From NCBI GenBank assembly GCA_009920665.1, contig RFZL01000027.1, forward strand, positions 1 to 32,407: 32,407 bases of DNA, given 5' to 3'. Every line of letters starts with the position of its first letter. Position 1 is the first letter of the stretch. This document shows positions 1-32,407 of this stretch, piece after piece. Below the pieces are notes generated by a model. The model had not been told where the DNA came from. It worked only from the letters and a program-made list of their open reading frames with translations, and made no database searches. A program made the position numbers and the translations under genes. This DNA is from Alphaproteobacteria bacterium (GTDB lineage Bacteria; Pseudomonadota; Alphaproteobacteria; Puniceispirillales; Puniceispirillaceae).

Positions 1-2
1 TG

Positions 3-1766
3 GTCTCGGGCATTGGCGGCTATGGCAACTGCATCGGCATCCCGACCATTGGCGGCGAGGTCAATTTCGATTCCTCCTACAATGGCAATATCCTTGTGAA
101 CGCAATGGCGATCGGCCTTGCCAACAGCGACCGGATATTCAGGTCTGCAGCAACCGGGCCCGGCAACCCGGTGATCTATGTCGGCGCGAAGACCGGCCGG
201 GACGGCATTCATGGCGCGACCATGGCGTCGGCCGAATTCTCCGACGAGACGGAATCGAAGCGCCCCACCGTTCAGGTTGGCGACCCGTTCACCGGCAAGC
301 TGCTCATGGAGGCCTGCCTTGAATTGATGGCGTCGGACGCGGTTCTCGCCATTCAGGATATGGGGGCGGCCGGCTTGACCTCCTCCTCGGTCGAGATGGC
401 GTCGAAAGGCGGTCTTGGCATGGAAATGGACCTCGATCTGGTACCGGCCCGTGAAGACGGGATGAGCGCCTATGAATTGATGCTGTCGGAAAGTCAGGAA
501 CGAATGCTGATGGTCCTCAAGCCTGACGCCACCGAGACAGCACGCCAGATTTTCGAGAAATGGGACCTCGATTTCATGCCGATTGGCAAGGTCACCGAAA
601 CCGGGCGGCTTGTGCTGCTGAAGGATGGTGATGTCGCCTGTGATATCCCGCTGGCACCGCTTGTCGATGATGCGCCGGAATATGACCGCCCGCAGGCCGA
701 GGTGGCGAAGCGCCCGGTTCTGGCCAGCGCCGATATCAGCGATGACAGGCCGGTCACCGAGGTTCTGACAGAGCTTCTCTGCAGTGTCGATCTCGCCAGC
801 CGCCGCTGGATTTACGAGCAATATGACAGCCAGGTGATGGCCGACACCATCGCACCGCCTGGCGGTGACGCCGGCCTTGTCAGGGTTCACGGCTCGCGCC
901 GAGGTCTTGCCGCCAGCACCGATTGCACGCCGCGTTATGTCGAGGCGGACCCGCGCACCGGCGGCGCGCAGGCTGTTGCCGAGGCGTGGCGCAACCTGTC
1001 GGCCATCGGCGCGCGCGGCCTGGCGATCACCAACAATCTGAATTTCGGCAATCCGGAGCGGCCCGAAATCCTGACCCAGATGGCACAATCGGTTCTCGGC
1101 ATGGGCGATGCCGCGCGGGCACTGGAAACCCCTGTCGTTTCAGGCAATGTCTCGCTCTATAACGAGACGGATGGCAGCGCCATCCTGCCCTGTCCGGTCA
1201 TCGGCATGGTCGGCACGATCGAGGATATCGGTGCCGCCGTCGGCATGGCACCGGCCGCCGATATGACGCTGGTTGTGATCGGGCAGACGGATGAAACCGA
1301 TGATGGCTGGCTTGGTGTCTCGCTCTATGCCCGCAATCTGGCAGGCAATCCCGTGGCGGCACCGCCGCCGGTCGATCTTGAGGCCGAACGCCGCAATGGC
1401 CTGTTCGTGCAGCAGCAGATCGCCAGCGGCGCGGTCGCGGCGGCGCATGACATCAGCGATGGTGGCCTTGCTGTTGCCGTTGCCGAAATGTGTATCGCCG
1501 GCCGGACCGGCGCACAACTCACGCTTCCCGAAGGCGGCAACCGGCATGGCTGGGCCTTTGGTGAGGACCAGGCCCGCTATATCGTCGCCACCGCCGACGC
1601 GCCGGCGCTTCTGGCGGCAGCGGACTTGGCGGGCGTGCCGGCTGCGACGATCGGCAGCACCCGCGATGGAGGTGAATTGCAATTCGGCGACGAGGGTGCC
1701 ATATCTGTAGGGGACCTGAGCAATCTGGTCGAGGCGACCATCCCCGCACTGATGTCAGGCGGATGA
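3..1766 (+). CDS. purL: Phosphoribosylformylglycinamidine synthase, synthetase subunit (PurL), 5'-truncated by window edge
   Basis: PurL converts FGAR, ATP and glutamine-derived ammonia to FGAM in cytosolic purine synthesis, working with PurQ and PurS. The reading frame is open from base 3, so about 587 residues are visible. Small-type PurL is usually about 730-740 aa, so the missing N-terminal part (about 140-150 aa, including early ATP-site residues) lies outside. Visible family signatures are [13 protein letters not shown] at the left edge, [14 protein letters not shown], then [15 protein letters not shown] and [17 protein letters not shown] in the middle, [12 protein letters not shown], and [10 protein letters not shown] in the second AIR-synthetase-like half. 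It ends 28 bp before bolA, and purL-bolA-grxD on one strand is a familiar alphaproteobacterial order. Identity is very secure; only the start is unseen. Confidence 0.97.
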
Positions 1767-1794
1767 CGCCACCCGAACAGGAGGACAATGCCTC

Positions 1795-2034
1795 ATGCCG
1801 ATGCAGGCATCTGAAATCGAGACACTGATCAAGGACGCCTTCCCCGACGCGGAGGTTGTCATCGAGGATCTTCGCGGCGATGGCGACCACTATGCCTGCC
1901 GGGTTGTCGCGCAGGCCTTTGCCGGCAAGAGCCGCGTCCAGCAGCACCAGATGGTGTACAAGGCACTTGGCGGCCGCATGGGCGGTGAATTGCACGCGCT
2001 GGCACTACAGACATCGGCACCGACAAACAACTGA
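1795..2034 (+). CDS. bolA: BolA family protein
   Basis: A small 79-aa single-domain BolA/IbaG-type protein. Family members bind monothiol glutaredoxins and share a [2Fe-2S] cluster, acting in Fe-S trafficking or iron-linked regulation. Visible markers are the RVQQHQMVYKAL helix carrying candidate ligand His51 and the near-C-terminal ELHALAL with the conserved His67. The start at 1795 is preceded by AGGAGG (1779-1784) with 10 bases between. The ATG at 1788 is in another frame and terminates after eight codons. It lies between purL and grxD, and the adjacency to a CGFS glutaredoxin supports the BolA-Grx partnership. The iron-sulfur role is inferred from family and context. Confidence 0.93.
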   Translation: MPMQASEIETLIKDAFPDAEVVIEDLRGDGDHYACRVVAQAFAGKSRVQQHQMVYKALGGRMGGELHALALQTSAPTNN

Positions 2035-2074
2035 ATCCCGGGATGTGGCGCCATGCCCGCCCGAAGCTGGAGAA

Positions 2075-2422
2075 ATGACCATGCTTGATGACGCAACCCG
2101 TGACCGTATCCAGGCCGATATCGGCGGAGACGACGTTGTTCTTTTCATGAAGGGCACCCCGGTGTTCCCGCAATGCGGCTTCTCTGCCGCCGTTGTCGGT
2201 GTGCTGACACATCTTGGGGTGCCGTTCCGCGGCATCAATGTTCTGGAGGATGACAGCATCCGCGAGGGCATCAAGTCGTTTTCCGACTGGCCAACGATTC
2301 CGCAGCTTTATGTAAAGGGTGAGTTTGTTGGTGGCTGTGACATCGTGCGTGAAATGTACGAAACGGGCGAGCTGACCGAGATGTTCCAGACCCGCGGCGT
2401 CGACGCCAAGCCCTCGGCCTGA
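2075..2422 (+). CDS. grxD: Monothiol glutaredoxin, Grx4/GrxD family
   Basis: This 115-aa protein has the CGFS active site at residues 34-37, preceded by VVLFMKGTP and followed by the WPTIPQLYVKGEFVGGCDIV glutathione-binding region typical of Grx4/Grx5. Family members carry glutathione-ligated [2Fe-2S] clusters and deliver them or form heterocomplexes with BolA proteins in the cytosol. The start at 2075 gives a normal-length protein. The frame is open further upstream through bolA, but those extra residues do not resemble the family. The ATG at 2081 is an alternative start. The gene lies 40 bp behind bolA on the same strand and is likely co-transcribed with it. It ends 16 bp before the stop of the convergent monooxygenase-like gene. 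Confidence 0.96.
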   Translation: MTMLDDATRDRIQADIGGDDVVLFMKGTPVFPQCGFSAAVVGVLTHLGVPFRGINVLEDDSIREGIKSFSDWPTIPQLYVKGEFVGGCDIVREMYETGELTEMFQTRGVDAKPSA

Positions 2423-2438
2423 CGACATCTGTCTTGCG

Positions 2439-2843
2439 TCATTTATCGCCGGCGACCATATCGCCAGCGACCATATCGCCGGCGTCATAGCTGCGATGCG
2501 CGACCACCTCGGCGACGCGAATATGATACCAGCTGTAGAATTCCTGGCGTCCCATCTGCTGCGCGGCAAGATGCTCGATATTGATCCGCCAGTCACGGAT
2601 CGCGCCGCGGTCCCGCCAATATGACACGGTGATGCCGATCCCGTCCTCGCCGCGCACCGATTCCACACCGAGGAATCCCGGCTGCTGCTGTGCCAGCTCG
2701 ACCATCCGTTCCGAGGTCAGGCTGTACATCTCCTCAGCCGACAAAGTTCGCTGGTTGGTGAAGATCACCGCGAAATAACGCTCTGGCCAGCCATCCGAGG
2801 ACGGGGCCGGCACATTTTCAATGTCATCATCATTATCCATCAT
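2439..2843 (-). CDS. Antibiotic biosynthesis monooxygenase (ABM)-like protein
   Basis: A 134-aa protein whose core (about residues 20-118) reads as a dimeric alpha/beta-barrel ABM domain: RYFAVIFTNQRT forms the first strand, then an ERMVELAQQQPGFLGVES helix-turn, GIGITVSYWRD and a C-terminal RINIEHLAAQQMG helix. Proteins of this type are mostly uncharacterised; some are heme or quinol monooxygenases, so no substrate is assigned. The start is either of two adjacent ATGs at 2843 and 2840. AGGA lies only 3 bases from the first and 6 from the second, so 2840 is plausible. The last residues repeat (AGDMV AGDMV AGDK) because of a 15-bp tandem duplication at the 3' end. It lies downstream of rpsD beyond a terminator, so it is probably a separate unit. 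Confidence 0.8.
   Translation of the reverse strand: MMDNDDDIENVPAPSSDGWPERYFAVIFTNQRTLSAEEMYSLTSERMVELAQQQPGFLGVESVRGEDGIGITVSYWRDRGAIRDWRINIEHLAAQQMGRQEFYSWYHIRVAEVVAHRSYDAGDMVAGDMVAGDK
2444..2488. repeat. 15-bp tandem repeat, about 2.8 copies, at 3' end of ABM gene
   Basis: The units are 2444-2458 (TATCGCCGGCGACCA), 2459-2473 (one mismatch) and 2474-2488 (first 11 bases match). The repeat is in frame in the minus-strand gene and encodes the AGDMV repeats just before its stop. Confidence 0.9.
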
Positions 2844-3002
2844 GGTCCTGTCCCGTCGATGCAGGATATCCGGCGCGCGCCCTGCCCGCGGTTCGCGTGC
2901 CGCGCCTTCAGGGATAACGCAGATTTACCGGGCGGCGCCATGCAAAAATTCCCGCACCATGACATCTGCATGGCATGGCACCTGATTGAGACTCAAAGCA
3001 AA

Positions 3003-3028
3003 CGGGGCGGACCATATGGCCCGCCCCG
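3003..3028 (-). terminator. Rho-independent terminator downstream of rpsD
   Basis: CGGGGCGG (3003-3010) pairs perfectly with CCGCCCCG (3021-3028). The inner CCATATGG is itself a palindrome, giving a long stem with one mismatch. On the minus strand the stem is followed directly by TTTGCTTT. It begins 56 bases after the rpsD stop, in the expected orientation. The rest of 2844-3084 shows no gene. Confidence 0.8.
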
Positions 3029-3084
3029 ATGAATTTGCCGTGGCGGAACGACGCGCCGGCAGGTGCCGTGCGCCGGAACCGCTG

Positions 3085-3711
3085 TTACCGCGAATAATAT
3101 TCGACGACCAGATTGGGTTCCATCTGCACCGGGTAGGGAACCTCATCCAGACCCGGCACGCGAACGAATTTTGCGGTGAATTTGTTGTGGTCGACCTCGA
3201 CATATTCGGGAACATCGCGTTCGACCGATGCAACGGCGTCAAGAACGGCCGGAATGGTTTTTGCCTTCTCCTTCAGCGCGATTTCATCACCGGGGCGAAG
3301 GAGGACCGAGGAGATGTTGCAACGCTTGCCGTTGAGCAGGACGTGACCATGGTTGATGATCTGGCGCGCGGCAAAGACCGTCGGCACCATCTTCGAACGG
3401 TACAGTACCGCATCAAGGCGTGTCTCCAGGATACCAACCAGATTCTGTCCGGTATCGCCCTTCGCGCTGGCGGCCTTCTTATAATATTTCTTGAACTGCT
3501 TCTCGCCGATATTGCCGTAATAGCCCTTCAGCTTCTGCTTGGCCATCAGCTGCACACCGAAATCGGTCGGCTTCTTGCGGCGCTGGCCATGCTGGCCGGG
3601 GCCATATTCGCGGCTGTTTACGGGGGATTTCGGGCGGCCCCAGAGATTGACTCCCAGACGGCGGTCAATCTTGTGCTTGGCGGAATGCCGCTTGTGATCA
3701 GACTTGGCCAT
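3085..3711 (-). CDS. rpsD: 30S ribosomal protein S4 (uS4)
   Basis: This is a 208-aa small-subunit protein that binds 16S rRNA early in 30S assembly. The start [20 protein letters not shown] is chosen because it has the S4 N-terminus and sits behind AGGAG on the minus strand (about 3718-3722). The frame runs 35 codons further upstream, but that stretch lacks S4 similarity. Markers are [26 protein letters not shown], the S4 RNA-binding domain around residues 97-160 ([29 protein letters not shown]) and the C-terminal NLVVEYYSR. It appears to be the last gene of its transcription unit, with a hairpin terminator downstream. S4 represses its own operon in some bacteria; nothing here proves this, although a small stem-loop lies in the leader. 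Confidence 0.97.
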
Positions 3712-3775
3712 AGGTGGCTCCTCATATGTCTGCGGAGGCGCGTGCGGCGCATCCTTATGTGGCCCGGTAGGGTTG

Positions 3776-3789
3776 CGGCGTTTCCGCCG
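3776..3789 (-). other. GNRA-capped stem-loop in rpsD leader
   Basis: On the minus strand CGGCG-GAAA-CGCCG forms a perfect 5-bp stem closed by a GAAA tetraloop, 64 bases upstream of the rpsD start. It could be a structural element of the mRNA leader. Whether S4 binds it is unknown, and a 5-bp stem is common by chance in GC-rich DNA. Confidence 0.35.
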
Positions 3790-3864
3790 AACCGGCATCG
3801 CACCCCGCTGGTGCAATCCACGTTCCCGGGAATGGCGGGAAACTAGGCATCAGCGGCCCGTCTG

Positions 3865-4647
3865 TCAACCTGATTTCGACCTGTCACGCGTCTTGGTCAG
3901 CGCCTGGATGACCCCGTGAAGCGTGCTGATTTCCTGACTTGTCGGGCGCGCCCGGCCAAACAGCGCCCGCAGATTGCGTTTTACCGCCGGCGCCATTTCC
4001 GGCGAGATGAAGAACCCACCGCTGTCCAGCTCGGCCTCGAGCCGTTCATGGAATCTCTCCCGTTCCAGAATGGTGGCGGCGTCATCCATTGCTTCATCAG
4101 GCCCGGACCGATTTTCCGTCCCGGCAGCAGCTTTGACATTTAGCCCGGTATTTGCCCCGCTATTTGCTGCAGTGCGCCACTCCCAGGCCATCAGCAACAC
4201 CGCCTGGGCAAGGTTCAGAGACGGGTAGTCCGGATTTAGGTCGGCAGTGACAAGGCAGTCGGCGCGCACCACATCCTCATTGTCGAGTCCCGAAGCCTCC
4301 GGCCCGAACATCAGCCCGGCCTTGCCGCCATGTCGCAGAAGCTCGGCAGTCACAATACGGGGATCGCTCGTGCGCACCGGCATGTCGCGACGGCGCGCCG
4401 ACAGGGCAGCCAGAAAGGTCAAATCATGCGCGGCCCCGGCAATGCTGTCATGGACAGTGGCAGCCTCGATGATCGACGCCCCGCCAGCGGCCATAGGCAG
4501 GGCAGCGGGGTTCGGCCAGCCATCGCGTGGCGCGACGAGCCGCAGATCTGTCAGCCCGCAATTCATCATCGCACGGGCCGCGGCACCGATATTCTCGCCA
4601 AGCTGCGGGCGGACAAGGATAACGACAGGCGGCGTGGCGAGGCTCAT
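3865..4647 (-). CDS. trmJ: tRNA (cytidine/uridine-32-2'-O)-methyltransferase, TrmJ-type SPOUT enzyme
   Basis: A 260-aa SpoU/TrmH-family enzyme that 2'-O-methylates tRNA with S-adenosylmethionine. Motif 1 is ENIGAAARAMMNCGL (residues 18-32, candidate catalytic Arg25). Motif 2 is LMFGPEASGLDNED, and motif 3 is YPSLNLAQAVLLMAWE, which makes the trefoil-knot SAM site. The N-terminal VVILVRPQLGENIGAAARAM is the usual TrmJ beginning. The start at 4647 lies 3 bp after the cimA stop, so the two are almost certainly co-transcribed. The linker after the knot (around NSGANTGLN) contains a degenerate 12-bp repeat. Assignment to TrmJ position 32 rather than another TrmH paralogue rests on this N-terminus and the 250-260 aa length. 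Confidence 0.88.
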   Translation of the reverse strand: MSLATPPVVILVRPQLGENIGAAARAMMNCGLTDLRLVAPRDGWPNPAALPMAAGGASIIEAATVHDSIAGAAHDLTFLAALSARRRDMPVRTSDPRIVTAELLRHGGKAGLMFGPEASGLDNEDVVRADCLVTADLNPDYPSLNLAQAVLLMAWEWRTAANSGANTGLNVKAAAGTENRSGPDEAMDDAATILERERFHERLEAELDSGGFFISPEMAPAVKRNLRALFGRARPTSQEISTLHGVIQALTKTRDRSKSG

Positions 4648-4650
4648 GCG

Positions 4651-6267
<1,617 letters not shown>

Positions 6268-6280
6268 CCACCTGTCCCCC

Positions 6281-6302
6281 GGGGCGGCATTCGCAACGCC
6301 CC
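6281..6302 (-). other. Stem-loop between cysS and cimA
   Basis: GGGGCG (6281-6286) and CGCCCC (6297-6302) form a 6-bp stem with a 10-base loop, immediately upstream of the cimA ribosome-binding region. There is no T-run on either strand, so this is not a standard terminator. It might influence cimA translation or be incidental in GC-rich sequence. Confidence 0.3.
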
Positions 6303-6341
6303 TCACTGCGCCTAGGACTTAACAAAAATGATGCCAAAAGG

Positions 6342-7703
6342 CTAGCTTCGCCGCCAGACCGTGCCGTCCGGCCCGTCTTCAAGAAGGATCCCGCCTGCCG
6401 CCAGCTTATCACGAATGGTATCGGCGGCAGCGAAATCACGCGCCGCGCGGGCCGCCTTGCGGGCCTCGATCATGGCGTCGATTTCAGCATCATCGGCACT
6501 GTCAGCGCTCTGGTCACCCTTGGCCCATTCATCGCCTGTCTGGCCCAGCAGGCCAAGCAGCGCGGCGGATGATTTCAGCGCCACCGGCGCCTCGGCGCTG
6601 CCCCGGTTCGCCTCGCCTGCCAGCTCATGCAGCCGCGCCATCGCCGCCGGCGTGTTCAGATCATCGCAGAGCGCGGCAAGAAAGGCCGGGTCCACCGCGT
6701 CATCGGTCGCCCCGGCATCGCCAACGGCGCGATAGAGCCGGTCAAGGACATTGCGCGCCTCGGCCAGCGCCGCGCCGGTCAGCGCCACCGGCGCGCGGTA
6801 ATGCGCCGCCAGCAGACCGGCCCGCACCGTCTCGCCCCGATGTTCGGCAATCGCCTCATGCGCCAGCACCATGTTGCCAAGCGATTTCGACATCTTCTCG
6901 TCACCCATGGTGACATAGCCGTTATGCAGCCAGTATTTCGCCATGATGTCGGTGCCATGCGCGCAGCAGGACTGGGCGATTTCATTCTCGTGATGCGGGA
7001 AGACCAGATCGAGGCCGCCAGCATGAATGTCGAACGTCTCACCAAGATAATGCCGGGCCATGGCGGAGCATTCGATATGCCAGCCGGGTCGCCCCTGTCT
7101 GTCCGAGAAGGGATTGTCCCATCCCGGCTGCTCATCGCTGCTTGGCTTCCACAGCACGAAATCGGCGGCATCGCGCTTGTAGGGGGCCACCTCGACGCGG
7201 GCACCGGCGATCATGTCCTCCATGCTGCGTCCTGACAGCACGCCATAGGATGGCATCGTCGCCACACTGAACAGCACATGATCCTCGGCAATATAGGCAT
7301 GACCACCTGCGATCAGCGTCCGGATCATCGCGATCATCTCATCAATGAATTCCGTGGCGCGCGGTTCATGATCCGGCGGCAGCGCGCCAAGTGCCTTTAT
7401 ATCCTCATGAAAACAGCGGATGGTGTCTTCGCACAGATTGTCGATGCCGATATCGCGCTCGGCAGCACGGGTGATGATCTTGTCATCGACATCGGTGATG
7501 TTGCGGACATAGGTGACGCGCGGGAACTGGCGGCGCAGCAGCCGCACCAGAACATCGAACACGACAATCGGCCTGGCATTGCCGATATGGATCCGGTCAT
7601 AGACCGTTGGCCCGCAGGCATAAACCCGCACATGTGACGGGTCGAGCGGCGTGAAGACATCCTTGCTGCGGGTCAGCGTGTTATGGAGGCGCAGCGCGAT
7701 CAT
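6342..7703 (-). CDS. cysS: Cysteinyl-tRNA synthetase
   Basis: This 453-aa class I aminoacyl-tRNA synthetase charges tRNA-Cys. The HIGH signature is HIGN at residues 39-42 within YACGPTVYDRIHIGNARP, and KMSKS is intact at 270-274 (DEKMSKSLGN). The zinc ligands that select cysteine are visible as Cys30, Cys212 (WHIECSAMA), His237 and Glu241 (FPHHENEIAQS). The C-terminal part, with EIDAMIEARKAARAARDFAAAD and DKLAAGGILLEDGPDGTVWRR, is the normal CysRS tail. Length is close to the E. coli enzyme (461 aa). The start codon overlaps the gltX stop by 4 bp (ATGA), which suggests translational coupling. The gap to cimA is 74 bp. Confidence 0.97.
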   Translation of the reverse strand: MIALRLHNTLTRSKDVFTPLDPSHVRVYACGPTVYDRIHIGNARPIVVFDVLVRLLRRQFPRVTYVRNITDVDDKIITRAAERDIGIDNLCEDTIRCFHEDIKALGALPPDHEPRATEFIDEMIAMIRTLIAGGHAYIAEDHVLFSVATMPSYGVLSGRSMEDMIAGARVEVAPYKRDAADFVLWKPSSDEQPGWDNPFSDRQGRPGWHIECSAMARHYLGETFDIHAGGLDLVFPHHENEIAQSCCAHGTDIMAKYWLHNGYVTMGDEKMSKSLGNMVLAHEAIAEHRGETVRAGLLAAHYRAPVALTGAALAEARNVLDRLYRAVGDAGATDDAVDPAFLAALCDDLNTPAAMARLHELAGEANRGSAEAPVALKSSAALLGLLGQTGDEWAKGDQSADSADDAEIDAMIEARKAARAARDFAAADTIRDKLAAGGILLEDGPDGTVWRRS

Positions 7704-9037
7704 GCGGTCTCTCCACGAAGCCTCGCCAGAATGCGCCCCCGCCCGATAAAGGGCAGCAGCGGTGCGATTTCCGGGCCGCGCGCCTGGCCGGTCAGCGCCA
7801 GCCGGAGGGGCATGAACAGGCCGCGTCCCTTCGCCCCTGTGGCCGCGCCGACGGATTTTGTCCAGTCGTCCCAGACATCGCCAAGATCACCCTCGGGCAG
7901 AAGGTTGGCAGCGGCGCTGGTCACCTCCGCCGCCTCGATCACCGGAGCCAGCGGGGCGGTGCAGACCTGCCACCATTGTGCTGCCTGGCTCACCGCTTCA
8001 AGATTGTCGCGAACGGCAAGCCAGAACGCCTCGCCCCCGCCGACATCAAGTGCCGTCAGCCGGTCGGCGACAGCGGCAAAGCCAAGCTGCTGTATCACCC
8101 GCATATTGACCTGCGCCAGTTCCGCCGGGTCGAATTTGGCGGTGGCACGGCCAAAGCGTGACAGGTCAAAACCCTCGATAATGGTGGTCATATCGGCACA
8201 GGGCACCACCGGGTCGGAGGTGCCGATGCGCGCCAGCAGGCTTGCCAGCGCGGTTGCCTCAGTCCCCTCATTCCGCAGCTGGCCGATGGACAGGCTGCCA
8301 AGACGTTTCGACAGACCCTCGCCATCGGCGCCGGCCAGAAGCGCGACATGTCCCATCACCGGGGCGGTGGCGCCCAGTGCCTCGAACAGCTGAATCTGAG
8401 CCGCCGAATTGGTGACATGGTCCTCACCGCGGATGATGTGGGTGATGGCGTGGTCGATATCATCGACAACCGATGCCATGGTGTAGATAACCCGGCCATC
8501 CTCGCGGAACAGCACCGGGTCCGAAAGGCTCGACATGTGATAGCTGACATCGCCGCGCACCATGTCGGTCCAGGCCACCTCGCTGTGGTCCAGCAGAAAA
8601 CGCCAATGCGGGCGCCGGCCTTCGGCCTCGAAGGCAGCCTTCTGGTCATCGGACAGGTTCAGCGCCGCGCGGTCATAGACCGGCGGCCGGCCGGCCGACA
8701 ATTGTGCCTTGCGCTTCAGCGCCAGCTCTTCCGGCGTTTCATAGCAGGCATAGGCGCGGCCATCGGCGACAAGCTGTTGCAGTGCCGCATCATACCGCTC
8801 GAGGCGCGCCGACTGACGGTCCTCAACGTCCCATTGCATGCCCATCCAGACCAGATCGGCGCGGATCGACTCCTCGAAAGCCGCCGTCGACCGGTCAGTG
8901 TCGGTATCGTCGATCCGCAGCATGAAATGCCCGCCCTGACGGCGCGCGAACAGGAAATTCACCAGCGCGGTGCGCAGATTGCCAACATGCAGATTGCCGG
9001 TCGGGCTGGGCGCGAAGCGAACCTTCACGTTACTCAT
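7700..9037 (-). CDS. gltX: Glutamyl-tRNA synthetase, short alphaproteobacterial form
   Basis: A 445-aa class I synthetase, somewhat shorter than the usual 465-485 aa. The HIGH motif is HVGN (17-20) in PSPTGNLHVGNLRTALVNF. The KMSKS loop reads GEGLSKRLGSLS, so the first lysine of the usual KLSKR is replaced by glycine or leucine (GLSKR, 241-245). The zinc-binding region has a single cysteine (YACYETPEEL, about residues 96-105), so the four-ligand zinc site of E. coli GluRS is absent. Alphaproteobacteria often carry two GltX paralogues, one of which can charge tRNA-Gln for amidation; which this one is cannot be told here. It starts directly after the nadE stop and overlaps cysS by 4 bp. Confidence 0.94.
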   Translation of the reverse strand: MSNVKVRFAPSPTGNLHVGNLRTALVNFLFARRQGGHFMLRIDDTDTDRSTAAFEESIRADLVWMGMQWDVEDRQSARLERYDAALQQLVADGRAYACYETPEELALKRKAQLSAGRPPVYDRAALNLSDDQKAAFEAEGRRPHWRFLLDHSEVAWTDMVRGDVSYHMSSLSDPVLFREDGRVIYTMASVVDDIDHAITHIIRGEDHVTNSAAQIQLFEALGATAPVMGHVALLAGADGEGLSKRLGSLSIGQLRNEGTEATALASLLARIGTSDPVVPCADMTTIIEGFDLSRFGRATAKFDPAELAQVNMRVIQQLGFAAVADRLTALDVGGGEAFWLAVRDNLEAVSQAAQWWQVCTAPLAPVIEAAEVTSAAANLLPEGDLGDVWDDWTKSVGAATGAKGRGLFMPLRLALTGQARGPEIAPLLPFIGRGRILARLRGETA

Positions 9038-10750
9038 TCACTCATCCTTCCCGGATGCCTGTAACGGCCCGGATGCCTGTAACGGGTTAAAGCCCGAGGT
9101 CAGCGGCAGCCGCCGTTCGCGGCCAAAGGCAAGGGCTGTCATTTTCGGCCCCGGCGCCGCCTGGAACCTCTTATATTCGGCCCGGAACAGCAACTGGCTG
9201 GCCCGCGCCACCTCCTCGCGGTCATGACCGCGCGCCACGATGGTCTCGATATCCACCATCTCCTCGCACAATGCGCGCATGATGTCATCAAGCCTGTCAT
9301 AGGGCGGCAGCGAGTCGGTATCCTTCTGGTCGGGCCGCAGTTCGGCCGAGGGCGGCTTGTCGATGATCCGCGCCGGCATCACCTCGCCTTCCGGCCCGGC
9401 ACCGCCGCGCGGCATATTGGCGTTGCGCCAGCGGCACAGCTCGAACACCTGCACCTTCCAGACATCCTTGATTGGCGCGAAGCCGCCGCACATGTCGCCA
9501 TAAAGGGTCGAGTAGCCGGCCGCATATTCGGATTTGTTGCCGGTGGCGAGAACCATCGGGCCATGTTTGTTGGAAATGCCCATCAGGATCATCCCGCGAA
9601 GACGCGACTGGATGTTCTCCTCGGCAATGTCGGGATCGGTGCCGGCGAACTGGCCCTCCAGCATCCCCTCCATCGCCTGCATCGCCGGCCCGATCGATAT
9701 CTCGTCAAGGCGAATGCCAAGGCGGCGCGCCAGCTCGGCCGCGTCATCCAGACTTTCCTGGCTGGTATAGGGTGACGGCATCATCACCGCATGAACGCGC
9801 TGCGGGCCAAGCGCATCGACCGCCAGCACGGCGACGATCGCCGAGTCGATGCCGCCCGACAGGCCAAGCACGACACCCGGGAACCCGTTCTTGTCGACAT
9901 AATCGCGCAGCCCAAGCGTCAGCCCGCGATAGAGCGCCGCCATACCCTCATCCGGCGGGGTGATCTGACCGCTGAGCGAGGGCGCACCAAAATCCTCACC
10001 AAGCTGGATGGTGACGGTGGCCTCGGAAAAGCTTGGCAGATGGGCGGCAAGCTTGCCATCGGCGCCAAGCGCGAACGATCCACCGTCAAAGACGAGCTCA
10101 TCCTGCCCGCCAACCATGTTGACATAGAAGAACGGGCATTCGGCCTCCAGCGCCCGGCTGACAGCATGCGCCATCCGGCTGTCCGGCTTCAGCAGGTCAA
10201 AGGGCGAGGCATTCAGCGAGATGATGATCTCGGCCCCGGATTCGGCGAGGCATTCGACCACATCAGGCGTCCAGATATCCTCGCAGATCGGCAGGCCGAG
10301 CCGCCGCCCGCGCACCATCACCGGCCCCGGCATCTCGCCGGCGGTGAAATTGCGCTTGTCGTCAAAGACGCCGTAATTCGGCAGATTCACCTTGTCGCGA
10401 CGTGCCTGGATGGCACCGCCATCAAGGACGAAGACCGCATTGGTGATCACGCCGTCCTCACTATGAGGCGCGCCAATGATAATGGCCGGCCCACCATCGG
10501 ATGTCGCACCGGCAAGTGCCTGCAGGCCCGCGGCCACCTCGCCCATGAAGTCGCTTCGCAGCACAAGATCATCACAGGGATAGCCGGACAGATACATCTC
10601 GGGCGTGACGATGATCTCGGCGCCAAGCGATGCCGCCTGCCGACGCGCCTCGAGAAGACGGTCCATATTGGCCCCGATATTGCCAAGATGGGGATTCAAC
10701 TGGGCGAGCGCGATCGAACTGGCGTTAGGCATGGGCTGCATCCCGGTCAT
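9038..10750 (-). CDS. nadE: Glutamine-dependent NAD+ synthetase
   Basis: NadE amidates nicotinate adenine dinucleotide to NAD+ using ammonia that its own nitrilase domain releases from glutamine. From the chosen start (MTGMQPMPNASSIALAQ) it is 570 aa. The amidase triad is Glu51 (VTPEMYLSGYP), Lys121 (RRDKVNLPNYG) and Cys157 (GLPICEDIW), and the synthetase PP-loop SGGIDS lies at 299-304. The ATG at 10750 overlaps the pncB stop (ATGA), which argues for it over an upstream in-frame start at 10786 inside pncB. An ATG at 10732 is an alternative. The stop abuts the gltX start with no spacer. The C-terminus ends in a duplicated PLQASG hexapeptide encoded by a perfect 18-bp tandem repeat. Confidence 0.96.
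   Translation of the reverse strand: MTGMQPMPNASSIALAQLNPHLGNIGANMDRLLEARRQAASLGAEIIVTPEMYLSGYPCDDLVLRSDFMGEVAAGLQALAGATSDGGPAIIIGAPHSEDGVITNAVFVLDGGAIQARRDKVNLPNYGVFDDKRNFTAGEMPGPVMVRGRRLGLPICEDIWTPDVVECLAESGAEIIISLNASPFDLLKPDSRMAHAVSRALEAECPFFYVNMVGGQDELVFDGGSFALGADGKLAAHLPSFSEATVTIQLGEDFGAPSLSGQITPPDEGMAALYRGLTLGLRDYVDKNGFPGVVLGLSGGIDSAIVAVLAVDALGPQRVHAVMMPSPYTSQESLDDAAELARRLGIRLDEISIGPAMQAMEGMLEGQFAGTDPDIAEENIQSRLRGMILMGISNKHGPMVLATGNKSEYAAGYSTLYGDMCGGFAPIKDVWKVQVFELCRWRNANMPRGGAGPEGEVMPARIIDKPPSAELRPDQKDTDSLPPYDRLDDIMRALCEEMVDIETIVARGHDREEVARASQLLFRAEYKRFQAAPGPKMTALAFGRERRLPLTSGFNPLQASGPLQASGKDE
9050..9085. repeat. Perfect 18-bp tandem duplication at 3' end of nadE
   Basis: CCCGGATGCCTGTAACGG occurs at 9050-9067 and again, identical, at 9068-9085. 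It is in frame in nadE and duplicates PLQASG three residues before the C-terminus. Confidence 0.95.
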
Positions 10751-11883
10751 TTGCGAAGCAGGAATTCGCGTCCTGATTTGACGCATGGCTTCCCGTCATA
10801 GGAGATGATGTCGGCGGTGGCGTAGGTTTCCGACCAGATCTGCGGCAGATAGGACCCGGTGCCAATCAGGTCGACCGGTGCCCTGGCGAAGGAGAACATC
10901 CGGCATTTGTCGGGGCCAAACCCGCTTGAAGCCACAATCCGCGCCCGCTCGAACCCGTTCTTGTCCAGCGTCTCGCGAAGATACCAGACCGCCGCCACGC
11001 TGACCCCTGTTCCCATCAGATGCTTCAGTTCGGCGTCAGTACGATAACCGCGGGTAGCGTAGGGAACATGTCGGTCGAGAACGGCATAGGATTCGGGTGT
11101 GTCCAGCCCCTCGACGAACCGGCCGCCATGTGTGTCCAGACGAAAGGCCAGCTGGCCGCTGGCGGCAAGGTCGGGGAACCTGTTGGCGACTTCCAGCGCG
11201 TCGGTGATCTCACGCCCGTAATAGTCGACCAGCACGGTGAGCGGTGCCTCCGGTGCCATTTCGTGAAACATCTCGGCGGCCCGCAATGTCGATCCGGCAT
11301 AGCCGACAAGCGCGTGCGGCATTGTCCCCATGCCACGTTCCTGCCCAAAGAAAGGCGCGGTGGCGTCCGTCGATGATCCGACAAAGCCGCGCGCACCGGT
11401 CTTGGCATTCGCCTTTTTCGAGCCGACCGAGGCGCCGTAGGCCATCAGTTCCGCCATATCCGAGCCGGCACAGTGCCGCGCATCCATGGCCAGAAAGGCA
11501 ACCTCCGGCAGCTCGACACACATGTTGTAGGCGTTGTAGGCCGCCACGCAGCAGCCTCCGAGCCGCTGCAGGAAAATGGTTTCCAGATCAACCAGCGCGG
11601 CGAACGGCCCGCGAAGGTAGCACAGCACCTCGCCTGCCCCGACCCAGGCACCCTCGACATGCGGCTGGTCGACCTCGATGGTGACATTGCGATGGCGCGC
11701 CATGGCCTGCAACCATTCGATGGCCAGCCTGCCGGCATAGGTTACCGGGCGGCGCATGAACACCGCATATTCCACCTCGCAATCGCCATTCGCCTCGACG
11801 ATACGGCGGGTGTTGCGGAAATAGGTATCGGTCAGTCCCGGCTGTTCGTCCGGTGACGGACCACTGGTTTCAAACTCGGCCAT
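10747..11883 (-). CDS. pncB: Nicotinate phosphoribosyltransferase
   Basis: The protein transfers phosphoribose from PRPP to nicotinate, giving nicotinate mononucleotide for NAD salvage. It is 378 aa, shorter than E. coli PncB (about 400 aa), and of the compact type with TDTYFRNT at the start. YNAYNMCVELPEVAFLAMDARH and GARGFVGSSTDATA line the phosphoribosyl site. GTMPHALVGY contains a conserved histidine (His190), VDYYGREITDALEVA follows, and IVASSGFGPDKC forms a late barrel strand. It overlaps nadE by 4 bp, so consecutive NAD-pathway steps (after NadD) are translationally coupled. A 64-bp gap with a strong inverted repeat separates it from aroG. Family is clear; nicotinate rather than nicotinamide is inferred from family and neighbour. 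Confidence 0.92.
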   Translation of the reverse strand: MAEFETSGPSPDEQPGLTDTYFRNTRRIVEANGDCEVEYAVFMRRPVTYAGRLAIEWLQAMARHRNVTIEVDQPHVEGAWVGAGEVLCYLRGPFAALVDLETIFLQRLGGCCVAAYNAYNMCVELPEVAFLAMDARHCAGSDMAELMAYGASVGSKKANAKTGARGFVGSSTDATAPFFGQERGMGTMPHALVGYAGSTLRAAEMFHEMAPEAPLTVLVDYYGREITDALEVANRFPDLAASGQLAFRLDTHGGRFVEGLDTPESYAVLDRHVPYATRGYRTDAELKHLMGTGVSVAAVWYLRETLDKNGFERARIVASSGFGPDKCRMFSFARAPVDLIGTGSYLPQIWSETYATADIISYDGKPCVKSGREFLLRK

Positions 11884-11884
11884 T

Positions 11885-11919
11885 GCAGATCTGCCCTGTC
11901 GGTGACCGCGCCGGTCACC
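11885..11919 (-). promoter_or_regulatory. Palindrome and hairpin in pncB leader
   Basis: GCAGATCTGC (11885-11894) is a perfect 10-bp palindrome ending one base from the pncB ATG. GGTGACCG (11901-11908) and CGGTCACC (11912-11919) form a perfect 8-bp stem with a 3-base loop. Both sit in the 64-bp gap between aroG and pncB. No T-run follows on the minus strand, so an operator, attenuator or mRNA structure is likelier than a terminator. Confidence 0.5.
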
Positions 11920-11947
11920 AGTCTGAGGGAATTACCAAACGTTACTT

Positions 11948-13327
11948 CTACACCGCCTCGGACAGGCCAATGCCACCATCACGCCGCTGTTTCAAAAGGT
12001 CGGCAATCAGGAAGGCAAGTTCCAGTGCCTGGGCACCATTCAGACGCGGGTCACAATGCGTATGATAGCGGTCACCAAGCCGCGCCTCGGTCACCTCGAC
12101 AACGCCACCAACACATTCGGTCACATTCTGGCCGGTCATCTCGAAATGCACGCCGCCCGGATAGGTGCCGACCTCGTCATGCGCGTCAAAGAATCCCTTC
12201 ACCTCGGCCATCACATCACCGACACGTCGGGTCTTGTAACCGCTGCTCGCCTTGATGGTGTTGCCATGCATCGGATCACAGCACCACACCACACTGGCAC
12301 CGGACGCCTTGACCGCTTTCAGCAGCGGCGGCAGGCCGGCATGCACCTTGTCGGCGCCCATGCGGGCAATCAGCGTCAGTCGCCCCGGGACATTGTCCGG
12401 GTTCAGCGTCTCGATCAGCCGGACAAGCTCATCCGGATCGAGGCTCGGCCCGCATTTCAGACCGATCGGGTTGCCGATGCCCCGCATATATTCGACATGC
12501 GCGCCGTCAGGCTGGCGCGTGCGGTCACCGATCCAGATCATATGCGCCGATGTGGAATACCAGTCCTTTTCATCGGTGATGGTATCGCGCCGGGTCATGG
12601 CTTCCTCATAATTCAGAAGAAGCGCCTCATGGCTGGTATAGAGTTCGGTCTCGGCAAGTGGCCTCGCCGTTTCCGGAGTGATCCCGCAGGCCCGCATGAA
12701 ATCGAGACTTTCCTGAATCCGGCCCGCCAGCTCCTGGAATTTTTCCGCCTCCGGCGTGCCTTCCAGAAATTCGGTTACCCAGCTATGCACCTTGGTCAGG
12801 TCGGCAAGGCCACCCTGCGCAAAGGCCCGCAACAGGTTCAGCGTCGCCGCAGACTGTTCATAGACGCGTAGCAGACGTTTCGGATCGGGAATCCGCTCGC
12901 CGGCGGAAAACCCCATCGCGTTGATCATGTCGCCGCGATAGCTTGGTAGCTCGACACCCTCGATCGACTCCATAGGCGAGGAGCGCGGCTTGGCAAACTG
13001 CCCGGCGACACGCCCGACCTTGACGATCGGCATCGACGCACCAAAGGTCAGCACCACGGCCATCTGCAGGATGATCTTGAAGGAATCACGGATGTTGTCG
13101 GCCGAGAACTCGGCAAAGCTCTCTGCGCAATCACCGCCTTGCAGCAGGAATGCACGCCCCTCGGCAACCTCGCCAAGCTTGCGCTTCAGGCTCTGCGCCT
13201 CACCGGCGAAGACAAGCGGCGGCATGGCGGCAAGCTTGCTTTCTACCGTGCTGAGTTTGGCCTGGTCCGGATATTCCGGAACCTGCTGAATCGGGTGATC
13301 ACGCCAACTTTTGGGCTGCCATGTCAT
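11948..13327 (-). CDS. aroG: 3-Deoxy-D-arabino-heptulosonate 7-phosphate synthase, class II (plant type)
   Basis: The first enzyme of the shikimate pathway joins phosphoenolpyruvate and erythrose 4-phosphate. This 459-aa protein is the class II type: [19 protein letters not shown] at the N-terminus, metal-binding Cys67 in [30 protein letters not shown] (103-118), [30 protein letters not shown], and the metal-site segments CDPMHGNT and [15 protein letters not shown]. The start at 13327 is supported by AAGGA upstream and the family N-terminus. No fused chorismate mutase or regulatory domain is present. Neighbours are gor upstream (118-bp gap) and pncB downstream (64-bp gap). A promoter candidate lies in the gap to gor. 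Confidence 0.96.
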
Positions 13328-13406
13328 GAGACATCATTCCTTGTTCATCCAGAGGGCAGGGAGACATCAGCACCGAAATCGTGAACCATACCCTGAACAG
13401 GTCCAC

Positions 13407-13434
13407 ATAATGGCCAAATCCCGATGTTTTTCAA
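13407..13434 (-). promoter_or_regulatory. Candidate promoter for aroG
   Basis: On the minus strand TTGAAA (13429-13434) and CATTAT (13407-13412) are spaced 16 bases apart. They match the sigma-70 consensus at 5/6 and 4/6 positions and lie about 80 bases before the aroG ATG. The assignment is by eye only. Confidence 0.35.
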
Positions 13435-13445
13435 GTTTTTTGCGC

Positions 13446-14801
13446 CTATGCGCGCGGCGTCCGCATGGTCACGAATTCTTCCGCCGCGGTCGGATGAATG
13501 CCAATGGTGGCATCGAAATCCGCCTTCGTCGCGCCGGCGATGATCGCCACCCCGATTCCCTGCATGATCTCGCCAGCTTCGGGTCCCAGCATATGCGCCC
13601 CGACAACGCGGTCGGAGGCTGTTTCCACGATCAGCTTCATGAAGGTCTTTTCCGACCGGCCTGAAATGGTGTTCTTCATCGCGTTGAAGCGGCTGGTGAA
13701 CACGGTGACCTCACCATATTGTGACCGCGCCTCGTCCTCGGCAAGGCCAACCGAGGCAATAGGCGGCTGGGTGAAGACAGCCGAGGGGATGTTGGCATGC
13801 GTCACCCGGCGCGGGCGCCCCCCGAAAAGGCTGTCGGCAAGGGCGTGCCCCTCGGCAATCGCCACCGGCGTCAGGGCCACCCGGTCGGTGACATCACCGA
13901 CGGCATAGATCGATGCCACCTCGCTGCGCGAACTGGCATCCACCGGGATCTCGCCCCGTGGCCCGACAGCAAGGCCCGCCGCCTCCAGACCCAGTCCGGA
14001 GGTGTTGGGACGCCGGCCGGTGGCAGCCATCACCTGATCAACCACAAGCTCGGTGCCATCGCTGAGGGTGACGCTCCTGCGGCCGGCCCCGTCGGCCACC
14101 ACGCCGGTGAGCGTGCAGCCCGGATGAAGCGTAATGCCACGCCCGGCAAGCGCCGTCGCAGACTCCCGCCGGATGTCGTCATCAAAGCCGCGAAGCGGCA
14201 TATCGGCCCGGTAAACAAGATGTGTATCGATACCGAACCCGTTGAAAATACTGGCGAACTCCACCGCTATATAACCGCCGCCATAGATCAGCACCCGGTC
14301 TGGCCGTACGGCAAGATCAAGCGCCTCATTCGAAGTGATGCCATGTTCGGCAAGCCCCGGTACATCGGGGATCTGCGGCCAGCCGCCGGTCGCAACGAGA
14401 ATCTGTTCCGCTGTCAGACGGCGGCCACCAACCGCCACTTCGTGCGGTCCGGTGATGACGCCGCGGCCCTCGACCAGGTCGACGCCGGCATTTGTCAGCA
14501 ACGACCGGTAGATGCCCTCAAGCCGATCAAGCTCGCGGTTCTTGGCGTCGATCAGCGCCGGCCAGTCATGACCGTCAACGGAAACCTGCCAGCCAAAGCC
14601 GGCGGCATCTTCCGCCTCGGCCGAGAATGCAGAGCCATACATCAGCAGTTTTTTCGGAACACAGCCCCGGATCACGCAGGTGCCTCCGGGGCGGCTTTCC
14701 TCGATCACCGCCACCCTGGCACCATGCCCGGCCGAAATGCGTGAGGCGCGGACGCCGCCGGAACCGGCGCCGATAACAATCAGGTCGTAATCATAAGCCA
14801 T
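13446..14801 (-). CDS. gor: Glutathione-disulfide reductase (plant-like/alphaproteobacterial type)
   Basis: This FAD-dependent NADPH enzyme of the cytosol keeps glutathione reduced. It is 451 aa, normal for Gor. GAGSGG (11-16) binds FAD, and the redox disulfide is Cys42-Cys47 in GGTCVIRGCVPKKLLMYG, the variant shared with plant and cyanobacterial enzymes. GGGYIAVEFASIF is the NAD(P) Rossmann motif, with VYRADMPLRGFDDDIR supplying arginines that favour NADPH. IYAVGDVTDR is the second FAD motif. The C-terminal IHPTAAEEFVTMR carries the catalytic His436 and Glu dyad. With grxD also in the window, glutathione-based redox chemistry is well represented. An unknown 147-aa gene lies 90 bp upstream on the same strand. 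Confidence 0.96.
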   Translation of the reverse strand: MAYDYDLIVIGAGSGGVRASRISAGHGARVAVIEESRPGGTCVIRGCVPKKLLMYGSAFSAEAEDAAGFGWQVSVDGHDWPALIDAKNRELDRLEGIYRSLLTNAGVDLVEGRGVITGPHEVAVGGRRLTAEQILVATGGWPQIPDVPGLAEHGITSNEALDLAVRPDRVLIYGGGYIAVEFASIFNGFGIDTHLVYRADMPLRGFDDDIRRESATALAGRGITLHPGCTLTGVVADGAGRRSVTLSDGTELVVDQVMAATGRRPNTSGLGLEAAGLAVGPRGEIPVDASSRSEVASIYAVGDVTDRVALTPVAIAEGHALADSLFGGRPRRVTHANIPSAVFTQPPIASVGLAEDEARSQYGEVTVFTSRFNAMKNTISGRSEKTFMKLIVETASDRVVGAHMLGPEAGEIMQGIGVAIIAGATKADFDATIGIHPTAAEEFVTMRTPRA

Positions 14802-14891
14802 GAGAGGGAGCTTTCGCGAGAGATTGCGTCACGCCCCTAACCTAGTCCGGATCGCGCGTTATGCAAGAGCGCGACCAGGCTGATTGACGAG

Positions 14892-15335
14892 CTAGACCAT
14901 CTCCCGCTCGTCAAACGGCATCACCTCGGGCAGGCCAACACCGCGCTTGGCAAGCAGACTGGCTGCCAGCTGCGCAAAATCCATCATCTCGCGATAGATG
15001 GAGTTGGGCGTCGCGCCCTGCAGATCAAGCTTGCGATAGACGGTGACCGTGGCATCGCCGGAACAGACACCATGCGGGCGCATGGCGGTGGCGATGGTGT
15101 CCTCGAGCAACAACATGGTGATGAAGGAGGCGCGGAGCGGCCCACTGCCATCGCGTGCCGTGGTCGCATAGACAAAAGCACTGACATCATCATCGAGAAG
15201 TTCGAACTGGACGATCGGCCCGGCCTCGCTTTCGATCATCCACCGGCGCTGTGACAGCGCGACAACCTCGCACGGCCCGGCGGCTGGCGGGTTCTGGACA
15301 AGCTCGTTCATCTGGGCCTTGATGGGCGCGTGCAT
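14892..15335 (-). CDS. Hypothetical protein, 147 aa
   Basis: I do not recognise this family. The protein is soluble, with no signal peptide or membrane segment. It appears to have an alpha/beta order: an N-terminal helix (HAPIKAQMNELVQ), strands around CEVVALSQRRWMIESEAGPIVQFELLDDDVSAFVYAT, a short helix (FITMLLLEDTIATAM), a strand (ATVTVYRKLD), and a C-terminal helix (REMMDFAQLAASLLAKRG). This topology is loosely reminiscent of small chaperone-like folds such as CesT/YbjN, but no diagnostic motif is visible. The start at 15335 has GGGGA 7 bases upstream. Composition matches its neighbours. It lies upstream of gor on the same strand with a 90-bp gap, and diverges from acetoacetyl-CoA synthetase across a palindrome-rich intergenic region. 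Confidence 0.75.
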   Translation of the reverse strand: MHAPIKAQMNELVQNPPAAGPCEVVALSQRRWMIESEAGPIVQFELLDDDVSAFVYATTARDGSGPLRASFITMLLLEDTIATAMRPHGVCSGDATVTVYRKLDLQGATPNSIYREMMDFAQLAASLLAKRGVGLPEVMPFDEREMV

Positions 15336-15372
15336 GCGGCAATCCCCTTGGTCAGCGCGGTGGGTGGCGAAT

Positions 15373-15414
15373 CAAATCACCGATTTGTTACCATGCATTA
15401 ACTTGTCGTTAATG
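15373..15414. promoter_or_regulatory. Pair of palindromes (candidate operators) in divergent intergenic region
   Basis: CAAATC-acc-GATTTG (15373-15387) and CATTAAC-ttgtc-GTTAATG (15396-15414) are perfect inverted repeats whose centres are 25 bp apart. A third, GATAT-caa-ATATC, lies at 15461-15473. They sit in a 236-bp AT-rich gap between the 147-aa gene (-) and acetoacetyl-CoA synthetase (+), as expected for transcription-factor sites. No regulator can be named. Confidence 0.45.
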
Positions 15415-15571
15415 AGATAATTTACCTGCGGGCAAGTTTAACCCTTCCGGATCACATGAAGATATCAAATATCGGCCCTGAAAGCGCCGGAGATGAGCGG
15501 TTGCCTGCCCGGGGCATCGCTAATATGGTTCACGAAGCCTTGCCCGAATGATGTGAAATGCTGTCTAAGCC

Positions 15572-17542
15572 ATGACCGAATCGACCTCTGATCCAACCGA
15601 AAATCTGCTCTGGTCCCCAGCGCCGGACGCCGTTGTCACAAGCCAGGTGGCGGGTTTTGCAACCTTTGTACATGAACGTACCGGCATGGACTGGCAGGGC
15701 GATTTCCAGACGCTGTGGCGCTGGTCGGTTGACCAGCATGTAATCTTCTGGGACCTGTTCTGGGACTGGCACGGTGTGATCGGTGACAAGGGTGACAGGC
15801 AGATCGAGAACGAGACCGCCATGCCGGGTGCGCGGTTCTTTCCCGACGCGACTTTGAACTATGCCGAGAACATGCTCGCCCGCGCCGATGACCGGCTAGC
15901 CATCTCGGCGCATTGCGAGGATGGGCGGCATGTTCGGCTGACCCGGCGCCAGCTGAAGGACCGGGTGATGCGGCTCGCCGGCTGGATGCGCGACAACGGC
16001 ATTGGCGAGGGCGACCGCGTCGCCGCCTATATCCCCAATATTCCCGAAGCGGTGATCGCGATGCTGGCGACGGCGGCGCTTGGCGGCATCTTTTCCAGCT
16101 GTTCGCCCGATTTCGGGCCTGGCGGTGCGCGTGACAGGTTTGGCCAGATCGAGCCGAAACTGCTGATCGCCTGTGATGGTTATCATTATGCCGGCAAGCC
16201 GTTCAAGCGTCTCGATCTGGTGCGCGAACTGGCGGCATCGATGCCCTCGGTCACGCATTGCCTGATCATCCCCTTCCTTGATGAGGCACCCGATCTTGCC
16301 GGCCTGCCATCTGCCTGCCTGTTCGCCGAAGCCGAGGATCATGCGCCACTGCAAACCTTCGTGCGGGTGGGGTTCAACGCCCCCCTCTACATCCTCTATT
16401 CGAGCGGCACCACCGGCGCCCCGAAATGCATCGTCCATGGTGTCGGCGGGGTGACGCTGCAGCACGCCAAGGAATTGCGGCTTCACAGCAACCTCACGCC
16501 GGATGACAGGCTGTTCTTCTTCACCACATGTGGCTGGATGATGTGGAACTGGATGGTATCCGGCCTGTTGGTCGGCGCGCCGGTCGTGACCTATGAGGGC
16601 AATCCCTTCCATCCCGGGCCGGAACGGCTCTGGCAGATCGCGCAGAGCGAGCGGCTGACACATTTCGGCGTTTCGGCAAAATATGTCGACGCCGTGCGCA
16701 ATGCCGGCTTCGCGCCGGGCAAGGCGCTGGACCTGTCGGCATTGCGGGTGATGATGTCCACCGGATCGCCGCTGTCTGCCGAGGCCTTTGCCTTCATCTA
16801 TGAGGAGGTCGGCACGGATCTGCAGCTGGCATCGATTTCGGGTGGCACAGATCTGATTTCCTGCTTTGTCCTCGGAACGCCAACACAGCCTGTATATGCC
16901 GGCGAGATCCAGACCCGCGGCCTTGGCATGGCGGTCGAGGTTCTGGATGATGACGGCCATCCGGTGACCGGGCAGCAGGGTGAGCTGTGCTGTCTGAAGC
17001 CCTTCCCCTCGATGCCGGTGCAGTTCTGGAACGATCCCGACGGCGCCAAATACCGGGCCGCCTATTTCGAGCATTTCAAGGGGATCTGGCGGCATGGAGA
17101 CTGGGCAACGCTGACCGGGCGCGGGGGCCTTGTCATCCATGGCCGGTCCGACGCCACACTCAATCCCGGCGGCGTGCGGATCGGTACCGCCGAGATCTAT
17201 CGTCAGGTCGAGGCTTTTGACGAAATCGAGGAGGCGCTGGTCGTCGGACAGTCATGGGACAATGATGTGCGGGTGATCCTGTTTGTGCGGATGGCCGGCG
17301 ACAGATGTCTGGATGACAAACTTGCCACCGCCATAAAGACCCGCATTCGCGGGGGGGCGACACCGCGCCATGTGCCGCGCCATGTCATCGCCGTTCCGGA
17401 CATCCCGCGCACCAGATCGGGCAAGATTACCGAACTGGCGGTGCGCGACGTCATCCATGGGCGGCCGGTGAAGAATACCGAGGCGCTGGCGAATGCCAAG
17501 GCCCTCGATTATTTCAGGAACCTGCCGCAGCTGGCGGAATAG
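15572..17542 (+). CDS. aacS: Acetoacetyl-CoA synthetase (acetoacetate-CoA ligase)
   Basis: The enzyme activates acetoacetate with ATP to acetoacetyl-CoA, a route for ketone-body use or for recycling polyhydroxybutyrate breakdown products. The 656-aa ANL-superfamily protein has an acetyl-CoA-synthetase N-terminal segment (RWSVDQHVIFWDLFWDW). The ATP loop YSSGTTGAPK spans 276-285, followed by TTCGWMMWNWMVSGLL and ISGGTDLISCFVLG. The adenylation motif is IWRHGDWA. The C-terminal SGKITELAVRDVIHGRPVKN (616-635) carries the catalytic Lys618 and is diagnostic of this subfamily rather than acetyl-CoA synthetase. No strong Shine-Dalgarno precedes the ATG at 15572, so the start is chosen by family alignment. 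It ends 3 bp before the stop of the convergent 173-aa gene. Confidence 0.95.
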   Translation: MTESTSDPTENLLWSPAPDAVVTSQVAGFATFVHERTGMDWQGDFQTLWRWSVDQHVIFWDLFWDWHGVIGDKGDRQIENETAMPGARFFPDATLNYAENMLARADDRLAISAHCEDGRHVRLTRRQLKDRVMRLAGWMRDNGIGEGDRVAAYIPNIPEAVIAMLATAALGGIFSSCSPDFGPGGARDRFGQIEPKLLIACDGYHYAGKPFKRLDLVRELAASMPSVTHCLIIPFLDEAPDLAGLPSACLFAEAEDHAPLQTFVRVGFNAPLYILYSSGTTGAPKCIVHGVGGVTLQHAKELRLHSNLTPDDRLFFFTTCGWMMWNWMVSGLLVGAPVVTYEGNPFHPGPERLWQIAQSERLTHFGVSAKYVDAVRNAGFAPGKALDLSALRVMMSTGSPLSAEAFAFIYEEVGTDLQLASISGGTDLISCFVLGTPTQPVYAGEIQTRGLGMAVEVLDDDGHPVTGQQGELCCLKPFPSMPVQFWNDPDGAKYRAAYFEHFKGIWRHGDWATLTGRGGLVIHGRSDATLNPGGVRIGTAEIYRQVEAFDEIEEALVVGQSWDNDVRVILFVRMAGDRCLDDKLATAIKTRIRGGATPRHVPRHVIAVPDIPRTRSGKITELAVRDVIHGRPVKNTEALANAKALDYFRNLPQLAE

Positions 17543-17545
17543 ACC

Positions 17546-18067
17546 TTACAGCCCCTGCCTGATCAGCGTCTGGACGGCACTGCTGTTGGCAAAACGCTTG
17601 CGGTTCTGGCGGTATTGCGGCAGCGCCATCATCAGTTGCGCGGTCTCCGACTGTTTCAGCGCGGCCTCGTCGGCAAGGTCGTCAAGCTTCGCGGCAGTGC
17701 AGACATGCGCAAGATAGGTATGGCTGGCGCCGACCCTGTCGGCAACCGCCCGGTATCTTGATTTCGACCCGACCGGCCATTTCTCGCGCAGGATCGTCAT
17801 CACGACAAAATTCACCTCGCCGCCCCAGGATGCGGCAACACTCTGCTCGGCCAGAAAGGCCGCGCCGATGGCGGTCATCGCCGCCATGGTCTCCGGGTCA
17901 TCCGACATCGCCTCGCCCTGGTCATGATCGAGCCAATGACCAAGAAGATTGATCCGGTCGGCGGCATCCAGCCCCATCAGACGCGGAATTACCGACCCGT
18001 CATGATCGGACGGGTCGATGTCGATGATGTCGGACTCGCCCATCAGGCGAAGCAGGGTTGTTGGCAT
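17546..18067 (-). CDS. Hypothetical protein with possible helix-turn-helix segment, 173 aa
   Basis: I do not recognise this family. The start at 18067 (MPTTLLRLMGESDII) has GGGAGG upstream at good distance. A start at 18133 would add 22 residues without support. The N-terminal half is acidic (DIDPSDHDGS, HWLDHDQGE). Residues around SRYRAVADRVGASHTYLAHVCTAAK, written here in two parts as SRYRAVADRVGA and SHTYLAHVC, have the spacing of a helix-turn-helix: helix, Gly-x-Ser turn, second helix. The remaining C-terminal stretch is helical and basic (QYRQNRKRFANSS). A DNA-binding or regulatory role is an inference from that one segment. There is no membrane segment or signal peptide. It is convergent with, and 3 bp from, acetoacetyl-CoA synthetase and lies 102 bp downstream of the DMT permease. 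Confidence 0.7.
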   Translation of the reverse strand: MPTTLLRLMGESDIIDIDPSDHDGSVIPRLMGLDAADRINLLGHWLDHDQGEAMSDDPETMAAMTAIGAAFLAEQSVAASWGGEVNFVVMTILREKWPVGSKSRYRAVADRVGASHTYLAHVCTAAKLDDLADEAALKQSETAQLMMALPQYRQNRKRFANSSAVQTLIRQGL

Positions 18068-18140
18068 GACACGGCCTCCCGGCGCCGGAATGAAAACCGC
18101 TAGCGTTGTAGGCAGCATCCTGCCGGCTGGCAACAGCTTA

Positions 18141-18178
18141 CTGGCGGTCAGGCGCCCGCTTTCTGACGGTCAGGCGCC
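18141..18178. repeat. Tandem duplication (period 22 bp) across the DMT permease stop codon
   Basis: CGGTCAGGCGCC occurs at 18145-18156 and 18167-18178. Aligning CTGRCGGTCAGGCGCC from 18141 and 18163 gives 15 of 16 matches at a 22-bp period. The right-hand copy contains the permease stop codon; the left-hand copy lies just downstream of it. Confidence 0.8.
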
Positions 18179-19072
18179 GGGATCGGCCGCTGGAACGGGC
18201 TGCCGCGCGCGGACAAACTCGCGCCAGGCAATGAACAGACAGCTTGCGATCACCACCACGCCGCCAGCGATCTCGACCGGCGACATGACCTCGGCAAACA
18301 GCAGGAAGGCGACGAGGGCGGCAAGCGGGATCTGCAGATACCGCATCGAGGAAATCACCACCGCCTCGGAAAATTTGTAGGCCGACGTGATGCAGAGCTG
18401 CAGCCCCGCCGCCACCGCGCCAAGAAGCATCAGATCGAACAGCACTGGCTGGCTGACGGTCATCGGCACATCCGGCAAGAGGAAAGCCAGCGAGGTCAGC
18501 AGCACAGTGCCGCTTCCATTGTACCAGACAGCGACGCTGAAGGGGTGGTCCGCCTTGCCAAGCCGCCGCAGCATGATCGCCAGCCCGGCGCTGGCCACGG
18601 CGCCGGCGATGCCGAACCCGACATTCACCGAAAACCCACCGGTGAAGGGATCCGTCAGCAGCACGATCCCGATCATGCCGGTGGCAACGGCGCTCCAGCG
18701 ATAGATGCCGATGACCTCACCAAGCAACAGCGGCGAGAGCACGGTGATGAAAATCACCGAACTCTGCAGCAGCGCCGTCGCCTGCCCCAGCGGCAGCAGC
18801 CGGATGGAGGTGAACCAGCAAGCCATCGCCACACAACCGAACCCGATCCGCACGATCAGCGTGCGCCGCGCATTGATCTGCAGGAAATCACGCCCACGTA
18901 CCAGCACCGCCAGCAACAGCAACAGCGGCACCGAGAAGATGAAGCGATACATCAGCAGTGTCACCAGCGGGATGCCGTCACCGATCATCTTGACGATCAG
19001 CCCCGTGCAGACACCGAACAGGATCGCCATGAGAGTCAGCAATATACCGATAAAGGAACGTGGAAGAAGCAC
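18170..19072 (-). CDS. DMT-superfamily permease (EamA domains)
   Basis: A 300-aa inner-membrane protein with about ten hydrophobic segments arranged as two EamA repeats. The first runs from the N-terminus through SSVIFITVLSPLLLGEV and the second through the C-terminal LQIPLAALVAFLLFAEVMSPVE. Family members export metabolites or drugs by secondary transport; the substrate cannot be predicted. Recognisable features are VTLLMYRF in TM2, SIRLLPLGQATALLQ and ITSAYKFSEAVVISSMRY. The proposed start is GTG at 19072 without a clear ribosome-binding site, and an internal ATG about 15 codons later is an alternative that would trim TM1. A tandem duplication covers its stop codon. It diverges from the cytochrome c' gene across 209 bp. 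Confidence 0.88.
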   Translation of the reverse strand: MLLPRSFIGILLTLMAILFGVCTGLIVKMIGDGIPLVTLLMYRFIFSVPLLLLLAVLVRGRDFLQINARRTLIVRIGFGCVAMACWFTSIRLLPLGQATALLQSSVIFITVLSPLLLGEVIGIYRWSAVATGMIGIVLLTDPFTGGFSVNVGFGIAGAVASAGLAIMLRRLGKADHPFSVAVWYNGSGTVLLTSLAFLLPDVPMTVSQPVLFDLMLLGAVAAGLQLCITSAYKFSEAVVISSMRYLQIPLAALVAFLLFAEVMSPVEIAGGVVVIASCLFIAWREFVRARQPVPAADPGA

Positions 19073-19149
19073 CGGAACACCCGAGTCGTGAGGAGGTTGA
19101 CCTTACGGGCTTTCTTGCCGAAGGGCCATATCAGAATGCCCTGATGATG

Positions 19150-19186
19150 GTAAAGTCGACAGCTTTTGGCACGGCCATGACTTTAC
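19150..19186. promoter_or_regulatory. Inverted repeat in DMT/cytochrome divergent region
   Basis: GTAAAGTC (19150-19157) and GACTTTAC (19179-19186) are perfect 8-bp arms 21 bases apart. They lie between the divergent DMT permease and cytochrome c' genes. It could be an operator; chance occurrence in a 209-bp gap is not negligible. Nothing else is recognised in 19073-19281. Confidence 0.3.
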
Positions 19187-19281
19187 TTCCTGATTACCAT
19201 TCCCATCTATCGGGAAGCAAAACCGGGCGTTGCCGTCGCAGCGCCACCTGAACGGAACATCTGGCAGGAGACCACTTTCCC

Positions 19282-19710
19282 ATGCGCAGACACAGTCTTT
19301 CGGCCGCCGCCGCGGCTTTCATCATCTGCATCTCATCGCTGTCCGCCATCGCCGGCGTGATCGAGGACCGCAAAGCCAACTTCAAGGCCAACAACACCTC
19401 GATGCGCGCCATCGGCGAAGCCCTCAGCTTCGATGATTTTGACGCCGTGGTTGGCGAAGCCGAGAAAATCGCCGCCTGGGCCATGGTCATGCCCGATTAT
19501 TTTCCCGAGGGAAGCGGTGAAGGCACCAGCGCAAAACCGGCGATCTGGTCTGACTTTGCCGGCTTCAAGAATGCCGCAGCGGCGAACCACGAGGCCGCCA
19601 GGGACCTGATCAAAGCCGCGCAGAGCGAGGACGCCGCACAGGTGGGCGCGGCGCTGAAGGCGCTTGGTGCAAGCTGCAAGGCCTGCCATCAGAAATTCAA
19701 AAGCTGGTAG
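19282..19710 (+). CDS. Cytochrome c' / c-556 family protein (periplasmic)
   Basis: This 142-aa exported c-type cytochrome begins with a signal peptide (MRRHSLSAAAAAFIICISSLSAIA, here MRRHSLS then a hydrophobic stretch), probably cleaved after Ala24. The mature four-helix-bundle protein has RKANFKANNTSMRAIGEAL as helix A and the heme-binding CKACH at 132-136, seven residues from the C-terminus, as is typical. Met41 in helix A could be the sixth ligand as in c-556; in true cytochrome c' that position is open and binds NO or CO. An AGGAG lies about 12 bases before the start. It is convergent with a cytochrome b561 gene 38 bp away, a plausible electron-transfer partner, but no shared transcript is possible. 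Confidence 0.93.
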   Translation: MRRHSLSAAAAAFIICISSLSAIAGVIEDRKANFKANNTSMRAIGEALSFDDFDAVVGEAEKIAAWAMVMPDYFPEGSGEGTSAKPAIWSDFAGFKNAAAANHEAARDLIKAAQSEDAAQVGAALKALGASCKACHQKFKSW

Positions 19711-19748
19711 CCAGTCTCGGGCGATTGAGATGCATGCGGTGCCGGCAG

Positions 19749-20465
19749 CTACCAGGCCGGACGTAGAAGCGGCAGCGCATGCGCCGCCAGCTGCAGCGCC
19801 GCCATCAGCACCAGCCCGGCCATCAGCCTTTCGCGGCTGATCCGGCCATCAGCGCCGGTGATCCGGTGCGGGGCCTCGCTGGCGCGGCCGGTCACCATGG
19901 CGCGGGTCAGGTTGATTTTCTTGCCGAATTTGTAGACCAGAATGGCGACAAGGTGCATCACCACCAGCAGGATCAGCGCCAGCTTGGCACGGTGATGGAT
20001 TTTGGTGGCAGCCTCGGACTGCGCCGGCGCCAGATGCGCCAATGGCCCGTCAAACAGAATGCCGTCGCTGGCGAACATTCCGGTCATGGCCATGAACCCG
20101 GTCACCGCCAGCAAGGCCAGCACCGAAAGTGCGGCCAGTGGCGAGTGCCCCGCCTCGCGCGGCTCCGATGCATCCGAACGTACCCGAAGCCACGCCAGCA
20201 CCGCCCGTGGCGCGCGCACGAAATTCCTGAATCTGGCGTGATGCCCGCCAACAAACCCCCACAACAGCCGGAAGGCGACAAGCGCCAGCACGGTCAGTCC
20301 GGATCTCTCGTGAAGATCCATACGTCCGATATTCGCTGTCACAACATTGGTGATGACAGCCGCTGCAAGCCCCCAATGGAACAATCGCAGGGGCAGATCC
20401 CAGACAAGAAGCCTGTCCGCCTTCGCTTCGGACATGGTCGGTTCGGACATGGTCGGCTCGGACAT
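19749..20465 (-). CDS. Cytochrome b561 family membrane protein
   Basis: A 238-aa di-heme b-type cytochrome of the inner membrane, of the bacterial b561/Ni-hydrogenase-b type. WDLPLRLFHW carries His30 in TM1, followed by LHERSG (His52), FRLLWGFVGGHHARF, a third helix (LAALSVLALLAVTGFMAMTG) and KIHHRAKLALILLVVMHLVAIL in the fourth helix; these histidines are the likely heme ligands. It probably moves electrons between the quinol pool and a periplasmic c-type cytochrome. The start at 20465 has AAGGGGG about 5 bases upstream. An in-frame TTG at 20492 is less likely. ATGs at 20450 and 20435 recur because the N-terminus MSEPT MSEPT MSEAK is a 15-bp repeat. It diverges from the glycosylase gene. Confidence 0.92.
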   Translation of the reverse strand: MSEPTMSEPTMSEAKADRLLVWDLPLRLFHWGLAAAVITNVVTANIGRMDLHERSGLTVLALVAFRLLWGFVGGHHARFRNFVRAPRAVLAWLRVRSDASEPREAGHSPLAALSVLALLAVTGFMAMTGMFASDGILFDGPLAHLAPAQSEAATKIHHRAKLALILLVVMHLVAILVYKFGKKINLTRAMVTGRASEAPHRITGADGRISRERLMAGLVLMAALQLAAHALPLLRPAW

Positions 20466-20467
20466 GG
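20427..20467. repeat. 15-bp tandem repeat, three copies, at 5' end of cytochrome b561 gene
   Basis: TTCGGACATGGTCGG lies at 20427-20441 and identical at 20442-20456, with a third partial copy from 20457. Each copy brings a new in-frame ATG on the minus strand (20435, 20450, 20465). Confidence 0.93.
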
Positions 20468-20504
20468 CTGCCCCCTTTTCGCTGTGCGCCAAGCGTTAGC
20501 AGAA

Positions 20505-20532
20505 TTAACAAATTGTTTGACCTCAATTTTAT
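20505..20532 (+). promoter_or_regulatory. Candidate promoter for the 3-methyladenine glycosylase gene
   Basis: TTAACA (20505-20510) and TTTTAT (20527-20532) have a 16-base spacer and match consensus at 5/6 and 4/6 positions. The expected transcription start would be about 45 bases before the ATG at 20584. An odd palindrome AACAAATTGTT (20507-20517) overlaps the spacer and could be a regulator site for either divergent gene. Confidence 0.35.
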
Positions 20533-20583
20533 GTGATCGCCACCATGGTTGGCCAGTTCAATTGTCACTGTTATCGTGGCGGC

Positions 20584-21243
20584 ATGAACGACATGCACCA
20601 CAAGCTGTTCAGCGATGCCGGCCATGGCGAGGGCGGTGCGCTTGATGCGCTGGCGGCACGCGATTCCGATATCGCGCGCATCCTTGCCACCCATGGCCCG
20701 CCGCCAGACCGCTCGCTGCCGGCGACCTACGACACGCTGGCCCGCGCCATCGTCGGCCAGCAGGTATCGCGGGTGGCGGCCTCGGCGATCATGAAACGGA
20801 TGCAGGTACAGGGGTTCACATCCGCCGAGACCATTGCCGGCCTGACACCGGACGAGATGATGTCGGCCGGCCTGTCACGTCGCAAAGCGGAATATCTGGT
20901 CGGGATCGCCAGCGAAATTGTCAGCGGCCGCCTTGACCTGGCAGACCTTGCCAGCATGCCGGGCCAGGCGGTGCAGGAACGGCTTGTCAGTCTGCGCGGG
21001 GTCGGGGCCTGGACAGCCGACAATTTCCGGCTCTTCGCCCTTGCCGACATGGATGCCTGGCCAGCCAATGATGTCGCGTTGCAGGAGGCGATGCGGCGGC
21101 TGAAGACCCTCGAGAATCGCCCCGGACAGGCCGAGATGGAGGTTCTTGCCAGATCATGGCGGCCCTATCGCGGCGCCGGCGCACTTGTATTGTGGCATCT
21201 CTATGCCATCGAGGTGCGCAAGGTCGCCATCACGGATATCTGA
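20584..21243 (+). CDS. DNA-3-methyladenine glycosylase II (AlkA-type, HhH-GPD)
   Basis: The 219-aa enzyme removes alkylated bases such as 3-methyladenine to start base-excision repair. It has TLARAIVGQQVSRVAASAI near residues 51-69, then the helix-hairpin-helix LVSLRGVGAWTADNF (134-148) and the catalytic aspartate Asp163 in AWPANDVALQEAM, then SWRPYRGAGALVLWHLYA, the common AlkA C-terminal helix. The E. coli AlkA N-terminal TBP-like domain is missing, as in the compact family form. The ATG at 20584 is preferred over an in-frame GTG at 20533, which overlaps the promoter candidate; no strong Shine-Dalgarno is seen. It ends 5 bp before the stop of the convergent SRAP gene, so two DNA-damage genes lie tail to tail. 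Confidence 0.92.
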   Translation: MNDMHHKLFSDAGHGEGGALDALAARDSDIARILATHGPPPDRSLPATYDTLARAIVGQQVSRVAASAIMKRMQVQGFTSAETIAGLTPDEMMSAGLSRRKAEYLVGIASEIVSGRLDLADLASMPGQAVQERLVSLRGVGAWTADNFRLFALADMDAWPANDVALQEAMRRLKTLENRPGQAEMEVLARSWRPYRGAGALVLWHLYAIEVRKVAITDI

Positions 21244-21248
21244 CCGGT

Positions 21249-21974
21249 CTATCCGAACAGGTCGCCCTGTCTATCATCGGATTTGCCATCATCGGATTTG
21301 CCATCATCGGCTTTGCGCTTGTGCTGGCCTGCTGTTTCGGCCGCAAGCGCCGCATCATCGAGCGGCGTCACCAGCTCCGGATGATCCTCTGCCACCCGGC
21401 CGACTTGCGGGCCAACACGATACCAGTTGAACAGGTTCGCCGGCGCGGCAACGCACAGCCTGGCCGCCACCGCCGGCCCGCCGGTCAGCCAGCCTTGCCA
21501 TTTGTCCGGCGACAGCACCAACGGCTGGCGATGGTGGATGGCGGCAAGATCGCCATTGGCGGCACTTGTCATCACCACGAACCTGTCCTCGTCGCCGCGC
21601 CGCAGCAAAAGCCCACCAAACGCCATGACCCCGCCATCGGACAGCTGCACATGCCAGGGCTGTTTCGGGGCCGACCATTCATACCAGCCGCTGGCAACGA
21701 CCAGGCAGCGACGATGCATGAACGCCTCGCGAAAGGTCGGTTTTTCAGTCGCGGTTTCCATCCGTGCGTTGATCAGGAAGCTGCGTCTCTCGCCACCCGG
21801 CGGCAGGCCCCATGCCGGAAAGATCGCCTCCGGCTGAAGTCCGGTCTGGGTGATGACAAGAGCGGCCTGCGACGGGGCCACATTCCATCGCGGCTGCAGA
21901 TTGTCCATTACCGTCACCCCGAAAAGCCGCATCAGCTCTTCCGGAGAGGCGGTACTTGTAAAGCGGCCACACAT
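21249..21974 (-). CDS. SOS response-associated peptidase (SRAP/YedK/HMCES family)
   Basis: SRAP proteins form a thiazolidine crosslink through Cys2 with abasic sites in single-stranded DNA, protecting them during replication. The 241-aa protein starts MCGRFTSTASPEEL, with catalytic Cys2 after the initiator Met. Asn69 (FLINARMET), Glu99 (ASGWYEW) and His147 (LAAIHHRQPLVL) are the other active-site residues. The last motif is usually IHxRMP; here Met is replaced by Gln. The start at 21974 is fixed by the obligatory Cys2, although the frame is open far upstream. The C-terminal tail KADDGKSDDGKSDDRQ is a 15-bp repeat product. It diverges from tsaC over about 156 bp and is convergent with the glycosylase. 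Confidence 0.95.
   Translation of the reverse strand: MCGRFTSTASPEELMRLFGVTVMDNLQPRWNVAPSQAALVITQTGLQPEAIFPAWGLPPGGERRSFLINARMETATEKPTFREAFMHRRCLVVASGWYEWSAPKQPWHVQLSDGGVMAFGGLLLRRGDEDRFVVMTSAANGDLAAIHHRQPLVLSPDKWQGWLTGGPAVAARLCVAAPANLFNWYRVGPQVGRVAEDHPELVTPLDDAALAAETAGQHKRKADDGKSDDGKSDDRQGDLFG
21273..21317. repeat. 15-bp tandem repeat, three copies, at 3' end of SRAP gene
   Basis: ATCATCGGATTTGCC at 21273-21287 and 21288-21302 is identical; 21303-21317 matches at 13 of 15 positions. It encodes the acidic tail DDGKS-type repeats near the C-terminus on the minus strand. Confidence 0.95.
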
Positions 21975-22130
21975 GGCGTTGCCCCGGTCACAGAAATCGC
22001 AGGCATCATGCGACAGTTGCGGGTCCAGGCCAAGCCATAAGCGTGGCCGGCGCGTCGCCTGAATTCGGTGGCACTGACCGGCAAGCTGCGCTAAACCCGC
22101 TTCGCACGTGAAAGGCGAGGAATGACGGCG

Positions 22131-23144
22131 ATGTCCGTGAAAGGTCAGGAACGTTCGACGCGGCGGCTCGATGTGTCGATGAGCGCGATTGAAGCTGCGG
22201 CGGCGATGCTCGCCGCCGGCGGGCTTGTCGCCTTTCCAACCGAAACGGTCTATGGACTTGGCGGCGATGCCTGCAACGCCGAGGCTGTCGCGGCCATCTT
22301 CGCCGCCAAGGACCGGCCAGCCTTCAACCCGCTGATCAGCCATGTCGACAGTGCCGACCATGCCTTTGCCCTTGGCGTGGCGACGCCGCCGGCGCGCGCG
22401 CTGGCGGCCCGTTTCTGGCCCGGCCCGCTGACGCTGGTCCTCACCCGCAAGGCGGATTGCCCGATCGCGCGCCTGACAAGCGCCGGCCTCGACAGGATCG
22501 CGCTTCGTGTGCCGGCAAGTAAGGCGGCACGGCAGCTGCTGATGGCCTTTGGCGGTCCGGTGGCAGCGCCAAGCGCCAACCCGTCGGGCCGGATCAGCCC
22601 AACACGCGCCGACCATGTTCTGGCCGGGCTGGATGGCAGGATTGATATCATTCTTGATGGTGGGCGCTGTGACAGCGGTGTTGAATCAACCGTTGTCGAC
22701 TGCAGCACCGGCCGCGCCGTGATCCTGCGACCGGGCGGCGTCACCCGCGAGGCGGTGGCAGACTGTCTTGCCGAGGCCGGCCTTGAACTGGCACCGGCGG
22801 CCTCTTCGTCCGATACCGATCAACCGGCAGGCCCGGGCATGCTGGCAAGCCATTATGCGCCGCGCGCCGGTCTCGAGATGAATGTCACCAAGGTGCGGCC
22901 TGGCATGGAGATGATCGGGTTTGGCGATATCGAGGGGGCCGGCGCGGCCGGTCTCAATCTCAGTCCGACCGGCGATCTTGTCGAGGCTGCTGCCAATCTG
23001 TTCGACATGCTGCACCGGGCCGACGCCACCGGCACTGAGGTGATCGGCGTCGCGCCGATCCCCGCTCATGGCATTGGCGAGGCGATCAATGACCGGCTGC
23101 GCCGCGCCGCGACACCGAACGACACGCCGGGCAGGTTGACGTAG
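22131..23144 (+). CDS. tsaC: L-threonylcarbamoyladenylate synthase, Sua5 type
   Basis: The enzyme makes threonylcarbamoyl-AMP from threonine, bicarbonate and ATP for the t6A37 modification of ANN-decoding tRNAs. The YrdC domain covers about residues 15-200: GLVAFPTETVYGLGGDA, AIFAAKDRPAFNPLI, FWPGPLTLVL, APSANPSGRISPT and the VESTVVDC segment. The C-terminal Sua5 domain follows (PGMLASHYAPRA to the end), making this a long Sua5 rather than short TsaC. The start at 22131 is favoured because GAGG sits 10 bases upstream; an in-frame ATG at 22122 lies only one base from it. It diverges from SRAP and precedes the FAD-dehydrogenase gene by 85 bp, probably as the first gene of a short plus-strand unit. 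Confidence 0.95.
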   Translation: MSVKGQERSTRRLDVSMSAIEAAAAMLAAGGLVAFPTETVYGLGGDACNAEAVAAIFAAKDRPAFNPLISHVDSADHAFALGVATPPARALAARFWPGPLTLVLTRKADCPIARLTSAGLDRIALRVPASKAARQLLMAFGGPVAAPSANPSGRISPTRADHVLAGLDGRIDIILDGGRCDSGVESTVVDCSTGRAVILRPGGVTREAVADCLAEAGLELAPAASSSDTDQPAGPGMLASHYAPRAGLEMNVTKVRPGMEMIGFGDIEGAGAAGLNLSPTGDLVEAAANLFDMLHRADATGTEVIGVAPIPAHGIGEAINDRLRRAATPNDTPGRLT

Positions 23145-23170
23145 CGAGGCGGTCTGCGGCGTCACGTCGG

Positions 23171-23200
23171 TTGCCGATGGCCGGGTAACGGCGCTATGAT
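23171..23200 (+). promoter_or_regulatory. Candidate promoter before the FAD-linked dehydrogenase gene
   Basis: TTGCCG (23171-23176) and TATGAT (23195-23200) have an 18-base spacer, with 4/6 and 5/6 consensus matches. Initiation would fall near 23207, inside or just past the 5' arm of the hairpin at 23201-23223. Confidence 0.45.
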
Positions 23201-23223
23201 GACCTCCTTATCCGCAGGAGGTC
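23201..23223 (+). promoter_or_regulatory. Hairpin sequestering the ribosome-binding site of the FAD-linked dehydrogenase
   Basis: GACCTCC (23201-23207) pairs perfectly with GGAGGTC (23217-23223) around a 9-base loop. A flanking U-G pair is possible. The 3' arm contains five of the six bases of the AGGAGG Shine-Dalgarno (23216-23221) for the TTG start at 23230. In a read-through transcript from tsaC the ribosome site would be paired. A double-stranded operator is the alternative reading. Confidence 0.6.
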
Positions 23224-23229
23224 GCCATC

Positions 23230-24663
23230 TTGGCAACAGAACTGATCGCATCGCTTCGTGACATTGTCGGTGATCCGGGACTGAAAACCGATGCCGACGC
23301 AACCGCTTCGTTCCTGACCGACTGGCACGGGCAGTATCATGGAGCGGCGCTTGCCGTGGTGATGCCGGAAACAACGGAACAGGTCTCGCAGGTCATGGCC
23401 TTTGCCGACGCGCATGACATCGTCGTCGTGCCGCAGGGAGGAAATACCGGGTTCATGGGCGGTGCCACACCCGACTCCTCGGGCCACAGCCTTGTTCTGT
23501 CCCTGCGCCGTATGAACCGCATCCGCGAGATCGACCCCACCAACATGTCGATGACCGTCGAGGCAGGCTGCGTTCTGCAGACACTTCACGAGGCGACCGA
23601 GGCCGAGGGGCTCTATTTTCCGCTGAACCTGGCCGCGAAGGGAAGCTGCACCATCGGCGGCAATCTTGGCACCAATGCGGGCGGCCTGAATGTCGTCCGC
23701 TATGGCACCACGCGCGAGTTGACGCTCGGCGTCGAGGTGGTGCTGATGGGGGGGCGCGTCCTCAACCTTCTCAGTGGTCTTCGCAAGGACAATACCGGCT
23801 ATGACCTTCGGCATCTGTTTGTCGGCTCGGAAGGCACACTTGGTGTCATCACCGCCGCGACGATGAAGCTGTTTCCGCAACCTGTCGCGCGTGCCACTGC
23901 CTTTGCCGAAGTGCGTGATGTGGACGCCGCGGTGCAGTTGCTACATCGCCTGCAGGCGGCATCGGGCGGCGGGGTCGAGGCGTTTGAACTGATCCCGGCG
24001 GACATTCTGCATGTCGTCTTCCGGCACTTCCCCGAAATTCCGCAGCCCCTTGCCACCCGCGGGGCGATGAATGTGCTAATGGAAATCGGCAGCACCAACC
24101 CGGCCAGCGGCATGCCCGACGAGACAGGCGAAGCACCGCTGCAGACCATCATCCAGGACACACTGGCCGCCGCCTTCGAGGACGGGCTTGTGATTGATGC
24201 CACCATCGCCAACAGCGAGGCGCAGCGCCGCGCGCTTTGGGATGTCCGCGAGATGGCACCTGAATCGCACAAGCGATCAGTGGGCGTGGTGCGTTCGGAC
24301 ATCTCGTTGACGCAATCGGCGCTTGCTCCCTTCTATGCCGAGATGGTCGACGGGGTGAAGACCATCGACCCGAATCTGTGGATTTGCGGCTATGGCCATA
24401 TCGGCGATGGCAATCTGCATTTCAATCTTGTGGCCGATGAACGGAGCAACAGCGATTTCGCCGAGAAGAAGACCGATCTCTATGATCTGATCTATGACAA
24501 GGTGGCGAAATATGGCGGATCGATCAGCGCCGAGCATGGGATCGGCCAGACAAAGCGCGCGCAGCTTGCCAAGGTCAAGGCGCCGGAAGTGCTCGACGTG
24601 ATGCGGGCCATCAAGGCATCCATCGATCCCAAGAATTTGATGAATCCCGGCAAAGTGATCTGA
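23230..24663 (+). CDS. FAD-linked D-2-hydroxyacid dehydrogenase (D-2-hydroxyglutarate / D-lactate dehydrogenase family)
   Basis: A 477-aa flavoprotein of the GlcD/D2HGDH/Dld family, oxidising a D-2-hydroxyacid and passing electrons to a quinone, cytochrome or ETF. The PCMH-type FAD domain spans about residues 35-215: PQGGNTGFMGG, AAKGSCTIGGNLGTNAGGLNV, DNTGYDLRHLFVGSEGTLGVIT. The C-terminal FAD-oxidase domain carries the metal and substrate segments GYGHIGDGNLHFN and SAEHGIGQTKR, then the usual end DPKNLMNPGK. The TTG start at 23230 is supported by AGGAGG 8 bases upstream and the correct family N-terminus; no suitable ATG competes. Substrate is not determinable; D-2-hydroxyglutarate or D-lactate are the leading options. 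It is followed 51 bp later by the DUF924 gene. Confidence 0.92.
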   Translation: MATELIASLRDIVGDPGLKTDADATASFLTDWHGQYHGAALAVVMPETTEQVSQVMAFADAHDIVVVPQGGNTGFMGGATPDSSGHSLVLSLRRMNRIREIDPTNMSMTVEAGCVLQTLHEATEAEGLYFPLNLAAKGSCTIGGNLGTNAGGLNVVRYGTTRELTLGVEVVLMGGRVLNLLSGLRKDNTGYDLRHLFVGSEGTLGVITAATMKLFPQPVARATAFAEVRDVDAAVQLLHRLQAASGGGVEAFELIPADILHVVFRHFPEIPQPLATRGAMNVLMEIGSTNPASGMPDETGEAPLQTIIQDTLAAAFEDGLVIDATIANSEAQRRALWDVREMAPESHKRSVGVVRSDISLTQSALAPFYAEMVDGVKTIDPNLWICGYGHIGDGNLHFNLVADERSNSDFAEKKTDLYDLIYDKVAKYGGSISAEHGIGQTKRAQLAKVKAPEVLDVMRAIKASIDPKNLMNPGKVI

Positions 24664-24714
24664 CAGCCACCGCCAACCTGTGCGCGACCGCGTGCGTCCC
24701 TTCCGGAGTCCCCG

Positions 24715-25266
24715 ATGTCAAAGCCAAAATCATCAGCAGCGGTTCTAGCCTTCTGGTTCGAGGACAGCGAACCCGAGCAATGGTACAAGAAGGATCCGGC
24801 ATTCGATGAAACCATCCGCGGGGGGTTCGAGGCGACGATCACCGCGGGGCTGGCTTCACGCCTTGATGGCTGGGCCGACAATGCAGAGGGGTGTCTGGCG
24901 CTGATCCTCCTCCTCGACCAGTTCACCCGCAATATCTACCGCGACAGCCCGCGCGCCTTTTCCGGCGACGAGATGGCGCTGGCGTTGAGTCTTCGATGTA
25001 TTGAACGTGACTATCTGGCGCATGAGAACCAGGCCTATCGGCAATTCATGCTGATGCCGATGATGCATAGCGAGGATCTGGCGATCCAGGAGCGATCGCT
25101 GCCGCTTTTCGAGCGCCTGACCAACCCGCTGACACATGAATTCGCGGTGAAACACCGCGATATCATCGCGCGATTTGGCAGATTTCCGCACCGCAACGCC
25201 ATTCTCGGACGACCATCCACCGACGAGGAGGTCGCATTCCTGACACAGCCGGGATCGTCCTTCTGA
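24715..25266 (+). CDS. DUF924 family protein
   Basis: The 183-aa protein belongs to the widespread but uncharacterised DUF924 (TPR-like, all-helical) family. Diagnostic stretches are VLAFWFEDSEPEQWYKKD at the N-terminus, GCLALILLLDQFTRNIYRD, FMLMPMMHSEDLAIQE and the C-terminal RFGRFPHRNAILGRPSTDEE. Length is normal for the family. GGAG lies 7 bases before the ATG at 24715. It follows the FAD-dehydrogenase gene on the same strand by 51 bp and so may share its transcript. It ends 18 bp before the stop of the convergent GT9 gene. No function is assigned; there is no signal peptide or membrane segment. Confidence 0.92.
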   Translation: MSKPKSSAAVLAFWFEDSEPEQWYKKDPAFDETIRGGFEATITAGLASRLDGWADNAEGCLALILLLDQFTRNIYRDSPRAFSGDEMALALSLRCIERDYLAHENQAYRQFMLMPMMHSEDLAIQERSLPLFERLTNPLTHEFAVKHRDIIARFGRFPHRNAILGRPSTDEEVAFLTQPGSSF

Positions 25267-25284
25267 CCAGCTGCAGGCCGGAGG

Positions 25285-26196
25285 CTACAGCGCGGCAAGC
25301 GCATCCTTTGCCTGCTGCGGCGTGACGTCACCGACATTCTGCTGTCTGATCCACCCGGCGCGCGCGCCAACCGGCGCCGACATTGACGGGTCGGTATCGC
25401 CGCCCATCACCATCAGCGTCGGCACACCGGTTTTGGCAGCCAGAAAAACTGGCCCCGTGTCATTGCCGACCACAGCATGCGCGCGCCCAAACAGCGCCGC
25501 GAGCGCGTCAAGGCCTGTCCGGTCCACCATATCGATGCAGCCTGGCGCATCGCGCAACACCGCGTCGGCCGCCGCGCGGTCGGCGGCGGTACCGACGATC
25601 ACCACCTTGCGTCCATCATGAAGAAAGCTGTTCGCCAGCACAGCATAGGATGATGCTGGCCAGCGTTTGCCGGGCTTTGCCGGCGAGCATCCGGGAACCA
25701 GTACCAAAGCCCCTTCACCATCATTCCCATGATCATCTGATGCAAGCCAGTCAAGCGATGCAGTTATTCCCCCGGCACCGCCCGCCATGCCGATGGCCAC
25801 CTTCATCCTCTCGGCATTGTTCACACCGGTGAAATCCGGATAGGGGTCACTGGCGCCGGATGCGGTGCCGAGCCAGCGCGTTTTCGGCGGCGTCAGGAAT
25901 TGATGATAGCGCGCGGTGCGACGACTGCATTGCAAGTCGATGATCATATCCCAAGGCGCATGAAACAGGCGCCGCATGCGAAAAAGTTGCGCCAGATTTA
26001 AAGCGGACGCACGCCGATCCTCGACGACCTCGTCAAACCAGGGCGCACGACGCGACAGTCCGGCAAAGGCAGGCGATGTCAAAAGCGTAATATGCGCGTC
26101 CGGCAGGCCATGCCGCAGGCCGGCAAAGGCGTCAAACCCCTGTACCAGATCGCCAAGGGCCCCATGCTTGATCACCAGAATTCGCGGGTTTCCCAC
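25285..26196 (-). CDS. Glycosyltransferase family 9 (heptosyltransferase-like)
   Basis: A 303-aa GT-B glycosyltransferase of the family that adds ADP-heptose to the LPS core at the inner face of the inner membrane. The N-terminal RILVIKHGALGDLVQGFDAF is the classic GT9 opening. WDMIIDLQCSRRT and VLVPGCSPAKPGKRWPASSYA precede the donor-site stretch VVGNDTGPVFLAAKTGVPTL. The GTG start at 26196 is chosen because AAAGG lies 7 bases upstream and it places the family N-terminus correctly. An ATG start at 26298 would add 34 unrelated residues and run into the promoter of the divergent GT4 gene. With GT4 and lptD beside it, an LPS or surface-glycan role is likely; the acceptor is unknown. Confidence 0.9.
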   Translation of the reverse strand: MGNPRILVIKHGALGDLVQGFDAFAGLRHGLPDAHITLLTSPAFAGLSRRAPWFDEVVEDRRASALNLAQLFRMRRLFHAPWDMIIDLQCSRRTARYHQFLTPPKTRWLGTASGASDPYPDFTGVNNAERMKVAIGMAGGAGGITASLDWLASDDHGNDGEGALVLVPGCSPAKPGKRWPASSYAVLANSFLHDGRKVVIVGTAADRAAADAVLRDAPGCIDMVDRTGLDALAALFGRAHAVVGNDTGPVFLAAKTGVPTLMVMGGDTDPSMSAPVGARAGWIRQQNVGDVTPQQAKDALAAL

Positions 26197-26251
26197 ACCG
26201 GAACCTTTTCTGTTCTGCAGATTAAAATGCCCTGCGCGCGTGCAAAGCCTG

Positions 26252-26279
26252 TTGTCTTGCGACGGCTGTAGCATAGAAT
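26252..26279 (+). promoter_or_regulatory. Candidate promoter for the GT4-lptD unit
   Basis: TTGTCT (26252-26257) and TAGAAT (26274-26279) are separated by 16 bases. The -10 matches consensus at 5/6 positions. Expected initiation near 26286 would leave a short leader before an ATG at 26301 or about 39 bases before 26325. Confidence 0.35.
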
Positions 26280-26300
26280 GACGCATGCCCGCCATCAATC

Positions 26301-27488
26301 ATGCCAAACGGACCGTGCCGCGTCATGACATCTGACAAACCAGCGGAGACCACCTCGCTTGCCGCCATCGCGCCATCGCCCCGTATCGATGTCATGCTGC
26401 CGTCAAAGGAGCGATTTGGGCCGGCGAATGCCGGTGCCATTTCCGGTGTGGTTCTTGACCAGATACGCAACAGCGCCACGCCGGATTGTTTCCGCGTTGT
26501 CGGCACAGCTGTGGATCAGCCATTCGAGGGCATTGCCTTTCACGGCCTTCGCCCGCGGCATGCCTGGCTGCGTGGTGGCAATATAGGGTTTGCCGCCGCC
26601 TATCTAGATTCACTGCGTGGCGTTCCGTCACCCGATCTTGTCGAGGTTCACAGCCGGTGCCATGTCGCAGCCTATCTGAAAACAAAGCGGCCGGATCTGC
26701 GCGTGGCCCTGTATCTTCACAATGATCCCCGCGACATGAAAGGCAGTCGCAGCGTTTCCGAAAGACGCCGGCTTCTTGCATCGATGGCGGCCGTGATCTG
26801 TGTCAGCGACTATATCCGCGCCTGTTTCCTCGACGGCCTGGATCAGGCGGGCAGCCTTGCCAGCAAGGTGGCGACGGCCCGCAATGGCGCGACGCGCTGG
26901 CTGAAGACACCGGCTCCCAAAAAACCGATGATCCTGCTTGCCGGGCGCATGGTGCCGGAAAAAGGCATCCTTGAATGCGCGCTGGCCATGGCATTGGTGC
27001 TGAAGGATCACCCTGAATGGGAGGTTGTTATCGCCGGAGCACGCCGGTTTGAGGACAGCACGCCCGGAAGCTATGAAGGGCAAATCGCCAGCGCCCTTGC
27101 ACCGCTTGGGAAACGGGCGCGGATGACCGGATTTCTGCCGATTGATCAGATCCACGACCTGCAAGAACAGGCGGCGATCATCGCCTGCCCGTCGATCTGG
27201 CATGACCCGATGCCAAAGGCGGTGCTCGAGGCATTGGCGGCGGGAAGTGCGCTACTGACAACGCGGCGCGGCGGCATTCCAGAAGTTGCCGAGGGTCGCG
27301 CGCATATCGTGGACACGCCGGATGTGGATGGCTTTGCAACGGCGTTGCACAGACTTGTTACAGACGTATCCTATCGCGAGGCACTGCAGCACGCCGCCTG
27401 GCAGGATTTTCCTTTCACCGCGGCCAGAATGGCCCGTGATGCCGACACAATCAGGGCGCGCGCAATCAACACCATGGCAGTGGCGTGA
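26301..27488 (+). CDS. Glycosyltransferase family 4 (GT-B) protein
   Basis: A 395-aa retaining glycosyltransferase that uses a nucleotide-sugar donor. The C-terminal GT1-type domain starts with MILLAGRMVPEKGILECALAMAL (in part LLAGRMVPEKG), has MTGFLPIDQIHDLQEQAAI and ACPSIWHDPMPKAVLEALAAG, with the EX7E-like donor motif reaching GGIPEVAEG. The N-terminal acceptor domain has LVEVHSRCHVA and ALYLHNDPRDM. The donor could be any NDP-sugar. The start is ambiguous: ATG 26301 or ATG 26325 (MTSDKPAE); neither has a convincing Shine-Dalgarno. It diverges from the GT9 gene and is followed by lptD after 74 bp, consistent with LPS core or other surface polysaccharide assembly. Confidence 0.9.
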   Translation: MPNGPCRVMTSDKPAETTSLAAIAPSPRIDVMLPSKERFGPANAGAISGVVLDQIRNSATPDCFRVVGTAVDQPFEGIAFHGLRPRHAWLRGGNIGFAAAYLDSLRGVPSPDLVEVHSRCHVAAYLKTKRPDLRVALYLHNDPRDMKGSRSVSERRRLLASMAAVICVSDYIRACFLDGLDQAGSLASKVATARNGATRWLKTPAPKKPMILLAGRMVPEKGILECALAMALVLKDHPEWEVVIAGARRFEDSTPGSYEGQIASALAPLGKRARMTGFLPIDQIHDLQEQAAIIACPSIWHDPMPKAVLEALAAGSALLTTRRGGIPEVAEGRAHIVDTPDVDGFATALHRLVTDVSYREALQHAAWQDFPFTAARMARDADTIRARAINTMAVA

Positions 27489-27562
27489 ATTGGCAGGACC
27501 GGATGGACTTGCCGCCGAAAACACGCTAGCTGTAGACACAGGTTTATGGGAGTGAAGGCCCA

Positions 27563-29719
27563 ATGATGTTCCATCGCGTACTGCGCATTCTGGCGCTGTT
27601 GATTCTGGGTCTGGGTTTCATCACCCCATCATTCGCCGCCGAAACAGACATCAGTTTCGAGGCCGACAGCGTCATCATCAACGAAGAAGACGGAAGCCTG
27701 TTCGCCACCGGCAATGTGATCATGAAACAGGCCGGCATGACGCTTTCGGCCGACGAGGTGCGATACAACAAGACCGAAGGCCGCGCCGTCGCCAAGGGTA
27801 ATGTTGTATTCGTTGAAGCTGACGGGGCAACGCACAAATCCGACGTCATGACGCTGGACAGTGAATTCACGCATATCGTCGCCGAGACATTGCGGTCACG
27901 TTACCCGGACGGATCCTTCTTCACCGCCAAGGATGGCGACATCAAGACCAAAAGTGTCTCGATTTTCGACGGGTCACGGTTCAGCGCCTGCAATTGCGAT
28001 TTCGAGAATGGCGAGACGCCGATCTGGGATCTGAGAGCGACATCGACACGGCATAATGTCGAAACAAAGACCATCATCCACCGCAATGTGCGCATGCACA
28101 TCATGAATCTGCCGGTTGGCTATCTTCCCTACCTTGCGCATCCGGACTGGACGGTGCGGCGGCGGAGCGGGTTCCTGACACCGACATTTCTGATCAATTC
28201 CGATCTCGGATTCACCGCCTCGATACCCTATTTCCAGGTCATAGATGACACGCGTGATGTCGAATTCACCCCGTTCCTTTACCAGCGCCGGGGAAAGGCT
28301 CTCAGAACGCGATATCGTCAGAATTGGGACGACTCCGAACTTAATATGAGCCTCTACACAGCTTCGGTTGAGACATTCAAGAAGAACCGCGAGTCCGTCG
28401 CCGCCATCGATGCCGGCTATGGTGCGCGGATTGGTAATGGATGGGATGTGAAAGCCCGCTTCCGCCGCGCCAGCCAGGACACCTTCATGCGCCGTTATAA
28501 ATTCAACGGCGACACCAAGTTGCAATCCGATGTGGTGGCGGAGCGGCTGAAACAGGATCGCTATTACCGGGTCGAAATGTCCGACATCCAGGGATTGAAT
28601 GCCGCGGACACGCCGGACCGGGAGCCAACTATCCTGCCGCATGTTGTCTATGAAAAGGTTGCCCCCGGCATGCGAAGCGGGCAGAGGATCAGGACAGAGA
28701 TCTCGGCAATCCAGGTCGATAATGATGAAGGCCATAACATGTCACGCTGGACCGGCAATCTCGAACTTCATGATGAAATTCGGACCGGGCGTGTTGTCAC
28801 AGACCTGAAAGCCGGCGCGATCGGCACCTACTACAGCATCCAGAAAAAGCCTTCCGATGCCACAACAAAGACTGATGATCTAGGTCGCATCACACCGCAG
28901 GTATCTGCCGGCTGGCGGCTGCCGATTGCGGTCACCTCGAACAGCAGATCGGCCATAGTCGAGCCGCGTCTGCAATTTGTTCATGTTGGCGGCCCCGACA
29001 TGACCGACGACATTCCCAACCGGGATTCCGCCGATTACCGGATCGATGAAGGTAACCTGTTCCTGCTGAACCGATATCAGGGATATGACTATCTGCGGCC
29101 CGGTTCGCGCGCCGACATGGGCGTTTCGGCTGTGGCGCAGGATGCCGTTCTTGGTGAGGTTTCAGGCTTTATCGGTGCCAGCTACCGCATTTCGGGCAAG
29201 GCGACAAAAGGTCTGGCAGTGAACGAACGTGACGCCGTGTCTGACATTGTGGCGAGCCTGTCTGTGAATCCGGATCTGCCTATTGCGGTATCCTGGGCCG
29301 GCCGCATGGCCTCGAGCGATCTGACGCTCAATGAATCACGCACAAATATCGCCGGCACATATGGCAAACTTGGTTATGCGGTCGAGCATCAGCAGCTTGC
29401 GAAGTCATATTTCACGAGCGCAGCCTCCAACCTGGAAGAGTTGAAACTGACCCTTTCCTATGACCTTCCCAAAGGATGGACGGCGAAGGGAACACAGGTA
29501 TGGGATCTGTCGAATGGTCGGCGCAAGCGGGACTCTGCCACCGCCGCGTTGCAATGGACAGGTGGCATCCAGGATTGTCTGACCTTCAATCTTGATTACG
29601 ACCGTGACGTCGAGTCTGATCGGGATATTTCTGCCAGCGACCAGTTCATGCTGACGATCAATTTCAAATATCTGGGATCGATCACACAAAAAGACATCTG
29701 GAAGACAAAATCACCCTGA
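27563..29719 (+). CDS. lptD: LPS-assembly outer-membrane protein LptD
   Basis: LptD, with the lipoprotein LptE, forms the outer-membrane translocon that inserts LPS delivered by the LptA bridge. The 718-aa protein has a signal peptide (hydrophobic ILALLILGLGFITPSFA, cleavage after about Ala25 or 26). An OstA/LptA-like periplasmic jellyroll follows from about 28 to 140 (FEADSVIINEEDGSLFATGNV, in part). The segment NLPVGYLPYLAHPDW begins the long beta-barrel, which runs to the C-terminus. Cysteines visible are Cys143, Cys145 and Cys672, fewer than the four that form the two disulfides of E. coli LptD. GAAGG lies 7 bases before the second ATG (27566) and 4 before the first, so 27566 is a good alternative start. 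Following genes are unrelated to surA, pdxA or ksgA. Confidence 0.94.
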   Translation: MMFHRVLRILALLILGLGFITPSFAAETDISFEADSVIINEEDGSLFATGNVIMKQAGMTLSADEVRYNKTEGRAVAKGNVVFVEADGATHKSDVMTLDSEFTHIVAETLRSRYPDGSFFTAKDGDIKTKSVSIFDGSRFSACNCDFENGETPIWDLRATSTRHNVETKTIIHRNVRMHIMNLPVGYLPYLAHPDWTVRRRSGFLTPTFLINSDLGFTASIPYFQVIDDTRDVEFTPFLYQRRGKALRTRYRQNWDDSELNMSLYTASVETFKKNRESVAAIDAGYGARIGNGWDVKARFRRASQDTFMRRYKFNGDTKLQSDVVAERLKQDRYYRVEMSDIQGLNAADTPDREPTILPHVVYEKVAPGMRSGQRIRTEISAIQVDNDEGHNMSRWTGNLELHDEIRTGRVVTDLKAGAIGTYYSIQKKPSDATTKTDDLGRITPQVSAGWRLPIAVTSNSRSAIVEPRLQFVHVGGPDMTDDIPNRDSADYRIDEGNLFLLNRYQGYDYLRPGSRADMGVSAVAQDAVLGEVSGFIGASYRISGKATKGLAVNERDAVSDIVASLSVNPDLPIAVSWAGRMASSDLTLNESRTNIAGTYGKLGYAVEHQQLAKSYFTSAASNLEELKLTLSYDLPKGWTAKGTQVWDLSNGRRKRDSATAALQWTGGIQDCLTFNLDYDRDVESDRDISASDQFMLTINFKYLGSITQKDIWKTKSP

Positions 29720-29759
29720 TCTCGACATTGATGCCGCCTGCGCGATGTCTGCGGAAGCC

Positions 29760-30194
29760 TCATTCGTCAGCTATCAGACGCTTGCCTAGAAAATGGACAT
29801 CGTCCGCCGCATAGCCAAGCCCGTCATAGAAGGCAAGCACGTCGTCATTATCCTTGCGAACACAGAAACTGACTTTCGGACACCCCAGTTCGATGAGGAA
29901 CGCCTCAGCCTGCTGCATCAGACGCGCAGCAATGCCGGTACGCTGACAAAGCGGCGCCACGGCAAGATAGTTGATGCTTCCCCGGTGGCCGTCATACCCG
30001 ACCATCACGGTGGCGATAACATCATCTGCCCTTGTCGCCACCCAGAAGGCGCCATTTCTGTCGGTCAGCTTGCGCGCAATGTCCTTTTGCGGGTCGTTCC
30101 ATGGCCTGACAAGCCCGCATTCATGCCAGAGAGTGACCACAGCGTCCGCGTCTTCAGGCCGGAAATCCCTGATAAAAATCTGGTCTTCCGTCAT
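29760..30194 (-). CDS. ypeA: GNAT acetyltransferase, YpeA type
   Basis: A 144-aa GCN5-related N-acetyltransferase. It closely follows the YpeA pattern: FRPEDADAVVTLWHECGLVRPWNDP at the N-terminus (seen as TLWHECGLVRPWNDPQKDI), then ATVMVGYDGHRGSINYLAV, the acetyl-CoA pyrophosphate loop QRTGIAARLM, and LGCPKVSFCVRKDNDDVLAFYDGLGY, ending in LGKRLI. YpeA-type enzymes have no established physiological substrate. The start overlaps the stop of the upstream GNAT gene by 4 bp (ATGA), so the two are coupled. It ends 40 bp from the convergent lptD stop. Family assignment is firm; the substrate is unknown. Confidence 0.9.
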   Translation of the reverse strand: MTEDQIFIRDFRPEDADAVVTLWHECGLVRPWNDPQKDIARKLTDRNGAFWVATRADDVIATVMVGYDGHRGSINYLAVAPLCQRTGIAARLMQQAEAFLIELGCPKVSFCVRKDNDDVLAFYDGLGYAADDVHFLGKRLIADE

Positions 30195-30658
30195 CCGGCG
30201 TCGCGCCCCGTGGAAACAGCGGTCATTTCATAGGTGATCCAGTCGGAACGCACCGACAACCGGTCATACAAGCCGCGGGCGCGATAATTGTTGTCCCTTG
30301 TGATCCAGCGCACAACGGCCCATCCCCGCCCCGCAGCGATCTCGTCGATTTCACGCAACAGCAACTCGCCGGCACCGCCTCCCCGCAGCCCCGGATCGAC
30401 AAACAGATCATCAAGAAACCCGACCTCGGCGCCGCGCAACGGCGACGGCATCGCCCGGAAATGTGCGAGACCGACAAGATCCCCGGCATCGCTCTCGGCC
30501 ACAAGGCCTTCACAGACATGTCCCGGGTCGAGAAGCCATCCGAACAGTGTCTGTAACTTTGTATCGTCGGTGTCGACACGGTAGAAGTTGGCATAGCCGC
30601 GATACAGACGTTCCCAGCCCGGCTGGTCGCTCTTCTCGACATGTCTGACGATGGTCAT
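30191..30658 (-). CDS. GNAT family N-acetyltransferase
   Basis: This 155-aa single-domain acetyltransferase has VRHVEKSDQPGWERLYRGYANFYRV, the substrate-side helix (LYRGYANFYRV), followed by LVGLAHFRAMPSP, the strand-loop VGFLDDLFVDPGLRGGGAGELLL with the acetyl-CoA loop RGGGAG, and RWITRDNNYRARGLYDRL for the last helix. It resembles amino-group acetyltransferases acting on small molecules, but the substrate is unknown. AGGAG lies about 10 bases before the ATG at 30658. It is the first gene of a two-gene unit with the YpeA-like enzyme, overlapping it by 4 bp. The 278-bp region upstream separates it from the divergent DUF805 gene. Confidence 0.9.
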   Translation of the reverse strand: MTIVRHVEKSDQPGWERLYRGYANFYRVDTDDTKLQTLFGWLLDPGHVCEGLVAESDAGDLVGLAHFRAMPSPLRGAEVGFLDDLFVDPGLRGGGAGELLLREIDEIAAGRGWAVVRWITRDNNYRARGLYDRLSVRSDWITYEMTAVSTGRDAG

Positions 30659-30866
30659 CGCTCGAAACTCCTGTTGCCACGGTGGGGCATCAACCGGTTG
30701 TACGCTGTCCCCGGTGTTCCCTTATTCCGGCAAAACGGTGACATGTGCGCCCGGCAAGTGTCAACGCAGCTCCACAAACACACGTGATTGGGAATGAAAG
30801 AGAACGATTTCTTTACGACTTCGCTGTCACTCTGAATGCTGAAACAGGTGCCTGAATGGACAGACG

Positions 30867-30908
30867 CATAGACAGGCGTCTGACTGACATAGACAGGCGT
30901 CTGACTGA
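30867..30908. repeat. Perfect 21-bp tandem duplication upstream of DUF805 gene
   Basis: A 21-base unit starting CATAGACAGG and ending GTCTGACTGA lies at 30867-30887 and again, identical, at 30888-30908. Related fragments flank it (CAGACGC at 30861, GTGTCTGACTA at 30913). It ends 28 bp before the DUF805 start, in the divergent intergenic region 30659-30936. No gene is recognised in that region. Confidence 0.95.
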
Positions 30909-30936
30909 CCAAGTGTCTGACTAACAGGCTGACAGA

Positions 30937-31710
30937 ATGAAACTTCGTCCCTTATTGGAAAATCCGTTCCGGAACTATGCCGTGTTTGCCGGGCGGGCGG
31001 GGCGCGCTGAATTCTGGCTCTTCATCCTGACCTTTGTCGTGATTACCCAGCTTGCCTGGGTGCTCGGCTTCGGAGTGATGAAGATTGCCGGCTTTGACAA
31101 TGGTCATGACGGGTCCTCAGCGCAACATCTGATGGGCCAGTCTGACTATGATGATGCTGCAACGGGCGAGACAGCCGGTGAACAGTCCGGTGACGATTCA
31201 TCTGTCGATGATGACGCAGACGATGCTGGCACCGGGGCCAAACCGGATCGCAGAGACCCGTCATCAGCGCTATCCGGCAAATACCATTCAGACAGGCATG
31301 ATGACGATATGATGAATTTCATGATCCACCGGCATGGGCGGGACGGATATCACCTCCATGGCATCATCCGAGATGATCACATGTTTGAATATGACGATGA
31401 GGATCTTGACGGTTCGGATCATCACCGGCGCCATGAATATAGTGGGGGACAGCGTGACCGACATGTCTATGTCCGGTTTCACGAGAGCCGCGCCGAACGC
31501 GGCGGGGATACTGTCTGGCTGATTGCTGTGGCGGGGCTGCTGTTGCCGCTATTTTCCGTCGGCGCGAGACGGCTCCACGACAGCAGCCATTCCGGATGGT
31601 GGCAATTATTGGCGCTGATCCCTGTCGCTGGCTGGCTGGTGCTGTTGATTTTCTTCCTGCTCCCGGGTGACGAGGACGAGAACCGGTTCGGGCCACCCTC
31701 AGTAATATAA
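30937..31710 (+). CDS. DUF805 family membrane protein with Asp/His-rich insertion
   Basis: A 257-aa inner-membrane protein; DUF805 proteins are normally about 120-150 aa and of unknown function. The family N-terminus FAGRAGRAEFWLF leads into TM1 (about 25-52). TM2 (about 193-209) is followed by the diagnostic RRLHDSSHSGWW and TM3 (about 221-243), and the protein closes with DENRFGPPS. Between TM1 and TM2, residues 53-190 form an insertion with about 26 Asp and 14 His, poor in hydrophobic residues. The first part is acidic and low in complexity (SVDDDADDAGTG), the second His-rich (MIHRHGRDGYHLHG, DHHRRHEY). By the positive-inside rule this loop should face the periplasm. The ATG at 30937 has only a weak upstream AGG. 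Metal binding is an inference. Confidence 0.88.
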   Translation: MKLRPLLENPFRNYAVFAGRAGRAEFWLFILTFVVITQLAWVLGFGVMKIAGFDNGHDGSSAQHLMGQSDYDDAATGETAGEQSGDDSSVDDDADDAGTGAKPDRRDPSSALSGKYHSDRHDDDMMNFMIHRHGRDGYHLHGIIRDDHMFEYDDEDLDGSDHHRRHEYSGGQRDRHVYVRFHESRAERGGDTVWLIAVAGLLLPLFSVGARRLHDSSHSGWWQLLALIPVAGWLVLLIFFLLPGDEDENRFGPPSVI

Positions 31711-31824
31711 CGCAGGCCATAATCTGGCGCAGGATGAGCAGCAGCGATGCAGGCCGGGCGTATCTGCCGACCCGATTCAAAACGATCTGTATCGGTTCGG
31801 GTCAGGTGAACCCGGGAATCGGGG

Positions 31825-32407
31825 TCACTGCCCCTCATTCAGCGCCGCTTCCGCTGCCATATGCTCGGCGATCGCCGCCTCTGTCTGGGCGTTATGCTCT
31901 TCGATATACTCAACCGCCTGCTCCAGATCAGCGGTGGAAATCCCTTCCCAGGCCGCCTCGGTTGCGGCTCTGGCGGCTTCATCGATATCAACCGATGCCA
32001 GCGCCTCGGAGACCTGTTCCTTCGTGGCTTCGATATGCTCCTCGGTGATCCCGCGCGCAAGGTCCGATGCATCAGGTGCGTTGGGCCCGATCTGTTCACC
32101 GGCTGCCTCGGCAATGATATCCATCATCTGTTCCCTGGATTTGCCACGCACATCCTTCACCGGCACGAACACCACATCTTCCCCGACAACGACGAAGATG
32201 TTCGACCCCCGAACGCCGGCCTTCTTGCCATCGCCAAACAACCCCCGGCTTTTCGATTGCACAACAATCGCGGCCCGCTGTTCCGGTGATGCGCCGGAAT
32301 AGACCTTGCCGTCACTCGACAGCACCTCACCGGATTTCAACGTCAGGGCACTCGCGGCACCGGCGGCGAAGACCATGACAGGCGCGAGCAGGAAAAAAGC
32401 TGATCTC
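31825..32407 (-). CDS. Exported protein of unknown function, 5'-truncated by window edge
   Basis: I do not recognise this family. The frame is open to the right edge. The codons before the internal ATG at 32376 read RSAFFLLAP, continuing into VMVFAAGAASALTL, so together they form a signal peptide and the true start most likely lies beyond 32407. Cleavage would be near AASA-LTL. The mature protein has a short beta-rich region (GEVLSSDGKVYSGAS, GSNIFVVVGEDVVFVPVKDV) followed by a long acidic helical C-terminal half rich in Ala and Glu (EEHIEATKEQVSEALASVD, YIEEHNAQTEAAIAEHMAAE). It is probably periplasmic. The convergent DUF805 gene ends 114 bp away, and nothing definite is seen in that gap. 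Confidence 0.75.
   Translation of the reverse strand, partial: RSAFFLLAPVMVFAAGAASALTLKSGEVLSSDGKVYSGASPEQRAAIVVQSKSRGLFGDGKKAGVRGSNIFVVVGEDVVFVPVKDVRGKSREQMMDIIAEAAGEQIGPNAPDASDLARGITEEHIEATKEQVSEALASVDIDEAARAATEAAWEGISTADLEQAVEYIEEHNAQTEAAIAEHMAAEAALNEGQ

Follow-up and report, generated by a model that had tools for sequence, protein, structure and literature searches.

Among the described members of the DUF805 family are YhaH and YhaI of Escherichia coli. The genes yhaH, yhaI and yhaJ have been reported to respond to CpxR (PMC2731931), and yhaH is required by the phages Wec188 and Wec190, infection being restored by complementation (PMC12548472). In the accessible parts of these two papers and of a third one (PMC3597751), no biochemical function is assigned to DUF805, and no description of a His-rich loop in a protein of this family was found in the accessible literature that was searched on DUF805, yhaH and yhaI. 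As regards metal-binding loops, that of Citrobacter koseri ZnuA adds zinc sites (PMC8900738). In PA4063, a periplasmic zinc-trafficking protein of Pseudomonas aeruginosa, the His-rich loops join in zinc binding with micromolar affinity and are disordered without metal, and a role as a chaperone or sensor has been proposed (PMC8561739). In the SAR116 clade, metal transport has been reported to vary between subclades (PMC12262181); these last three papers are likewise cited from their accessible parts.

The window (i.e. the whole stretch of 32 407 nucleotides that was analysed) is an entire contig, RFZL01000027.1, of a 2.69 Mb, 99%-complete draft genome of an alphaproteobacterium of the family Puniceispirillaceae. 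It carries a gene for a 257-residue protein (Table 1) which scores 84.7 bits against Pfam DUF805 (PF05656; gathering cut-off 25.7) and is the only DUF805 protein found in that genome. The near-invariant residues of the family, as judged on a 57-row alignment that includes the window protein itself, are present (G19, R20, R23, W27, R211, R212, L213, H214, D215, S219, G220 and W221); the motif before TM1 reads GRAGRAEFW, and that after TM2 reads RRLHDSSHSGWW. Hydropathy maxima lie at about residues 24–53 (TM1), 189–213 (TM2) and 219–246. The frame is coding, with a whole-length dN/dS of 0.24 against the syntenic relative G002 (80% identical). As is usual in the family, this inner-membrane DUF805 protein has three hydrophobic segments.

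DUF805 was detected at E ≤ 0.001 in 131 of the 386 genomes that were sampled from the class; the genome of E. coli, used as a search control, also contains it, and yhaH of an E. coli plasmid is annotated as DUF805. The window protein gave no score near the cut-offs in NCBIfam and only two weak matches in a PDB sequence search (E 1.4 and 1.5), in which the loop alone gave none. There was no match among phage records at E 1e-5, and 21 plasmid records matched, none of them covering 80% of the query. The PHROG family that matches the protein is classed under moron, auxiliary metabolic gene and host takeover. A close relative on a viral contig was considered and rejected: three stretches fitted the peptide pattern, and none was confirmed by tblastn.

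The preliminary description of this DNA had reported a loop of about 138 residues, rich in Asp and His, at 31093–31506. The loop is real. These positions encode residues 53–190, i.e. 138 residues, and counting gave 27 Asp (about 26 had been estimated) and 14 His, together with 7 Glu, 13 Arg and 2 Lys; the net charge is −19 (His excluded), and I, L, M, F, V and W amount to 19 in total. That the insert splits the family core between TM1 and TM2 was also borne out, both by the Pfam match, which falls into two stretches on either side of it (30976–31083 and 31510–31695), and by hydropathy. The N-terminus carries five basic and two acidic residues (+3) before TM1, an RR pair follows TM2, and the loop and the C-terminal tail are acidic; this distribution of charge fits a loop on the periplasmic side and an N-terminus in the cytoplasm.

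Table 1. Features of the DUF805 gene and of its insert (positions in the window; aa, residues of the product; dN/dS and gapped columns are against G002)
Feature	Position	Strand	Basis
DUF805 membrane protein gene, 257 residues, long loop	30937..31710	+	Pfam PF05656, E 8.1e-24; syntenic relatives
N-terminal segment and TM1 (aa 1–52), family motif GRxxRxEFW	30937..31092	+	Hydropathy; dN/dS 0.07; pLDDT block means 87–97, residues 1–50
Insert (aa 53–190), predicted periplasmic, 27 Asp and 14 His	31093..31506	+	Composition; anchor spacing
Acidic variable linker (aa 53–123)	31093..31305	+	dN/dS 0.50, 16 gapped columns; no secondary structure, low pLDDT
Conserved core (aa 124–152), predicted strands aa 127–133 and 137–143	31306..31392	+	Identity to G002; two models
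H131-R132-H133, first invariant His pair	31327..31335	+	Invariant in five genus members; shuffle test
H139-L140-H141-G142, second invariant His pair	31351..31362	+	Invariant in five genus members; shuffle test
Second variable linker (aa 153–172)	31393..31452	+	dN/dS about 1.3 (few sites), 10 gapped columns
Segment before TM2 (aa 173–190)	31453..31506	+	dN/dS 0.13; other genus members keep little
TM2, RRLHDSSHSGWW motif, TM3 and C-terminus (aa 191–257)	31507..31707	+	Pfam 192–253; dN/dS 0.18; pLDDT block means 96–98, residues 191–250

The size of the insert was assessed by the anchor spacing, i.e. the distance from the motif before TM1 to the motif after TM2, on 153 loci. These yielded 108 distinct DUF805 frames, a sample that is not random, because the loci were gathered with queries made from the Pfam family and from the window protein and its alignment, and that omits frames missed by the motif pattern and the broken relatives G004 and G018. 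The median spacing was 47 and the 95th percentile 74, against 183 in the window. The spacing was 77 at most in 103 of the 108, which agrees with the earlier statement that a short segment between TM1 and TM2 is normal for DUF805. The larger spacings were 136 (G019, of the same family), 143 (G003), 144 (G008), 183 (window) and 208 (G002); all but the first come from one genus, that of the window. It should be noted that a looser pattern, applied to 16 stretches from the class chosen for long or split matches, gave a frame in seven of them, with spacings of 42–96, so that moderately longer DUF805 versions exist elsewhere. At most two His lie between the anchors in 102 of the 108 frames, and HxH does not occur there in any of the 103 shorter ones. 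The protein of G019 (L027 6920–7501), which has 8 His in its own long loop and a different gene neighbourhood, is perhaps an independent expansion.

Selection on the different parts of the insert was estimated by Nei–Gojobori counting against G002, the nearest relative; the numbers behind the regional values in Table 1 are small. In the core, all 29 residues are identical in the two proteins, and the codons differ by nine synonymous and no nonsynonymous changes, an outcome that has a probability of 0.0018 given the protein-wide nonsynonymous share of 61/121. Over the rest of the insert (residues 53–123 and 153–190), dN/dS is about 0.5 and 27 columns are gapped. The Asp-rich stretches are the least conserved part of the insert, and the signal sits in the hairpin: purifying selection acts strongly on the four-His core, and the linkers are drifting.

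The same contrast holds within the genus. In all five loop-bearing members (the window and the truncated G004 included), the four His are kept in the pattern H-R-H-x(4,5)-[YWL]-H-[LF]-H-G. The alignment of these five loops has 10 invariant columns, in the order G (at the loop start), H, R, H, G, H, H, G, H, H; the six His are H95, H97, H103, H105, H112 and H130 in the numbering of the first row, and the last two of these columns depend on the alignment. A second alignment has seven invariant positions, from which H112 is missing and of which one Arg and two Gly are not metal ligands. Aligned by themselves, the four diverged loops share 13 invariant columns, including 6 His columns, with 8 falling in a span of 20 columns; the corresponding averages for shuffled loops were 3.0, 1.2 and 1.6, and none of 300 trials reached the observed values, a result that overstates the surprise to some degree, since shuffling does not preserve relatedness. 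Absence or random variation of the loop in close relatives, which the preliminary description had named as evidence against its proposal, was not seen, because the gene-bearing members of the genus have the loop and keep the key His, while most else varies.

A profile of the core, built on the window, G008, G003 and G004, was searched against 136 genomes of the order and matched five genus members with E values from 2.3e-17 to 3.5e-14. Since four of these are the profile's own rows, G002 is its only outside find. Nothing comparable was found in the order outside the genus, where the next best match (E 0.002) lay on another contig of G018; matches of any kind at E ≤ 1 occurred in 36 of the 136 genomes. 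In the class, 21 of 385 genomes had a match at E ≤ 0.1, and the best one besides the window had E 7.3e-4 over 15 positions of a 99-residue frame. The loops of the syntenic proteins from two other genera are unlike this one and contain some His.

The AlphaFold2 model of the window protein, built on 57 rows, has a confident membrane core (block means in Table 1) and an insert without secondary structure except for the two strands of the conserved core and the beginning of the TM2 helix at residue 185. A short helical turn connects the strands, and the block 131–140 has a mean pLDDT of 69, i.e. moderate; the core is predicted to be a β hairpin. A model of the G008 protein (five rows, mean pLDDT 46, poor) has one hairpin, at 89–97 and 101–109, over the same motif, and is not independent of the former because their sequence rows overlap. 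The strand limits are symmetric in both models, so that H131 would pair with H139 (H95 with H103 in G008). This pairing, along with strand alternation, would place H131, H133, H139 and H141 all on one face, with a hydrophobic face opposite; the five positions of the latter are hydrophobic in all four sequences. The PDB fold search gave no matches at E values up to 10, and none of six chains that were re-checked had Z ≥ 2. The best match in a viral fold search was the DUF805 protein of phage DSS3_VP1 (E 0.09).

The reading that we tentatively favour, at a little less than an even chance, is that of a modest-affinity periplasmic metal site, formed by a membrane-anchored four-His hairpin on flexible acidic tethers. 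In one genus of the SAR116 clade of marine Alphaproteobacteria, the TM1–TM2 loop would have grown into a periplasmic accessory module, made of disordered acidic linkers that carry a single amphipathic β hairpin. The four His would bind a transition-metal ion (zinc, or possibly nickel, cobalt or copper) with modest affinity at the periplasmic surface of the inner membrane. The tethers, rich in Asp, would raise the local concentration of cations and leave the hairpin mobile, and by these effects the protein could buffer metal or report it to a partner or to the DUF805 core itself. A more far-reaching version, in which metal at the inner-membrane surface switches the activity of DUF805 through the new four-His site of this genus, appears doubtful indeed.

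This commitment, with docking (see below) as the main rival, rests on the register of the His, the amphipathic hairpin and the analogy with the ZnuA loop, weighed against a missing palindrome and envelope-related neighbours; the sample is small, comprising five such loops. Of the functions put forward in the preliminary description, metal buffering or sensing is made plausible by the kept residues, which include four His on one predicted face of the hairpin, and is weakened because the window has no znuA-like palindrome and the gene is dispensable. Cation delivery, which had also been put forward, found no direct support.

A ZnuA-family protein encoded in the genome of the window carries an Asp/His-rich loop, and the family was matched in 9 of 12 genomes of the genus, including G001, which lacks the DUF805 gene, so that this co-occurrence does not discriminate. 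Upstream of znuA in two genomes of the genus there is a perfect palindrome, ATGTTATACTATAACAT (L244 1367–1383 in G000, the genome of the window, and L245 1334–1350 in G001), which we take to resemble a Zur box and which is perhaps the site of the zinc-uptake regulator. The window contains no such palindrome within three mismatches. Within two mismatches, the whole genome of the window has only the znuA palindrome, a count which alone means little because a reversed control pattern also occurred in one place; what sets the znuA site apart is that it recurs without a mismatch ahead of znuA in both genomes. The missing znuA-type site is compatible with other metal regulators, and does not exclude them. 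In this ZnuA-family protein of the window's genome (L244, G000:C113:73392-74279), the Asp/His-rich loop is repeated and the stretch that follows it (NPHVWLDP in G001), which presumably holds a zinc ligand, is lacking; the gap could be genuine or due to a repeat that collapsed in the assembly.

The DUF805 gene is syntenic in the window, in G002, G003, G004 and G008 and in two members of other genera of the family (G016 and G018). As far as the contigs reach, the order is LptD, a GNAT pair, the DUF805 gene and, further on, glmS and a gene that we take to be glmU; the LptD, GNAT and glmS domains were assigned by Pfam. The recognized neighbours, which also comprise glycosyltransferases, are mostly concerned with envelope synthesis, and no metal genes are among them. 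DsbD was considered for a 718-residue neighbour and rejected, as the protein is LptD. Immediately before the DUF805 start, at 30867–30909, there is a perfect 21-base tandem duplication, the second copy of which is lacking in G002 (80% identical) when the upstream regions are aligned. A search for sigma-70-like promoters around the gene gave none, against 1.0 in shuffled sequences. The gene is adjoined by one on the minus strand (31825–32376) for a secreted-looking 183-residue protein with no Pfam match, of which there are two neighbouring copies in G002 and two matches each in G001 and G011.

These neighbours enter into the first alternative, namely that the hairpin is a docking or dimerization element, whose hydrophobic face and Arg bind a partner or a second copy of the protein. 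The linkers would then be solubility spacers, and the His would serve packing or hydrogen bonds rather than metal. This is unlikely, but it is a serious contender: it agrees with the uniformly hydrophobic face opposite the His and with R132 and G142, whose invariance equals that of the His, and LptD, glmS and glmU offer possible partners in envelope biogenesis. However, it gives no reason why four His in an HxH…HxH register should be the main invariants.

The second alternative is low-complexity drift, i.e. a disordered tract grown by chance in a tolerant and dispensable protein, with a metal-binding appearance that is due to composition. The history of the gene bears on this. Its frame is intact in 4 of 12 genus genomes (the window, G002, G003 and G008). 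G004 has only the N-terminal part and the loop, G011 has a remnant of about 35 residues beside the GNAT gene, in a frame with stops, and in G001 (99% complete) the flanking genes are about 350 bases apart, with no DUF805 match between them. The gene is thus absent, truncated or decayed in three of the seven genus genomes that could be judged, i.e. excluding G005, whose contig ends past the GNAT gene, and G006, G007, G009 and G010, where the DUF805 and adjoining GNAT genes were not found. In G018, of another genus, two halves of the gene are in different frames. Because many of the genomes are fragmented drafts, truncations and frameshifts may be assembly errors, and the absence in G001 is the firmest case of loss. 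Where it occurs the module is therefore conserved, and yet it is dispensable.

Such losses fit drift, as do the indels and the dN/dS of about 0.5 over most of the loop and the unequal loop lengths within the genus (spacings 143, 144, 183 and 208). On the other hand, purifying selection is strong in the core, whose His persist in loops that can otherwise barely be aligned. Drift would account for the linkers and not for the core, for which it is already disfavoured, and as an explanation of the insert it is improbable.

Less probable still is variation driven by phages, by which a DUF805 protein that aids phage entry, as has been reported for YhaH of E. coli, would diversify its exposed loop and be repeatedly discarded. 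The requirement of Wec188 and Wec190 for yhaH (accessible part of PMC12548472), the fast variation of the linkers and the three genomes with an absent or broken gene can be read in this way. Against this, the only element of the loop that is predicted to be ordered is conserved rather than diversified, and a linker dN/dS of about 0.5 is no sign of positive selection; moreover, the effect of YhaH may be indirect, and its extension to SAR116 phages is an analogy. The least probable alternative, and a very improbable one, is a pH or cation sensor, in which protonation of the His cluster against the acidic linkers would shift the conformation of the loop and tune the DUF805 core: the His do lie together on one predicted face, with strongly acidic segments next to them, but no recognized neighbour suggests a link to protons, and seawater is well buffered.

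DUF805 is a known family, and the long-loop version with four His is a variant new to it. Its conserved hairpin makes the function of DUF805 testable in concrete terms, namely whether a metal is bound and whether the membrane protein is altered by metal. If the metal-switch reading were true, it would provide a first chemical handle on the role of DUF805 in the envelope. The locus also illustrates how, within a disordered loop that drifts, a small membrane protein can acquire a conserved module of small size.

Compared with YhaH and YhaI of E. coli, the window protein has in common with them the motif GRxxRxE[YF]W before TM1 and RRLHD..SGWW after TM2, and differs from the usual DUF805 protein in its acidic insert of 138 residues with the four-His hairpin. 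Like the loop of the window protein, the ZnuA loop is rich in Asp and His and varies in length between congeners. However, ZnuA is a soluble binding protein whose loop here is made of His-dense repeats, whereas the His of the DUF805 loop are sparser and the key ones are fixed; no sequence relation between the two loops is claimed, and the window is without the znuA-like palindrome. PA4063 is likewise soluble, has a ferredoxin-like fold and is expressed under zinc deficiency; for the DUF805 loop it serves as a working analogy, with no claim of homology.
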